Part shown: positions 1 to 64,000 of the stretch, in pieces
Layout of the letters: each line of letters opens with the position of its first letter
Position numbering within the stretch: position 1 is the first letter of the stretch
NCBI RefSeq assembly: GCF_000332175.1
Contig: NZ_KB235914.1
Location: 2,476,868 to 2,540,867 of the forward strand
Length of the DNA: 64,000 bases
Reading direction: 5' to 3'
From: Pseudanabaena sp. PCC 6802
GTDB lineage: Bacteria > Cyanobacteriota > Cyanobacteriia > Pseudanabaenales > Pseudanabaenaceae
Notes under the pieces: model-generated
What the model was told of the DNA's origin: nothing
Database searches by the model: none
The model's input: the letters and a program-made list of their open reading frames with translations, nothing else
Translations under genes and position numbers: made by a program

Positions 1-15
1 GTTTTACCCTAAAGA

Positions 16-978
16 TTAAGTCTCTAATCCTGGTTGCCGATCTGATACATCAGATGCGTTTGGTGCATCAGATGCTTGGGGCAAATTTTGATTTAGGGCT
101 TGCTCGAGTTGGGCATATTGGGCAGGCGAAATCATGCCTTGTATGGCTAATTTGAAACTAACATTGCCTTTGTTATCAAGCGATGTCCGACTAGCTTCCA
201 GTATGAGATCGTTAATATTAGAACCGGGGCTGCGTTGTACGTGAATGGCCAGGTTGGGGATAGGAAATTGGTTTTGTGGATCGATCAGCGCCCCTGCCTT
301 GACAAAATTATCATTCTTAATCAGGGTTAAGAAATTTTCAGATTCGCTCTGAGGAACGCTGCCGATAAGTGTTTTGGGCAAATACCACTCGTTACTTTCT
401 TCACAGAACGGCTCTTTGGCAGCAGCAAAAGCCATAACAGCAATAATGCCTGAGATCGCAGCTAGCTCGATTGCCCAATACCCCCAAGCCCACTCATTTT
501 TTAGCTCTAATTTACTACTGGATGATCTACCAATTTTCAGGCTCTCGCCAACACTAGCACGAAGTTTCATATATCCCCAAAAGCCATTAGAGCCTGTTGT
601 CTGCTCTAATTCTCGATCGATAAAACTGTCGATTTGATTAGGATCGCTCTGACCTGGATTTTTTCTTTGTTCCTCTGCAACTTCTTGCCTAAATGCTAAA
701 TAATAACCAGCATTGAGGGTGCCATAAATGACCAACCCCATTAAAACTGCAAAACCAGTGGCACCCAGGGGACTCCTTACTTTCCCCTGCTTGACGGCAT
801 AAGCTTGTAAAAAACCACCACCAAAGCCCATGGCAATGGGAAATAGAAACCATAGGTAAATCAGACGTGCTACGGCAAAAGTCGCGCCGCCAATAGCTAG
901 ACCGCCGATTAGGGCAGTTAAGGCCAACCAGGTATAGCCAGAACTCGGTACTTTGTTACTGGGTTTATAGAACTTCAT
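16..978 (-). CDS. Hypothetical multi-pass membrane protein
   Basis: A 320-residue protein that I do not recognise as a named family. The N-terminal third has hydrophobic stretches near residues 16-38, 41-60 and 72-95, and another lies near 168-187. This suggests about four membrane segments, with a polar loop between the third and fourth. The last 130 residues are soluble and end in an Asp/Ala/Ser-rich tail. The start at 978 (MKFYKPSN) gives the usual short polar leader before the first membrane helix. The gene diverges from the hybrid kinase at 1229. The 250-bp gap holds a strong inverted repeat. Function unknown; the coding call is firm because the frame is long and the membrane topology is coherent. 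Confidence 0.8.
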   Translation of the reverse strand: MKFYKPSNKVPSSGYTWLALTALIGGLAIGGATFAVARLIYLWFLFPIAMGFGGGFLQAYAVKQGKVRSPLGATGFAVLMGLVIYGTLNAGYYLAFRQEVAEEQRKNPGQSDPNQIDSFIDRELEQTTGSNGFWGYMKLRASVGESLKIGRSSSSKLELKNEWAWGYWAIELAAISGIIAVMAFAAAKEPFCEESNEWYLPKTLIGSVPQSESENFLTLIKNDNFVKAGALIDPQNQFPIPNLAIHVQRSPGSNINDLILEASRTSLDNKGNVSFKLAIQGMISPAQYAQLEQALNQNLPQASDAPNASDVSDRQPGLET

Positions 979-1120
979 GATGCAATTTTGTATAAATGTC
1001 CTGGCAGGATTTTAAAACATGAGAAGGAGAAATCCTGCGATCGCGATCGCTTGCGCCCGGATAAAGATGATATAGCCAGCTTATGAATTAACTTTATCGG
1101 TAAAGACCACTTTATTTTAG

Positions 1121-1170
1121 TAATACCCCCATTAAAGCCTGTGAAAACCTTAATGTTAGAGGGGGTATTA
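1121..1170. promoter_or_regulatory. Long perfect inverted repeat in a divergent intergenic region
   Basis: The 10-base arms TAATACCCCC (1121-1130) and GGGGGTATTA (1161-1170) are perfectly complementary. Inside them ATTAA and TTAAT can extend the pairing. The hairpin lies between two divergent genes, so it cannot be a terminator for either of them. It may be an operator, an mRNA leader structure for the kinase operon, or a short palindromic repeat. No U-run follows it. Confidence 0.5.
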
Positions 1171-1228
1171 TAGACTTTAGATGAGGTAATCCTCCGAGCT
1201 TTGTACCTCTGGCAATCTTGGCCACAAT

Positions 1229-4228
1229 ATGCAGAAAATTCATCAGCCTGGTCTAACGCCACCTTTAGAGAAGCTAAATCACGCCTTAACAGGAGGTGCG
1301 GCTAAAGTTATCCCCGAGCACCCCCCAGATGCAAGCAGCAAAAAATTTTATACTGCACTGGCTGATGTAATGCCCGTGGGAGTTTTCTATACCGATGCCA
1401 GTTGTAATTGTCAATATATTAATCAACGCCTGAGTCAAATGATCGGGATGACTCTAGAGGCAGCCATGGGAGGAGGTTGGCTTAAAGGCTTATACCCGGA
1501 AGATCGCGATCGCGTTGCCCATGAATGGTTGCACGCGATCGATCGTGAAATCCCTTTTGAGTCAGAATTCCGCCTTCAAAGGCAAGATGGAAGCATAACT
1601 TGGGTATTTGGACAAGCCATAGCGGAAGGTAGTGGAAAAGACAAGATCTATATCGGTACGGTAACTGATATTAGTAATCACAAATCAATCGAGCAAGCTT
1701 TGCAGCAAAGCGAAACCAACTTCCGGGCTATTTTTGAGAAAGCTGCTGTGGGATTTAGCTATAGCGATCTAGAAGGTAAAATATTTCTAGTGAATCAGAA
1801 ATATGCTGATACGCTGGGATATACAACGGCAGAGCTTACGTCCATGCGCTTGCAGGATATCACCTATCCGCCCGACCGCAATAACGATGATAGCTATTTC
1901 AGACAATTACTAGCTGGCAAAATCGCAAATTACTCAATTGAGAAACGCTTCTTGCGTAGAGATGGTTCTCATATTTGGGTAAATCTGACTATGGCTCCGA
2001 TCCAAATTGATAGTAGCGGTACTCAGTATTTTATTAGCAGTATTCAGGATATTAGCGATCGCAAGCGCGCAGACGACGCTATGCGCCAGCAGTTCGAACG
2101 CGAGCAGTTAGTGGGGGCGATTACGAGGCGGGTGCGTAAGTCTTTAGAGTTAGAACAGATTCTAGCTACTACTGTCGAGCAAGCACGCCAGGTATTACAG
2201 GCAGATCGCGTGCTGGTGTGTAAGATTGCCCGTAGCGGCACGGGGTTGGTGGTGGCTGAGTCTGTTAGCAATCCTTGGAATAGCCTTTTAAATACGTACT
2301 TTTCGGCGGAAGCCATTCCGCCGGAATGCTTGCAAAGTTACCTGGAAGGACATATCACATACATAACCGATCGGAAATCCGATCCTATATTGCCCTGCAT
2401 GTCCGAACTCATGGCAAAGCTGCAGGTGGAAGCAATCCTAGCAGTACCGATTATCCAGGAAAATGAGTCTCTATGGGGATTGCTCATCGCACATCAGTGC
2501 TCGCGTAGTAGAGATTGGCAAGCGTGGGAAGTGACTTTACAGCTACAATTGGCCGACCAACTGGCGATCGCCACCAAGCAGTCCGAGCTTTATCAACAGC
2601 TCCAACTGGAGTTGAACGAACGCAAACGAGCAGAGGAGCAGCTACGCCAAACCAACGATCGCCTTGCAGTTACAAATATAGAATTAGCTCGTGCCACTCG
2701 TCTGAAAGACGAATTCCTTGCTAATATGAGCCACGAGTTACGCACTCCACTCAATGCGATTTTAGGCATGTCTGAAGGTCTGCTGGAGGAAGGTTATGCA
2801 CCATTAGTTGAGAAGCAAAAGAAAGCGATTAACACGATCGCCAAAAGTGGCAATCATCTACTAGAACTAATCAACGATATTCTCGATCTTGCCAAAATCG
2901 AAGCAGGCAAACTGGATCTGCAAATCGCATCCGTTAGATTAGAGCGTCTTTGCGATACCAGTATGACTTTCATTAAACAACAAGCCCAAAAGAAAAATAT
3001 TACGCTTACCACTAAAATTTCTGGCGATTCAGAACCAGTCTTTATGGACGAGCGCCGCATGCGACAGGTACTGATCAACCTGCTCAGTAATGCGGTGAAA
3101 TTCACGAATGAAGGTGGTAGCGTTACTTTGGAAGTTAGTTTGGATAAGGCCAAACGCGAGATAAACTTTAATGTGATTGATACTGGCATTGGTATCGCGT
3201 CCAAGGATATCAAAAAACTATTTGAGGCTTTTGTCCAGATTGATAGCAGTCTCTCACGGCGACATGATGGTACGGGTTTGGGGTTAGCATTAGTGCGGCG
3301 GATTGTGGAGATGCATGGTGGCAAAGTGAGCGTAGAAAGTGAAGTGGGACAAGGTAGTAAATTTCAAGTCAATATCCCGTGGTGGCAAAGCTCGCAAATG
3401 AAGTTAGATTTACTTGCTTCAGAGCATCATCGCTACCATCACTATAAGGTTGCAATGATTGGGGATTCGGAGCAAGAACTGGATGCACTCAGTTGGCATT
3501 TAGCCGACATGGGGATTCGGAGTGTATCCTACTGCGATATGGGAAAGGCTTGGCATGGATTGCTTCAACTCGATGTCGATCTGGTTGTAATGAATATCCG
3601 ATCGCTAAGCCAAAATCATCTCAAAATGCTCTCTCATATACAATCTAACCCCCACACTAATTATATCCCACTCCTGATTATCTCTAGTATTGAGGAACAA
3701 AAACAACTAGCTGCACTGCTACAGTTCCATCCATCAGTAGAATATCTTGCCAGACCGTTTTTGGAGTGGCAAGTATGTGAGGCGGTTAATCGGATCAAGA
3801 ATGCAGAAAGGTCGGTTCATCTGGCTCCCAAACACAATCACCCTTGTCTGTCGGTTCTTATTGCGCAGGAGAGCGATACTAATGTCGCAGCGATCGCAAA
3901 TCACTTGCAAGCCTTCGACGATCGATATCAAATTGTTCAAGCGCGAACTGGGCAGAGGGCTATAGAACTCGCACGCTGTCTAAACCCGCCGTTAATTTTA
4001 CTGGATATGCAAATCCCCGAGATGGATGGATTGGCAGTTATTTCCCATCTTCGTGAAATTCCAGAGCTAGACACAGCTAGAATTATTGCGATTTCCAGTA
4101 TAAATGCTAGGGGCGATCGCGAAAGATGTCTTAGGAGCGGAGCCAATGAATACTTTACCAAGCCAGTCATGCTTAAGTCTTTGCTGAGCGTGATGGGCAG
4201 GCTGCTGCATACACCGCATTCATCGTAA
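1229..4228 (+). CDS. Hybrid sensor histidine kinase (PAS-PAS-GAF-HisKA-HATPase-REC-REC)
   Basis: A 999-residue cytoplasmic hybrid kinase; no membrane segment is seen. Two PAS domains with PAC tails lie at about residues 40-155 and 163-285, a GAF domain at about 300-455, a coiled linker at 455-490, a HisKA domain with phospho-acceptor His502 (MSHELRTPLN), and an HATPase with N, G1 (DTGIGIA) and G2 (GTGLGLA) boxes. A receiver-like domain at about 735-855 has Asn where the phospho-Asp is expected (VVMNIRS) and is probably inactive. The final receiver at about 875-995 has LLDMQIPEMDG with acceptor Asp926. In the GAF domain, PCM precedes a phytochrome-like segment (QVEAILAVPI), so a bilin-binding cysteine is conceivable but unproven. 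It is followed after 23 bp by a second hybrid kinase, a likely operon. Input signal unknown. Confidence 0.93.
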   Translation: MQKIHQPGLTPPLEKLNHALTGGAAKVIPEHPPDASSKKFYTALADVMPVGVFYTDASCNCQYINQRLSQMIGMTLEAAMGGGWLKGLYPEDRDRVAHEWLHAIDREIPFESEFRLQRQDGSITWVFGQAIAEGSGKDKIYIGTVTDISNHKSIEQALQQSETNFRAIFEKAAVGFSYSDLEGKIFLVNQKYADTLGYTTAELTSMRLQDITYPPDRNNDDSYFRQLLAGKIANYSIEKRFLRRDGSHIWVNLTMAPIQIDSSGTQYFISSIQDISDRKRADDAMRQQFEREQLVGAITRRVRKSLELEQILATTVEQARQVLQADRVLVCKIARSGTGLVVAESVSNPWNSLLNTYFSAEAIPPECLQSYLEGHITYITDRKSDPILPCMSELMAKLQVEAILAVPIIQENESLWGLLIAHQCSRSRDWQAWEVTLQLQLADQLAIATKQSELYQQLQLELNERKRAEEQLRQTNDRLAVTNIELARATRLKDEFLANMSHELRTPLNAILGMSEGLLEEGYAPLVEKQKKAINTIAKSGNHLLELINDILDLAKIEAGKLDLQIASVRLERLCDTSMTFIKQQAQKKNITLTTKISGDSEPVFMDERRMRQVLINLLSNAVKFTNEGGSVTLEVSLDKAKREINFNVIDTGIGIASKDIKKLFEAFVQIDSSLSRRHDGTGLGLALVRRIVEMHGGKVSVESEVGQGSKFQVNIPWWQSSQMKLDLLASEHHRYHHYKVAMIGDSEQELDALSWHLADMGIRSVSYCDMGKAWHGLLQLDVDLVVMNIRSLSQNHLKMLSHIQSNPHTNYIPLLIISSIEEQKQLAALLQFHPSVEYLARPFLEWQVCEAVNRIKNAERSVHLAPKHNHPCLSVLIAQESDTNVAAIANHLQAFDDRYQIVQARTGQRAIELARCLNPPLILLDMQIPEMDGLAVISHLREIPELDTARIIAISSINARGDRERCLRSGANEYFTKPVMLKSLLSVMGRLLHTPHSS

Positions 4229-4251
4229 TCGGATGTAATTTAGATTTAGGA

Positions 4252-5421
4252 ATGAAGTTTGGGGACAAAATATTGAAGGTACAAACTACCGAGCAAGCCA
4301 TAGTTGGACAAAAGACATTACTGGTTGTAGATGATGAACCAGACAACTTTGATGTGATTGATATCCTGCTGTTTAAGGAAGGCTATCAACTTTACCACGT
4401 CCAAAGCGGACAGGCTGCTCTGGAGTTTTTAAATCGCCAGCTACCAGATGTGATCATTTTAGATGTGATGATGTCTGAGATGGATGGCTTGCAAGTATGC
4501 AAAATCTTAAAAGCTAATCCACAATGGCGACATATCCCAATTCTTATTGTTACAGCTTTAGTGGCGAAGGAGGACTTAGCTCGCTGCCTCGATGCTGGTG
4601 CGGATGACTTTTTGAGCAAACCCGTGAATGGGTTGGAACTACGAGCAAGAGTCAATTCTATGTTGCGGATCAAGCAGCAGTACGATGCGATACAGTTGGC
4701 TTTAAAGTTAAAAGAGGATATGACCAGCGCAATCATCCACGATCTGCGCAATCCCATGACTAATATCCAATTAGCTTGCGATTTACTTGCTGCTGCCAAT
4801 CTGCCAGACAAGCCGCGCAAAAAAGTGGCTCAAATCGCTACAGCAATTCAGAGATTGCGATCGCTGGTAGATGATATTCTGATCGTAGCAAGGATTGAGG
4901 CGGGCAAACTCTCACTTAATTTGAGTGAAGTCGATCTCGCAGATATGGGCGCTCAGGTTCTCGCTGATTTTGAGGAAATCGCTACCGACAAGCGGATTCA
5001 GTTGGTTGGCAACCTCCCTGAGACTGGGACTTGTCTTCAACTCGATGCTAATTTAGTTCGACGTACGATCGATAATCTGCTTGCTAATGCCATTAAATTC
5101 TCACCACCAGCCAGTCAAATTAAATTACAAGTTGATTATCCCAAATTTGGAGCTTGTCAAGCCAGAATAGCAGTATTTGATGCTGGTCCAGGTGTGAGCG
5201 AGGCGAAGCGACAGGTGATTTTTGAACGATACGAAGTTGGCACACCGATTGGCGGAGTTCCTCAAATCGGCCTGGGGCTGTCTTTTTGTAAAATGGTAGC
5301 AGAAGCCCATGGGGGATGCATTTTCGTGGAAAGCAATCAACCTGTTGGCTCTATATTTACAGTGGAATTAGGAACGATTGACCCCGCTACGCAAGCTAAT
5401 GTAAATTTTCGATCTTGCTAA
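4252..5421 (+). CDS. Response regulator-histidine kinase hybrid (REC-HisKA-HATPase)
   Basis: A 389-residue protein with an N-terminal receiver (VVDDEPDN acidic pair, acceptor Asp in IILDVMMSEMDG, conserved Lys in LSKPVNG). A HisKA motif IIHDLRNPMTN follows, then an HATPase with NLLANAIKF, DAGPGV and GLGLSF boxes. This order is typical of cyanobacterial kinases that are switched by phosphotransfer onto their own receiver. It starts 23 bp after the upstream hybrid kinase, whose C-terminal receiver is a plausible phosphorelay partner; the ATG has AGGA just upstream. The partner and output are not visible. Confidence 0.92.
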   Translation: MKFGDKILKVQTTEQAIVGQKTLLVVDDEPDNFDVIDILLFKEGYQLYHVQSGQAALEFLNRQLPDVIILDVMMSEMDGLQVCKILKANPQWRHIPILIVTALVAKEDLARCLDAGADDFLSKPVNGLELRARVNSMLRIKQQYDAIQLALKLKEDMTSAIIHDLRNPMTNIQLACDLLAAANLPDKPRKKVAQIATAIQRLRSLVDDILIVARIEAGKLSLNLSEVDLADMGAQVLADFEEIATDKRIQLVGNLPETGTCLQLDANLVRRTIDNLLANAIKFSPPASQIKLQVDYPKFGACQARIAVFDAGPGVSEAKRQVIFERYEVGTPIGGVPQIGLGLSFCKMVAEAHGGCIFVESNQPVGSIFTVELGTIDPATQANVNFRSC

Positions 5422-5453
5422 AAACTGACAGCTAACCGCTAATCGCTGACGGC

Positions 5454-6599
5454 TTGCTATACTATGTAGCTGTCACTTCAACCCGATCTGAAATTAAGTT
5501 GGCAACTTCTAGGGCGCGTTCTAAATCAATCTATTTACTAATTGCCATGGTAGCGACTGCGATCGCAGTCTTTGGCATAATTTGGCAAGATGCTAACCTC
5601 ATCCTAATTGGTTCTGGCGTAACCTTACTGGTTGTCTCTCCCATCCTGATTCCGGCTTTTTTTTACGCCATCGCTAATTCACCTCTAGGTAAACATTGGG
5701 ATGTCACCCTAGCAACGATACTGCTCGGTACAGTTCTGCTAGTTTTGGCGCACTTCACGAAAGTAGATATCGCATTCTGGATTTGGTTTAATTCGCTGCG
5801 GTGGGATGCACTCGGTGCCGTCGGACAGATTTTGATTGCCATCCTGGCAGTATGGGTGGCATGGCGACAAAATCAGATTTCGGAAACTCTCACCGGCCAG
5901 CAGAATGCAATCACGCAGCAACAAACAATTGATGCCTATTTCCAGGGCATTTCCGATCTAGTCCTGGACGAACAGGGGCAAATGGAGGATTGGCCTCTAG
6001 AGCGGGCGATCGCGCAGGGGCGGACAGCGGCTTTAGTCGGGGGCAGCGATCCGGAAGGCAGAGCTAAGATTATTAGATTCCTCTCCACTGCCAATTTGCT
6101 CACACCGTTAAAGCGCGACGGGTTGCTCGGTCGTGCCATCCTGGACGGTTCGGGTGGCTATGTTGTAGATCTAGAGCGTGGCGTGCGCGTGGTCAATTTA
6201 GGAACGATGCTGGCGGGAAAGGATCTCAGCAATACCGATCTGCGTGGGGTCGATCTCAGCGGTGCTAATCTGATTAAAGCAAATTTGGGCGGGTGCAATC
6301 TGACGGGAGCAAACCTGTGCGGTACGATTTTAGCGAAGGTAAAGCTCCGCGAAGCTGACTTGAGTAAGATCGCTTTGTTCTACGGCGATATATCAACGGC
6401 TTCACCGCGCGATCGCCTGCGCCTGCCCAATTTTGAAACCGGCGAACATACTGGTGCAGTTGTCGAAGAATTAGATCTTTCCGATGCGATCGATCTTTCC
6501 GATGAAAATCGCCGCTATCTTTGCATGTGGGGTGGCAACAAGACGAGAAGAACCATTCCTGGCGGCTGTAGTGGCATACCGAATCGATTGGGAAGGTAG
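5454..6599 (+). CDS. Pentapeptide-repeat membrane protein
   Basis: A protein of up to 381 residues. Hydrophobic helices lie at about residues 27-45, 48-72, 80-103 and 117-138. A cytosolic segment follows with a Gln-rich linker (about 140-165), and then a short run of pentapeptide repeats of the A(D/N)LxX type at about residues 245-300 (DLSNTDLRGVDLSGANL). The arrangement matches cyanobacterial pentapeptide proteins with an N-terminal membrane module whose function is not established. The TTG start at 5454 is uncertain: the first ATG in frame is near 5547, which would remove part of the first helix. It follows the kinase pair on the same strand after 32 bp. Confidence 0.8.
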   Translation: MLYYVAVTSTRSEIKLATSRARSKSIYLLIAMVATAIAVFGIIWQDANLILIGSGVTLLVVSPILIPAFFYAIANSPLGKHWDVTLATILLGTVLLVLAHFTKVDIAFWIWFNSLRWDALGAVGQILIAILAVWVAWRQNQISETLTGQQNAITQQQTIDAYFQGISDLVLDEQGQMEDWPLERAIAQGRTAALVGGSDPEGRAKIIRFLSTANLLTPLKRDGLLGRAILDGSGGYVVDLERGVRVVNLGTMLAGKDLSNTDLRGVDLSGANLIKANLGGCNLTGANLCGTILAKVKLREADLSKIALFYGDISTASPRDRLRLPNFETGEHTGAVVEELDLSDAIDLSDENRRYLCMWGGNKTRRTIPGGCSGIPNRLGR

Positions 6600-6655
6600 T
6601 TTGAGGGCTTTTAGCAGTCAGCTTTCAGCGCTCAGAGTGTTTAGGAGTTGTTATT

Positions 6656-7009
6656 ATGGGTAACGATTGTCAGATTCCTAAGGTTCGACCCCGAAACTGG
6701 GAAAAATTGCGAGCGATCGCCTGCACTTTATTACTCTGGGGACAGATGCCCATATCTGCGCTCTCTGCCCAATCGCTACCGCCTCCAGAGGATACGCCCG
6801 ACGAAGTGCTGCGGACGGAAATATATACCAGCGCGCGATCGCCTGTGGATGGCAAACTCATGACCGCAGCGGAGTACGTGGAGCTGCGCGAAGATTTAAC
6901 TGCCGCTGTAGAGGTTCCGCCAGAGGCGCAGGTTTCGCCTAAGGTGGCGGAGGTGATTCGTCTATTAAAGCTACGTGCTTTCCTCAAGCGTATCTTGCCA
7001 TTCTTTTAA
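6656..7009 (+). CDS. Small exported hypothetical protein
   Basis: A 117-residue protein with a possible signal sequence: a basic N-terminus, then ACTLLLWGQMPISALSAQS with an ALSA-Q cleavage-like site. The mature part has a Pro-rich start (LPPPEDTPDEVLRTEI), a motif ARSPVDGKLMTAAEYVELR, and a hydrophobic C-terminus with a run of basic/hydrophobic residues ending ILPFF. This pattern resembles a family of uncharacterised cyanobacterial proteins, from memory rather than a search. Its last 4 bp overlap the end of the convergent DUF72 gene. Function unknown. Confidence 0.75.
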   Translation: MGNDCQIPKVRPRNWEKLRAIACTLLLWGQMPISALSAQSLPPPEDTPDEVLRTEIYTSARSPVDGKLMTAAEYVELREDLTAAVEVPPEAQVSPKVAEVIRLLKLRAFLKRILPFF

Positions 7010-7893
7010 TCAAACAAATTCAACTGGGTTGTGGGTGGTACGCTGGGCTGACTAAATTGCCAGGATAAGGGAGGAACTGGCACGTTTTGTGCTTCTAATA
7101 ATTGCTGGAAATAGTAGGCGTTATGGGGCGATCGCGCTTCTTGGGGACAATGCACAAAAAAGTAGACATCGATGCCCTGTGCCAGCCATGTTGCTAATTG
7201 AGCTGCCCATGCTTCCAGATAAGTCTGGTTGAACGCTCGCTCTGGATGGCTAATATAGCGAATTATGCTAAATGTGCTGGTTACGCTCAAAGGCAACGGC
7301 AGTTTAGGCTTGCGGCGTTCGGAGTGTAACTGCGGGTCATTTGATGGAGCGTACGGATCGTCGATCGCATCATAAACTGGGCGAGAGTCGAGGAGCACGC
7401 GTCCAACCCCTAAACGCTGTAACAAGCGTTCCAAGTTGCCCGCATGCGGTTCTGAAAACCATGCGGGATGCCTTACCTCCAGTGCCAGGGGGACGATATC
7501 CTGCTGCCAAGCCGTCAGAAAAGCCTCTAGATCGCTAAACAAGTCAGGCCCATAACCAGGAGGGAGTTGGGCGAATATTGGGCCGAGGCGATCGGCCAAG
7601 CCTGACATAATTGCTAGAAAACTACTAGCTGCCGCGATCCGAGGCGTAAGCAAGCCATTATGGGTAATTTCTTTCGGTAGCTTGAAGCAAAATTTAAAAC
7701 CTGAAGGGGTTTCAGCTTTCCATCTCGCTAATGCTGAAGTAGTTGGGATGACATAGAAAGTAGTATTCCCCTCAACTGCTTTAAACCTCTGGCTGTATAG
7801 CCTCAGAAATTCCGAAGGCCTACTCTTAGGTGGATAGAAATTACCCACCCATTCTTTATAAGCCCAGACTGCGCAGCCAAGCAAGAAACTCAC
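7006..7893 (-). CDS. DUF72 (YecE-like) TIM-barrel protein
   Basis: A 295-residue protein of the DUF72/YecE family. It begins with LGCAVWAYKEWVGNFYPP, matching the GxxxWxxxxW..FYP opening of the family. Further family signatures are EGNTTFY, RWKAETPSGFKFCFKLP, FAQLPP and LALEVRHPAWF. A PIP-box-like C-terminal tail (QLNLFD) is also typical. The family adopts a TIM-barrel fold and its reaction is unknown. Length agrees with the family. The gene is convergent with the small exported protein and lies 29 bp upstream of the CheY-like gene on the same strand. Confidence 0.92.
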   Translation of the reverse strand: MSFLLGCAVWAYKEWVGNFYPPKSRPSEFLRLYSQRFKAVEGNTTFYVIPTTSALARWKAETPSGFKFCFKLPKEITHNGLLTPRIAAASSFLAIMSGLADRLGPIFAQLPPGYGPDLFSDLEAFLTAWQQDIVPLALEVRHPAWFSEPHAGNLERLLQRLGVGRVLLDSRPVYDAIDDPYAPSNDPQLHSERRKPKLPLPLSVTSTFSIIRYISHPERAFNQTYLEAWAAQLATWLAQGIDVYFFVHCPQEARSPHNAYYFQQLLEAQNVPVPPLSWQFSQPSVPPTTQLNLFD

Positions 7894-7922
7894 AAACTAT
7901 AGATTTATATTCGAGCTTTCAA

Positions 7923-8297
7923 CTAGCCCTTAACTTTTCCCAACAACTGCTTGACAGTGGTTAGCAACTCGTTGGGATTGTAGGGCTTGGTCACATAAGC
8001 ATCAGCCCCCTGTTTCATGCCCCAATAGCGATCGAACTCTTCGCTCTTGGTCGTGCACATAATGACAGGAACGTCTTTGGTTTTAGGCTCGTTCTTCAGC
8101 CAGCGACAAAGCTCGTAGCCATTTTTACGCGGCATCACCACATCTGTCACGACGAGATCTGGTATGTTGGCCTTGATCTTTTCCATGGCATCTTCGCCAT
8201 CAACTGCTTCGACAACCGCCATGCCATACTTCTTGAGGTGCTCGCATACCATCTCCCTAATCATGGCACTGTCATCAACAATCATGACTGTGGTCAT
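7923..8297 (-). CDS. Single-domain CheY/PilH-like response regulator
   Basis: A 124-residue stand-alone receiver. Visible are the acidic pair in MIVDDSAM, acceptor Asp in LVVTDVVMPRKNG, the Thr in MCTTKS and the conserved Lys in VTKPYNP. There is no output domain, so it should act by protein contact, as CheY or PilH proteins do in motility or chemotaxis systems. The true partner kinase is not adjacent. The region upstream (8298-8658) is shared with the divergent ABC ATPase gene. Confidence 0.93.
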   Translation of the reverse strand: MTTVMIVDDSAMIREMVCEHLKKYGMAVVEAVDGEDAMEKIKANIPDLVVTDVVMPRKNGYELCRWLKNEPKTKDVPVIMCTTKSEEFDRYWGMKQGADAYVTKPYNPNELLTTVKQLLGKVKG

Positions 8298-8658
8298 AGA
8301 TACTTATCCACCTGTTTCCTTATAGCTTTGACGGGTTAATTTAGCCTGTAATTTTTATTTAATTCCCACTCGATCTCTAAATGTATCGACAATGAAAGAC
8401 CCAAAAAACTAGCTTTCGATCTCTGGTGCGATACTGTTGCAAAGATGCCGTAATGGTTTATGTTGGCTAAGCACCTAACTATGTTACCCTAGCCCACCAT
8501 AAATACTACAGAAACTCTAGCATTTTTGCAGCGATCTCCATCAGTTAAAGTATAGCTATACAAATAAGGGCGATCGACAATTGCAGGGCTTTTACCCCTG
8601 CGTGGGAGCCACGCCCCCCACCCCATGTTTAAACGCAAACGATCAATGCTATAGATGC
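8298..8658. other. Divergent intergenic region with a palindromic repeat
   Basis: Between the divergent response regulator and ABC ATPase genes. The left half shows no gene or recognised site. From about 8551 the sequence has TATAGCTATA, then a GCAGGG...CCCTGC stem and a GTGGGAG...CCCCCAC stem, and finally GCTATAG near 8649-8655. This matches the layout of the 25567-25670 repeat. A reading frame from a TTG at 8581 into the ATPase gene is an artefact of this repeat. Confidence 0.5.
8551..8655. repeat. MITE-like palindromic repeat (TATAGCTATA family), copy 1
   Basis: Outer ends are TATAGCTATA and GCTATAG. The core contains GCAGGG..CCCTGCGTGGG, the same stems as in the copy at 25567-25670 on the opposite orientation. 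It probably contributes to the leader of the ATPase gene that starts at 8659. Confidence 0.5.
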
Positions 8659-9675
8659 ATGTCTATAATCACTGTTGAAAATCTCGGCAAAGTCTATCCT
8701 GTTGCGATCAAGGAAGCAGGAATAACTGGTACGCTGAGGCACTTCTGGCGACGTGCATACCGCTCTATTGTGGCGGTGCAAGATATTTCATTTCAGATCG
8801 ATGCTGGAGAAATTGTGGGTTTCCTTGGCCCCAATGGAGCTGGTAAAACTACTACCCTCAAAATGCTAACTGGCTTAATTCATCCCTCAACTGGTCGAGT
8901 TAGGGTAGCAGGTCATATTCCATTTCGGCGCGAATCCAGCTTTTTGCAAAAGATCACGCTGGTGATGGGACAAAAGCAGCAATTAATTTGGGATCTGCCT
9001 GCGATGGATTCGCTCAGAATTAACGCCGCTGTTTATGGCATCTCAGACAAAATTTTCCAGTCCAGGTTAGGGGAGCTATCTGAAATGTTAGCACTCAAGG
9101 ATAAGCTCGACCAACCCGTGCGCAAACTATCCTTGGGCGAGCGCATGAAAGCAGAGTTGCTAGCCGCACTATTGCACAGGCCGCAGGTATTGTTTATGGA
9201 CGAGCCAACTTTGGGATTAGACATCAACGCCCAGGCCAGCGTGCGCGAGTTCCTGCGCCATTACAACCAGGAGTATGGAGCGTCAATTATTCTAACCAGC
9301 CATTACATGGCAGATATTACGGCTTTGTGCGATCGCGTGCTGCTAATTTATGAAGGTAGGTTGATCTATGACGGTAGCCTGGACGGTCTGTTAGAAAAAT
9401 TCGCTCCCTACCGAGAAGTAAGGGTGGAACTGGCCCATCCCCTATCCGAAACAGAAACAGAACGCATCGAAAGTTTACAAGCCTATAGCGACTTTACAGC
9501 CATAGACGGTCAGTTCGTGCGTTTCTTAGTACAGCGCGATACCTTGACCAAAACCGTCTCTCGCATTCTTGCCGAGCAAGAAGTTATCGACCTGACCGTC
9601 AGCGATCCGCCCATTGAGGAGATTATTGGTAAAGTTTTCCGATCCGGCAATGTTAACTTGGATACTCAAGCCTAG
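8659..9675 (+). CDS. ABC-2-type transporter ATP-binding protein
   Basis: A 338-residue ATPase from the ATG at 8659 (MSIITVENLGKVYP). Walker A is GPNGAGKTT, the signature is LSLGERMKAEL, Walker B is VLFMDEPTLGLD and the H-loop is LTSHYMAD. An insertion before the Q-loop and a C-terminal extension of about 100 residues resemble the NatA/DrrA-like exporters that pair with ABC-2 permeases. Those permease genes normally follow directly. Here the next sequence is a transposase remnant and an opposite-strand nuclease gene, so no partner is visible. A start at 8581 is possible in frame, but it would be encoded by repeat DNA. Substrate unknown. Confidence 0.9.
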   Translation: MSIITVENLGKVYPVAIKEAGITGTLRHFWRRAYRSIVAVQDISFQIDAGEIVGFLGPNGAGKTTTLKMLTGLIHPSTGRVRVAGHIPFRRESSFLQKITLVMGQKQQLIWDLPAMDSLRINAAVYGISDKIFQSRLGELSEMLALKDKLDQPVRKLSLGERMKAELLAALLHRPQVLFMDEPTLGLDINAQASVREFLRHYNQEYGASIILTSHYMADITALCDRVLLIYEGRLIYDGSLDGLLEKFAPYREVRVELAHPLSETETERIESLQAYSDFTAIDGQFVRFLVQRDTLTKTVSRILAEQEVIDLTVSDPPIEEIIGKVFRSGNVNLDTQA

Positions 9676-9684
9676 ACTTAAAGT

Positions 9685-9790
9685 GTACATCTACTCAAAA
9701 CCACCAATGGCATCAAACGCCATTTAGCAGTTGATACCCTCGGTTTACCTGTGTTTAGCCACCGCACCAAAGCCAATGTATCTGACAATC
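9685..9790 (+). pseudogene. IS5/IS4-type transposase remnant
   Basis: A short frame beginning after a stop at 9679-9681 reads LLKTTNGIKRHLAVDTLG and then LPVFSHRTKANVSDN. This matches the conserved core of IS5-family transposases, where GxKRHLxVDTLGLP..xxxxANxxD surrounds the second catalytic Asp. No start, no flanking transposase and no terminal repeats are evident, so it is a fragment. It sits between the orphan ABC ATPase gene and the 3' end of the Fe-S nuclease gene, and may mark where downstream sequence was lost. Confidence 0.6.
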
Positions 9791-9792
9791 GA

Positions 9793-10584
9793 TTAATTCT
9801 CATAGATAGCAACTTCGGGATATGACGCGATCGCTTCCCCTTGCCAGTCCAGATCGTCCCCTCCGGCTCGCATACAGCGATAGACAAAATCGCATCGGTC
9901 GCATTCCTTGCTACCTAAAGGCAGTTGCTCAAAACTTCCCCTTAACTGCGCCTGCGAAATCTGCCCCAGCAAGGTATGTAAATCCCGATCGGTTTCCCGG
10001 TGTCGATCGCGATCGTATTTAATCGTTACGGCTGTAGCGGTATTGGCAAACCAGTAGGTCATCGCTAGTTCCTCAGGTCTGAAACTGGTAGTTCTCGCCA
10101 ATACGTACAGGTAGAGGCGCGTTTGCCAGCTAGCTTGCAGTTGTGCGAGCGCGAGCGGACGTTGGTGAGTTTTCCAGTCAACGATCTGGGCCAGGGGTGT
10201 TGCGGTAACGGAGCGATCGCGGCTCGAATCGCCCATAATTAACAAATCGTAGATGGCACTAAGAATGCAGTCGCGATCGTCGATACGCAGCTCGCAGGTA
10301 CGGCGATGCTCGCTCAGGCGATCGCCATCGATTAAGTTAGGCGGATTGGTTTCAAATGCTAACAGCCACTTTTCCAGATTGGCATCGCTGGCGGCCACTG
10401 CTTCCACATCCAACCCCAATTCTTTTTGCTGCATCAGCAGGTGAAACTTCGTCCCCAGGTCTAGTTTTGACTGCGTGTCTGCGGCAGTAGGGAGGCTTAA
10501 TTCGTCGAGAAAACGGTGCTGGAACTTGCGCTGGCAGGTTACCCACACGTTTAAGTGCCCCTGAGATATGGTATCGAGTTCCAT
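9793..10584 (-). CDS. PD-(D/E)XK nuclease with Cas4/AddB-like Fe-S cysteines
   Basis: A 263-residue protein of the RecB/Cas4-like nuclease superfamily. The N-terminus has SQGHLNVWVTCQRKF with Cys17. The core carries an Asp in SAIYDLLI, the D-x-K pair in IVDWKT, and the QASWQTRLYLY helix of motif IV. The C-terminus has ECDRCDFVYRC. One early Cys plus C-x2-C-x5-C is the arrangement that binds a 4Fe-4S cluster in Cas4, AddB and Dna2. It stands alone, with no CRISPR genes, helicase or other recombination gene beside it. Its role, perhaps in DNA repair, is inferred from the fold only. The gene ends within 3 bp of a transposase remnant. Confidence 0.85.
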   Translation of the reverse strand: MELDTISQGHLNVWVTCQRKFQHRFLDELSLPTAADTQSKLDLGTKFHLLMQQKELGLDVEAVAASDANLEKWLLAFETNPPNLIDGDRLSEHRRTCELRIDDRDCILSAIYDLLIMGDSSRDRSVTATPLAQIVDWKTHQRPLALAQLQASWQTRLYLYVLARTTSFRPEELAMTYWFANTATAVTIKYDRDRHRETDRDLHTLLGQISQAQLRGSFEQLPLGSKECDRCDFVYRCMRAGGDDLDWQGEAIASYPEVAIYEN

Positions 10585-11015
10585 AGAATCCTAATAATCC
10601 CAAATCCTGGTTTGCTAACCCCTTTTTACTTGAAGTCCGCGCAGGCGGACTTTGTTTGTGTAGCCGCGAATTCCAGTCGCCAGGCAATATTAGGGATAAT
10701 TAATGCGGATTTGTTATAAACTCTCGGTTTAAGGCAGTCATCCGCCATCCACTGTCCCTGCAATTATTGGTACATTTTTTCGTGGAAAGCACCTTTAATC
10801 TCTGAGGGTTAAATTCCCCGTTGCTTGCAGCGTGATATAATTTGCTCGGTTTTACAGCCCGCCGATTGAGAGTAAAAGTCAGGCTTTGTCGGGACCTCCA
10901 AAGTTCGGGAAGTGTTTTCAAGATTTATGTCTTGGATCAATTTGTACCCAGGGACTCTGGGGAATAGAAAATGCCTGTAGAGCCGTTCTGTCGGGGAATG
11001 TGTCATGGGATGCTT
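10585..11015. other. Gene-poor stretch, probably decayed mobile DNA
   Basis: No convincing gene. It contains the hairpin repeat at 10631-10683. Short frames on both strands lack recognisable motifs. It ends at a sequence that resembles the right end of an IS200/IS605 element, so the stretch may be a degenerate element body. Confidence 0.4.
10631..10683. repeat. Short hairpin repeat (AGTCCGC/GCGGACT)
   Basis: AGTCCGC (10634-10640) and GCGGACT (10645-10651) form a perfect 7-bp stem with a four-base loop. The following text, GTAGCCGCGAATTCCAGTCGCC, is of a kind I recall as a dispersed repeat in cyanobacterial genomes. No second copy is seen in this window. Confidence 0.45.
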
Positions 11016-11306
11016 CTAGATAAGTGGTGATGAGCCAGGAATACCCAATCGTGAGGTTGGGATGCCCCGTCCGCTTGCGGCGGGGAGGATGTCACTTAAT
11101 TGCCCTTGCTGCTGAGACTCCGTATATTGTTGTTTCCTGTTTTGGCAATAAATGTAGAAAGGATTTTTCTGATTTTCAGCTTCTATCCGATTGCTCAATT
11201 TTTCCAGTACAACGATTTGCTCGTCAAATGCAGCACAAATCTCGCGCATTCTGGCAACGGAACCCGCTCTTTTTTCAGGATCGGGAATTCTAGGCAGATT
11301 GTTCAT
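11016..11306 (-). CDS. Small hypothetical protein, C-terminus altered by mobile DNA
   Basis: A 96-residue frame whose first 70 residues look like a soluble, charged, possibly coiled protein (EQIVVLEKLSNRIEAENQ). The last 25 residues (from about LSDILPAA) are encoded by the IS200/IS605-like end and are probably not original. The start ATG overlaps the stop of the upstream gene by 4 bp (ATGA), indicating translational coupling. No family recognised. Confidence 0.5.
   Translation of the reverse strand: MNNLPRIPDPEKRAGSVARMREICAAFDEQIVVLEKLSNRIEAENQKNPFYIYCQNRKQQYTESQQQGQLSDILPAASGRGIPTSRLGIPGSSPLI
11022..11096 (+). mobile_element. IS200/IS605-like right-end sequence
   Basis: The text GATGAGCCAGGAATACCCAA, then a GAGGTTGGGATGCC segment, then a CCGTCCGC..GCGGCGGGG hairpin and GGATGTCAC matches, from memory, the subterminal palindrome that ends many cyanobacterial IS200/IS605 (tnpB-bearing) elements. 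No intact tnpA or tnpB accompanies it. The fragment is read through in antisense as the C-terminus of the 11016-11306 gene. Confidence 0.4.
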
Positions 11307-11647
11307 AGCAGATTCCAGTTTCTTTGTATTTCTCGGTTACTTGCTTCGCAAGCGTCAGCAATAGCCTGGATTTGTGCGATCGACTGTACAAGTACATCTA
11401 GCGTAGCAGAAGGAATTGTAGGTTGAGATTCAAAAACCTGCAGTAAAATCCTGTAAAGCCTTGTGTAATAGGATGTTGCTCGTTCTTTAATGTTTTGCAG
11501 TTCGTCCAGTTCGGGTACAGTTTCAGTAGTCTCCCCAAATTGCTCAAAAATTGTAAAAGCAGATTTTGTTGCGGTATTGACGATCTTCAGCAGTCTTAGC
11601 TGCAAAATGAACACAGTCTCTATAGTCTCTTCAGGTAAATCTGACAT
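11303..11647 (-). CDS. Small helical hypothetical protein
   Basis: A 114-residue protein predicted to be almost entirely helical (ETIETVFILQLRLLKIVNTA..., LQNIKERATSYYTRLYRILLQVF). It has no membrane segment or recognised motif. It precedes and overlaps the 96-residue gene by 4 bp, so the two are likely a two-gene unit. Function unknown. Confidence 0.55.
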   Translation of the reverse strand: MSDLPEETIETVFILQLRLLKIVNTATKSAFTIFEQFGETTETVPELDELQNIKERATSYYTRLYRILLQVFESQPTIPSATLDVLVQSIAQIQAIADACEASNREIQRNWNLL

Positions 11648-11751
11648 GTATAAATATTTGTTAAATACTCCTTAAGGAATAGGTAAAAAGGCTAGCTTTT
11701 TTTGGGAGTATAGCTTATACTAAGTCTTGTGTGAGGAGCTTAAATGAACAA

Positions 11752-11807
11752 GCAAAAAGAGATCGACGCGAAACACGGTCAGCTAGCGGTCTCTTTTTGT
11801 TTTTTTA
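11752..11807 (+). terminator. Rho-independent terminator-like hairpin of a possible small transcript
   Basis: CAAAAAGAGA (11752-11761) pairs with TCTCTTTTTG (11790-11799), followed by TTTTTTT. Upstream lie a -10-like TATACT and GGAG followed five bases later by an ATG (11744), so a short leader or small RNA of about 80-100 nt could end here. No protein-coding gene on the plus strand leads into it. Confidence 0.5.
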
Positions 11808-11875
11808 ATTTTTATAATTCAGAAGCACCCAACCCCCATCACCTAGCCCCTAACCCCTAAATCTAATCGTCGGAA

Positions 11876-11940
11876 GGGTTTAGCATTTGTGATGAATCAT
11901 TTTGTTTGATGCGAAGATTGGCAGACAAATGCTAAACCCC
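11876..11940. repeat. MITE-like repeat (GGGTTTAGCATTTGT family), copy 1
   Basis: 65 bp with perfect terminal inverted repeats GGGTTTAGCATTTGT (11876-11890) and ACAAATGCTAAACCC. The interior GATGAATCATTTTGTTTGATGC is similar to copy 3 at 23162-23226. No coding capacity. Confidence 0.75.
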
Positions 11941-11959
11941 ATCACCTAAATCCCTACCC

Positions 11960-13072
11960 CTAATAAACAGGTAAGGTAAAGCGAAAACAACTGCCCTGCT
12001 TTCCTGCGTCTTCTACCCAAATTTGACCGTAATGGGCGCGTATGATGCGCCTGCATAAAGATAGACCTATGCCGTAGCCATCCTCATTGCCGTCGCGTTC
12101 GATGCGGTATCGATCCTCGAAAATGCGATCGCGCAGCTCTGGTGGAATACCTGGGCCGGTGTCGGTGATACTAACTTCCGTTTTCTGAGATGTGCGATCC
12201 AGCACGGCAAATACGATCTTGCCCCCAACAGGTGTATATTTCACCGCATTGCCGAGTAGATTAGTCAGTACTTGTCGAATGCGTTCTTCATCAGCAAATA
12301 CTAGGGGTAGGCCGCTGGGGATATCAACAACCAGCTCTTGTTCCTTGACTTTGAGGCGATTGGTAAAATATAGATCGTTAACTACGCTATGGCAGAGTTT
12401 GTCGAGTTCGATTTTGCGTAAATCCAGATGAAATTCTTTGTTAGTACCGCGACCAGCCTCCAGCAAATCTGTAATCATGGCGTTAACAATCTTAGTTTGA
12501 TTGCGAGCGTGCTGTAATAACTGTTCCATCAACTTGGGGGTAATCTTTTCCCCACCAACCTCAATAGTTTCCAGGGCTAGAGATAGTGCAGTTAGAGGAT
12601 TGCGCAGATCGTGAGCCAGCATGGCAACGATCCGATCTTTAAAACGCAACTGCTCCTCAAGCTCTTCTTTGTCCCGCTTCAGTTGAAACAACCGATCTGC
12701 CAACTGAATCAACTCCGTAGAATAAGCTATGCTATCTGCGAGTCCGCTGTGTCCGCTAGCTACCCCAGAAGCGTTTATCCTGGCTTGCACGAGCCAATCA
12801 TCCCAAAAGGTTTTTAGTTTGGAGAGCAAGTTTTTGCCAGAGATGACTTGACGCGGTAAGGGGGTTATCCTCAATAGCGTTGGTGTCATGACCACCTTAA
12901 AGTGCTCGGCTAGATAAGGTCGATCCGACACGTCAACTATTTGGAGATTAACGCCAGATTCTGGATCGGCTTCAATAAATTCTTCCAGCTCCTCAACCAG
13001 ATCGCGCGCACTATGGCGCTCATCAACAAAGAGCAATAACTGTAAAGTGGACTCAGAAGATAGCGCTGGCAC
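11960..13072 (-). CDS. sasA: Circadian clock-associated sensor kinase SasA
   Basis: A 370-residue kinase. Residues 1-100 form a KaiB-like thioredoxin-fold domain (LQLLLFVDERHSARDLVEELEEF, VVMTPTLLRITPLPRQVISG). In SasA this domain docks on KaiC. Then comes a coiled linker, a HisKA domain with phospho-acceptor His154 (MLAHDLRNPLTAL), and an HATPase with NLLGNAVKYTP, DTGPGIPPE and GYGIGLSLCRR boxes. Length and architecture match SasA, which is stimulated by KaiC and phosphorylates the regulator RpaA to drive clock output. kaiABC and rpaA are not in this window. It diverges from recJ across a 102-bp gap. Confidence 0.95.
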   Translation of the reverse strand: MPALSSESTLQLLLFVDERHSARDLVEELEEFIEADPESGVNLQIVDVSDRPYLAEHFKVVMTPTLLRITPLPRQVISGKNLLSKLKTFWDDWLVQARINASGVASGHSGLADSIAYSTELIQLADRLFQLKRDKEELEEQLRFKDRIVAMLAHDLRNPLTALSLALETIEVGGEKITPKLMEQLLQHARNQTKIVNAMITDLLEAGRGTNKEFHLDLRKIELDKLCHSVVNDLYFTNRLKVKEQELVVDIPSGLPLVFADEERIRQVLTNLLGNAVKYTPVGGKIVFAVLDRTSQKTEVSITDTGPGIPPELRDRIFEDRYRIERDGNEDGYGIGLSLCRRIIRAHYGQIWVEDAGKQGSCFRFTLPVY

Positions 13073-13174
13073 GTTTGTTCATTACTACTAGTAAGATTAT
13101 GCGTAACTAACGCATACGCACGGTTGAGAGCAAAAATTAATTATTTATTAATAATATAGCGTCATATAGCATTA

Positions 13175-15586
13175 ATGGCTTTACCCAATCAAAGATGGCA
13201 GATTTCTCCCAGCAATCCGTTGGCGGCGGAAGCGATCGCTCGGGCAACTGGTCTATCGCCCCTGTTAGCTCAAGTTCTAATTAATCGGGGCATGGATACG
13301 CCGGAGCTAGCAAAGCAATTTCTCGATCCGGAAAGTGAATATTTAAGCGATCCCAAACGCGAGTTTGCCGATCTCGATCGCAGTCTCGATCTACTGGAGA
13401 CAGCAATCGAGCGATCCGAGCAAATTGCGATCTGCGGCGACTATGATGCCGACGGCATGACCAGTACTGCTTTGTTAATTCGAGCTTTCCGCCTGCTCGG
13501 AGCTAATGCCAAGTATGCCATCCCCAGTCGGATGCAGGAGGGATATGGCATTAATAAGCGTATTGTAGAGGAGCTACACCAGGAGGGTGTCACCCTGATT
13601 CTGACTGTAGATAACGGTATTGCTGCCTACGACGCGATCGCCTGTGCCAAGGAGTTAGGCATATCAGTAATCGTCACCGATCACCACGACATCCCACCGC
13701 AGTTACCACCCGCTGATGCCATTTTAAATCCCAAATTACTCGATCCAGATTCACAATTTGCCGCGATCGCGGGTGTTGGGGTTGCTTACGTGCTTGCACT
13801 CGAGCTAGCGGATCGATTCGGTCAGAGAGAGAAACTTGCCCAACCACTATTAGAGCTATTTACTTTGGGGACGATCGCGGATCTAGCTCAGCTTCGGGGG
13901 GTGAATCGGCGTTTGGTTAAGCAGGGATTGGGCTTACTGGCGCGATCGCAACTGACAGGCGTGCAGGCACTAATTCAGGTATCTGGGATTGCGGGAGAGA
14001 AACAAACTGGTCTGAAACCAGAAGCGATTGGTTTTGGCTTGGGACCGCGTATCAATGCCGTAGGTCGCATTGGCGATCCCGTTACGGTAATCGAACTGCT
14101 CACCACCGATGATATGGGTGTAGCTTTAGAGCGAGCGATGCAATGCGAGGCCATTAACAAACAACGTCAAGAGAAATGCACCGATATCGAGCAAGAGGCG
14201 ATCGCCCTGGTAGAGGGAAGCAATATCGATCTGACAAAAGAGCGGGTTCTGGTAGTTGTTAAGGATAATTGGCATCATGGCGTAATTGGCATTGTGGCCT
14301 CGCGGTTGGTGGAACGCTATGGCGTACCCGTCTTTATTGGTGCCTGTGAAGAGGATGGCAATATTCGCTTTTCCGTGCGCAGTATCCCGGAGTTCAACGT
14401 ATTTGAGTCTTTAGAATTTATCAAGGATATTCGTGGTAAGGGCGGAGGGCATCCCGCCGCTGGTGGGTTTACGCTGCCCCAAGAAAACTTAGAGCAACTG
14501 CGCGATCGCCTGCGCGAATTCGCGCATCAGTGTTTGCAGCCGGAGCATCTCAAACCTTTGACGATCGTGGATGTGGAAGTTGACTTGCAGGATATCTCAT
14601 TGGGGCTATTCGAGCAGATCGATGCGTTGCAACCCTGCGGTATCGGTAACTCCGAGCCGATATTTTACAGCCGTAACGTGCGCGTGCTCTCGCAGCAACG
14701 CCGTGGCAAGAATCGTGCTTGCTTAGCGATGGAGTTAGATCGCGGGGATGGCAGTAAAATTAAGGCGATCGCCTGGCGGTGGGGAGAATTTTGTCCGGTT
14801 CCCAGTCGCGTAGACCTGGCATACAAGCTACGCGCTAACCGCTGGCTGGATACCACTTCTGTAGAATTAGAATTGGTGGGAATCCGCCTGCCAGAGGCAG
14901 ACAGAGATGACAGCGAGCGGGCTAAGGATTCCAGTTCTCATGCAAAAAATATAGCTATAGACAAGACTGTGAGTAGAGGAGAGATGGGAACTGTGACTCC
15001 AAGCAGGGGTGGGAACTGTACCCCCCATCCTGAGCCTAGCCGTATAAAAGAAATTAGTTGGGAGCCAAGCCTCGTGTATAAGTTAGCTCCCAGCATTGCC
15101 CATTCACCGCAATGGCATAATTACGATTCGCATGTTATGGAACTACCTCAGCCAGTACTGTTATATGGCTACGATCGCCCAGAGCAACTGCTCGATAAGG
15201 GCGGGCAAGGGGATCTCGATCGCGATCGTCCTCGCCGCACCTATGCCTCCATTGTGCTTTGGAGTTTACCTCCTTCAATCACTCATTTGCAGTGGCTGAT
15301 CGCCCTAGCGAAACCAAAATCTATCTATGTAGGCAAGCAAATACCAGTTATACCTACGGCTAGTCACCTCCGCACGCAGATATCTGCGTGCGTGGGAGTC
15401 AGTTCGATTAATTTACTAGATTTGTCTCAACAATGGTGGGTAGCACCATGCACGATCGTAGCGGGATTTCGAGATCTAGGCTATTCTTGCCCCAACTTTG
15501 CCCCAACCCACCCTTTAGAAGTGGAGTTAAATAACCTGGAGCAGTGGTATCGATATCCCATTGCGAAGCTATCTCAACTTTTCTAG
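13175..15586 (+). CDS. recJ: Single-stranded-DNA-specific exonuclease RecJ
   Basis: An 803-residue RecJ. DHH-family motifs are visible: DYDADGMTS (Asp89, Asp91, Asp93), the TDHHD box (residues 168-172), and GGGHPAAGG in the DHHA1 domain (423-431), followed by the OB-fold region. RecJ degrades single-stranded DNA 5' to 3' in recombination and mismatch repair. The protein is longer than the roughly 580 residues of E. coli RecJ: cyanobacterial forms carry a C-terminal extension. Within that extension, residues about 592-624 are encoded by a MITE-like repeat (14950-15045) that stays in frame. Start ATG at 13175, divergent from sasA. Confidence 0.95.
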   Translation: MALPNQRWQISPSNPLAAEAIARATGLSPLLAQVLINRGMDTPELAKQFLDPESEYLSDPKREFADLDRSLDLLETAIERSEQIAICGDYDADGMTSTALLIRAFRLLGANAKYAIPSRMQEGYGINKRIVEELHQEGVTLILTVDNGIAAYDAIACAKELGISVIVTDHHDIPPQLPPADAILNPKLLDPDSQFAAIAGVGVAYVLALELADRFGQREKLAQPLLELFTLGTIADLAQLRGVNRRLVKQGLGLLARSQLTGVQALIQVSGIAGEKQTGLKPEAIGFGLGPRINAVGRIGDPVTVIELLTTDDMGVALERAMQCEAINKQRQEKCTDIEQEAIALVEGSNIDLTKERVLVVVKDNWHHGVIGIVASRLVERYGVPVFIGACEEDGNIRFSVRSIPEFNVFESLEFIKDIRGKGGGHPAAGGFTLPQENLEQLRDRLREFAHQCLQPEHLKPLTIVDVEVDLQDISLGLFEQIDALQPCGIGNSEPIFYSRNVRVLSQQRRGKNRACLAMELDRGDGSKIKAIAWRWGEFCPVPSRVDLAYKLRANRWLDTTSVELELVGIRLPEADRDDSERAKDSSSHAKNIAIDKTVSRGEMGTVTPSRGGNCTPHPEPSRIKEISWEPSLVYKLAPSIAHSPQWHNYDSHVMELPQPVLLYGYDRPEQLLDKGGQGDLDRDRPRRTYASIVLWSLPPSITHLQWLIALAKPKSIYVGKQIPVIPTASHLRTQISACVGVSSINLLDLSQQWWVAPCTIVAGFRDLGYSCPNFAPTHPLEVELNNLEQWYRYPIAKLSQLF
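14950..15045. repeat. MITE-like repeat inside recJ (TATAGCTATAGACA family), copy 2
   Basis: TATAGCTATAGACAAGACTG at the left closely matches TATAGCCATAGACAGATCTG at 25567. The right part, ATCCTGAGCCTAGCCGTATA, matches GTCCTAAGCCTGTTGACTAT there. The GC-rich core keeps a degraded CAGGGGTGGGAA..CCCCCC stem. The element has no stop in the recJ frame and adds about 32 residues. Confidence 0.65.
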
Positions 15587-15925
15587 AGCTTGCAAAGCTG
15601 CGATCGCTTCGCTGAATCGCTCGACAAGACTTTGTTTCTCGCCAACAGAGGCTACATGCTGCTACCTAAAATTGTAAATAAAACTAACAAAAAGAACTAT
15701 TTTGAATTGTTTTTCGTCTAGTTGTTTTTCGTCTACATGTATATAGCGTTTTTCAATTGAGAACAGGTTTTATTGACGGGGTGAAGGGGTTCCACCCCTT
15801 CTTGGGGGCGTTGCCCCCAAACCCCCTACTCTTTCCGATCTGCAAACCGCTATAGCACTATTCAATGCGTAAGTCCTATATAGATAAAACGTTGTCAACA
15901 AGCGATTCGGAGCAATTAATCAGCA
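15587..15925. other. Intergenic region between recJ and sugar ABC operon
   Basis: Holds a TTGTTTTTCGTCTA direct repeat near 15709-15735, a MITE-like element at 15742-15854 and a short upstream leader. No gene. The promoter of the ABC operon should lie between 15855 and 15925. Confidence 0.5.
15742..15854. repeat. MITE-like repeat (TATAGCGTTTTTCA family), copy 1
   Basis: 113 bp with ends TATAGCGTTTTTCA and CCGCTATA, containing a GGGTGAAGGGG..CCCCTTC stem and a GGGGGCGTTGCCCCC palindrome. Related copies lie at 26909-27065 (inverted), 51727-51756 and 54320-54433. The TA ends suggest a Tc1/IS630-like, TA-targeting origin. Confidence 0.75.
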
Positions 15926-17251
15926 ATGTTGTACAAACAGCCACTGCACAATCTCAGAGCCAAGATCGAAGAATTTTGGCAACCAAAGCGGCTTTGGCGC
16001 AGAGTCATAGCTCTGATTTCTTGCCCGATCGTTACCCTATGGGCCTGGATCGCCTTCAGTCAGCAGCCAGTTACGCTCAACTTGCTGATGACAACCCCAG
16101 ATGCCCAACCCTGGAAACAGGGTTCGATTGCTGACTTCGAGCGCAAGCACCCCAACATTCGCATCAATCTCATCGAAGGGCCGAATGCCGCTAATCTCGT
16201 GGAAGATCTGTACACGGCATCGTTTCTGCTGGGGGATTCTCCCTATGACATGGTGAATATGGATGTGGTTTGGACATCCAAATTTGCCGCTGCGGGATGG
16301 CTGTTGGATATTTCCAATCGCATCGCTCCAGAGGAGTTAGCAGCATTTTCGCCCAGAGATATAGAAGCAGGAAAGTATGCGGGTAAACTGTATCGCATTC
16401 CCATCCGCTCTGATGTGGGCATGCTCTACTACCGCGAGGATTTACTCTCTGCCGCAGGAATTAAGCCACCCGCAACATTTGCCGATCTAATTGCAGCTTC
16501 GCAAAACTTACAGAGGTCCGGCAAGGTAAGTTGGGGTTATGTTTGGCAGGGTCGGCAATACGAGGGCTTGGTGGCAATGTTCGTCGAAGTCCTGCAAGGC
16601 TTTGGTGGCTTTTGGGTGAAGCCCGATACGCTAGAGGTGGGACTAGATCGACCGGAGACTCTAAGAGCGATCGCCTTCCTGCGCGATACGATCCAAATGG
16701 GAGTCTCCCCGCCAGGCGTGACGACGTATCAGGAAGAAGAGACGCGCCGTCTATTTCAAAGCGGACGGGTGGCATTCCTGCGAAGCTGGCCCTACGCCTG
16801 GCCGCTAGCCAATCAGCCGGATTCGCCGATTAAGGGCAAAATTGCGATTAAACCGATGGTGGGAACGCTGGAACAGAACGGAGGGGCTTGTCTCGGTGGT
16901 TGGGGTTTGGGAATTGCGAAATCTTCCAAACATCCCGAGGAAGCCTGGGAAGCGATTCGGTATTTCACCAGTCCAGACGTACAAAAACAACTGATTCTGC
17001 AAGCAGGCTACGTACCGAGCCGCAAAGCCCTATTTGCCGATCCTGAAATCGTCGCCAAGTATCCCCATTATCCCAAGCTGCTTGAGGTGTCGCAGAACGC
17101 GGTACTCCGTCCTCCAATCGCTCAGTATGCCCAGGTATCGGATATCCTTCAGCGCTATCTCAGTGCGGCGCTGACGAATCGGCTTCCCCCGGATCGAGCG
17201 ATGCAGGCAGCAGCTAGCGAAACCCGCCGATTGTTAAGCGTAAAGGGTTAG
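15926..17251 (+). CDS. Carbohydrate ABC transporter, extracellular solute-binding protein
   Basis: A 441-residue family 1 solute-binding protein. A basic N-terminus is followed by one hydrophobic segment (RVIALISCPIVTLWAWIAFS) that acts as a signal anchor, or a lipobox at LISC. Typical family features follow: LLMTTPDAQPWKQGSIADFERKHP, YDMVNMDVVWTSKFAAAGWL, YRIPIRSDVGMLYYRED, and GGWGLGIAKSSKHPEEAWEAI near the C-terminus. It binds a sugar or compatible solute outside the membrane and delivers it to the permeases encoded 6 bp downstream. The substrate cannot be read from sequence; trehalose, sucrose and glucosylglycerol are typical for cyanobacterial relatives. Confidence 0.92.
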   Translation: MLYKQPLHNLRAKIEEFWQPKRLWRRVIALISCPIVTLWAWIAFSQQPVTLNLLMTTPDAQPWKQGSIADFERKHPNIRINLIEGPNAANLVEDLYTASFLLGDSPYDMVNMDVVWTSKFAAAGWLLDISNRIAPEELAAFSPRDIEAGKYAGKLYRIPIRSDVGMLYYREDLLSAAGIKPPATFADLIAASQNLQRSGKVSWGYVWQGRQYEGLVAMFVEVLQGFGGFWVKPDTLEVGLDRPETLRAIAFLRDTIQMGVSPPGVTTYQEEETRRLFQSGRVAFLRSWPYAWPLANQPDSPIKGKIAIKPMVGTLEQNGGACLGGWGLGIAKSSKHPEEAWEAIRYFTSPDVQKQLILQAGYVPSRKALFADPEIVAKYPHYPKLLEVSQNAVLRPPIAQYAQVSDILQRYLSAALTNRLPPDRAMQAAASETRRLLSVKG

Positions 17252-17256
17252 GAATT

Positions 17257-18183
17257 ATGAGCGATATCTCTAAAGTCAAGACAATTGGCGATCGCGAGCA
17301 AAGAACGGGTTGGATTCTTTTACTCCCTGCCGTGCTGCTGCTCCTCCTGGTGTTTGCCTATCCCATTGGTCGTGCTTTCTGGTTGAGCTTATTTACCAAG
17401 AATCTGGGCACGCAACTGCAACCGATCTTCTCAGGATTGGATAATTACGCGCGCATGATGGGAGATGGTCGATTTTGGCAAAGTTTTTGGACGACTACCT
17501 TATTTACATTGACATCGGTTGGGTTGGAATTATTGCTGGGCTTGTGTATTGCCCTGGTTCTGAACCAGCAATTTCGTGGACGCGGACTGGTGCGCGCGAT
17601 CGCCATCCTCCCTTGGGCTTTACCTACCGCTTTGATCGCGCTGGCGTGGGCCTGGATTTTCAACGATCAATTCGGTGTTGCCAATGATATCCCGATCCGT
17701 TTGGGTTTGATTAAGAGTGGCATTAACTGGCTGGGCGAACCAACTCTCGCCACGATCGCCATCATCTTCGCTGATGTTTGGAAAACTACGCCTTTCATCA
17801 GTATCCTATTACTGGCAGGTTTGCAAGCCATTCCTCCCGATTTATACGAAGCCCATGCGATCGACGGTGCCTCGCCCTGGCAAAGCTTTCGCCTCATCAC
17901 TCTACCGTTGCTGATGCCACAGATTCTAATTGCGGTTCTGTTTCGATTCGCTCAGGCATTCGGCATTTTCGACCTCATCGCCGTCATGACTGGCGGTGGC
18001 CCAGGCGGTGCAACGGAAGTAGTGTCGCTCTACATCTACGCCACCGTTATGCGTTACCTGGACTTTGGCTACGGCTCTGCCCTCGTCGTCGTAACATTTC
18101 TATTGTTAGTTATGGCAGTAGCGCTAGCCACTTTTCTACTCAAAAAATCCCGCGTGCAGACTTCAGGAGCGATCGACCTATGA
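17257..18183 (+). CDS. Carbohydrate ABC transporter permease (MalF/UgpA type)
   Basis: A 308-residue inner-membrane permease with about six helices. The EAA loop reads YEAHAIDGASPWQSFRLITLPLLMP, which contacts the ATPase. The gene is the second of the operon and its stop overlaps the next ATG (ATGA at 18180-18183), so the two permeases are translationally coupled, as expected of a heterodimeric channel. Confidence 0.94.
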   Translation: MSDISKVKTIGDREQRTGWILLLPAVLLLLLVFAYPIGRAFWLSLFTKNLGTQLQPIFSGLDNYARMMGDGRFWQSFWTTTLFTLTSVGLELLLGLCIALVLNQQFRGRGLVRAIAILPWALPTALIALAWAWIFNDQFGVANDIPIRLGLIKSGINWLGEPTLATIAIIFADVWKTTPFISILLLAGLQAIPPDLYEAHAIDGASPWQSFRLITLPLLMPQILIAVLFRFAQAFGIFDLIAVMTGGGPGGATEVVSLYIYATVMRYLDFGYGSALVVVTFLLLVMAVALATFLLKKSRVQTSGAIDL

Positions 18184-19076
18184 CGATGACTTCCCCAACT
18201 TCCCAGCCACTCCAAGGAGATCCTGCGAAGAAGGCAAAGGGAATCGGCCTATCTCCCAGGAAAATTCTCCTGTTTTTAGCGATTCTCTTAGTCGCGGTTT
18301 TCTGCCTCGCACCAGTCCTGTGGCAAGTCCTGACCTCGTTCAAGCTCAATCAAGACATCTCTGCAATTCCCGCCATTTATTTCCCCACGCAAGCTACGCT
18401 AAACCACTACATCGAATTATTTGCCCGTCGTCCATTCTGGCGCTACATATTCAATAGCGCTTTCGTCTCGATCGCTTCTACTGCCTTTTCCCTCGCGATC
18501 GGCGCACCAGCCGCCTATACCCTGGCACGATTGCACCTGTGGGGCAAGAACACCATACTCGCAGGTATTCTGATTGTCACTTTATTCCCTGGCATTCTCT
18601 TGTTATTGGGGTTGTTAGAGATCGTACAAGTACTCCATCTTGGCAATAACTATCTAGCTTTGATTATTACCTACACGTCGATTAACCTGCCGCTTACCAT
18701 TCTCGTCTTGAGAAGCTTCTTCCAACAACTCCCAAAAGACCTGGAAGATGCTGCCAAAGTTGATGGTTACAACACCTGGCAAATGCTGCTCCAGATTCTG
18801 CTACCTCTAACCTTACCCGCGCTTGTCACCACTGGGATTCTCACGTTCATCTTCGCCTGGAACGAATTCATTTTTGCTCTCACCTTTATCACCCGCGAGG
18901 ATCTGAAAACGATTCCCGTCATCGCTGCCCAATTAGGTGGGGCATCCATTTTTGAAATCCCCTACGGCCCTATCGCCGCTGCCACTGTAGTCGGTACGCT
19001 ACCCCTTGTTCTCTTGGTTCTATTCTTCCAACGCAAGATCGTCCAGGGTCTCACCGCCGGAGCCATTAAGGGCTAA
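18180..19076 (+). CDS. Carbohydrate ABC transporter permease (MalG/UgpE type)
   Basis: A 298-residue permease starting MTMTSPTSQP at the ATG that overlaps the upstream stop. The frame is open further upstream to 17778, but that part is antisense to nothing and lies fully inside the first permease gene, so the overlap start is preferred. The EAA loop is LEDAAKVDGYNTWQMLLQILLPLTLP, and about six membrane helices are visible. It pairs with the preceding permease. It is separated from the ATPase gene by 108 bp that include a MITE-like repeat. Confidence 0.94.
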   Translation: MTMTSPTSQPLQGDPAKKAKGIGLSPRKILLFLAILLVAVFCLAPVLWQVLTSFKLNQDISAIPAIYFPTQATLNHYIELFARRPFWRYIFNSAFVSIASTAFSLAIGAPAAYTLARLHLWGKNTILAGILIVTLFPGILLLLGLLEIVQVLHLGNNYLALIITYTSINLPLTILVLRSFFQQLPKDLEDAAKVDGYNTWQMLLQILLPLTLPALVTTGILTFIFAWNEFIFALTFITREDLKTIPVIAAQLGGASIFEIPYGPIAAATVVGTLPLVLLVLFFQRKIVQGLTAGAIKG

Positions 19077-19086
19077 CCCCCCACCC

Positions 19087-19152
19087 GTAAGTTTATCATT
19101 TGTCAGCCAGTTTTCGCATTAACCGAGAGAATTCGCACAAATGCTAAACCCC
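19087..19152. repeat. MITE-like repeat (GGGTTTAGCATTTGT family), copy 2
   Basis: The left end GTAAGTTTATCATTTGT is a degenerate form of the family's terminal repeat. The right end ACAAATGCTAAACCCC is intact. Same size as the copies at 11876 and 23162. It lies within the transport operon, between the second permease and the ATPase. Confidence 0.65.
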
Positions 19153-19184
19153 TACATCACATCAACACAACCCCATCCCCCACT

Positions 19185-20255
19185 ATGCTACAAATTCAAA
19201 ATCTCAACAAAACCTACACTCCTAAAGTCATCCCGGTTAAAGACATCAGCTTAACTGTAGGAGATCGCGAATTTCTCACTCTGCTCGGCCCCTCCGGCTG
19301 CGGTAAATCCACTGCCCTTCGCCTGATCGCGGGTTTGGAAACACCCACGCACGGGCGCATTATCATTAACGAAGAAGATGTAACGCACAAGCAACCAGGC
19401 GATCGCAATATCGCAATGGTGTTTCAAAGTTACGCCCTCTATCCCCATATGAGCGTGTATGAGAATCTCTGCTCCGGCCTAAAGCTCAAAAAACTACCTC
19501 TAGAAGAGATGAAACAGCGAGTCGCAGAAGTATCGCAGGTATTGGGATTGGACGATCTCATGCATCGCCGACCCGCGCAATTATCGGGAGGACAGCGGCA
19601 GCGGGTGGCTGTGGGTAGAGCTTTGGTGCGTCGTCCCAGTGTCTTTCTGTTAGACGAACCGCTCAGCAATTTAGATGCGCTTCTGCGCGAACGAGTCCGC
19701 GCCGATCTCAAGCAGTTATTTGCCACCCAGAACGCGCCAGTTGTCTACGTTACCCACGATCAAACTGAAGCCATGACGCTTTCGACTAAGGTAGCCGTCC
19801 TTAACGATGGTTACGTCCAACAACTCGGCAAGCCGGAGGATATCTACAACAAGCCAGCCAACATATTTGTGGCGGGGTTTGTAGGCAGTCCCCAGATGAA
19901 CCTGCTGACTCTGCCCTGTAGCGATCGCAGTGCCTTACTAGGAGATTTCAAGATTCCCTTGTCAGAAACTCTAGCAACTCTGCCATCGCATATTGTCCTA
20001 GGCATTCGCCCAGAGCATATTCAGTTAGCACGACCCGATGACACCCATACAATTCGCGGTCGTATATCTCTAGTGGAAAACTTGGGAATGCACTACTTGG
20101 TAAGCGTACGAGTTCAGAATCAGCGATCGGAAATCTTGACACTTCGCGTTTTATTACCCAGCGATCGCAGTGGGAACAGCGAAGAGATAAACCTCACATT
20201 GCCTCCACAGCACACCCACTGGTTTGATGTCGATACAGGTAATTCTCTGCATTGA
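19185..20255 (+). CDS. Carbohydrate ABC transporter ATP-binding protein (MalK/UgpC type)
   Basis: A 356-residue ATPase. Walker A is GPSGCGKST, the Q-loop is VFQSYALYPHMSV, the signature is LSGGQRQRVAVGRA, Walker B is VFLLDEPLSNLDA, and the H-loop is YVTHDQTEAM. The C-terminal 120 residues form the regulatory OB-type domain of the MalK family (VAGFVGSPQMN, GIRPEHI). It energises the importer encoded directly upstream. Whether it is co-transcribed across the repeat at 19087-19152 is unknown. Its 3' end abuts a Uma2 remnant on the other strand. Confidence 0.94.
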   Translation: MLQIQNLNKTYTPKVIPVKDISLTVGDREFLTLLGPSGCGKSTALRLIAGLETPTHGRIIINEEDVTHKQPGDRNIAMVFQSYALYPHMSVYENLCSGLKLKKLPLEEMKQRVAEVSQVLGLDDLMHRRPAQLSGGQRQRVAVGRALVRRPSVFLLDEPLSNLDALLRERVRADLKQLFATQNAPVVYVTHDQTEAMTLSTKVAVLNDGYVQQLGKPEDIYNKPANIFVAGFVGSPQMNLLTLPCSDRSALLGDFKIPLSETLATLPSHIVLGIRPEHIQLARPDDTHTIRGRISLVENLGMHYLVSVRVQNQRSEILTLRVLLPSDRSGNSEEINLTLPPQHTHWFDVDTGNSLH

Positions 20256-20381
20256 TTCGGTTAGAACTATACTTTGGGGGTGCTCTTGAAAATTTTTCAC
20301 AAAGGTTCCATCTGACTCAGGCAATTGCGTGTGGTCAGGTAAGCCGATACTAATAGGCTGACTGTTTTGGGCAAGAGTCAT
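20256..20381 (-). pseudogene. Truncated Uma2-family gene (N-terminal remnant)
   Basis: The reverse strand from the ATG at 20381 reads MTLAQNSQPISIGLPDHTQL and then PESDGTFVKNFQEHPQS. From memory this is the characteristic N-terminus of a class of cyanobacterial Uma2 proteins (putative PD-(D/E)XK nucleases of about 200-250 residues). Similarity ends after about 43 residues, at the stop of the ABC ATPase gene, beyond which the frame runs antisense to that gene. The rest of the domain, including any catalytic core, is absent. Confidence 0.6.
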
Positions 20382-20548
20382 AATAAACCTATTTGTTGGT
20401 ATAAGGTTTCAGGTTTAACCTAGCATATTTGATAGCAGTGCTTGCCAGAATGCCGCTCGAAATTTTATCCTGTGCGGGAACTCATACCAAATCCGCACTT
20501 TTGCGATTAGCCGAACCAATAACAAACATCTATCCAGAATCCCCAATC

Positions 20549-21469
20549 ATGACTTTCTTTCAACTAGATCAAAAGTTACGGGATACTTGCGATCGCCTGA
20601 TCGATCTAGCTTGCAGCAAATACCCACTGACTTCTAGCCAAATTGCCATCACCCTACTGGTATACGATGCGGAGTCGCTCGTCGATTGTGCGGCTGCAGA
20701 TGCGGACAACTTTTGGCATCGCCGCATACGCGGCTACAGTCATAGGGGCATAGAACTGGTCTACCCCGCCAGCGTGATCAAGCTGTTTTATATGGTGGCT
20801 TTGCATGAGTGGCTGGATAAGGGCATGTTAACTCTTACGAGTGAAACGGAGCGAGCGCTGCGCGACATGATTGTAGACTCTAGCAACGATGCCACTGCCC
20901 TGATCGTTGACGTGCTGAGCGGTACGACGGGGGGGCCAGAGCTATCACCGGGGCCGTTTGCAACCTGGCAGTATCAAAGACAAATTGTTAACCGTTATTT
21001 CTCGAATCTTGACGTACCGGAATACGGCCTGATTAATATCTGCCAAAAAACCTGGTGCGACGGCCCCTATGGTCGCGAGCGGGAGTTTTACGGTGCCAAT
21101 ATGGAAAATCGCAACATGCTGACCACTGAGGCAACTGCTCGCCTTTTGCACAGCATCATCGGGGGCATGGCAATTAGTCGCGATCGCTCTGCCCAGATGC
21201 GTCAGTTACTTTACCGCAGTATCGAACCCCAGGATCTAGCATCCGATCCCTACAATCAGGTAACGGGTTTTTTGGGTGGTGGGTTACCGAAGAATGCTAG
21301 ATTGTGGTCAAAAGCGGGCTTAACTAGTAAAGTCCGCCACGATGCTGCCTATGTGGAAATACCCGATTGCCCTGCCTTTATGCTGATCGTCTTCACGGAA
21401 GGCGATCCCGACAACCAGGAGATTTTGCCGTTTTTCAGTAGCAATGTAGTGGCAGAGTTGACGCAATAG
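20549..21469 (+). CDS. Class A beta-lactamase-like serine hydrolase
   Basis: A 306-residue protein from the ATG at 20549 (MTFFQLDQKLRD). It has the S-x-x-K motif (SVIK in YPASVIKLFYMV), an S-x-N-like SND (IVDSSNDATAL) and a K-x-G triad analogue (SKAGLTSK). This is the serine penicillin-recognising fold. There is no signal peptide from this start, unlike secreted beta-lactamases; a longer TTG start at 20429 adds 40 residues but no clear signal. The substrate may be a peptidoglycan-like amide or ester rather than an antibiotic. It stands alone, downstream of the ABC operon and the Uma2 remnant. Confidence 0.82.
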   Translation: MTFFQLDQKLRDTCDRLIDLACSKYPLTSSQIAITLLVYDAESLVDCAAADADNFWHRRIRGYSHRGIELVYPASVIKLFYMVALHEWLDKGMLTLTSETERALRDMIVDSSNDATALIVDVLSGTTGGPELSPGPFATWQYQRQIVNRYFSNLDVPEYGLINICQKTWCDGPYGREREFYGANMENRNMLTTEATARLLHSIIGGMAISRDRSAQMRQLLYRSIEPQDLASDPYNQVTGFLGGGLPKNARLWSKAGLTSKVRHDAAYVEIPDCPAFMLIVFTEGDPDNQEILPFFSSNVVAELTQ

Positions 21470-21476
21470 CAAGACC

Positions 21477-21544
21477 GTAGGGGCAAGTTTAGCTAGTAAT
21501 TATTGACTTGTACGAACAGCGATCGCACAAAACCTGCCCCCTAC
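21477..21544. repeat. Short inverted repeat element (GTAGGGG.CA.GTTT ends)
   Basis: GTAGGGGCAAGTTT at 21477-21490 is an imperfect inverted match of AAACCTGCCCCCTAC at 21530-21544. Together they bracket 40 bp with no coding capacity, immediately after the hydrolase gene. It may serve as a terminator or be another small palindromic repeat. Confidence 0.45.
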
Positions 21545-21765
21545 ACCAATGGATTTTTTCATAAAACTGAATTTTTTACCGCGAATGCATTGCGTATGGT
21601 GTTTTGTTTTATGGTATTTTGATAGTTGGCTTAAACCGTTATTTTATCCAACTCTTTGTTCGTGACTGGCAGCACATCAAAGTACGAATTAATCATGCTA
21701 TGGCTGCTGTAGATCGATTTTACAAACTCAGAAGATTTCACTAACTGCAGAGGATTACCTTCACC

Positions 21766-22257
21766 ATGTCTATTCGTCTTTATGTTGGCAACCTGCCATC
21801 GGAGCTAGATCGTCAAGCACTAGAAAACATATTCAACGAGTCTGGCGAATCAGTATCGTTGAAGGTGATCACCGATCGCAAAACCGGCAAATGTCGCGGA
21901 TTTGGTTTTGTCACAGTTGGTACCCCCGAGTTAGCCGATACAGTCATTGAAAAATTTAATGGATTTGACTTTAACGGTACCGTATTGAAGTTAGAGAAAG
22001 CTCTACCCCGTAATAAAGGTAAAGCCGAAGGTGAAGAAGAAGGTAATGACACCAATGCATCTAGCCAGACTAACAACTCATCTCCTACACCAAAATCTTC
22101 TAAACGCAGCGGCAAGTCCAAGCGGTCGGGCGGCAATCGTTCCTCTTCCCATAGCAGTAGTAGCAGCGCATCCGAGGCTCACCAACCCGATCCCCGTTGG
22201 GCACAAGAGTTGGAAATTCTCAAGCAAAAGCTCCTAGCAGCCCAAGCTGCCAAATAA
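21766..22257 (+). CDS. RRM-domain RNA-binding protein
   Basis: A 163-residue protein. The single RRM at residues 1-82 has RNP2 (RLYVGNL) and RNP1 (KCRGFGFV) in the expected positions. The tail is Ser/Asn/Lys-rich and low-complexity, with a helical end (WAQELEILKQKLLAAQ). It resembles cyanobacterial Rbp proteins, some of which are cold-induced or help localise photosystem mRNAs. The Ser/Lys tail is longer than the Gly-rich tails of the usual Rbp1/2. A 170-bp leader and AGAGGA upstream of the ATG are seen, and a clear terminator follows. Confidence 0.93.
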   Translation: MSIRLYVGNLPSELDRQALENIFNESGESVSLKVITDRKTGKCRGFGFVTVGTPELADTVIEKFNGFDFNGTVLKLEKALPRNKGKAEGEEEGNDTNASSQTNNSSPTPKSSKRSGKSKRSGGNRSSSHSSSSSASEAHQPDPRWAQELEILKQKLLAAQAAK

Positions 22258-22284
22258 AAAGGTTTCGTTCAAGTTCTAGAGCGT

Positions 22285-22322
22285 ACCTCGGTTGGTTAAG
22301 ATAGCCAGTCGAGGTCTTTTTT
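22285..22322 (+). terminator. Rho-independent terminator after the RNA-binding protein gene
   Basis: ACCTCG (22285-22290) pairs with CGAGGT (22310-22315). Inside, GGTTGG and CCAGTC may add pairing. The stem is followed directly by CTTTTTT. Confidence 0.8.
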
Positions 22323-22332
22323 ATGAGGGGTT

Positions 22333-23130
22333 ATGTTTTTAGCGCTGTCCAAGATTTTGCCATTGTTTATCTATCCATTAGGCTTGTCGATCGTCCTGTG
22401 CGGCATTGCCGCGATTGCGATCCTACGGGGTAAGGCTAAAACCAGATCCTGGGCAGGCACTCTAATTGTTGTGGCGATCTGCATTTTACTCGTCAGTAGC
22501 AGTCGCCCTGTATCTGACGCTTTGGTGCGATCGCTAGAGTGGCAAAATATCCCCGAGCGCGATCTGCCCGTTGCAGATGCGATTGTGGTGCTGGGTGGCG
22601 GTATCCGACCTCAAATACATCCCCGTCCGTGGGTGGAAGTGGCCGAAGCAGGCGATCGCATAATTTATGGTGCGAGGCTATGGAAAGCGGGTAAAGCCCC
22701 GTTGTTAATTGTTAGTGGTGGGCGAGCGGAGTGGCTGGGCGAGGGTGGCAATCCAGAGTCAGAAGATATGGCCGCGATCGCCACCTTGTTGGGCGTACCG
22801 AGTACGGCAGTTATTCAGGATGCCACCTCTCTTAATACGCGCGAAAATGCAGTCAACGTCCAGGCGATTCTGTCGCAAAAAAGCCTGCGCAAAATTCTCT
22901 TAGTCACCTCGGCGCTACACATGCCGCGCTCCTTGGCAATTTTTCGTAAATTGGGGATCGATGCGATCGCTGCACCTACAGACTTTCTGACGGTAAGTAC
23001 CGATAATGCCAAAGGCTTTGTCGGTACCTTATTAGATCTTTTACCGGAAGCGGAAGCATTGAAAAATACCACCAATGCCCTCAAAGAGTTGGTGGGAATA
23101 ATTATCTATCGCCTGGTGGGATGGGCATAA
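22333..23130 (+). CDS. YdcF/ElyC-like DUF218 membrane protein
   Basis: A 265-residue protein with two N-terminal hydrophobic helices (residues about 5-28 and 36-55). A DUF218 domain follows, with ADAIVVLGGGI, a YGARLWKAGKAPLLIVSGG segment, NTRENAVNV and LLVTSALHMPRSLAIFRKLG. This is the ElyC/SanA/YdcF family, associated in enterobacteria with envelope integrity and peptidoglycan precursor metabolism. The catalytic role is unproven. It begins 10 bp after the preceding terminator. Confidence 0.92.
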   Translation: MFLALSKILPLFIYPLGLSIVLCGIAAIAILRGKAKTRSWAGTLIVVAICILLVSSSRPVSDALVRSLEWQNIPERDLPVADAIVVLGGGIRPQIHPRPWVEVAEAGDRIIYGARLWKAGKAPLLIVSGGRAEWLGEGGNPESEDMAAIATLLGVPSTAVIQDATSLNTRENAVNVQAILSQKSLRKILLVTSALHMPRSLAIFRKLGIDAIAAPTDFLTVSTDNAKGFVGTLLDLLPEAEALKNTTNALKELVGIIIYRLVGWA

Positions 23131-23161
23131 GGCACGATCCCCACGCTCCCACCCCCAGTAA

Positions 23162-23226
23162 GGGTTTAGCATTTGTCATGAATTCTTACGTTTGATGCCA
23201 AGACTGTCGCACAAATGCTAAACCCC
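23162..23226. repeat. MITE-like repeat (GGGTTTAGCATTTGT family), copy 3
   Basis: GGGTTTAGCATTTGT at 23162-23176 and ACAAATGCTAAACCCC at 23211-23226. The interior CATGAATTCTTACGTTTGATGC matches copy 1. It lies in the 178-bp gap between the DUF218 gene and the deacetylase gene. Confidence 0.75.
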
Positions 23227-23308
23227 TGCGGTATCTCCAATCCTCATCCCACAACAATGTGCCGAATTTTCTGCTTAAATGTACTAGGTCACATGGTGTG
23301 CAGTTGTT

Positions 23309-25165
23309 ATGAAGAAGTCAACGTTCCTCTTGGTTATGGCTTTAGTTGCCGTAGGTGTGGGCATGGGAGCCGGAATTGCTGCCTCCTTGGTATCGTTACG
23401 GAGCAAAAACACTCCGCAGGTGGAACCCGAGATTGTCGCCACATCAAATGTCTCGATATGTAGCTTCAATACCCTTACTGATGTCACTAACTCCTTGCAT
23501 AAGGCAAAATCGATCGAAGCGATCGCCCTCGATCCCCTCCCCACCTTAGTTAGTTTCGCGAATAATCTTTCTTCCGATCTGATTGCTACTTTGAATCCCG
23601 CACCTTGGCCGCAGATTAGCGATCGCGCTCGACAGGCGCGCGTCCCCATCATCATGTACCACGACATCACCGCCGTGAAGCAGGTCGATTGGGATGTTAC
23701 GCCTGAGGAATTGGCGCTGCATTTCCAGGCTATTCAAGACGCAGGCATGACTCCAATTAGTATGGATCGACTGGTCGATCACCTGCGTACAGGGGCATCT
23801 CTACCCGAAAAGCCCGTACTCTTGACCTTCGACGATAACTATCTCGGTCAATACCAATACGCTTTCCCATTACTGAGGCAATATAACTACCCTGCTGTGT
23901 GGTCGGTGCATACGGGCTATGTTGGCAAACTAGAAGGCAAGCCCAAAGCCACCTGGGATCAGTTGCGGGAAATGCAGCAAAGCGGCCTGATTACGATCGC
24001 TTCTCACACGGTCAATCACCTTAATTTGTCCGATCTTGACGATGACAAGATTACCAAAGAATTAGTAGATTCAAAACAAACATTGGAAAGGGAGTTAGGA
24101 ATCCCCATTCAATACTTTACCTATCCCGAAGGTTCCTACAGCGATCGCGTCAAGGAGAAAGTTAAGGAGGTCGGCTACAAAGCGGCGCTCACCATGAGCC
24201 TCAATCCCCGCCTGGAGCAGCCCGCAAATACATCTGAAGATATGCTAGCGATCAGGCGTTACGGGCAGTCGCGCTTGCAGGATGCCATCTCTGTCGCTTG
24301 GAATGGCTTAGACTCAACCCAAACCACTGCCTCCAGCGCCCTTTATCCCACCACTTTCTCTACACCCGTACAGAAAAAGCAGTTAACTGTCGATGGCTTG
24401 GGTCTAACACTCGTCTATGGGGGTAAACCCGTTACCGTCCATGCCGATACTCGCGGACAGGTGGCAGATATTATGAAGTCAACCCCAGCGATCGCCGCTG
24501 TGGATGGTGGCTTTTTCTCGCTAGAATCTCTGCAAGACAACAAGATGATCGGGCCGGTACTGAGCCAATTTTCCAGTCAAGCAGGCGTTCTGAATCCTGG
24601 TAGGAAAGGGGAAAATCCGTTACTAAAAGGTCGTCCCCTCGTCCTGATTAGTCCTGATGACGTGCGCTTTGTGCCTTACGATCCCGACAAGCATGCCACC
24701 CAAGAGCAATTGCAAGCGGAACTGCCGAGCGTTACCGATGCTTTTGTAGGAGCGGGGTGGTTGGTGCGCGACGGCAAGCCGCAACCAGCCGAAAGTTTTG
24801 GAAAGTTATATGGTTTTGATGCCCATCGCGATCGCGCGTTTTGGGGTATCGATCGCTCCGGTCGTCCTGTAATTGGGGTCACGATGGATATGATCGACTC
24901 GGTGGGCCTGGGTGTCATCCTGGCGAAAGCAGGTTTGTATAATGTGGTGATGCTGGATTCGGGTGCGAGTGCGGCGCTTGCCTATCGGGGCAAGTCGGTC
25001 ATGAGCTACGAACCCAGACCCGTCCCGCACATTGTTGCCCTCCTGCCACCCGAACCCAAAAAGGAAGAGACGCAAACAGACTCTTTAAGCTGTCCATCTG
25101 GTTTAAATACTACTGGCACGGATAGCACGACGGAACAAACCAAAGACACGTCAACATCGGAATAA
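23309..25165 (+). CDS. Polysaccharide deacetylase fused to a phosphodiester glycosidase domain
   Basis: A 618-residue exported protein. An N-terminal membrane segment (residues 5-28) serves as signal anchor. Residues about 110-310 form a NodB-type deacetylase: VPIIMYHDI, LLTFDDNYLGQY (metal-binding TFDD), SHTVNHLNL and FTYPEGSYSDRV. Residues about 355-570 form an NAGPA-like phosphodiester glycosidase domain, with AAVDGGFF, WGIDRSGRPVIGV and VVMLDSGASAALAY. The tail is Thr/Ser-rich. Together they suggest trimming of N-acetyl groups and exposed sugar phosphodiesters in envelope or exopolysaccharide. The two modules often occur separately. Confidence 0.93.
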   Translation: MKKSTFLLVMALVAVGVGMGAGIAASLVSLRSKNTPQVEPEIVATSNVSICSFNTLTDVTNSLHKAKSIEAIALDPLPTLVSFANNLSSDLIATLNPAPWPQISDRARQARVPIIMYHDITAVKQVDWDVTPEELALHFQAIQDAGMTPISMDRLVDHLRTGASLPEKPVLLTFDDNYLGQYQYAFPLLRQYNYPAVWSVHTGYVGKLEGKPKATWDQLREMQQSGLITIASHTVNHLNLSDLDDDKITKELVDSKQTLERELGIPIQYFTYPEGSYSDRVKEKVKEVGYKAALTMSLNPRLEQPANTSEDMLAIRRYGQSRLQDAISVAWNGLDSTQTTASSALYPTTFSTPVQKKQLTVDGLGLTLVYGGKPVTVHADTRGQVADIMKSTPAIAAVDGGFFSLESLQDNKMIGPVLSQFSSQAGVLNPGRKGENPLLKGRPLVLISPDDVRFVPYDPDKHATQEQLQAELPSVTDAFVGAGWLVRDGKPQPAESFGKLYGFDAHRDRAFWGIDRSGRPVIGVTMDMIDSVGLGVILAKAGLYNVVMLDSGASAALAYRGKSVMSYEPRPVPHIVALLPPEPKKEETQTDSLSCPSGLNTTGTDSTTEQTKDTSTSE

Positions 25166-25186
25166 ACAAAAAATATAGGAATCGCC

Positions 25187-25435
25187 TCAGGTGGGTACTA
25201 GTTCTCCCGGTCTGAGTTTCGCCCATTTGCCAGTTTCCCGTTTAAAGCTCTCGCAACCAACCACGTCCCACTCCATCTGAATTTCATCGCCAACCGTCCT
25301 GATGTTAACGTTGATGCTGGGCGAGATTGCCTCGAAGTCGGGCGTTTCGGTGAGGTGGGGTTGTTGGTGCTGTTGTTCTACGGCGTGGTAGGTGACGCAG
25401 CGATCGACATAGTGGCAGTTAACGCAGATGCACAT
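25187..25435 (-). CDS. ycf34: Ycf34 family protein
   Basis: An 82-residue protein with the Ycf34 opening MCICVNCHYVDRC (Cys2, Cys4, Cys7 and Cys13), TYHAVEQQHQQPHLTETPDF and the C-terminal EWDVVGCESF block. Ycf34 is conserved in cyanobacteria and red-algal plastids, and has been described as an Fe-S binding protein linked to photosynthetic electron transport. All expected Cys residues are present. It is convergent with the deacetylase gene and divergent from ndhO. Confidence 0.93.
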   Translation of the reverse strand: MCICVNCHYVDRCVTYHAVEQQHQQPHLTETPDFEAISPSINVNIRTVGDEIQMEWDVVGCESFKRETGKWAKLRPGELVPT

Positions 25436-25566
25436 AATTTTTACCCTCGACGCGGTTAGGGGACTAAAGGATCGAGAACGAGCTATAGGAATTATAGAAA
25501 TTCTCTAGCCTGCATTTCTTCTATAGTAATCGCGGGCAAGGTCAGTTGTGGGTAAAATACTTAAAG

Positions 25567-25670
25567 TATAGCCATAGACAGATCTGTTAGGACAGGGGGT
25601 GTGGGGGCTGCGCCCCCACGCAGGGGTGAAACCCCTGCACCCCGTCCTAAGCCTGTTGACTATAGCTATA
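25567..25670. repeat. MITE-like repeat (TATAGCTATA family), copy 3
   Basis: Ends are TATAGCCATAGACAG and CTGTTGACTATAGCTATA. The interior has GTGGGGGCTGCGCCCCCAC and GCAGGGGTGAAACCCCTGC perfect palindromes flanked by GGACAGGGGGT and ACCCCGTCC. It is the best-preserved copy, and lies between ycf34 and ndhO in their shared promoter region. Confidence 0.75.
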
Positions 25671-25704
25671 TTTTAAGAAACTTATACCAAACAAGTACTA
25701 AACT

Positions 25705-25920
25705 ATGGCTCTGAAAAAAGGTTCACTGGTCAAAGCAATCCGCGAAAAGCTAGACAACAGCGTTGAGGCACAGGCAAACGACACGCGCTGGTCTAACTAT
25801 ATTTTCGAGACCAATGGTGAAGTACTGGAATTTCGAGGCGACTACATCCAGGTCAAATTTATGCAAGTCCCCACCCCACCGATTTGGTTCCACAAAGACC
25901 AATTGCAAGAAGTAGGTTAG
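25705..25920 (+). CDS. ndhO: NAD(P)H-quinone oxidoreductase subunit O
   Basis: A 71-residue NdhO. It has KKGSLVKAIREKLDNSVEAQANDTRW, a GEVLEFRGDYIQVKF beta region, and PTPPIWFHKDQLQEV at the C-terminus, all characteristic of the family. NdhO is an oxygenic-photosynthesis-specific subunit of NDH-1, bound near the ferredoxin docking face on the cytoplasmic side of thylakoids. Length is normal. A terminator follows within 15 bp, so it appears to be monocistronic. Confidence 0.95.
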   Translation: MALKKGSLVKAIREKLDNSVEAQANDTRWSNYIFETNGEVLEFRGDYIQVKFMQVPTPPIWFHKDQLQEVG

Positions 25921-25932
25921 GAAAATAGATGC

Positions 25933-25957
25933 ACCCCGAGGCTAGCCTCGGGGTTTT
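25933..25957 (+). terminator. Rho-independent terminator after ndhO
   Basis: A perfect self-complementary stem CCCCGAGGCTAGCCTCGGGG (25934-25953) followed by TTTT. Confidence 0.88.
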
Positions 25958-27454
25958 CATATATTTGATATGGGAATTGCTGGTTAGTATCACCATCTCA
26001 ACTCGCTTCTACTGCTATGTTAGATTTATTAGCTCGGACTATTAACAAAGTTCGGGCTGTAGCTAGGGAAAATTATTTCCACTTTACCGAACTTTAGTAC
26101 AAATACGGGGATCGCTGTGACTTCAATTAAGGTATCGCCGATCGCCGCCCAATCCATATATAATTTGACATGCTTGAAGGCAGCCAGATCTTTTTTCAAT
26201 TGCTACTTAGATAGCTACCCGATCGCTTCCCTCACAAATATTAAATTTGCCCACAAAAGGATAAATATCGCGAATTTAATGTAGCAATACCAGAAAAGTT
26301 ATGGGATAATTAGTACACGATCGCAAAAGAAGTCCAAAGTAGAAGTTTCTCTAAGAATGTATTGCGATCGCTTAGTACGGACACCTAGTCCGAGCAAACG
26401 AGGTATCTGCGACGCAGAGTTTGTCTAATGCGATCGCATTTAGTTTTCTTAGTCTCAAGAGAATGAGGCTAGATCTATATTTCGTAAAACTCAATTAACT
26501 CGACTGTAGCGAGTTTCAGGCCAGTTGCGAGCGGCGTAACGATCGCTCAAGGTGTTATGCGATAAACTTCTTGAACTTCGATTTTGAATGACGCTCGTTC
26601 GCATTCATCTGAAAGCCGCTGCGGAAGTTGCCAAAGCAGGCAGGTGCGTATAGCCAATATCTTTTGGGAAGGTCGCAGTTAGTCGATCTAGGGGCGATCT
26701 GCGCCACCAAATCCCCCAATTCTGGGGAGTTTTGAGAAATCCGTTGCCCTCAATTTTGTGGTAGGAGGTGCGATCTTTAGGTTCTCATCCATTCTAACAA
26801 ATGGTAAGTCGGTGTGGGATTATTTGTCTGGTGGAAGCTGTATTGCCCTGCAATTGATTGAGGGAATGGAGCTTTTGCGATCTCGCGAAATAAATCTAAA
26901 GCGGTTTTTATAGCGGTTTTCATCTGAAAACGAGAAGGGGGTTTGGGGGCGTTGCCCCCAAGAAGGGGAGGCAGGGCGGTCTTGGGGGTTCCCCGCTAGA
27001 GCCACTGCCGTGTGGAACCCCTTCACCCCGTCAATAAAACCTGTTCTCAATTGAAAAACGCTATACCTTGGAACGAGACAAGGGAGAGTGGAGGCATACA
27101 GCTTTGGCAACCAGATGCCAGGAAACAATCGCAATGTAAAGAAAAAATAACGTTATGTGAATTTTTTGCGGAACGTGTTGTATGGTTATATAACTAATAA
27201 GTTATATTAATCGGACTATAATCTACTACCTGGCTTTTACTGAAGCGGAGGGAGAAGGGGAGGTGGCTTCGTGACTAAAAAATTATTCCCAATAGATTCT
27301 CAGTAAATTCCTAAAGATTCGATCGGTTCGATTCTCAGGGAACTACTCTCGGACAAATTTGCGCTCCATTTTAGAAAAATAATATTTGCTGCCACTTTGG
27401 TCTCCAGGTGTAGAGATGCTGTAGGGATGGAAGTGAGTTGGCGAGGAGGTTTTT
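25958..27454. other. 1.5-kb region without a recognisable gene
   Basis: No reading frame here has family motifs. The region is AT-rich at 26020-26330. It has several HIP1 sites and scattered short palindromes (for example CGGACACCTAGTCCG near 26378). A large MITE-like element occupies 26909-27065. Small frames near 26500-26650 look like degenerated coding sequence on the minus strand, but I cannot assign them. The last 100 bp should include the promoter and ribosome-binding site (GAGGAGG at 27441-27447) of the RTX gene. Confidence 0.5.
26909..27065. repeat. MITE-like repeat (TATAGCGTTTTTCA family), copy 2, inverted
   Basis: TATAGCGGTTTTCATCTGAAAA on the left and TCTCAATTGAAAAACGCTATA on the right, in the reverse orientation to the copy at 15742. 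It shares GGGGTTTGGGGGCGTTGCCCCCAA and GGTTTTATTGACGGGGTGAAGG (reverse complement) with that copy. It carries about 45 bp of extra GC-rich palindromic core (near 26968-27015). Confidence 0.7.
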
Positions 27455-29556
27455 ATGAATACGTTTGAGGTGAATACTATGTTGGGCGATCGCGCTTTGG
27501 AAGATTCTCTTGAAGCGGCGCGGGCATATCTCGGGCAATTTGCTACTGCTCCCGATTTTGCGCCCAGGATGCAGGCAGCGTTTGGCGAAGGGATCGACGT
27601 TGCCGATTTACAGGTGGCGTGGCGGGCTGGCGATTTCAGTGGGTTGCCGAGGGTTGAGGTGCGATCGCCCGCAGAAATCAATGGAGCAAATGGGGCGTAT
27701 GCGGCTGCGACTGACACCATCTATCTATCGCGGGATTTTCTGGATCGCAATGCGGGCAATTTGGAGCCGATTGTCAGCGTCCTGTTGGAAGAGATGGGAC
27801 ATGCGGTTGATGCGCGGCTGAATCGCGCTGATAGTCTTGGGGATGAGGGAGCGATTTTCTCGGCATTGGTTCGCGGTGAAAGGCTAACTCCTCAATTGTT
27901 GGCATTGCTGAAGGCAAAGGACGATTCTGCTACCGTTACATTAGATGGGAAAGATGTTGCGATCGAGCAAGACAATATCGTCGGCACTGATGGGAATGAC
28001 AATCTCCCTGGTACGAGCGGTAACGATACGATTGACGGTCTGGGTGGAAATGACGTTATTAATGGTTTGGGAGGCGACGATTCGCTAATTGGGGGTCTGG
28101 GTAACGACCAGGTTTATGGCGATGTAGGCAACGACACCCTTGATGGCGGTGAAGGGGATGACTATCTCATTCCAGGCTCAGGAGTGAATGCTATCATCGG
28201 CGGTGCGGGAACAGAACGCCTCGACCTCGACTACTCAACGCAAACTAGCAACCTGAAAGTTGACTATAGCGACCCAAACAACGGCACAATTTCTGACGAT
28301 TCGACACTCAAAGAAGTAGAGTGGATTGTTATTGGCGGTGGCTCTGGCAACGATACGATTGATATTTCAGCTACTACAAGTACCGACTATGTTTTGAGCG
28401 GAGCAGGTAACGACTTAATTGTTAGCGGTTCGGCTTCCTATGACCGACTTGAAGGTGGGGATGGCAACGATACCATTCGAGGGGGTGTTGGTGATGAAGT
28501 CAACGCCGGCAACCTTGGTGGTATCTATGGTCAAGCTGGAGATGACAGCCTGCTGGGAGAAGCAGGGAACGATTATCTCGATGGTGGAGTAGGCAACGAC
28601 ACCCTTGATGGTGGTGAAGGGGATGACTATCTCATCCCAGGCCCAGGAGTGAATGCTATCATCGGTGGTGCGGGAACAGAACGCCTCGACCTCGACTACT
28701 CAACGCAAACTAGCAACCTGAAAGTTGACTATAGCGACCCAAACAACGGCACAATTTCTGACGATTCGACACTCAAAGAAGTAGAGTGGATTGTTATTAG
28801 CGGTGGCTCTGGCAACGATACGATTGATATTTCAGCTACTACAAGTACCGACTATGTTTTGAGCGGAGCAGGTAACGACTTAATTGTTAGCGGTTCGGCT
28901 TCCTATGACCGACTTGAAGGTGGGGATGGCAACGATACCATTCGAGGGGGTGTTGGTGATGAAGTCAACGCCGGCAACCTTGGTGGTATCTATGGTCAAG
29001 CTGGAGATGACAGCCTGCTGGGAGAAGCAGGGAACGATTATCTCGATGGTGGAGTAGGCAACGACACCCTTGATGGTGGTGAAGGGGATGACTATCTCAT
29101 CCCAGGCCCAGGAGTGAATGCTATCATCGGTGGTGCGGGAACAGAACGCCTCGACCTCGACTACTCAACGCAAACTAGCAACCTGAAAGTTGACTATAGC
29201 GACCCAAACAACGGCACAATTTCTGACGATTCGACACTCAAAGAAGTAGAGTGGATTGTTATTGGCGGTGGCTCTGGCAACGATACGATTGATATTTCAG
29301 CTACTACAAGTACCGACTATGTTTTGAGCGGAGCAGGTAACGACTTAATTGTTAGCGGTTCGGCTTCCTATGACCGACTTGAAGGTGGGGATGGCAACGA
29401 TACCATTCGAGGGGGTGTTGGTGATGAAGTCAACGCCGGCAACCTTGGTGGTATCTATGGTCAAGCTGGAGATGACAGCCTGCTGGGAGAAGCAGGGAAC
29501 GATTATCTCGATGGTGGTTCGGGCAATGACACCTTAGATGGCGGTTCGGGCAATGA
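27455..29556 (+). pseudogene. Giant RTX/cadherin-like secreted protein, 5' fragment
   Basis: First 700 codons of a gene split by two insertion sequences; the frame runs on to 29605 through 16 codons of IS256 sequence. GGAGG lies 6 bases before the ATG. Residues about 1-170 form a domain seen at the N-terminus of many cyanobacterial RTX proteins, with VLLEEMGHAVDARLN and a GDEGAIFSAL segment. This resembles a zinc-peptidase helix but lacks the first His of HExxH. From about residue 178 come Ca2+-binding nonapeptides (GGxGxDxLx), including three nearly identical 155-residue modules. No N-terminal signal peptide, as expected for type I secretion. As it stands, the product lacks the C-terminal export region encoded beyond 34632. 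Confidence 0.88.
28126..29520 (+). repeat. Triplicated 465-bp module within the RTX gene
   Basis: Three head-to-tail units, 28126-28590, 28591-29055 and 29056-29520, each encoding 155 residues from GNDTLDGGEGDDYLIPG to GEAGNDYLDGG. By eye only a handful of base differences separate them (for example TTCCAGGCTC/TCCCAGGCCC and ATTGGCGG/ATTAGCGG). This implies very recent duplication or ongoing gene conversion. Confidence 0.9.
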
Positions 29557-30914
29557 GAGAGTGCTCAGATTTTTGTGTAAGCGAGAAATAAGGTCAGTAA
29601 TTTAAACGTCCTGGGAATAGGATAGCAAAATATGACAACGCTGCCTTCCAATCTTTAAGGGGGCGAGTCCAACGCTTGGCAATGTTATGCATGGCCAAGA
29701 ACATGAGCTTGAAGACAGATTCCTCATCGGGGAAGACAGCCTTGGTTTTAATCACCTTGCGCAGGGAGCGATTGAGGGATTCAATGGCATTGGTAGTGTA
29801 GATGACTTTGCGGATGTCCATGGGATAGTCAAAGATGGGGATAATGTTCTGCCAATGGCGCAGCCAGATTTGGCTAATCGCGGGGTATAGGCGATCCCAC
29901 TTGGCGGCAAAAGCCTCAAGCGCAGCTTCGGCTTCTGCCAAAGTGGCAGCATGATAAATGGGCTTGAGGTCAGCCACAACAGCTTTAGCGTCTTTCCAGG
30001 GCACATGACGCAAACAGTTGCGGATCAGATGCACAATACATAGTTGCACCTGGGTTTGCGGGAAAACAGCCTCAATCGCCTGGGGGAATCCCACTAAGCC
30101 ATCGCAACAGGCAATCAGAATGTCCTTGACCCCACGGTTTTTGAGGTCAGTCAGCACCTTGAGCCAGAACTTAGCGCCTTCGGATTCCACCTCCCCAATC
30201 CACAGCCCAAGCAATTCTTTGTTGCCCTCAACCGTAATACCCAAGACGACATAGACCGCTCGCTTGCTCACCCGACCCGACACCTTGATATTCACGTAGA
30301 GGGCATCGAGGTAAATGATGGGATATACAGGTTCCAGGGGACGGCACTGCCAAGCCTTGACCTCGTCGCTAACTGCATCAGTGACCTCACTGATGAGTGC
30401 GGCGGAGATCTTGGCACCATAGAGTTCTTCGAGTTGAGCACTAATGTCTCGGGTGCTTAATCCCCGTGCATACATAGCCAGGATTTTCTCATCGAGTCCT
30501 GCTATTCGCCTTTGGTGTTTCGGTACCAGCACGGGGTCAAACTCGCCGTTACGGTCTCGCGGTATCGACAACTCCATTTCGCCCTGTTGCGACTGCACCG
30601 TCTTCTGCGAGTAGCCATTGCGGCTGTTGCGTCGCACAACTTCGTCTTCTACCGCTTCCTCTCCCTTAGGCGTGCTTGATTTGAGGTGATGGCTCAGCTC
30701 TCCCGTGAGCGCTCGCTCGATTAGTCGTTGACTCAGTTGCTTCAGTAAGCCCGATTCTCCTAGAATGTCCTCGGGGCTATGGCACTCTGACACCAACTCG
30801 TCTAGTAGTTCATCTGTACGATTAGTTGCTTGTTTGCCTCTTAACATGTTGCGGTCTCCTTGGTTTTTGTGATTCTAGACCGCTTACACAAAATTCTGAT
30901 CAGTCTCGCAATGA
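29550..30914 (-). mobile_element. IS256-family insertion sequence in the RTX gene
   Basis: The element spans 29557-30907 (1351 bp). Its ends are imperfect inverted repeats: GAGAGTGCTCAGATTTTTGT at the left, and the reverse complement GAGACTGATCAGAATTTTGT at the right. The flanking 7 bp GCAATGA is duplicated at 29550-29556 and 30908-30914. It holds one intact minus-strand transposase gene. Excising it with one duplicate restores GGSGNDYLGGGDGND in the host gene. Confidence 0.93.
29594..30847 (-). CDS. IS256-family transposase
   Basis: A 417-residue Mutator-like (Transposase_mut) DDE enzyme. Catalytic residues lie in IIYLDALYVNIK (first Asp), IACCDGLVGFPQAIEAVFP (second Asp) and YTTNAIESLNRSLRK (Glu). 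The N-terminal GELSHHLKSS and RNGYSQKTVQ segments are family features. The length is complete and no frameshift is seen, so the element could be active. It is transcribed against the host gene. Confidence 0.96.
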   Translation of the reverse strand: MLRGKQATNRTDELLDELVSECHSPEDILGESGLLKQLSQRLIERALTGELSHHLKSSTPKGEEAVEDEVVRRNSRNGYSQKTVQSQQGEMELSIPRDRNGEFDPVLVPKHQRRIAGLDEKILAMYARGLSTRDISAQLEELYGAKISAALISEVTDAVSDEVKAWQCRPLEPVYPIIYLDALYVNIKVSGRVSKRAVYVVLGITVEGNKELLGLWIGEVESEGAKFWLKVLTDLKNRGVKDILIACCDGLVGFPQAIEAVFPQTQVQLCIVHLIRNCLRHVPWKDAKAVVADLKPIYHAATLAEAEAALEAFAAKWDRLYPAISQIWLRHWQNIIPIFDYPMDIRKVIYTTNAIESLNRSLRKVIKTKAVFPDEESVFKLMFLAMHNIAKRWTRPLKDWKAALSYFAILFPGRLNY

Positions 30915-33141
30915 CTACCTTGGTGGTGGCGATGGCAACGATGTATTTACCTTTGCTCTTAACTCTGGCATTGATACTGTTGCCGACTTCATCAAAGGTG
31001 CGGACAAGATCGACTTGACTGCCTACAACACCAACTTCAGCGACCTCAGATCTAACACTGCCCAAGTAGGTGCGAACACGCTCATTAATCTAGGAAATGG
31101 AAACTCAATAACCCTTCTCAATTTCACCGCTACCAATCTGGAGGAGAGTGACTTCATCGGTCTTGGTGCATCTCCTCCCACCCCCAATCTATTCCTAACG
31201 GGGATCGTCGATTTTTCAACAGACTCAGCAGGTAACATTAGTGGAGGACAAGGATGGAACACATTGAGTGGCGATCCTCCTCACGATTTATGGGTCATCC
31301 AGGGTGACAATTTGAATGGTACCTTTGTCAATAGTTCGGGTGCAAGTATAAGTATCCCTCTTTCAGCGGGGGAAACAACATTTACCCTATACGGAAATCC
31401 CGGGAATACTCAATTTTTCTCTTTCTCTGGATTAAATCTCTTCTTCAACGGTAACAACAATAACCCTGGTATTTCAGTCTTTACTCCTGTATCAACTTCA
31501 AATGTCTTGCCGGGATTTCCTTCTGTTAACAGCAGTCCACTAACCATAAACCTAGGATTCACTACCATAGTACCGGCTTCTGGTAGTGCGATCTTCAGTC
31601 TTGGAGACAAGCGGGTTGAATTGACCAGTTATGGCTGGTATACTCCATCCGTCTTCGCACAGGATCGAGTCCAGGCTTACGCACTAGCTCCAGGTGCAGG
31701 TTATGATTTTATTGGCAAGTTCACGTTAAGAGTTGGCACTGCTTCTTCCGTTCCAACGGAAGGAGACGATACCCTCTACGGAACGCCGGGGAACGACACG
31801 ATTGATGCTTTGGGTGGCAACGATCTGATTTTTGGTCTGGGTGCTAATGACAGCTTGATCGGCGGTACTGGCAACGACACTATCGATCCCGGTTTGGGCA
31901 ACGACACCGTTGATGGTGGCGACGGCACCGATCTACTGACCGTAGATTACTCCAGCCTCACTACCGATATCTCTTCCACCAACTCCGGCACCAGCGGCAC
32001 GATTTCTACGACTGATAACAGCGTCAACTATTCCAGCATCGAGCAAATGAATCTCAGCGGCGGTAGTGGCAATGACACGCTGGTTGGCACCTCTGGCGGC
32101 GACACGCTGAGCGGTAACGGCGGCGAAGATTATATGGTAGGCGGCGAAGGCGATGACAGTCTCGACGGTGGGGCTGGCAACGACACGTTAGACGGCGGAT
32201 CGGGCAATAACACCCTCAATGGCGGTGCTGGTGGCGATGCGATCGCTGTATCTGGTTCGGGTACGGTGTTCGGTGGCGATGGCAACGATACTTTCATCTT
32301 CTATGGCCCATTCACAGGCATTATCGATGGAGGTGGCGGTAGCGACAGCATCTTTATTGCACCTACTTACCCTGGAGACATTATTTTCCCAGGAGCGCCA
32401 GGAACGCCAGGAGCGATCTCGGGCATTGAAACGATTGCTGTCCAATCTAGCAGCGGCAACGACTACCTGATCGGAGGCGATGGCAATGACTCTTTGGACG
32501 GACAGGGCGGTAACGATACCCTGGACAGTAAGGGTGGCAACGATACCTTGCTCGGCGGTACTGGCAATGATGTCCTCAAGCCTGGCTTGGGAACAGACAC
32601 CGTTGATGGTGGTGCTGGCGACGATTTGCTGGTGGTGGACTACGCCAGTCTCAGTACCGACGTATCTTCGTCTCACAACAACGGTTCCGGCAGCATCAGC
32701 ACTACCGACAATCGGGTTGACTATGCCAACATCGAACGGTTGAGCCTGACAACTGGCAGCGGTAACGACGTGCTGGCAGGCACCAGCGGCAACGACACCC
32801 TCATTGCTGGCAATGGTAATGATTCGCTATTCGGTGGTGTGGGTAACGACAGCCTCGATGGTGGAGATGGTAACGATACGCTAGTCGGGGCTAACCCCAC
32901 CAGTACCAACCCTGGTTTGGCTGAAATCGATACCCTGGCAGGCGGTGCGGGTAGCGATCTCTTTATCCTCGGCGATTCGACCTGGCAAGCCTACGACGAT
33001 CGCAATGCGGCAACGAATGGCACGAACGACTACGCGATTATTACTGGTTTCAATTCCAGCGATGGCGATACCATTCAACTCCAAGGTCCCAAGAGCAAAT
33101 ACCTTTTGGAAACATCTGGTTCCGACACGCGGCTGTTAATT
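30915..33141 (+). pseudogene. Giant RTX/cadherin-like secreted protein, middle fragment
   Basis: 742 codons between the two insertion sequences, in phase with both neighbours once these are removed. It opens with a C-capping RTX segment (DVFTFALNSGIDTVADFIKG, KIDLTAYNT). A beta-rich domain of about 180 residues without recognised family follows (31200-31740: VDFSTDSAGNISGGQGWN...). Then come two long RTX blocks, each with a VDYSSL/VDYASL module and several GGxGNDxL nonapeptides, and a DLFILGDSTWQAYDDRN segment typical of cyanobacterial calcium-binding proteins. On its own the fragment has no normal start; a frame from 30826 begins in IS sequence. Confidence 0.88.
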
Positions 33142-34631
33142 CTGGAGTTTAGACTAAAAAGTGGTAAAAAGCAGCCAGCCATTGCAGACTGACCGCTTGA
33201 TGATGGAAGCTGAAAAGACTATAAAATCAACAGCTTCATCATGATTAGTTTGGATAAACTTGAGCAATTTCGCAAGTACACGTACGAAATTATAGGGAAC
33301 GGGAGAGATGCGCTGTTCGACTTGATGGATGCGGTACTGACGAGTCGGAGTGTTTCATCGTTTGTGGAACTTTCGTTAAGCCCATTATTTCGGAGGGAGT
33401 GGTCGAGTATCTATGAAGCACTGCAAGATAGTCATCCTCCACGTGAAGACTTGATGAAGCAATACATACAGCAAATGCCGGCAGCAGAGGTGACGATATT
33501 GGCGGGCGACCATACAGCCTGGTCGCGTCCCTATGCGGTGACATTACAAGAACGCACCTACGAACATCAACCTCAACCGGGAGTAGGAAGCAAACCTGTT
33601 ACGGTGGGGCAAGGATACAGCACAATTGCCTGGATTCCAGAGTCAGAAGGGAGTTTTGCCTTACCGTTGCGGCATGAGCGGATCACCAGTTTCGAGAACC
33701 CGATTCAGAAAGCCGCTAGTCAGTTACGCTTGGTTTGTGCGGAAATTCCTGGGACTGTGCTTTTCCTGGGGGATGGCGAGTATGGGTGCGCACCATTTTT
33801 GCAGCAAACAGCAGACATCCCGTGTATCAAGCTGCTCAGGCTACGCCCCAACCGGGTTCTGTATCATGCCCCAAAGGATTACGAGGGGCATGGGCGACCC
33901 CATAAGCATGGAGAGAAATTTAGCCTCAAAGACTCTGACACTTGGTCTATTCCCCAAGCAGACATCACAATTGCAGAGCCTAAACTGGGACGATTGCAAA
34001 TTCGTCGATGGCCAAACCTGCACTTAAAGCAAGCCGCAGACCATCCCTTTACACTCATTCTGGTCGAACGTCTTGATATGCCTGAATCGAAACCCCTGTG
34101 GTTGATTTGGGTCGCTAAAGACGAGCCAATCTTGAGTGAGGTATGGCAAAAATATCTGCGCAGATTTGCCATTGAGCATTGGTATCGCTTGGTGCGTCAA
34201 CGTCTCCATTGGACAATCCCTCAGCTTTCTACCCCTGCTCAGATGGAGACTTGGTCGGACTTGATGCCTTTACTTACTTGGCAATTGTGGCTCGCTCGTG
34301 AACTTGTCCAAGACTCTCCTCTGCCTTGGCAGAAACCGATGACTAAATTGTCTCCTGGTCGAGTTGCAAATGCTTTTGCTTTAGTTTTGGTCAGGATTGG
34401 CTCTCCTTCCCCTGACCCTAAACCTCGCGGTAAGTCTCCAGGTTGGCCTCTTGGGAAAAAACGAACCCAACGGATTCGTTATCCTACTGTCAAAAAACGC
34501 TATGCCAAGCCCCTCAAAAAAGCTTCCGCTGCAACTGCTTAGCTCAACTTCTTCCCTTTTATCCTCTCTCTCGCTAGTTTCTATCTAGCGAGATGCTTCT
34601 TGTTGCCTTTTAGTCTAAACTCCAGTTAATT
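33136..34631 (+). mobile_element. Second insertion sequence (DDE, IS701/IS4-like) in the RTX gene
   Basis: The element spans 33142-34625 (1484 bp). Terminal inverted repeats are CTGGAGTTTAGACTAAAA and TTTTAGTCTAAACTCCAG, 18 bp and perfect. TTAATT is duplicated at 33136-33141 and 34626-34631. It holds one plus-strand transposase gene. Removal of the element and one duplicate joins TRLLI to DKPGSEPDELI in frame. Confidence 0.92.
33241..34542 (+). CDS. DDE transposase (IS701/IS4-like)
   Basis: A 433-residue transposase. Candidate catalytic residues are the Asp in ILAGDHTAWSRP, the Asp in FLGDGEYG, and the Glu in RFAIEHWYRLVRQ. The HTAWSRP and ERTYEHQP motifs match the DDE_5/IS701-like group as I remember it. 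The exact family needs a search, since the 6-bp target duplication is not the 4 bp usual for IS701. The C-terminus is strongly basic (KRTQRIRYPTVKKRY). Intact, and on the same strand as the interrupted gene. Confidence 0.88.
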   Translation: MISLDKLEQFRKYTYEIIGNGRDALFDLMDAVLTSRSVSSFVELSLSPLFRREWSSIYEALQDSHPPREDLMKQYIQQMPAAEVTILAGDHTAWSRPYAVTLQERTYEHQPQPGVGSKPVTVGQGYSTIAWIPESEGSFALPLRHERITSFENPIQKAASQLRLVCAEIPGTVLFLGDGEYGCAPFLQQTADIPCIKLLRLRPNRVLYHAPKDYEGHGRPHKHGEKFSLKDSDTWSIPQADITIAEPKLGRLQIRRWPNLHLKQAADHPFTLILVERLDMPESKPLWLIWVAKDEPILSEVWQKYLRRFAIEHWYRLVRQRLHWTIPQLSTPAQMETWSDLMPLLTWQLWLARELVQDSPLPWQKPMTKLSPGRVANAFALVLVRIGSPSPDPKPRGKSPGWPLGKKRTQRIRYPTVKKRYAKPLKKASAATA

Positions 34632-34734
34632 GACAAACCGGGTAGCGAACCGGACGAGCTAATTGCTGTAATTCAGGGCGTTACGGGCTTAGATATTAAC
34701 TCTAGTAACTTTGCATTCATAACTCCTCCCAACA

Positions 34735-35750
34735 CTCCTCCTACTGTCTCCAACATCTCCAAATCCGGCAACGAAGATACCGCGATCGCCTTCAGTGCCT
34801 CGGACTTCACTGGCGCATTCAGCGATATCGATGGCAACAGTCTCACCAAGATTCAAATTACCAGCCTGCCCAGCACTGGTACGCTGCAACTGAGCGGCAC
34901 GGGCGTTACTCTCAACCAGGAAATCGACGCGGCACAACTGGGGAATCTGGTCTTCGCGCCGAATGTCAACTTCAATGGCAGCGTCGGTTTTGGCTGGAAT
35001 GGATTTGACGGCACTGCCTATGCCAGCACCCCAGCCAGCGTCAATCTCACTGTCAACTCGGTTAACGACGCACCAACAGGAGCGGACAAGACTATCGACG
35101 CGACCCAAAACAGCCCTTACACCTTCACCGCAGCCGACTTCGGTTTCAGCGATCCTAACGACACGCCACCTAACAGTTTGTCAGCGGTTACGATTACCAC
35201 CACGGTAGCGGGGCTGACCTACAACGGCAACCCAGTTGCCGATGGGACGAGCATATCAGTAACCGACATTCAAAACAGCCTACTGAGATTCGTCTCAGCC
35301 ACTACAGGAACGCCTTCCTTCACATTCCAAGTGCAGGACGATGGCGGCACGGCCAATGGCGGCGTAGATCTAGATTCTACTCCCAATACCCTAACGTTGA
35401 ACGTGACGGCGGCAGCCAACAATCCGCCCACAGTCAGCAACATCACCAAATCTGGCGATGAAGATACCAACATCACTTTCAGCGCCTCGGACTTCACTGG
35501 TGCATTCAGCGATATCGATGGCAACAGCCTGAGTAAAATTCAAATTACCAGCCTGCCCAGCAATGGCACGCTCAAACTCAGTAGCACGGACGTTAGCCTC
35601 AACCAGGAAATCGACGCGGCACAACTGGGGAACCTGGTCTTCATACCGAATGCCAACTTCAATGGCAGCGTCAGCTTTGGTTGGAATGGGTTTGACGGCA
35701 CTGCCTATGCTAGCACCCCAGCCAGTGTCAATCTCACTGTCAACTCGGTT
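34735..35750 (+). repeat. Two cadherin-like blocks, 687 bp apart
   Basis: The segments 34735-35060 and 35422-35750 encode closely similar units (SGxEDTxIxFSASDFTGAFSD to NLTVNSVND). They are separated by a different domain, so the duplicated unit may originally have been about 229 codons. Confidence 0.8.
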
Positions 35751-36398
35751 AACGATCCTGCCACCATCAGCGGCACGGCAACGGCAGCGGTGACGGAAGA
35801 TACCAACGTCGGTGCGAATGGCAAACTCAACGCCAGTGGCTCGCTCGCAGTCAACGATGTGGATACGGGTGAGAACAAGTTCGACACTAATGTCACATCT
35901 ACCGCAGGTAACCTCGGTAGCTTGAGCATTACTGAGAATGGAGCCTTCAGCTACAGCGTTGACAACAGTGCGGTGCAGTATTTGGATGCCGGTCAAACCA
36001 AAACCGATACCTTCACTGTAAAATCCTTTGACGGCACAGCCAGTCAAGACATTACTATTGCGATTGCAGGTGTCAACGACCCTGCCACCATCAGCGGTAC
36101 GGCAACGGCAGCAGTGACGGAAGATACTAACGTCGATACGAATGGCAAACTCAACGCCAGTGGCTCGCTCGCAGTCAACGATGTGGATACGGGTGAGAAC
36201 AAGTTCGACACTAATGTCACATCTACCGCAGGTAACCTCGGTAGCTTGAGCATTACTGAGAATGGAGCCTTCAGCTACAGCGTTGACAACAGTGCCGTGC
36301 AATATCTGGATGCCGGTCAGACTAAAACCGATACCTTTACTGTAAAATCTTTCGACGGTACGGCCAGTCAAGACATTACTGTCACCATTACAGGTCAA
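35751..36398 (+). repeat. Two tandem 324-bp VCBS repeats
   Basis: Units at 35751-36074 and 36075-36398 encode NDPATISGTATAAVTEDTNV through FTVKSFDGTASQDIT. They differ at few bases; a VCBS repeat is about 100 residues, as here. Confidence 0.88.
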
Positions 36399-36875
36399 AA
36401 CGATGTAGCAGCCGTTGCCGAGATAAACATCACCGATGGCGGCTTCGGCGGTACGACTGACAACATTGTTGATGGCGATACTACACCAGGTACTGCAGAT
36501 GGCACAGACTACGGCACCACCACGGTCGGTACTGCCCTCACGCGCACGTTTACGATTGAAAATACCGGCACCGCCGAACTTACCCTGGGCGCGCCCTCGC
36601 TGCCAAATGGCTTCAGTATCGTCGGCACTTTCCCGACCAGCGTAGCAGCAGGAAGCAATGCCACGTTCACCGTGCGGCTGAATGCAACTACAGCAGGCAC
36701 CTACTCTGGCGACATTAGCTTCAGCAATAACGACAGCAACGAAAATCCATACAACTTCGCGATCGCCGGAACGGTCAACGCCGCACCTCCTGGAGTAATT
36801 AATGGTACTGATGCTAGCGAAACTTTAACCGGCAATAGTTTGGCAAATATTATCAACGGCTTCGGCGGCAATGAC

Positions 36876-37775
36876 TTCCTTGATGGCCGGAGTAACAACG
36901 ACAGCCTCAACGGCGGTGAAGGTAACGATACCCTCGACGGCGGGTCTGGTATAGACGTTCTCGATGGCGGTAATGGTGGAGACACTTACCTGTGGTTTGC
37001 AGGTGATGGTCGCGACACCTACAAAGACAGCGGTACCAGCGGTACGGACAAAATCATTGTCAGCAATACCACCGCCTTCAACGGCCTGCCATCGCAGTTC
37101 GATCGCGCCACCTCCGGCATCGATCGCATCGAAAGCGACCTGGGAGCCTTCAACATTCGAGGCGACAATGTTGCCGCAGATACCTGGGACTTTACAGGCA
37201 TAACCTTGATTAATGCCACCATTCAGGGGCGCGGTGGAGATGACCGTATCGTCGGCTCTAACGGCGCTGAAACCATCCAGGGCGGCAGCGGCAATGACTC
37301 CCTTAGCGGCAATGCTGGCAACGACCTTCTCGACGGTGGAGACGGCAACGACAGTCTCAATGGCGGCGACGGTAACGATACCCTCGATGGTGGTGCTGGC
37401 ATAGACGTTCTCGATGGCGGTAATGGTGGAGACACCTACCTGTGGTTTGCAGGCGATGGCCGCGATGCCTACAAGGACAGCGGTAGCAGCGGTACCGACA
37501 GAATTGTCGCGAGCGATACGGCTAACTTTGATGGCTTGCAGTCACTATTTAGTAAAGCCACATCCGGCATCGATCGCATCGAAAGTATCACAGGCAGCGA
37601 CTTCAATATTCGAGGCGACAATGTTGCTGCCGATATCTGGGACTTTACGAATGTGACTCTTGTCGGCGCTACGATTCTCGGTCGCGGTGGAGACGACATC
37701 ATCACCGGCACCAGCAGTGCGGACAGCATTCAAGGCGGTGATGGTAACGATAGCCTGGTCGGTTCTGGAGGTAGC
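36876..37775 (+). repeat. Two tandem 450-bp RTX modules
   Basis: The motif encoding GIDVLDGGNGGDTYLWFAGD recurs at 36951 and 37401, an offset of 450 bp (150 codons). Similarity is clear, but the units have diverged more than the 465-bp triplicate upstream. Confidence 0.75.
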
Positions 37776-38114
37776 GATAACCTCAGCGGTGGTAACGGTG
37801 CGGACAGCGTCAATGGAGGCGCAGGCAACGATACCTTAGATGGAGGCACGGGCAACGACACCTTCATTTTCGGCGGTGCTTTTGGGACCGATACAATTCT
37901 CAACTTCCAAAGTGGAAGCGATCGGATCGATCTCTCTGCTGTCTCCCTAGTCAGTTCCAGTCTAGATACCAATAATGACAACCTCATTAACAGCAGCGAT
38001 GCGGTTGCCAGCCTGGTTGGGGGCAATCTACAACTCAACCTTACTGGTTTTGGTGGAGGTCGAATCCAATTTGCAGGTCTGACGCAAATCAACGTGGCAG
38101 ACATCACCTTCTAG

Positions 38115-39067
38115 GATCGAAATATCTATCCATAATTTTGCAACGCTGTCCTGGGTTTTACCCTTGGCAGCGTTGTAATGCGATCTTGGTATTAGTAACG
38201 CACCAATTCAGTATTGCTTTGGCAGGCTTCGTTCTGGTTCCATTTGCTTGAAATTCGCGACATCGCTGGAGATCGCCTTTTTACACTCTTAAAATCCTAT
38301 AGCTTGCTTTGACAGAATCGCATCGCCAAAGATTTAATTTTTATGTCACAAATTCCTCACAAATTCCTCACAAAATTATGTATATGTCGTAAAGATTGAG
38401 CGATCGCCTAATTGAGATAACAGTTGCCATCTCGATCGCAAAGCCTAGACAGCAGGAGTTCGGGCGCTTTGCTGTTAAATTATCTCTGTAAGATGCAAAT
38501 CTTTGTTGAGATAGGTATCGAAGTTTATCAAATTGGAAATATTCGTGGCTAAAATAAAGATTCGACATATAATGAGAATTGGGTTAGAAATACTTATAAC
38601 CCTTGAAAACGATACCTTGTTAGAAGCACTTTATAAATAACGAATTTATTCTACATTTTCAGCAGAGGGAGGTGAGGGGCGCAAGTGGTAGAGCAAATTT
38701 CAGCATATATAGAAGATATAAATACAAACTTTAACCCAAGTCGATTTTAAAAATTCTTTAGAAAATACATAGGTTCCCTTGAATGTGCGATAAGCTGTGA
38801 GGAGTGCTTCGCGGGAGAGAGGACGCTGAGAAGCCACGTTTGACGAAGAGTGTATTTCTAAAATGAAGACAACTCAGTTTACCGAGAACTCGCCAGTTGG
38901 GTGCGGTGACGATCGCTCTGGAGAGGGTGGGGCTACTCAAAGATCGGTTTTAATCACTAGAAAATCCCGGATTTAACGCTTGGTCGCATTCTTCTCAGGA
39001 TAGAGAGGAAGGGGAAAATGCGTTGTGTTGTTTCGCCATCTATAAGTCATCTTAAAAGAGATTTGTT
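38115..39067. other. 953-bp region without a recognisable gene
   Basis: A hairpin at 38141-38175 may end the RTX transcript. The rest is AT-rich with short frames only. AGCAGAGGGAGGTGAGGGG near 38660 and AAAGAGATTTGTT just before the amylase ATG (39068) are the only purine-rich tracts. Nothing else recognised. Confidence 0.5.
38141..38175 (+). terminator. Possible terminator hairpin after the RTX gene
   Basis: CAACGCTG (38141-38148) pairs with CAGCGTTG (38168-38175), with an inner CTGGG/CCCTT-like pairing around TTTTA. No long U-run follows, so termination is uncertain. Confidence 0.5.
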
Positions 39068-40906
39068 ATGTCTTTAACACATTTGTCAGAGATTGATTTC
39101 TTAGTTCTAACCAATTCACCTACCTATTTCCCTTCTCCGATCGCCTGGGAAGATGAGGTATTCTATTTCCTGATGCTCGATCGCTTCTCGGATGGTCGCG
39201 AAAATGGCTATCGGGACAATCAGGGCAACCTGGTTACCACGGGGATCTCGCCATTGTACAGCCCAGCAGATCGGGAGAACGCGATTAAAACCGACGAGGA
39301 TGCCCGGAAGTGGCGGGAAGCAGGCACGCGATACGTTGGCGGCAACCTGAAAGGGTTGACCCAAAAGCTGGGATACCTGAAGCGGTTAGGTGTTACTGCT
39401 CTCTGGGTCAGCCCAATTTTGAAGCAAGTGCATTTTCAGCAGACATATCACGGCTACGGTATCCAGAACTTTCTGGAAGTGGAACCTCACTTTGGTACGG
39501 GGGATGACCTGAAAGAACTGGTGCGGATGGCGCATGAGAACGACATCTATGTAATTCTGGATATTATCTTGAATCATAGCGGAAATGTGTTTTCCTATGC
39601 GGGCGATCGCGATCGTCCGTGGACTGGCGGGACGTACCCAGTTGAGGGCTTTAACGACAAACAGGGCAATCCCACCATCCCCTTCGTCAAAGCCGATCCC
39701 CAACACCTGCCGGATATCGCTGGGGCAGTGTGGCCTGCCGAATTCCAAGATCCTGATGCCTTTACGCGCAAGGGCTACATCAGAAATTGGGACTACGACC
39801 CCGAATTTCGCGAGGGAGACTTCGGCGATCTGAAGGATATTCACCACGGCTACGGTTCTCCCGATGACTATCAAGTTTCTGATGCCCTGCGCCATTTGTG
39901 TGAAGCCTATAAATACTGGATCGCCTACGCAGACATTGATGGCTTCCGCATCGATACCGTGAAGCACATGGACATTGGTGCCACCCGCTACTTTGCCTCC
40001 GCGATCCGCGAGTTCACGCAAAGCATCGGCAAGGAGAATTTCTTCCTGTTGGGTGAGATTACGGGAGGACGTGTCCGGGCTTACGACACACTGGAACTGA
40101 CGGGACTGAGTGCGGCGCTGGGCATTGATGATATCCCGGACAAGCTGGAATATCTGGTCAAGGGATACCGCAATCCAAACGATTACTTCAGCCTGTTCCG
40201 CAACTCGGAGTTGGTCAACAAAGGCTCCCACATCTGGTTCCGCAATAAAGTGGTTACATCATTTGACGATCATGACCAAGTACGTAAAGGCAGTTATAAA
40301 GCTCGCTTCTGTGCCGATGCTGGTGCGTCGAAAGTGGTGCTGAATGTGCTGGCTTTGAATGCGATGACGCTGGGCATTCCCTGTATCTACTACGGCAGCG
40401 AACAATGTTTTGATGGGCAAGGAGGGAGCGATCGCTATATCCGAGAAGCCATGTTCGGCAGTGAATTTGGGGCTTTTCGGACGCGAGGCGTGCATTTCTT
40501 CAATGAAGACAATTTAGTTTATCAGGAACTCGCCAAAATTCTGGAGATTCGCCAGAAAAACATCGTCTTGCGGCGCGGTCGCCAATACCTGCGCCCGATT
40601 TCAGGGCGCGATGATGGAGTCCGCTTCAGCTTGCCGGAGATGGTGGGAGGACAAATTCGCTTTGTAGTGCCCTGGTCGCGGATTTTTAACGGCAAGGAGG
40701 TGCTGCTGGCGATTAACACGGATTACGACCAGCCCAGAACGGCCTGGGTGACGATCGATAACGACCTGCACCAGTCGGGAGATATGTTGAAGTGCATTTA
40801 CTCGACGGATGCATCGCAGATCGCTCAGGTGGTGACGGTAGAAGCGCGGAATGGGAAAGCGGCGTTGATTAACGTTCCTGCCGCAGGTTTTGTAATTTTT
40901 GAGTGA
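39068..40906 (+). CDS. Alpha-amylase family glycosyl hydrolase (GH13)
   Basis: A 612-residue GH13 protein without a signal peptide. The TIM-barrel motifs are YVILDIILNHSG (region I), DGFRIDTVKH with nucleophile Asp296 (region II), FLLGEITGG with acid/base Glu330 (region III), and FDDHDQ with Asp403 (region IV). The N-terminus FYFLMLDRFSDG and a C-terminal beta domain are also typical. All catalytic residues are present. It should act on alpha-glucan such as glycogen or maltodextrin in the cytoplasm; the exact specificity (amylase, sucrose-type, transferase) is not visible. A small membrane-protein gene follows 11 bp later. Confidence 0.93.
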   Translation: MSLTHLSEIDFLVLTNSPTYFPSPIAWEDEVFYFLMLDRFSDGRENGYRDNQGNLVTTGISPLYSPADRENAIKTDEDARKWREAGTRYVGGNLKGLTQKLGYLKRLGVTALWVSPILKQVHFQQTYHGYGIQNFLEVEPHFGTGDDLKELVRMAHENDIYVILDIILNHSGNVFSYAGDRDRPWTGGTYPVEGFNDKQGNPTIPFVKADPQHLPDIAGAVWPAEFQDPDAFTRKGYIRNWDYDPEFREGDFGDLKDIHHGYGSPDDYQVSDALRHLCEAYKYWIAYADIDGFRIDTVKHMDIGATRYFASAIREFTQSIGKENFFLLGEITGGRVRAYDTLELTGLSAALGIDDIPDKLEYLVKGYRNPNDYFSLFRNSELVNKGSHIWFRNKVVTSFDDHDQVRKGSYKARFCADAGASKVVLNVLALNAMTLGIPCIYYGSEQCFDGQGGSDRYIREAMFGSEFGAFRTRGVHFFNEDNLVYQELAKILEIRQKNIVLRRGRQYLRPISGRDDGVRFSLPEMVGGQIRFVVPWSRIFNGKEVLLAINTDYDQPRTAWVTIDNDLHQSGDMLKCIYSTDASQIAQVVTVEARNGKAALINVPAAGFVIFE

Positions 40907-40917
40907 GGTAATTTGCA

Positions 40918-41130
40918 ATGTATGAATTAATGCGATACACCCTGATGCACAAACTACTACCACAGCAACTCTTGTCAGGAGGAACTGCCTTTATTGTTGC
41001 TAACGCATTTTATCAATTTCACAGTTTCGGACTGGAATGTATAGCTTTTCTGGCTACATGGTACGTCTTCGATTTTATTGTGCAGAAATTGTTTGTTGCG
41101 TTGGGTTGGATTCGGTCTAGGTCGCGATAA
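40918..41130 (+). CDS. Small two-helix membrane protein
   Basis: A 70-residue protein with GAGGT 9 bases before the ATG. Hydrophobic stretches lie at about residues 18-33 (LLSGGTAFIVANAFYQF) and 38-62 (ECIAFLATWYVFDFIVQKLFVAL), and the tail is basic (RSRSR), so the C-terminus is probably cytoplasmic. No family recognised. It sits between the amylase and the beta-propeller gene on the same strand and may be co-transcribed with them. Confidence 0.6.
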   Translation: MYELMRYTLMHKLLPQQLLSGGTAFIVANAFYQFHSFGLECIAFLATWYVFDFIVQKLFVALGWIRSRSR

Positions 41131-41192
41131 TTTGTCAATTTGTCAGTTTTACATTCAATAACATTATTTAGCGCCAATTTTGGAGAAAAGTC

Positions 41193-44100
41193 ATGACTGA
41201 AGGAAGTCGTCCTCCTGGTGGAGACAATAATATTAACGAACAATCTGAAGTTCCTCAACAGGGGAAAGAACCGGAAGGGGGACCATTTGCCCGAGAACTA
41301 GCATTTTTAGAAGAGCGTTTTGCCACCCTTGAACCTAAACCTCTGGAGGGGAGTATTGTCGAACCCAGACCACCTGTTTCTTCTCCTGAAGAAGAGCTCG
41401 ACAGGCTTCGTGCAAGCAGCACATTACCGGCAGACTTTCGCCGCAATTTAGTGGAACAATATCGTCAGCGTCAGCGACAGAAACTGGCAGCAGAAGGCAT
41501 ATCTACAGGTGAAGAAGGTGAAGGGCGGGCAGACACTGAAGAACCAGTGGAAGAAGAACCTGAGCCGCCACCCCCAACTCCACCCGCGCCACCACCTGCC
41601 AATAACTGGATTCCCATTGGACCGTCCGTTTTGCGACAAGGTCAGGGCGGTGTCAAGCCAGCTACCAGTGGACGGACACCAGCGATCGCTGTGGCTCCCG
41701 GTGGCACACGCATTTATATTGGTGCAGCAAATGGAGGAGTGTGGTACTCGGAGGATACAGGACAGACATGGCGTTCCTTAATGGATGCCTTTGACCTCAA
41801 CCCCACCCAAACTGCGTCAGATTCACTTGCCTGTGGTGCGATTGCCTTAGTTCCTGGTACTACCTCCAGCCAGGATCGTCTCTATGTAGGATCTGGTGAG
41901 GGGGCAGGAGGCGCTTACTTTGGAGTTGGACCACTAATTTCAACTGATGGTGGTATCAACTGGAGCACTGAATCAGCCAACCCCGACCTTGCTGGCAGTG
42001 CTTTTTATGCCCTGGCAGTCGACCCAGGAGATGCGGAGCGGGTTATAGCAGCCACGCGTAGGGGTGTCTATCGACGTGAACCAAATAGCAGTGGTGGCGT
42101 TCACTGGATGCGAAAAACTCTTCCTAGTGCAGGATCTACTTGGGCAACTAGTGTCGTAGTCGCTCGCAGCGGTGGCATAACCACTTTCTATACAGCAGTG
42201 TGGTATGGACCAGTCTATTCATCTACTGATGGGGATACCTGGAACAGCGTAGGAAGTAGCTTTCCCACTGCAAACGTGGGACGTATTGGTCTGGCAGTTC
42301 AACCGAATAACCCTAACGTTTTGTATGCTTTGATTGAAAATTCAAGCGATCGTTCTATTTTGGGTGTTTGGCGACTGGATATAAGTGACAACACCTGGAG
42401 ACAAATCAGTGGATACCCAACCGATCTTTTTGGAACGGCTGCGATCGGCTTTCAAGGATCGTATGACTTAGCAATTGCTGTCGACCCTAACAATGCAAAT
42501 CGTCTCTACCTTGGTGGTTCTACTAAACAGTCAAGTGGTGAATGGTCAGGTTCTCTCTATCGGAGTGTCGTAACCAGCAGTGGGTCGGGTGCAAGTCTAA
42601 CCTATAGCATGTCCAATACCTACATCGGTGGCTCGGTGCACGCTGACATCCACACCCTTGTCTTTGCTCCAGGTGACTCCGATAAGCTCTGGGTTGGCTG
42701 CGATGGAGGGGTCTTTTACTCTACTACCCCCACAACAGGCACAGGAAACATCTTTACTTCGTGCAATACCGGACTGGCTACACTCACTATGGAACATCTA
42801 GATCAGCATCCCACTGAAGATGCAGTGGTCTTTTGCGGTTCCCAAGACAATGGTGGCGAACGCTTTACTGGCGAAGAAGTCTGGCTGCACTCAGTTTGGG
42901 GCGATAGTGGCTTTTTTGTGGTCAACTGGAACGCACCATACAAAATATTGAGTACTTATGTCCGTTCATCAATTAACCGCTCCATTGATGGAGGTACACG
43001 TTATAACTACAACGAAGTGGGTGTGACACTAGCAAGTGGAGAAACTGTTCTTTTCTACGCGCCAATTGCAGGTACACCGCACAATCCGAGCAATCCCAGT
43101 GAGGCTGACATTGTTGCATTTGGGTCGATTCGTCCCTGGATCAGTACAACTTTCGGGGGCGGTTGGCAGTCTATCCCCAACAACACTCTGGCAGGTGATA
43201 GCCTAAATGAAAGGATTCGCTCTTTAGCATTTGCTTCTGCTACTAAACTTTATGCTGGCACCATGAGCGGTGGGGTCTATCGTTTTGAACAAAGTGGCGG
43301 AACCTGGACGCGCACTCAAATTAATACGCTAGGGGGAACTAGTTCCTTGCCTCTGACTGTCCCCGTGACCGATATTGCCATCGATCTAGCGGATGCCACA
43401 GGCAACTCCATCTACATCACCTTTGGTGGTATCGGTGACTACCGCCATGTTTGGCATTTTGATGGCACTCAGTGGCAGCAGCGTAGTGGTCCTGCTGCGG
43501 GCAATCCCAATAGCCTTCTGGCCGTGCAAGCCAATGCAATTGTGGTCGATCCAGCCAACACCAGCCATATCTATGTGGGTGCAGATATTGGCATCTGGCG
43601 TTCCACCGATGGAGGGGCAAACTGGTCAACCTTTTCAGAAGGCTTACCCGATGCAGCCGTCATCGATATGAAATTACACGCCGATCGCCGTCTGTTACGG
43701 GCATCCACCCACGGTCGTGGCGTTTTTGAACGCACATTAGATGCGTTGCCCAAGCTAGGGATAGAACTTTATGTACGGGATACTCAACTCGACCAAGGTC
43801 GTTTTCCAACTGTGAATTACCTGCCCGATCCAACCCAACAGGGAGAAGTCGTTCGCTTCTGGCGGGGGCCTGACATTAAATTGGATACACCAGATGCATC
43901 GGGACAGTATCAGTTTCCCCTAACGGGAACCATTGATCTCTTGCAATTTGTTGACACGCTCACAGATGACTTCCAAAATGTGGCAACTCACGCCACAGCA
44001 ACGATTACTACTCGCGTCTATGTTCAGGTTCACAACCGTGGTGTGATACCCGCAGATAACGTGAGAGTCATGTTGTTGATCGCCAATGCTTCAGCGGGAT

Positions 44101-45371
44101 TGCCTGCTTTGCCTGCCAATTATTGGGTTGATGTCCAAAATGGCACCGCGATCGATACAGCTGATTGGAAAACCGTTGGCATCACAACCCTCAATGGTGT
44201 CCGCGTAGGCTTTCCCAAGATTGCTGCATTCAATTTAACGTCTGACAAGCTTCCACCCCCTGCAAGTTTGGCGGGCAACCACCACCACTGTGTGCTGGCA
44301 CTCGTTCACCATGTGGACGATCCTTATACTTCTATAGAAACCCATACGGATACAAACAGTCGGCTAGAGCGCAAGGCAGCACACAAGAATTTGACGGTGG
44401 TGGAATTTGTAGGTACGCTGCCCACACCCCCTCCTATCATTGTTCCAGTCCGCATTCACAATGCCTATCTCAACAAAGAGCTAACTACCAACTTAACGAT
44501 CGATCTAAAGGGCTTTCCCGGTCGCTTGCGGCTGTTTATACCACCTTTGAGAACAGCGGGACGTTTAGCGGACCTAGTACAAGGGATGCGCGTGGAGTCC
44601 ACCATTCCACCCTTTCCTAACGAGCCAGTTTATCAATCTCTAGAAGAGACTAAAGTTACGCCCTGGCAATCTTTCCAGCGAGCCATCACCACTTGGCTCA
44701 GAGTGCTGTCTGGACAGTCTATTTCAACTCCAATCTCAGACTTTCAGAGCTGGGCAACACTGCAAAGTAAAGTTCTGACCTCTAACCTGGCTAGTCAACA
44801 TGCCTATAATCCACTTTGGGTGGAACAACGACTAGAGGATATCCGCCAAGCCATTGGATCGGGTGTGATGTTGACGGCAACAGACAGACAACAGATAGCT
44901 TTACATCGAATTGTGATGGAGCCAAATAGCTATCATACTATCTTTCTGGCTATCGATCGCCCAGAGGACACGGAAGTTGGTCAATTTTTTGAGCTTGATA
45001 TCCTGCAAATAGATGAGCGGCGGGAAGAAATTCTCGGTGGGCTAACCACCCGAGTAGCCCTAGTTCCCGATCCTGAGCCAGAACTCTACACCCTCAAACT
45101 GTCGAGCCGCCGCTGCTGGGCGGGAGGGACTGTGATTCAAGCCCAGTTTTTCAATCTCGACGGTCAACTGATGACCCCAAATGACGGCGTAACCGTGAGA
45201 CTAATGCTTAGGAACGCATCCAACCCAGTTAGGAGGTTGGAGGATATGCGTTATGACATGGCTTCGCGTTCATTCAGATATTACCTATGTAAAAGAACCA
45301 AAACAGAAGAAAAAATTGGTGCAATCGCTTTTGTCAATAGTTCAAAAGTTGCAGAGGCTCAACTGAGCTAA
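41193..45371 (+). CDS. Large BNR/Asp-box beta-propeller protein
   Basis: A 1392-residue protein. Residues 1-140 are charged and disordered, ending in a Pro-rich linker. Residues about 145-850 contain repeated Asp-box motifs (YSEDTGQTWRSL, ISTDGGINWST, YSSTDGDTWNSV, WRSTDGGANWSTFS) and LYVG/LYLGG strands, the pattern of sialidase/sortilin-type propellers. From about residue 860 a different beta-rich region follows (LYVRDTQLDQG..., VQVHNRGVIPADNVRVMLLIAN), resembling immunoglobulin-like modules. No signal peptide is seen, so location is unclear. Enzyme residues of true sialidases were not recognised; a binding or scaffold role is as likely. It precedes the papain-like protease. Confidence 0.85.
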   Translation: MTEGSRPPGGDNNINEQSEVPQQGKEPEGGPFARELAFLEERFATLEPKPLEGSIVEPRPPVSSPEEELDRLRASSTLPADFRRNLVEQYRQRQRQKLAAEGISTGEEGEGRADTEEPVEEEPEPPPPTPPAPPPANNWIPIGPSVLRQGQGGVKPATSGRTPAIAVAPGGTRIYIGAANGGVWYSEDTGQTWRSLMDAFDLNPTQTASDSLACGAIALVPGTTSSQDRLYVGSGEGAGGAYFGVGPLISTDGGINWSTESANPDLAGSAFYALAVDPGDAERVIAATRRGVYRREPNSSGGVHWMRKTLPSAGSTWATSVVVARSGGITTFYTAVWYGPVYSSTDGDTWNSVGSSFPTANVGRIGLAVQPNNPNVLYALIENSSDRSILGVWRLDISDNTWRQISGYPTDLFGTAAIGFQGSYDLAIAVDPNNANRLYLGGSTKQSSGEWSGSLYRSVVTSSGSGASLTYSMSNTYIGGSVHADIHTLVFAPGDSDKLWVGCDGGVFYSTTPTTGTGNIFTSCNTGLATLTMEHLDQHPTEDAVVFCGSQDNGGERFTGEEVWLHSVWGDSGFFVVNWNAPYKILSTYVRSSINRSIDGGTRYNYNEVGVTLASGETVLFYAPIAGTPHNPSNPSEADIVAFGSIRPWISTTFGGGWQSIPNNTLAGDSLNERIRSLAFASATKLYAGTMSGGVYRFEQSGGTWTRTQINTLGGTSSLPLTVPVTDIAIDLADATGNSIYITFGGIGDYRHVWHFDGTQWQQRSGPAAGNPNSLLAVQANAIVVDPANTSHIYVGADIGIWRSTDGGANWSTFSEGLPDAAVIDMKLHADRRLLRASTHGRGVFERTLDALPKLGIELYVRDTQLDQGRFPTVNYLPDPTQQGEVVRFWRGPDIKLDTPDASGQYQFPLTGTIDLLQFVDTLTDDFQNVATHATATITTRVYVQVHNRGVIPADNVRVMLLIANASAGLPALPANYWVDVQNGTAIDTADWKTVGITTLNGVRVGFPKIAAFNLTSDKLPPPASLAGNHHHCVLALVHHVDDPYTSIETHTDTNSRLERKAAHKNLTVVEFVGTLPTPPPIIVPVRIHNAYLNKELTTNLTIDLKGFPGRLRLFIPPLRTAGRLADLVQGMRVESTIPPFPNEPVYQSLEETKVTPWQSFQRAITTWLRVLSGQSISTPISDFQSWATLQSKVLTSNLASQHAYNPLWVEQRLEDIRQAIGSGVMLTATDRQQIALHRIVMEPNSYHTIFLAIDRPEDTEVGQFFELDILQIDERREEILGGLTTRVALVPDPEPELYTLKLSSRRCWAGGTVIQAQFFNLDGQLMTPNDGVTVRLMLRNASNPVRRLEDMRYDMASRSFRYYLCKRTKTEEKIGAIAFVNSSKVAEAQLS

Positions 45372-45560
45372 CTATTTTCCCTTGCCTACGAAATTTAGCG
45401 ATTCGCTTCTTTAAATGGTCAAGATCGAAACGCCAGAATCAAACAGGAGGTGAGATTCCATTGAGCTACTCAACTTGATAAAGACGTAATTTCACTTTTG
45501 GAATATCCATTCCACGAAGTAGGAGATCTAAGTTTTCTTGATTAAACAGGAGTTAAAAAA

Positions 45561-46373
45561 ATGACACGCACAAACAAACGCTATGGATGGGTTCCCGACC
45601 TGCCCGATCATCGAGATCTGCTTTATGCCGCACCGATTACAGCACTGAGAGCTTTACCAGCCAGGGTAGATCTTCGTCCCAATTGTCCTCATATTTACGA
45701 TCAAGAACAGTTGGGCAGTTGCACCGCTAATGCCATTGCTGGAGCGCTTGAGTTCGATCAAATGAAGCAGAAATTGACGGATATTTTTACCCCTTCCCGC
45801 CTGTTTATCTACTACAACGAACGGGTCATGGAAGGGACTGTCAACGAAGATAGTGGTGCGATGATCCGTGATGGCATTAAAAGCGTGGCCAAACAAGGTG
45901 CCTGTCCAGAAGAGCCAACCAAGCAGCATCCAGGACCGGACGGGATCTGGCCCTACGATCCTGATTATGAAATTAATTTTCTTAAAAAACCTACTCCGCA
46001 ATGCTACAACGTTGCGAAAAAACACCAGGCAATTCTCTACAGCAGGCTAGTGCGAAACCTCAATCAGATGAAGGGATGTCTGGCATCCGGCTATCCCTTT
46101 GTCTTTGGGTTCAGTGTTTACGAGAGCTTTGAAAGTCAGGAGGTAGCCAATACGGGTATCGTCCCCATGCCGTCTTCCAACGAACAATTATTGGGTGGGC
46201 ATGCAGTGCTGGCGGTTGGCTATGATGACGAGCAACGCAGATTCATTGTCCGCAACTCTTGGAATACAACCTGGGGCATACAAGGCTACTTTACCATGCC
46301 CTACGCTTATCTATTAGACGAGAACCTGGCTGATGATTTCTGGATGATTCGTCGAGTTGAGGATGAAACTTAA
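45561..46373 (+). CDS. Papain-like cysteine peptidase (C1 family)
   Basis: A 270-residue peptidase. The catalytic triad is visible: Cys54 in EQLGSCTANA with the oxyanion Gln just before (Gln49), His214 in LLGGHAVLAVGYDD, and Asn232 in VRNSWNTTWG. The N-terminus (GWVPDLPDHRD, LPARVDLRPNCP) is the short form found in bacterial C1A members that lack a long propeptide. No signal peptide, so a cytosolic location is likely. AGGAG lies 7 bases before the ATG. A chagasin-type inhibitor gene lies 700 bp downstream on the same strand. Substrate unknown. Confidence 0.93.
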   Translation: MTRTNKRYGWVPDLPDHRDLLYAAPITALRALPARVDLRPNCPHIYDQEQLGSCTANAIAGALEFDQMKQKLTDIFTPSRLFIYYNERVMEGTVNEDSGAMIRDGIKSVAKQGACPEEPTKQHPGPDGIWPYDPDYEINFLKKPTPQCYNVAKKHQAILYSRLVRNLNQMKGCLASGYPFVFGFSVYESFESQEVANTGIVPMPSSNEQLLGGHAVLAVGYDDEQRRFIVRNSWNTTWGIQGYFTMPYAYLLDENLADDFWMIRRVEDET

Positions 46374-47070
46374 GTATACTCAACTTGGTTTTAATCAACT
46401 TTAAGATCCGTTCAAGTTATTTTGAATAACTATCTAATACCAATTCTTCAAAATTGAACTACAGATCGATCTATGTACGGGCGAACGGCTGTTCGCCCCT
46501 CCAGCAATCTGTAATTTCACTTTAGGGAATTGGTGTAAGTCAGTGAGTAAGGCGAAATTGGAGGATACTTCAGACATGAATTGGCTGCTTGCTTTCCTGA
46601 ACTCAAGTTTAGGAGTCGTGTTGACCACATCTAGCTTGGGTGCTATCGGACTGTTCACATAGCAGAGATAGGACTGGATTTTCAAAGAGCGATATCTTCG
46701 AGACAACGCGGACTCTAGACATCTCGCTGGGGCATGTGAGGCTCGAGACAGTGCGGACAAAGCGTATGAGGCAGGGCTTGCGGTTTGCGGAAGCCTGAGA
46801 GCGTGGAATGCGAAAGTCATGGGACAGATCGAAGGTTCTCCATGCATAACTGGCCGCTCCCGGCGGCCAAAAGTGAGACGCGCCTGAGCGGCATGACTTG
46901 AGAGTGCAACAAATTGACCTATTGCATTTCCTCAATTTATGCTAGACTCCCAAACATCAGTTTGCCTCAGGGATCCGATTAAACGCGACTGCTTCATGGG
47001 AAGTAGGAGTGAGTAAGACCATCTGACCTGCTTCCCATCTCTCATTTCTAACTCTAAACTCTAAAATTCT
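46374..47070. other. 697-bp region between the protease and inhibitor genes
   Basis: Contains the palindromic element at 46437-46536. Frames on the minus strand between 46434 and 46935 are Ser/Arg/Cys-rich without motifs, and I do not regard them as genes. The last 100 bp before 47071 is AT/CT-rich. Confidence 0.5.
46437..46536. repeat. Palindromic MITE-like element (ACCAATTC/GAATTGGT ends)
   Basis: The left part from ATACCAATTC to TACAGAT is an imperfect inverted match of the right part from ATCTGTAA to GAATTGGTGT. A perfect central palindrome GGGCGAACGGCTGTTCGCCC (46480-46499) separates them. About 100 bp, non-coding. No second copy seen in the window. Confidence 0.6.
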
Positions 47071-47550
47071 ATGTTTCAACGCAAATCTACTGTCACGGAT
47101 TTAAGTGATTTCAACCTCACTACTGTGTGGTGGTTAGCTTTGGTTCTGGGGGTGCTGCTCATCTGCCTTATAACAAACCCAGCCAATGCATGTGATAGCG
47201 GCTATTCATCAGGAAAGAATTCAGGTATGTCTGAAATTGTAATTTTAGGCAACGATCTCGGAAAAATATTTGAAGCCCGTGTAGGTGATTTAATTGCGAT
47301 CCGTCTCGCAGAAAACCCCACCACTGGCTACTGTTGGGAAATCGGTAGCATTGACGATCGGTTTGTCGAGTTTCAAGGTTCGGACTACTCAAAGACACCC
47401 GAAACAGGCATAGGTGGTGGTGGGACGCGGACATTCCATTTTAGAGCAAAGTCCGGTGGAACGGAACAGATTCAATTCAAGCTGCGACGTTCGTGGGAAC
47501 CGGAAAATAGAGCCATCAAACACTATACCGTCAATATTCGGATTCAGTAA
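47071..47550 (+). CDS. Chagasin-family (I42) cysteine peptidase inhibitor
   Basis: A 159-residue protein. The inhibitory domain covers residues about 55-158 and has the three binding loops of the family: NPTTGYCW (L4 type), the Gly-rich loop GIGGGGTRTF (L2/L6 type), and RSWEPE in place of the common RPW. Such proteins inhibit papain-family cysteine peptidases. From the ATG at 47071 it has a hydrophobic segment (WWLALVLGVLLICLI) and ANAC, suggesting export or a lipoprotein. A second start at 47227 (MSEIVILG) with AGGAAAG upstream would give a cytosolic inhibitor. A papain-like peptidase is encoded just upstream. Confidence 0.88.
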   Translation: MFQRKSTVTDLSDFNLTTVWWLALVLGVLLICLITNPANACDSGYSSGKNSGMSEIVILGNDLGKIFEARVGDLIAIRLAENPTTGYCWEIGSIDDRFVEFQGSDYSKTPETGIGGGGTRTFHFRAKSGGTEQIQFKLRRSWEPENRAIKHYTVNIRIQ

Positions 47551-47613
47551 GATGTTGTTATGACTGATATGATGTTAAATAAAAGATGACCTGATTAATA
47601 TTTGAGGTTCTAA

Positions 47614-48180
47614 ATGCCAACCATTAATCAAGCTAACGGTTTATTGGCTGAGTTCGCCATATTTCCAGTAGACCTTGACAGCCAAGCCAGTCTAGTAGAA
47701 CAGGCAATTCAGAATATCGAATCTACGCTCAAGCATAAGGCAGGATTTGCCTCCGGCTCGGTTCTTCGCAGCCGCGACGGTTTGCGCGTTACCAGCTACG
47801 TACAGTGGAGCGATCGCACCTTCTATAAAGCCACTCAACCATTCACAGATTTTCCGATTCCAGACGTTCATCTATTTGAAATCTTCGCTGCCAAACCTCA
47901 AGGTGGCGAGCTGCATCTTTCATCAAATAATGACGAATCCGGAATATTTGCAAGCGCTCTCCCACACAGTTCAGTTCGCCTGGATCGAGCTAATTATCTT
48001 AGTTGCAGTTGTGATTTTGTCTGTATTCAAGCCCTGGGGGGGGCGCAGGCGATTGCTCCAGATAAATCGCAAAGTCTCGCTCGCCATTGGAGGTGTACTG
48101 GCAGCGATCGTGGTGTTATATCTATTCAACCAGAATGTCGCCTTGCAAGCTTATCGCCAGCGCCCGGTCTCGCCCATTAA
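47614..48180 (+). CDS. ABM-like (antibiotic monooxygenase fold) small protein, possible frameshift
   Basis: Residues 1-100 have the pattern of the dimeric alpha/beta-barrel ABM superfamily (LAEFAIFPVD, AGFASGSVLRSRDGLRVTSYVQWSDRTFYKA, FEIFAAKPQG). ABM proteins are usually about 100-115 residues and act as small monooxygenases or heme enzymes; the substrate is unknown. Here the frame runs on to 188 residues and overlaps the next gene by 251 bp. The tail, from about LHLSSNND, has no family character. In the frame two bases over, TAA and TGA stand at 47928-47933, where TGA overlaps the next ATG. A frameshift near the end is therefore plausible. Confidence 0.65.
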   Translation: MPTINQANGLLAEFAIFPVDLDSQASLVEQAIQNIESTLKHKAGFASGSVLRSRDGLRVTSYVQWSDRTFYKATQPFTDFPIPDVHLFEIFAAKPQGGELHLSSNNDESGIFASALPHSSVRLDRANYLSCSCDFVCIQALGGAQAIAPDKSQSLARHWRCTGSDRGVISIQPECRLASLSPAPGLAH

Positions 48181-48454
48181 TCTAACCTCTGTTGCCGATG
48201 GAACATACCGGGGAGAGGAGACCGTGGGCGGCTTTACTTACGTTGTAGAAGTAACGGTGACTCAACAAAAAATTACTCGCATCAATATTCTTCGCAATCG
48301 CCCTGATGTCTATCCAAAATTGGCAGCAGGGATAACTAAAAAAGTGATAAACGCTCAAAAGATCGACATCGACGCTGTTACAGGAGCGACTACTACGAGT
48401 AAAGCATTACTACTCGCCATTGAAAATGCGCTACGCCAAGGCACCAAATCGTGA
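47930..48454 (+). CDS. Membrane-anchored FMN-binding domain protein
   Basis: A 174-residue protein from the ATG at 47930 (MTNPEYLQAL). Two hydrophobic helices lie at about residues 15-33 (IELIILVAVVILSVF) and 47-65. A periplasmic FMN-binding domain (residues about 80-174) follows. It contains the flavinylation motif DAVTGATTTS, where ApbE attaches FMN covalently to a Thr. Similar small proteins pass electrons across the membrane or onto extracytoplasmic acceptors. The ApbE transferase is encoded 15 bp downstream. The redox partner is not visible. Confidence 0.9.
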   Translation: MTNPEYLQALSHTVQFAWIELIILVAVVILSVFKPWGGRRRLLQINRKVSLAIGGVLAAIVVLYLFNQNVALQAYRQRPVSPINLTSVADGTYRGEETVGGFTYVVEVTVTQQKITRINILRNRPDVYPKLAAGITKKVINAQKIDIDAVTGATTTSKALLLAIENALRQGTKS

Positions 48455-48469
48455 AAGGAGGAAATCAAG

Positions 48470-49552
48470 ATGAAAGCAATCGCGCGCCGCAAAGTTTTGT
48501 TCGTGGCAACGGGAATCCTGCCATTGCTGACAGGGCATTGGTTGATATCTCAGTCTGAGACTAACTCGGATACGACATCATCGATGCCATCGTTACAGTC
48601 AGCGGGACTAAAACTGATGCGGGATACCTCCTATGCCCTGGGAACAAACATCTCTGTGACTGTCGTGCATGAGGACGATCGAGTTGCCAAAGCCGCTATC
48701 TCATCTGCATTAAGCGAAGTTCATTTAATTGATCGATTAATGAGTATCTATCGCCCTGATAGTCAGGTCAGTCAACTGAATCGCTCTGGCTCGCTGGATG
48801 CCCCCCATCCTTACTCGATCGAGGTATTAGCTCAGACCCAGATGTTCTCAAGACTGAGCGAAGGTGCATTTGACATAACCGTGCAACCGCTTTGGCAAGT
48901 CTACGCTCGCGCCCAAGAGAAAGGGCAATTGCCAAACTCGGAAGCGATCGCTCTGGCGCAACAAAAAGTTAATTGGCGCGATCTCGACATTTCTGCAAAG
49001 CGAATTCGATTTACTAAACCTGGGATGGCAATTACGCTCAATGGAATTGCGCAGGGATTTGCTGCCGATCGCGTCCTGGCAGTGCTGAAGGGCTATGGGA
49101 TCGAGAATGCCCTCTTTGATACGGGTGAAATCGGCTGTTGGGGACAGAAGCCATCCGAACAACCCTGGACGGTTGGCGTTCAAAATCCCCGCGATCCCAA
49201 TGCTTGCATAGGTTCGATTCAACCTCAAAATTGCTTTGTGGCGACTTCAGGTGATTATGCCAGTACTTTCAGCCAGGATTATCAGCACCATCATATTTTC
49301 GACCCGACTACTGGAGAATCGCCCAGAGAGCTATCTAGCGTTACAGTCCTGGCACCAACAGGGATAGAGGCAGATGGGCTATCCACAGCCATCCTCGTGC
49401 TAGGTGTAGAGAAGGGACTGGCGCTCGCCAAACGCATCCGAGGTGTAGAGGCGATCGCGACCTGCAAAGACAACCGCATACTGGCAACAGAAAACTTCCC
49501 TTTGATGGCGGGAAAATATCAGCAGCAGAGTACTAAATCTTTCTTAACATAG
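48470..49552 (+). CDS. apbE: FAD:protein FMN transferase ApbE
   Basis: A 360-residue ApbE. The N-terminal hydrophobic segment (VLFVATGILPLLTGHWLI) targets it outside the cytoplasm. Family features are ALGTNISVTV, LMSIYRPDSQVSQLNRSG, ITLNGIAQGFAADRV and DTGEIGCWG. The C-terminal HHIFDPTTGESPRELSSVTV and IEADGLSTAILVLG follow, the latter with the metal-binding Asp. It uses FAD to attach FMN to Thr in FMN-binding proteins. Its substrate is most likely the protein encoded 15 bp upstream. AAAGGAGG lies just before the ATG. Confidence 0.94.
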   Translation: MKAIARRKVLFVATGILPLLTGHWLISQSETNSDTTSSMPSLQSAGLKLMRDTSYALGTNISVTVVHEDDRVAKAAISSALSEVHLIDRLMSIYRPDSQVSQLNRSGSLDAPHPYSIEVLAQTQMFSRLSEGAFDITVQPLWQVYARAQEKGQLPNSEAIALAQQKVNWRDLDISAKRIRFTKPGMAITLNGIAQGFAADRVLAVLKGYGIENALFDTGEIGCWGQKPSEQPWTVGVQNPRDPNACIGSIQPQNCFVATSGDYASTFSQDYQHHHIFDPTTGESPRELSSVTVLAPTGIEADGLSTAILVLGVEKGLALAKRIRGVEAIATCKDNRILATENFPLMAGKYQQQSTKSFLT

Positions 49553-49609
49553 ACCTAGAGCGTTATCCTATAGATTAAACTGAGAGTGAATTGAGAGAGG
49601 TAATATCCT

Positions 49610-51097
49610 ATGACAACGATCGCACTGCCAACTAATCTACCTAATTTTGAAGGGATAAGTGCTAGATTACCTAATATTTGTGGATGGGAAACGGCGATCG
49701 CCTCAGTGACAAACCATTCAGATCCCGTATTTTTGCCGATCTCAAATATCAACTTAGAAGGGATTACCGCTGGATTCGCCTGCGCCCTCCACATGCACCA
49801 ACCCACTATTCCCGCAGGGGCTAATGGCGATCTGATTAGCAATCTCCAATATATGTTCGAACATCCTCACGATGGAGACAACCATAATGCTGGCGTATTC
49901 GCCTGGTGCTACAGCCGCATGGGGGACTTTATTCCTGAACTGGTGAGTCAAGGTTGCAACCCTCGGATGATGCTGGACTATTCCGGCAATCTCCTGTGGG
50001 GATTGCAGCAAATGGGAAGAGAAGATATTCTCAACAATCTTCGGCGCATCACCTGCGATCCGCAGTATCAGACCTATGTGGAGTGGCTGGGCACGATGTG
50101 GAGTCATGCCGTCATTCCCTCTACTCCCATTCCCGACATCAAGCTCCACATCCAGGCATGGCAGCATCACTTTGCCGCCCTGTTTGGCTACGATGCCCTG
50201 CGGCGCGTGCGCGGATTTTCGCCGCCAGAGATGCATTTGCCCAACCATCCCGATACTCTATTTGAATATATTAAAGCTCTGAAAGAGTGCGGTTATCAGT
50301 GGTTGATGGTACAGGAGCATGCGATTGAGTGCTTGGATGGATCTGGCATACCGCACGATCGCAAATATATCCCCAATCGTCTCGTGGCGCGCAATTCCCA
50401 AGGCGAGATCGCTAGTATCACGGTATTGATTAAAACTCAGGGTTCTGATACGAAGCTGGTAGCGCAGATGCAACCTTACCATGAGGCAAAAGGAAGAGGG
50501 AAACAGCTAATTGGGAAGATTGCAGTTCCTTCTCTAGTGACGCAGATTGCTGATGGCGAGAATGGTGGCGTGATGATGAATGAATTCCCGCGCGACTTTC
50601 CGATCGCCTGGCAGGAAATTCGCGATCGCGGCGCTGGTGTAGTGGGATTAAATGGCACGGAATATCTGGAGCTAATCGAGGCGGCTGGCGTAAGTCCTGA
50701 GGATTATCCCCCCTGTCAAGCCGTTCAGCAGCACAGGATTTGGGAGCGAGTCGATCCGGCAAATATCTCAACGGAATCTGTAGAAACGGCGATCGCTGAA
50801 TTACAGAAAAGCGACGATCGATTTCACATGGATGGCGCATCCTGGACGAACAATTTGAGTTGGGTAAAAGGTTACGAGAACGTGTTAGAACCAATGAATC
50901 AACTCAGTGCCATGTTCCATAGAAAATACGATGCTTTGGTACAGGCAGATCCAGCGGTGACGCAGCGTCCCGACTATCGAGAAGCATTGCTCTACAACTT
51001 GTTATTGCAAACCAGTTGTTTCCGCTATTGGGGACAGGGAATCTGGACAGACTACGCTCGGGAACTGTACAAGCGAGGTGCATCCTTACTCGCGTAG
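49610..51097 (+). CDS. Glycoside hydrolase family 57 protein
   Basis: A 495-residue GH57 protein. It has ALHMHQP (His61-Met-His-Gln-Pro), the first conserved region; FSPPEMHLP, the region holding a Glu near the barrel; and IADGENGG, a later conserved motif. GH57 enzymes act on alpha-glucans, as amylases, branching enzymes and 4-alpha-glucanotransferases. The subtype cannot be fixed by eye. No signal peptide is obvious. It follows apbE by 57 bp on the same strand, and tRNA-His lies just downstream in the opposite direction. Confidence 0.9.
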   Translation: MTTIALPTNLPNFEGISARLPNICGWETAIASVTNHSDPVFLPISNINLEGITAGFACALHMHQPTIPAGANGDLISNLQYMFEHPHDGDNHNAGVFAWCYSRMGDFIPELVSQGCNPRMMLDYSGNLLWGLQQMGREDILNNLRRITCDPQYQTYVEWLGTMWSHAVIPSTPIPDIKLHIQAWQHHFAALFGYDALRRVRGFSPPEMHLPNHPDTLFEYIKALKECGYQWLMVQEHAIECLDGSGIPHDRKYIPNRLVARNSQGEIASITVLIKTQGSDTKLVAQMQPYHEAKGRGKQLIGKIAVPSLVTQIADGENGGVMMNEFPRDFPIAWQEIRDRGAGVVGLNGTEYLELIEAAGVSPEDYPPCQAVQQHRIWERVDPANISTESVETAIAELQKSDDRFHMDGASWTNNLSWVKGYENVLEPMNQLSAMFHRKYDALVQADPAVTQRPDYREALLYNLLLQTSCFRYWGQGIWTDYARELYKRGASLLA

Positions 51098-51129
51098 CGC
51101 GGATCGTAAATCTCGATAATTTTTATAAG

Positions 51130-51203
51130 GGCGAGCGATGGGGTTTGAACCCACGAATGGAGGGACCACAACCCTCTGCCTTAACCACTTGGCTACGCCC
51201 GCC
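51130..51203 (-). tRNA. tRNA-His (GTG)
   Basis: On the minus strand the sequence begins GGCGGGCGTAGCCAAGTGG. The anticodon arm GAGGG-TTGTGGT-CCCTC carries anticodon GTG. The T arm is GTGGG-TTCAAAC-CCCAT. The acceptor stem GCGGGCG/CGCTCGC has one G-U pair. The encoded G at position -1 pairs with C73, the identity element of histidine tRNAs. CCA is not encoded. Confidence 0.95.
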
Positions 51204-51341
51204 ATATAGTAGCTAATAAAGCATTTATTAGTATAGCATCGATCCAGGCGATCGCATAGGCAGTGAAAAAAATTTGTGCGTTCCGAAAAGCAAGGTAATA
51301 CACTTAACAAAGGGAATCTGCTGCGAGCTGTATAAATCCTT

Positions 51342-51722
51342 ATGACTAAAAAACTATTGATCGTTGACGACGAGCCTCATATCAGGCTGTTACTAGAGCA
51401 AACCCTGGAGGATCTAGAAGACCAGGGGGTTGAGTTGCTGACGGCAGATAATGGCGAGGATGCTCTCGAAACCATCACTACCGAAAAACCCAACCTGGTA
51501 TTTCTGGACGTGATGATGCCCAAGATGAATGGGTTTGATGTTTGCCATAAGGTCAAAAACGAACTCAAGCTAGAGGATGTTTTCATCATTATGCTGACTG
51601 CCAAAGGGCAAGAGTTTGACAAGCAAAAAGGCAATGAAGTGGGGGCTGATATTTATATGACTAAACCTTTCGATCCCGATGAAGTGCTGAAAAAATCTAT
51701 GGAGGTTTTAGGGCTGAGTTAG
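51342..51722 (+). CDS. Single-domain response regulator
   Basis: A 126-residue receiver without an output domain. Phosphorylation-site features are LIVDDEPHIR, acceptor Asp in LVFLDVMMPKMNG, Thr in MLTAKG and Lys in MTKPFDP. It is similar in size to the CheY-like protein at 7923-8297 but is of the DDE/KMNGFDVC subtype. No kinase is adjacent. A 30-bp palindrome follows it and could act as a terminator. Confidence 0.93.
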   Translation: MTKKLLIVDDEPHIRLLLEQTLEDLEDQGVELLTADNGEDALETITTEKPNLVFLDVMMPKMNGFDVCHKVKNELKLEDVFIIMLTAKGQEFDKQKGNEVGADIYMTKPFDPDEVLKKSMEVLGLS

Positions 51723-51726
51723 CTGT

Positions 51727-51756
51727 TATAGCGGTTTTCAGATGAAAAACGCTATG
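51727..51756. repeat. 30-bp minimal form of the TATAGCGTTTTTCA repeat, copy 3
   Basis: TATAGCGGTTTTCA directly joined to GATGAAAAACGCTATG: only the terminal inverted repeats of the family remain, and the GC-rich core is lost. Its position between the convergent response regulator and PhnD-like genes makes it a bidirectional hairpin. Confidence 0.65.
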
Positions 51757-51761
51757 CTACC

Positions 51762-52622
51762 CTAATTGCGACCTTCTTCGTAAAGGGGGGCAGGCTTTTG
51801 ACGAATGCGCGTAGCTATGGGTCTAACGCGCTCTACGACTTTGATCATGAATTCATAGTTAGGCACGGGAGCGTTGGCGATGTAACCTGCTGATTGCACT
51901 AAATTTGGTGGGGCTGACTTCATGGCATCCACAATCTTTTGGACGAGGTCAGGCGCGATCTTGGGAGAGACCAGGACGCTACCAGGTGGAATGCCCAGTT
52001 CGCTCGTGTGCAGTACGCGAAATCGCTTGTCGCTAAACCCAGAACGATAGCGCTCGAACTCATCCTTCGATAGCGCTCCAGCCGCAGCTTGACCCCGATC
52101 GACCATCTCCAGAATGGCTTTGGGTGTGGTAGTAAATTCGATCGCTGCGAGGTTAAGTCCGTATAAAGCATAAATGGGCAGGTAATAACCCGTTGCCGAA
52201 CCAGGTTGCCCGATCGCGACGGTCTTATTTGCCACATCGGCTAGTTTTACGATCGGACTATCGGCCAGTACCACAATTACTGCCTTCTGGTTTAAGACAC
52301 CCTGCATGCTAAAAATAGGTTTATAGTCTTCCTTGGAAATGGCGATCGCAGCCAGGCCAGGTGGGGCAAAAACTAAAGACCAGGCGCGACTTTGAATGCG
52401 TTCGATGGCTTTCAATTCATTGAGGGTAGGCTCCAGTTCGATGATAGCGCCTACTTGACTTGCCAGATAGTCGCGGAACTTCCCATAGCGATCGAGAGAC
52501 TGCAATCCTTCATCATAGCTAACTACGCCTATAGTCAACTTCTCAGGTGATTTAATCACCTCAGGAGCACATGCTGCCAACAATCCCAACATTTGCAAGA
52601 GCAGCAGACGACGCGATCGCAT
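51762..52622 (-). CDS. PhnD-like phosphate/phosphonate-type substrate-binding lipoprotein
   Basis: A 286-residue binding protein with a lipoprotein signal (MRSRRLLLLQMLGLLAAC, lipid on Cys18). Family features are LTIGVVSYDEG, WSLVFAPPGLAAIAI, NKTVAIGQPGSATGYYLP and GIPPGSVLVSP. It belongs to the PhnD/SsuA/transferrin-like group, which includes phosphonate-binding proteins and periplasmic sensor domains. No permease or ATPase accompanies it, so it may serve a remote transporter or act as a sensor partner. Confidence 0.87.
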   Translation of the reverse strand: MRSRRLLLLQMLGLLAACAPEVIKSPEKLTIGVVSYDEGLQSLDRYGKFRDYLASQVGAIIELEPTLNELKAIERIQSRAWSLVFAPPGLAAIAISKEDYKPIFSMQGVLNQKAVIVVLADSPIVKLADVANKTVAIGQPGSATGYYLPIYALYGLNLAAIEFTTTPKAILEMVDRGQAAAGALSKDEFERYRSGFSDKRFRVLHTSELGIPPGSVLVSPKIAPDLVQKIVDAMKSAPPNLVQSAGYIANAPVPNYEFMIKVVERVRPIATRIRQKPAPLYEEGRN

Positions 52623-52858
52623 TTTGAAACCTAATTTAAAATATTATGTGTAATAGCTTATCAGAATCTCAAACCTTTGAGATGTTTAGTTTTTGTGGGG
52701 CTCTATTCTCGATCGATTTTGCCTCGGTTGCTAGATTGTGCCATGTCTAATCCAGTAGTCGAATATCGCGTTCTCAATGGCTAGTCATTCGAGCAATTTT
52801 ACCCAGAAGGGTGGCTGAAGGTGGGAGGTTATATATACAAAGGTGTAGCGACTAAAAT

Positions 52859-53512
52859 ATGATGGCACTGGATATGTCAACTGAAGCAAAAATCAAATTC
52901 CAATACGATCGCATTGCGAAGATTTACGATCGCCGCTGGCACTCCTACATTAGGAATACCCTGACTTTTTTGATGGAACACATACATCTAGGAGGGCATG
53001 AAACTATCCTGGATGTTGCCTGCGGTACGGGGGAGTTAGAAAGATTGCTGCTTGCCACCTATCCGCAAGTTAAGCTCGTCGGCGTTGACATTTCCGAACA
53101 GATGCTGGAAATTGCCCGATCGAAATTTACCGCTCGCAACAATATTGAATTCCTCAAGGCTAGCGCGATCGCCTTACCATTCCCCAATGCCAGTTTTGAT
53201 ATCGTGGTAACGTCAAGTGCTTTTCATTATTTTGAGCATCCCATCCCTGCGCTGCAAGAAATACGCCGCGTGCTCAGGTCCAATGGAACAGCGATCGTTC
53301 TGGATTGGTGTCGAGATTTCTGGTCTTGCCAGGCTCTTGACTTTGCGCTCAAACTAATCGACCCCGCCTATAGAACTTGTTACACTCAAACGGAGTTGCA
53401 TGGCTTCTTAAACGCCGCTAGTTTTGACGTAACTGCAGCACGTAAAAAGCGTTTATATCCTCTCTGGGGCATGATGGTAGCTACAGGAAACCCGATCGCA
53501 CCAAGTATCTGA
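52859..53512 (+). CDS. Class I SAM-dependent methyltransferase
   Basis: A 217-residue protein of the UbiE/ubiquinone-biosynthesis-like fold (Methyltransf_11). Motif I is ILDVACGTGELERLL, motif II is KLVGVDISEQMLEIAR, and motif III resembles FPNASFDIVVTSSAFHYF, with LQEIRRVLRSNG after it. The acceptor substrate is unknown. The start could be 52859 (MMALDM) or the ATG 15 bp later (MSTEAK). It is convergent with the DUF4058 gene, 3 bp away. Confidence 0.92.
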   Translation: MMALDMSTEAKIKFQYDRIAKIYDRRWHSYIRNTLTFLMEHIHLGGHETILDVACGTGELERLLLATYPQVKLVGVDISEQMLEIARSKFTARNNIEFLKASAIALPFPNASFDIVVTSSAFHYFEHPIPALQEIRRVLRSNGTAIVLDWCRDFWSCQALDFALKLIDPAYRTCYTQTELHGFLNAASFDVTAARKKRLYPLWGMMVATGNPIAPSI

Positions 53513-53515
53513 GTT

Positions 53516-54292
53516 TTAGTTGCGAACGTTCAATTCCATATTTCCCAGAACTGTAGCAATCCATTCTGTCTCTTGGGATGAGAGCTCGGGTTTTAGCGAT
53601 CGCCCGTAGTCAATTGCCAGATCGAACCTTGCTCGCTCGTACACCTCGTTTAATAGTCGCTGTAAATCGATAATTGGCTCTATTTCACCTACATCTAATG
53701 GGATAGGGAAGGCAGGGATCGGATTGCTCAGGTTAAACGCGTAGAGATCGGCATCTGGCCGCTGGTAGCTTCGGCTGACAAGAATGCGATAGTTAGTATC
53801 AAATACCTCTAACAGCGGCATTGCCTCTCCCAATCGCAGTAAATCGATTTCGACCAGATGCGTTGCAGAACTCAAAATCTTGTGGCGCTTGCTCTCATAG
53901 GCAAATCGTCCCTCTTTCGAGCGTTTGTTTTTGGGCGAAAGAATCTCAATGACAGTAACTACGGACTTATGGCCTTGGGTCGATCTCACTTCTAGAAATC
54001 GCTCTGTTACCTCTTCCGGTATTGGGAGCTTGACTTTCCTGGGTTCGGTGAGATTTAACGTTGCAGTTCCAGAATTTTGAAAACTGCGATTTGTAACCGC
54101 TACATCGGCAATTCCGGCAATGACGAGATTATCTACACTGGTGTAAACGCGCTCCTCAATGGAAACGCGATATTTGGGAACGATTTTGGGTGTCAGGTCA
54201 TCGGCGATCGCCACAATCAGGCGATTGTGAACCTGGTGCCACAGATCGGGTTGCTCTAGATATGGGTTCATGCCTGGGAAAGGATTGCGCAT
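53516..54292 (-). CDS. DUF4058 family protein
   Basis: A 258-residue protein with the family opening MRNPFPGMNPYLEQPDLWHQVHNRLI and the VVTVIEILSPKNKR motif. These are features of DUF4058, common in cyanobacteria and planctomycetes. The E-x-LSPxNK segment resembles the PD-(D/E)XK core of restriction-type nucleases, but the activity is untested. Length is normal for the family. Confidence 0.92.
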   Translation of the reverse strand: MRNPFPGMNPYLEQPDLWHQVHNRLIVAIADDLTPKIVPKYRVSIEERVYTSVDNLVIAGIADVAVTNRSFQNSGTATLNLTEPRKVKLPIPEEVTERFLEVRSTQGHKSVVTVIEILSPKNKRSKEGRFAYESKRHKILSSATHLVEIDLLRLGEAMPLLEVFDTNYRILVSRSYQRPDADLYAFNLSNPIPAFPIPLDVGEIEPIIDLQRLLNEVYERARFDLAIDYGRSLKPELSSQETEWIATVLGNMELNVRN

Positions 54293-54836
54293 TGCTCGTC
54301 ATCCTCGCTAACCTGCTGCTATATCGTTTTTCAATTGAGAATAGGGTTTATTGATGAGGTGAAGGGGTGAAACCCCGACCTGGGGGCAACGCCCCCAAAC
54401 CCCCTACTCACCTCCGATCTGAAAAACGCTATAGTTAATTATCGCACGTCGTTTATGGCATCATTGGTTTACTTACTCCACCTGCGGTGAGGTGCGATAA
54501 CTCAAGGGGCTGGGGCGATTGAGATTTGGTCGAGTATCGTCTCGTATGCGACTCATGCAAGCTCCTAAGCTCTTAGAGCCTTAGGAACGTTAGCTTATAG
54601 CTCGATTTTTAGTTTGCGCAATATAAAGTATCCCTTCGGCATCAGCACGTCCATACCCTTGTGACGTTGGTTTAGGACTACTAATTTGCGCTTGTCCCTT
54701 TCGAAGACAGTTGCCATTTTCGGGGATATCTGGGCTACACGGGGGGGGAATAGGGTAGCCCTATGAATAATTTACCCCAAGTAGTTGTAATACACAAGCT
54801 ATTTCTAGATTTAATTCTGTAGATCGGCATAAAGGC
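54293..54836. other. Intergenic region with a MITE-like element
   Basis: Holds the repeat at 54320-54433. The following 400 bp has a CACGGGGGGGGAATAGGG tract near 54737 and short frames only. No gene recognised. Confidence 0.5.
54320..54433. repeat. MITE-like repeat (TATAGCGTTTTTCA family), copy 4
   Basis: Left end TATATCGTTTTTCAATTGAG, right end GAAAAACGCTATA. The core GGGGTGAAACCCC and GGGGGCAACGCCCCC palindromes correspond to the 15742 copy, with compensating changes in the stems. Confidence 0.75.
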
Positions 54837-56756
54837 TTACTTGCCTAGAACTCTGTATACGGGTGTTTCCGTTGCCCGACCTTTGAGGGCATATTTACCA
54901 ACTAACTCAGTTTTAAATCTTCCCTCTAAACGAGCGTGAGTATCCTGGCTAATCAAAATATGGTACGCCCCACCATCTACTTCTTTATTAAGGCTCTCCA
55001 GGCGGGCGGCAATATTAACAGTATCGCCCAGAACGGAGTATTCGAGGCGATCGCTACTACCGAGACTGCCTGCGATCGCAATGCCCGAATTAATGCCGAT
55101 TCCCGTAACTGTCTCCGGGAAACCGCGTTCTTGCCAGATTTTGCTCATCTCGATTAATTTTTCAGCCACCACAATCGCAGTTTCTACTGCATTTTGAGCG
55201 TCGCGACTGCGTTCGCTTTCAGCACCATGGGCGATCGGGACGCCAAATACCGCCATGACCGCATCGCCTATGTACTTATCCACCATGCCACCATTTTTCA
55301 GAACTTCTGAGGCGATCGCGCCCAAATATTCGTTCAACCAGATCAGGATTTCATTCGGACTTTTAACTTCCGCAAAAGAACTGAAGTTCCGCATATCGGT
55401 AAACAGTACGGTTACGTAAACCTCCTGACCGAGAATGCGTCCCGCATCTAAGAATTCCGAGCGCCGTTCCCAGATCAAATTGACCAGTTCCTTAGAAACA
55501 TGGCGCGAAAACAGCCCCATCAGCAAACTACGATCCGCTTGCTCTTTGCTAAGTTGGTAAAGAATAACGAGAATATTAGCCGCGATCGCGCCAAACAGGG
55601 CTGGGAAGAAGGGAATCCACCACGCCAGCAGAAATGCCCAATACACCGAGCCTGCCAGCAATGCTGCGAGAGCAACCAGGGCAATCGGTTTCTGGCTGAC
55701 ACCTCGCACTAACAGTGCCAATAGGGCACCTAAAATCGTCCAGCCCGTAATCCAGATGTATTCCCATTGTTCGCTCCAGACCTGAATAACCGGTCTGCCA
55801 TCTAATGCCGCACTGACGATCTGGCTGGCAATATTGGCATGAATCTCAACCCCGTACATGACCTCTTCGCCCGTGCTGTAGGGCGTGGGGTAGCTATCTT
55901 TCAAGCTGACTGCTGTAGTGCCAATTAGCACTATGCGATCGCGCAACCGCGACGGATCGACCTTACCCTGCAATAGATCTGTAGAAGATATATGGGTAAA
56001 CCGCTTTTCCCTGCCCCGATAATTAATCAACACTTGATAGCCGTTGGCATCGATATTGTTGTAGCCACCATACCTGGTTTTAATTCTGGGAATTACGCGC
56101 CCGTTAATAGCAAATTCTTTGGTGTTGGGATTGAAATCTATGGTTTTGCGCGAGGTTCTTTCTAAGTGAGTTCTCGCCAAGAGTAAGGCAAACGAGTCGT
56201 AGTCAAGTGCTAGCAGAGCGCGGCGCACGACCGATCCTGCATCTGTGAGTACGTTGGCAAACCCAGCATCGCTGACGGCAGCGAGATCGGCAGGCAGATC
56301 CACACCCCTACCCCTATTGGTCAAAAACGTAATATTTACGACATTACCTGCATTTTGCATGCTCTGGACGAGCAGAGCGCGACCCTCTCCCACGGGTATA
56401 TCTAAATACTTATCTATGCCAATTACAGATGGTTTAGCGGCACTAATCTTAGAGATCGCTTTAGCAAATATAATATCCGGCCAGGGCCAACGGGCTTGAC
56501 GCTGAATATCCTGTTCGCTAATTTCCACAATTACGATGCGATCGTCCGGCGGTTCTGCGGGACGCAACCCAATTAAGTAATCTAAACCTTTTAGTTCTAG
56601 TGGCTCTAAGAAGCCAACACTACGCAGCCCATTAATGCTTGCCGACACCGCCAGAGCGATCAGTCCTACAATTACTGGGTATTGATATTTACCATACACC
56701 CTCGCCAGTTTGGCTAAATTACCCTTGAGGTTTTGCAACAACACGGAAGAACTCAC
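54837..56756 (-). CDS. CHASE2-domain adenylate cyclase
   Basis: A 639-residue class III cyclase. An N-terminal helix (residues about 27-48) leads to a periplasmic CHASE2 domain (about 50-335; LKGLDYLIGLRP, IGIDKYLDIP, DRIVLIGTTAVSLKD). Three closely spaced helices follow (about 338-405), then a catalytic domain (about 450-635). The metal-binding Asp residues are in LFTDMRNFSSF and KYIGDAVMAVFG. The Lys in DKYIGD and the Thr in LGDTVNIAARLE favour ATP over GTP. Such enzymes make cAMP in response to an extracytoplasmic signal. A small gene of unknown function lies 16 bp upstream and is probably co-transcribed. Confidence 0.93.
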   Translation of the reverse strand: MSSSVLLQNLKGNLAKLARVYGKYQYPVIVGLIALAVSASINGLRSVGFLEPLELKGLDYLIGLRPAEPPDDRIVIVEISEQDIQRQARWPWPDIIFAKAISKISAAKPSVIGIDKYLDIPVGEGRALLVQSMQNAGNVVNITFLTNRGRGVDLPADLAAVSDAGFANVLTDAGSVVRRALLALDYDSFALLLARTHLERTSRKTIDFNPNTKEFAINGRVIPRIKTRYGGYNNIDANGYQVLINYRGREKRFTHISSTDLLQGKVDPSRLRDRIVLIGTTAVSLKDSYPTPYSTGEEVMYGVEIHANIASQIVSAALDGRPVIQVWSEQWEYIWITGWTILGALLALLVRGVSQKPIALVALAALLAGSVYWAFLLAWWIPFFPALFGAIAANILVILYQLSKEQADRSLLMGLFSRHVSKELVNLIWERRSEFLDAGRILGQEVYVTVLFTDMRNFSSFAEVKSPNEILIWLNEYLGAIASEVLKNGGMVDKYIGDAVMAVFGVPIAHGAESERSRDAQNAVETAIVVAEKLIEMSKIWQERGFPETVTGIGINSGIAIAGSLGSSDRLEYSVLGDTVNIAARLESLNKEVDGGAYHILISQDTHARLEGRFKTELVGKYALKGRATETPVYRVLGK

Positions 56757-56772
56757 ATAGCCTTGATAACGT

Positions 56773-57045
56773 TTAATAGTGCTCGTTTGACTCTAAAATT
56801 TCAATTGGCACAAAACATTCTTGAGGTAAAAAAATGGCATGTTTGCAGACCAGCTTACCGCTCATGTCATAGCGATTGATGGCAACACCTAGGGGGCGCG
56901 GTAAATGGGAAGCATGGGTATCTAGATAATTTCTGTAAATCTGTCTGGCCGCCCTAAGAAGTGAGGGCTCTACCTTGTGTGTAAACTCTCGTCGGTTGAC
57001 GGATTCATTTTTGGGGGTGGTGTAGGACACTGTCGATCGCCTCAC
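56773..57045 (-). CDS. Small hypothetical protein upstream of the cyclase
   Basis: A 90-residue protein with a basic N-terminus and a compact centre (AARQIYRNYLDTHASHLPRP, GVAINRYDMSGKLVC). No membrane segment or known motif. It ends 16 bp before the cyclase start on the same strand, so it is likely to share its transcript. The start is not certain; the ATG at 57045 has no clear ribosome-binding site. Confidence 0.6.
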   Translation of the reverse strand: MRRSTVSYTTPKNESVNRREFTHKVEPSLLRAARQIYRNYLDTHASHLPRPLGVAINRYDMSGKLVCKHAIFLPQECFVPIEILESNEHY

Positions 57046-57122
57046 ATAGCTTTGATTGTTTGCTCAGGGTATGCTGTCAACAATTCCATTCTCAGACAGT
57101 CTACTCAGGTCAGGATTATACA

Positions 57123-57509
57123 CTAATTGCTGTCAGACGCAATCTTGATCCTGAATAGCTTGCTATAGAATAACTTGGGGAAGTCAATGACATTACGATT
57201 GCGATAGTTAACGATGATCTCGATCAAGTAACCCACAAACTCTGAATTAGACATCACTACTTCGTAACGCAGTTCTGGATTGTTATCAAATGTTACGATA
57301 ATTAACCCTGACTCTGAGGGTATGCCAGATCCTCTCCAGGTTGCAACAAATGGCATACTTGTCCCCCCTTCAATTTGTCGCTCTCCCTCCAATATCTCGG
57401 ACTCGTAAAGATGAACGGCAAATGGAATAATCTCTCTTTTGGCTTGTTCTCTATAATAGGGGATGTAGGCAGCCACTTTGGGGCTGTTATCCGATCGCTT
57501 TAGTTCCAT
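57123..57509 (-). CDS. Hypothetical protein
   Basis: A 128-residue protein of mixed alpha/beta composition. Notable segments are VAAYIPYYREQAKREIIPFAVHLYESEIL, GLIIVTFDNNPELRYEVVMSN and FVGYLIEIIVNYRN. No signal peptide. I do not recognise the family. It lies on the same strand as, and downstream of, the amino-acid-binding protein gene (57621-58946), with a 112-bp gap. Confidence 0.62.
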   Translation of the reverse strand: MELKRSDNSPKVAAYIPYYREQAKREIIPFAVHLYESEILEGERQIEGGTSMPFVATWRGSGIPSESGLIIVTFDNNPELRYEVVMSNSEFVGYLIEIIVNYRNRNVIDFPKLFYSKLFRIKIASDSN

Positions 57510-57620
57510 TTATATCGCATTTACAGATTTGATCGCGGGGGTTGGGAGTATGGGGCAGGCACGGGTACGCTGCCCCTAAAGCATATTGACACAGACTAGC
57601 CAGGATATCTAGAAATTTAT

Positions 57621-58946
57621 TTAAGCAGAGACTTTGTCAATTACTTTGATCCTGCCATCTGGCTCCACAGTCCAGACATCATAACTGCCTTTAACGTCAC
57701 CATATTCATCTAGATCGACATTACCACTGGCACCCTGATAGTTAATATCTGTACCAGCTTTGACTAGTTTCAAAGCTTCGCAGACATCGGTGACCTCTTT
57801 ACCAGGTGGATTGGCAATATCGCGAATTTTGCTTTTGATCGCTTCGCCAGTAGGACTCTTGGCAGCTTCAGCCGCGATCGTCACCAGGGCGGCAGCATCA
57901 TAGGAGTGAGGTACAAAAGCGCCGAGGGGTTGACCTGTTTTTTCTTTAAAGCGCTTGGAAAACGCTTCTAAGCTTTGACCGTCAGCACCAGGTACCGTTC
58001 CTAGAGCACCTGCGAGGATGAGCTTGTCGTCTGATGTTTTGCCGATCGCTTTAGGAAAGTCTTCGGTTTGCACGCCATCGGTCAGGAAGACCTGAACGCC
58101 TTTGAGCAAACCTAGCTCGGAAGCAGTTTTGAGTAAAGGAGCGCCGGTTTCGGGATATAGCACGGCAGCAACAGCATCTGGTTTGCTACCAAATGCGCTT
58201 TTAGCTTCAGCTTCAAAGGTGGTAGCTTTGGGGTCGTAGCGCGTCGGCTTTGCCTCGTTGACAATCTGACCGCCTAGTTTTTTAAAAGATTCGACAAATA
58301 CTTTTTCAAAACCCACACCGTAGTCGTTATTAATTACTAACGTTGCCACCTTGCGATGTCCTTTTGAATATGCCAGTTTGGCAAGCGCAGCAGCTTGATA
58401 GGTATCGGGTGGGGCAGTACGATACCAGAAGCCATTAAAGTCGCCTTTTTTCGCTCTTTCCGTAAATACGGGGCTGGTGCTACCCGGTGAAATTTGGACG
58501 ACCTTGTTGGGAACCGCGATCGCGAGGGCGGCGGTCGAGACGCTACTGGCAAAAGCACCAACCACGGCTCCCACCTTATCAACCTGGACGAGCTTATTCA
58601 TCGCTTCAACGCCAGCGGTTTCTTGAGTGCGATCGTCTTCCTTAAACAATTTAATTGGTTGACCCAAAACGCCACCACAGTCATTGTTAACAGTTTCTAC
58701 TAAAAAATCAATTGCCTTAACCATTGGCGCTCCGATGGCGGAGAGATCCCCCGTGGCGGGCAGAAGCACGCCGAGCTTGAGTTCATTGGTTGAAGCCGTA
58801 GTTGTAGTAGTACCGCTGTTAGTTGCTGTAGTTGCGGTTGGACTAGAAGGTGAAGTAGTGGTTTCAGGCTGGCAGGCTACAATCCAGATACTAGTAGCCA
58901 CGCTTAATAGAGCCATTAATAAAATTGAAACAAAGCGTTTAGTCAT
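57621..58946 (-). CDS. Branched-chain amino-acid-type (HAAT) substrate-binding lipoprotein
   Basis: A 441-residue type I periplasmic binding protein with a lipoprotein signal (SVATSIWIVAC, lipid on Cys25) and a Thr/Ser-rich linker to residue 55. Family features are LKLGVLLPATGDLSAIGAPM, VGAVVGAFASSVSTAALAIA, VATLVINNDYGVGFEKVF and a C-terminal INYQGASGNVDLDEYGDV. It probably binds amino acids or short amides. No Liv permease or ATPase genes are adjacent, so it must serve a transporter encoded elsewhere. Confidence 0.93.
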   Translation of the reverse strand: MTKRFVSILLMALLSVATSIWIVACQPETTTSPSSPTATTATNSGTTTTTASTNELKLGVLLPATGDLSAIGAPMVKAIDFLVETVNNDCGGVLGQPIKLFKEDDRTQETAGVEAMNKLVQVDKVGAVVGAFASSVSTAALAIAVPNKVVQISPGSTSPVFTERAKKGDFNGFWYRTAPPDTYQAAALAKLAYSKGHRKVATLVINNDYGVGFEKVFVESFKKLGGQIVNEAKPTRYDPKATTFEAEAKSAFGSKPDAVAAVLYPETGAPLLKTASELGLLKGVQVFLTDGVQTEDFPKAIGKTSDDKLILAGALGTVPGADGQSLEAFSKRFKEKTGQPLGAFVPHSYDAAALVTIAAEAAKSPTGEAIKSKIRDIANPPGKEVTDVCEALKLVKAGTDINYQGASGNVDLDEYGDVKGSYDVWTVEPDGRIKVIDKVSA

Positions 58947-59049
58947 GTTTTAAGCAAAATTATTCAAGACAGTAAAGTTCTTTGAAGAATTATTTGTTGC
59001 TGTAATTTTAATGGGTGTGTTTGAAATATGCGTATTATTTACCAAAATT

Positions 59050-59137
59050 ACGATCGATCCGCACCGTCGAAGAGAGCTAAATTAGGCTGCTCGTCGATCT
59101 GAGCATCGATTCACCGCACAAAATTAACTGGCAGATT
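59050..59137 (+). pseudogene. Decayed duplicate of the 5' end of the RNase III gene
   Basis: This segment aligns with 59158-59245, the first 29 codons of the adjacent RNase III gene, with about 13 substitutions and one indel by eye. Matching blocks include GATCGATCCGC, AGAGAG, GATTC and GCACAAAATTAACTGGCAGA. In the copy, ACG stands at the start codon position and TAG appears 11 codons later, so it is not translated. The two copies are offset by 107-108 bp. Confidence 0.8.
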
Positions 59138-59157
59138 TTACTATTAATCGTTAATTT

Positions 59158-59895
59158 ATGATCGATCCGCGTCGCCAAAGAGAGTTAAACAGGTTGCTCG
59201 CTCATCTGGGCATTGATTCGTCGCACAAAATTAACTGGCAGATCCTGGATCTATCTTTAGTACATCCTTCCTATTCCACAACTACGAACAACGACGTTCT
59301 GGAGTTTGTTGGGGATAGCGTCTTGAGGCTGGCAACCAGTATGTGGCTGCACGAAAATTATAGCGATCGCAAGGTGGGCGAACTGGCCGCACTGCGATCT
59401 CACCTCGTTAGCGATCGCGTCATTGCTGAAATTGCCGCCGTCTACGATCTAGATCGGCTACTGGTCATGTCCAATGCTGCCCGCAATGATGCAACAGCCG
59501 TGCGATCGCGCTTGGCAGCAGGCTTAGAAGCTGTACTGGCTGCTTTATACCTGAGTACCAATGACTTCAGTCTAATTCGGAGCTGGCTTGACCCACATCT
59601 AGAGCAGGCCGCTCAAAAACTAATGTCCGAGCCAGCTTTGGGCAATTACAAAGTGGCGCTGCAAGAGTTAACCCAAGCGCGTTGGAAACTATTACCGCAA
59701 TATCAAACCCTCGATCCTCAAGATGCTGAAGACGATGGAGCAGGCAATAAAACAGGCACGGATGGGCAGGAATTGTTTACGGTTGAGGTTTGGGTCGCCG
59801 ATCGCTGTTGGGGGAAAGGACAGGGCAAGAGTATTAAAGCCGCCCAACAAGCGGCAGCGGCTGTGGCTTTGCAGGCTTTACAAGCGCGCGGCTAA
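59158..59895 (+). CDS. rnc: Ribonuclease III homologue with altered active site
   Basis: A 245-residue protein. The N-terminal endonuclease domain is at residues about 25-145 (LVHPSYS, NDVLEFVGDSVLRL, VGELAALRSHLVSD, LAAGLEAVLAALYL), and the double-stranded-RNA-binding domain at about 165-243 (NYKVALQELTQ, GKGQGKSIKAAQQAAAAVAL). In E. coli numbering the four catalytic acids are Glu38, Asp45, Asp114 and Glu117. Here they are Asp46, Asp53, Ala121 and Glu124, so the Asp114 equivalent is missing and Glu38 is conservatively changed. It may bind double-stranded RNA with weak or no cleavage. Cyanobacteria often have more than one RNase III paralogue; this is probably the divergent one. Confidence 0.88.
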   Translation: MIDPRRQRELNRLLAHLGIDSSHKINWQILDLSLVHPSYSTTTNNDVLEFVGDSVLRLATSMWLHENYSDRKVGELAALRSHLVSDRVIAEIAAVYDLDRLLVMSNAARNDATAVRSRLAAGLEAVLAALYLSTNDFSLIRSWLDPHLEQAAQKLMSEPALGNYKVALQELTQARWKLLPQYQTLDPQDAEDDGAGNKTGTDGQELFTVEVWVADRCWGKGQGKSIKAAQQAAAAVALQALQARG

Positions 59896-60132
59896 CACCA
59901 ATAACTCGGAACGGCTATAGTTAAAAATACTCCCTGTGCAGTTGTAGGTCTGGAGAGAATGGTCTAGCATCTATAGGTTACAAATTAAAAAAAAGCCTAA
60001 TAAACTAATTTTTATTTTGGGATCGTTGCCGACTGTAGAGATAATATATGCATAGGAGTGTTTTCAAAGTTATTTCTACTGAATTTGTCTGTCGGTCAAA
60101 TCAGTACCTAATGTGGTAAGGAGTCTAGAACT
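59896..60132. other. Intergenic leader of the glycosyltransferase operon
   Basis: AT-rich, with no gene. AAGGAG at 60118-60123 is a strong ribosome-binding site placed for a start near 60130-60136, though no ATG, GTG or TTG stands there. TTAAAAATAC and TAGAGATAATATATG give several -10-like boxes. Confidence 0.5.

Positions 60133-64000: not shown

Follow-up and report, generated by a model that had tools for sequence, protein, structure and literature searches.

A papain-type protease gene and a nearby chagasin-family inhibitor gene in a cyanobacterium: a candidate cognate pair within a recurrent gene association

Introduction

When a gene for a chagasin-family (I42) inhibitor follows a gene for a papain-like (C1) protease in a bacterial genome, is the inhibitor made for that protease, or for enzymes of other organisms? 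The question is raised by two genes on the same strand of a 64,000-nucleotide stretch of Pseudanabaena sp. PCC 6802 DNA, the whole of which we call the window. I42 proteins inhibit C1 enzymes by means of three loops (PMC2607524), and complexes of this kind are listed in PMC7863939. The bacterial I42 proteins studied so far have eukaryotic enzymes as their targets (PMC5014320; PMC2784779); bacterial chagasins may inhibit proteases of the bacterium itself or of its host, and in 2009 inhibition had been shown for a eukaryotic enzyme only (PMC2784779). The literature that we searched describes no C1-I42 gene pairs or fusions; Rigden and colleagues (2002) may mention a linkage.

Results

The protease and the inhibitor appear intact

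The protease gene (45561..46373, plus strand) encodes 270 amino acids that Pfam and phmmer searches place in the C1A papain family, as a probable member of the xylellain type. Its Pfam Peptidase_C1 match has an E of 9e-15, and xylellain of Xylella fastidiosa (PDB 3ois) aligns with it over residues 3-266, that is, over the full length (phmmer E 9e-78, 265 bits). The likeness extends to an N-terminal YGWVPDLPDHRD segment (residues 8-19) also found in xylellain, in which Y8-G9-W10...D13-P15-D16-R18-D19 are invariant across 16 homologues. The initial annotation had read the gene as a C1 peptidase retaining Cys54, His214 and Asn232, and this holds for a complete protease: these three residues, the predicted catalytic ones (codons 45720..45722, 46200..46202 and 46254..46256, plus strand), and Gln48 are unchanged across eight aligned C1 proteins from cyanobacterial pairs and 16 close homologues. 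A Pfam search returned no I29 prodomain match in the protein, and a hydropathy rule found no signal peptide. The AlphaFold model, built on a shallow alignment (pLDDT 44), was not used. Xylellain-like peptidases have an unknown substrate and are predicted by SecretomeP to be released by a non-Sec route (PMC12090721). Xylellain differs from the window case in that the literature searched describes no inhibitor alongside it.

The inhibitor gene (47071..47550, plus strand) encodes 159 amino acids, and the earlier call of an I42 protein about 700 bp downstream of the protease, on the same strand and with NPTTGY, GGGG and RSW loops, is confirmed by profile, loops and predicted fold. The Inhibitor_I42 profile matches with an E of 1e-22 and 80.5 bits, against a curated cut-off of 27.2. 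By alignment, the three motifs correspond to loops L2 (residues 82-87, 47314..47331), L4 (residues 115-118, 47413..47424) and L6 (residues 140-142, 47488..47496), all on the plus strand. A confident AlphaFold model (core pLDDT of about 90) predicts the Ig-like fold of chagasin, with a Z of 14.7 and an rmsd of 2.2 over 105 residues relative to chagasin 2nnr; the top structural matches of the model are chagasin-family proteins, EhICP2 among them with a Z of 15.9. The domain is preceded by a hydrophobic helix (residues 16-34, 47116..47172, plus strand) that may serve as a signal peptide or anchor, then by Cys41 and a Gly/Ser-rich linker. The cysteine closes an ANAC motif (38-41), which does not conform to a canonical lipobox. 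An internal methionine, Met53 (47227..47229, plus strand), lines up with the first residue of I42 proteins that lack a signal, so the inhibitor may also exist in a second form that stays in the cytosol.

The two genes are separated by 695 bp (46374..47070), the second loosest spacing among the 33 separate pairs that we collected. Part of this width is owed to a dispersed, partly palindromic repeat of about 105 bp that sits inside the gap (46434..46539) and occurs, nearly complete, about 15 times in the genome; in kind it is MITE- or REP-like. Promoter and terminator matches between the genes occur at chance level only, a sigma-70-like match at 46914-46943 being no commoner than in shuffles. 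The gap has no Rfam match to an RNA element, and the locus has no PADLOC match to a defence system.

C1 and I42 genes are recurrently adjacent

In the genome of the window (G000, 5.62 Mb), each family has exactly two genes, and all four lie in adjacent C1-I42 pairs; by chance, adjacency to a C1 gene is expected for about 0.14% of I42 genes in this genome, and it was observed twice. The second pair (L003, L062; G000:C5:1918489-1919698, minus strand) has the opposite order to that of the window, with a 101-aa I42 protein followed by a 552-aa C1 protein with C-terminal BTRD1 repeats, both signal-less. Elsewhere in this genome, a 648-aa frame has a weak Phage_sheath_1 match (L223, G000:C1:210916-211104), possibly part of a contractile injection system.

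A gene-neighbourhood survey, which the initial annotation had proposed, found the two families together well beyond this genome. Among 244 genomes of the cyanobacterial phylum, 16 carry I42 and 40 carry C1, with nine adjacent pairs in seven genomes (9/18 I42 genes). Within the window's class, C1 adjoins nine of the 11 I42 genes above cut-off (twice each in G000 and G237, once each in G153, G097, G074, G103 and G078). The two exceptions, in G149 and G155, share the neighbourhood seen in G153 and G103 and have the I42 gene, with the C1 gene absent. These loci (L060, 8275-8718; L061, 1066-1509) have relatives, L053 and L056, in which C1 lies between I42 and a pentapeptide-like gene. An in-frame TGA was noted in one C1 gene (G078; L059, 6742-7491), which is decayed or otherwise interrupted beside an intact adjoining I42 gene.

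We extended the survey to five further clades (an order, phyla and a class) of genomes reached via xylellain homologues, scanning 1.5 kb on each side of the I42 genes examined with a C1 profile. C1 was adjacent or fused at 4/8, 12/20, 5/30, 3/30 and 2/26 I42 genes above cut-off (26/114 in sum), a sample mildly biased in that each clade was chosen for a member with a xylellain homologue. For the six clades together, C1 is fused in frame or lies no more than 1.5 kb away at 35 of the 132 I42 genes examined, or at 32 of 129 excluding the genome of the window and the seed genome. Set against a generous chance rate of 1%, this gives a P of about 1e-34, which relatedness inflates, and the variety of layouts therefore carries more weight. 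Outside the cyanobacteria, the 1.5-kb flanks of most I42 genes contain no C1 gene, and the I42 gene of P. congelans, a relative of P. syringae, has no C1 neighbour. On an Acetobacter plasmid, an I42 gene encoding a signal-like N-terminus (L230, 2923-3276) lies among several toxin-antitoxin modules, with no C1 within 3 kb.

Pairs differ in layout and include fusions

The 38 pairs comprise 24 with C1 first, six with I42 first, three convergent and five fused. Separate partners mostly lie within about 100 bp of each other, the loose ones being L059 (902 bp) and the window pair. Tight pairs also occur beyond the surveyed genomes, in Caballeronia (4-23 bp), in a prophage (L072, 20 bp) and on a Priestia megaterium plasmid (22 bp), where NCBI annotation names both genes. 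The fusions (L159, L161, L164, L211 and L222) run from a signal peptide through I42 and C1 to a variable C-terminal part; both Pfam domains are above cut-off, and the inhibitor occupies the place where the prodomain normally sits. Scans of the five fusions and of C1 proteins from pairs returned no I29 prodomain match. Six other C1 proteins (L106, L108, L128, L129, L136 and L220) carry C-terminal repeats and have an I42 gene directly after; the two tested gave weak DUF346 or FG-GAP-like matches in the repeats.

On the C1 tree, pairing must have been gained or lost five times or more on branches with good support; on the I42 tree it requires 15 changes in all, at least five of them on such branches. 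In a test, the data were compatible with the I42 partners of core xylellains forming one clade (p 0.23), and we therefore do not claim independent assembly for that group. The differing layouts and C1 subfamilies support separate assembly of pairs, which is not proven for the core xylellains.

The initial annotation had suggested that the two window genes form a self-protection or regulation pair, possibly together with a large BNR propeller protein. The pairing draws strong support from a genomic association that reaches far beyond the window and includes the fusions; the lack of co-occurrence elsewhere, which the annotation had named as a refutation, was not borne out. The BNR/sortilin-like protein upstream (1392 aa, window 41193-45371, without a signal peptide) was dropped as a third member, since no homologue stands beside any other pair in the flanking DNA examined.

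Predicted compartments agree in some pairs and not in the window

Export was called by a simple hydropathy rule. Both partners appear to be exported at L053, L055 and L056, and neither has a signal at L058, L059, L062, L072, L082 and L095. A signal-less C1 protein accompanies an I42 protein with a signal in the window, at L054 and L057, and at some of L111-L124. As the window inhibitor has a signal or anchor and the window protease has none, the pair may not share a compartment; nothing else weakens a simple account of self-protection in the window as much as this discrepancy. Three interpretations could account for it: the protease may leave the cell by a non-Sec route, the two proteins may be an effector and its immunity protein, or the inhibitor may be a shield against proteases of foreign origin.

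Discussion

We think it fairly probable that the window genes belong together as an enzyme and its dedicated control, a papain-type protease kept harmless until needed by a cognate inhibitor of the chagasin type; binding, compartment and self-protective role are what we infer. Loops L2, L4 and L6 would wedge into the active-site cleft of the C1 enzyme, as those of chagasin do with papain and cathepsin L, and would so protect the producing cell until the enzyme is outside or its activity is called for. The window inhibitor, probably exported or anchored in the membrane, may guard the periplasm or cell surface; the window protease may be kept latent by an N-terminal segment of its own and reach the outside through lysis or a non-Sec route. 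A cognate pair is favoured by the two-of-two adjacency in G000, the adjacency in the survey, the varied gene orders, the fusions and the tight pairs elsewhere, as well as by intact loops, catalytic residues and predicted inhibitor fold and by agreement of compartments in many other pairs. Against it stand the closest protease (L074), from another cyanobacterium and 85% identical, which lacks an adjacent I42 gene and whose genome has its I42 elsewhere, and 21 of 23 close xylellain homologues without I42 in their flanks (4 kb where the contig allowed), together with the wide gap, the export mismatch, the I42 genes kept without C1 in G149 and G155, and the unpaired majority of non-cyanobacterial I42 genes. 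Given the gap, L074 and the unpaired homologues, the window is best seen as one loose case of a general, mostly tight association; the pair reading is well supported in general and moderately supported at the window locus.

The alternative that weighs most, unlikely as we judge it, is that the window inhibitor protects in a general way against papain-like proteases from outside, such as those of grazing protists, other bacteria or phage, and that its adjacency to C1 is incidental. Its exported form and the loose gap would suit such a role, as would a promoter-like match before the inhibitor gene, itself at chance level, the many I42 genes without a C1 neighbour, and the precedent of Cip1 from Pseudomonas syringae, which inhibits secreted tomato proteases (PMC5014320). 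An incidental neighbour is, however, hard to square with both G000 pairs, the nine pairs of the phylum and the fusions. Pure chance, to which the loose gap and the patchy pairing among close C1 homologues might point, is scarcely credible in view of the low expectation per I42 gene in G000 and the general association.

Two further readings accept a functional link between the genes. The signal-less protease could be an antibacterial effector, carried into the periplasm of kin by a contractile system or some other non-Sec route, with the exported inhibitor as its immunity protein. Polymorphic toxins are known to include papain-fold toxin domains (PMC3482391), the combination of signal-less C1 and exported I42 recurs at L054 and L057 and at some of L111-L124 (by the hydropathy rule only), the inhibitor is retained at loci whose protease gene is missing or interrupted (L060, L061, L059), and G000 has a weak sheath-like gene. 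That match, however, falls short of the cut-off and comes from a different contig, the locus has no recognised delivery gene or marker domain, and in many pairs neither partner has a signal, which leaves this arrangement decidedly improbable. We give still less credence to the idea that I42 acts as a prodomain in trans, and in cis in the fusions, holding the zymogen during folding and export and then being removed. The five fusions, with the inhibitor in prodomain position, and the missing I29 matches in the scanned C1 proteins, paired or fused, are what such a role would leave behind, but a xylellain-type C1 protein already has its own conserved N-terminal segment, and convergent layouts and orphan I42 genes need no co-translation.

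For the cognate-pair reading, the association means that a good share of bacterial chagasins have a specific partner protease, encoded by the neighbouring gene or carried in the same polypeptide, a concrete and testable answer to what they act on, and it gives a rule by which to guess the partner of unannotated I42 proteins. It suggests that the proteases held in check by bacterial chagasins are often those of the cell itself and not just those of a host, and that papain-like enzymes have a second kind of prodomain. We would go further only as a speculation that we ourselves doubt: that chagasin is widely used in bacteria as a detachable prodomain, with I42, fused upstream or encoded next door, as the latency device of papain-like proteases that lack I29, and that modules of this kind gave rise to the free inhibitors of protozoa and pathogens.

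We rate genetically linked C1-I42 pairs as a variant of the known theme of a protease with a linked inhibitor. Staphopain and staphostatin genes are linked in an operon, and staphostatin is a cytosolic inhibitor. This system of Staphylococcus aureus (I57 with C47) likewise joins a secreted bacterial papain-fold protease to a dedicated endogenous inhibitor (PMC7863939), and differs in its unrelated inhibitor fold, its other protease family and its substrate-like rather than three-loop binding. Chagasin and cruzipain of Trypanosoma cruzi belong to the same families, I42 and C1A, and the inhibitor, with L2, L4 and L6 kept, is made by the same cell whose papain-like enzyme it blocks; here, by contrast, the setting is bacterial, the genes are linked or fused, the inhibitor is often exported by our calls, and the protease is of the xylellain type without an I29 match. 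Cip1 of Pseudomonas syringae and ICP of P. aeruginosa are exported bacterial I42 proteins, as the window inhibitor probably is, and have NPTTG, GxGG and R-x-W loops as it does, and they differ in having been studied as inhibitors of eukaryotic enzymes.
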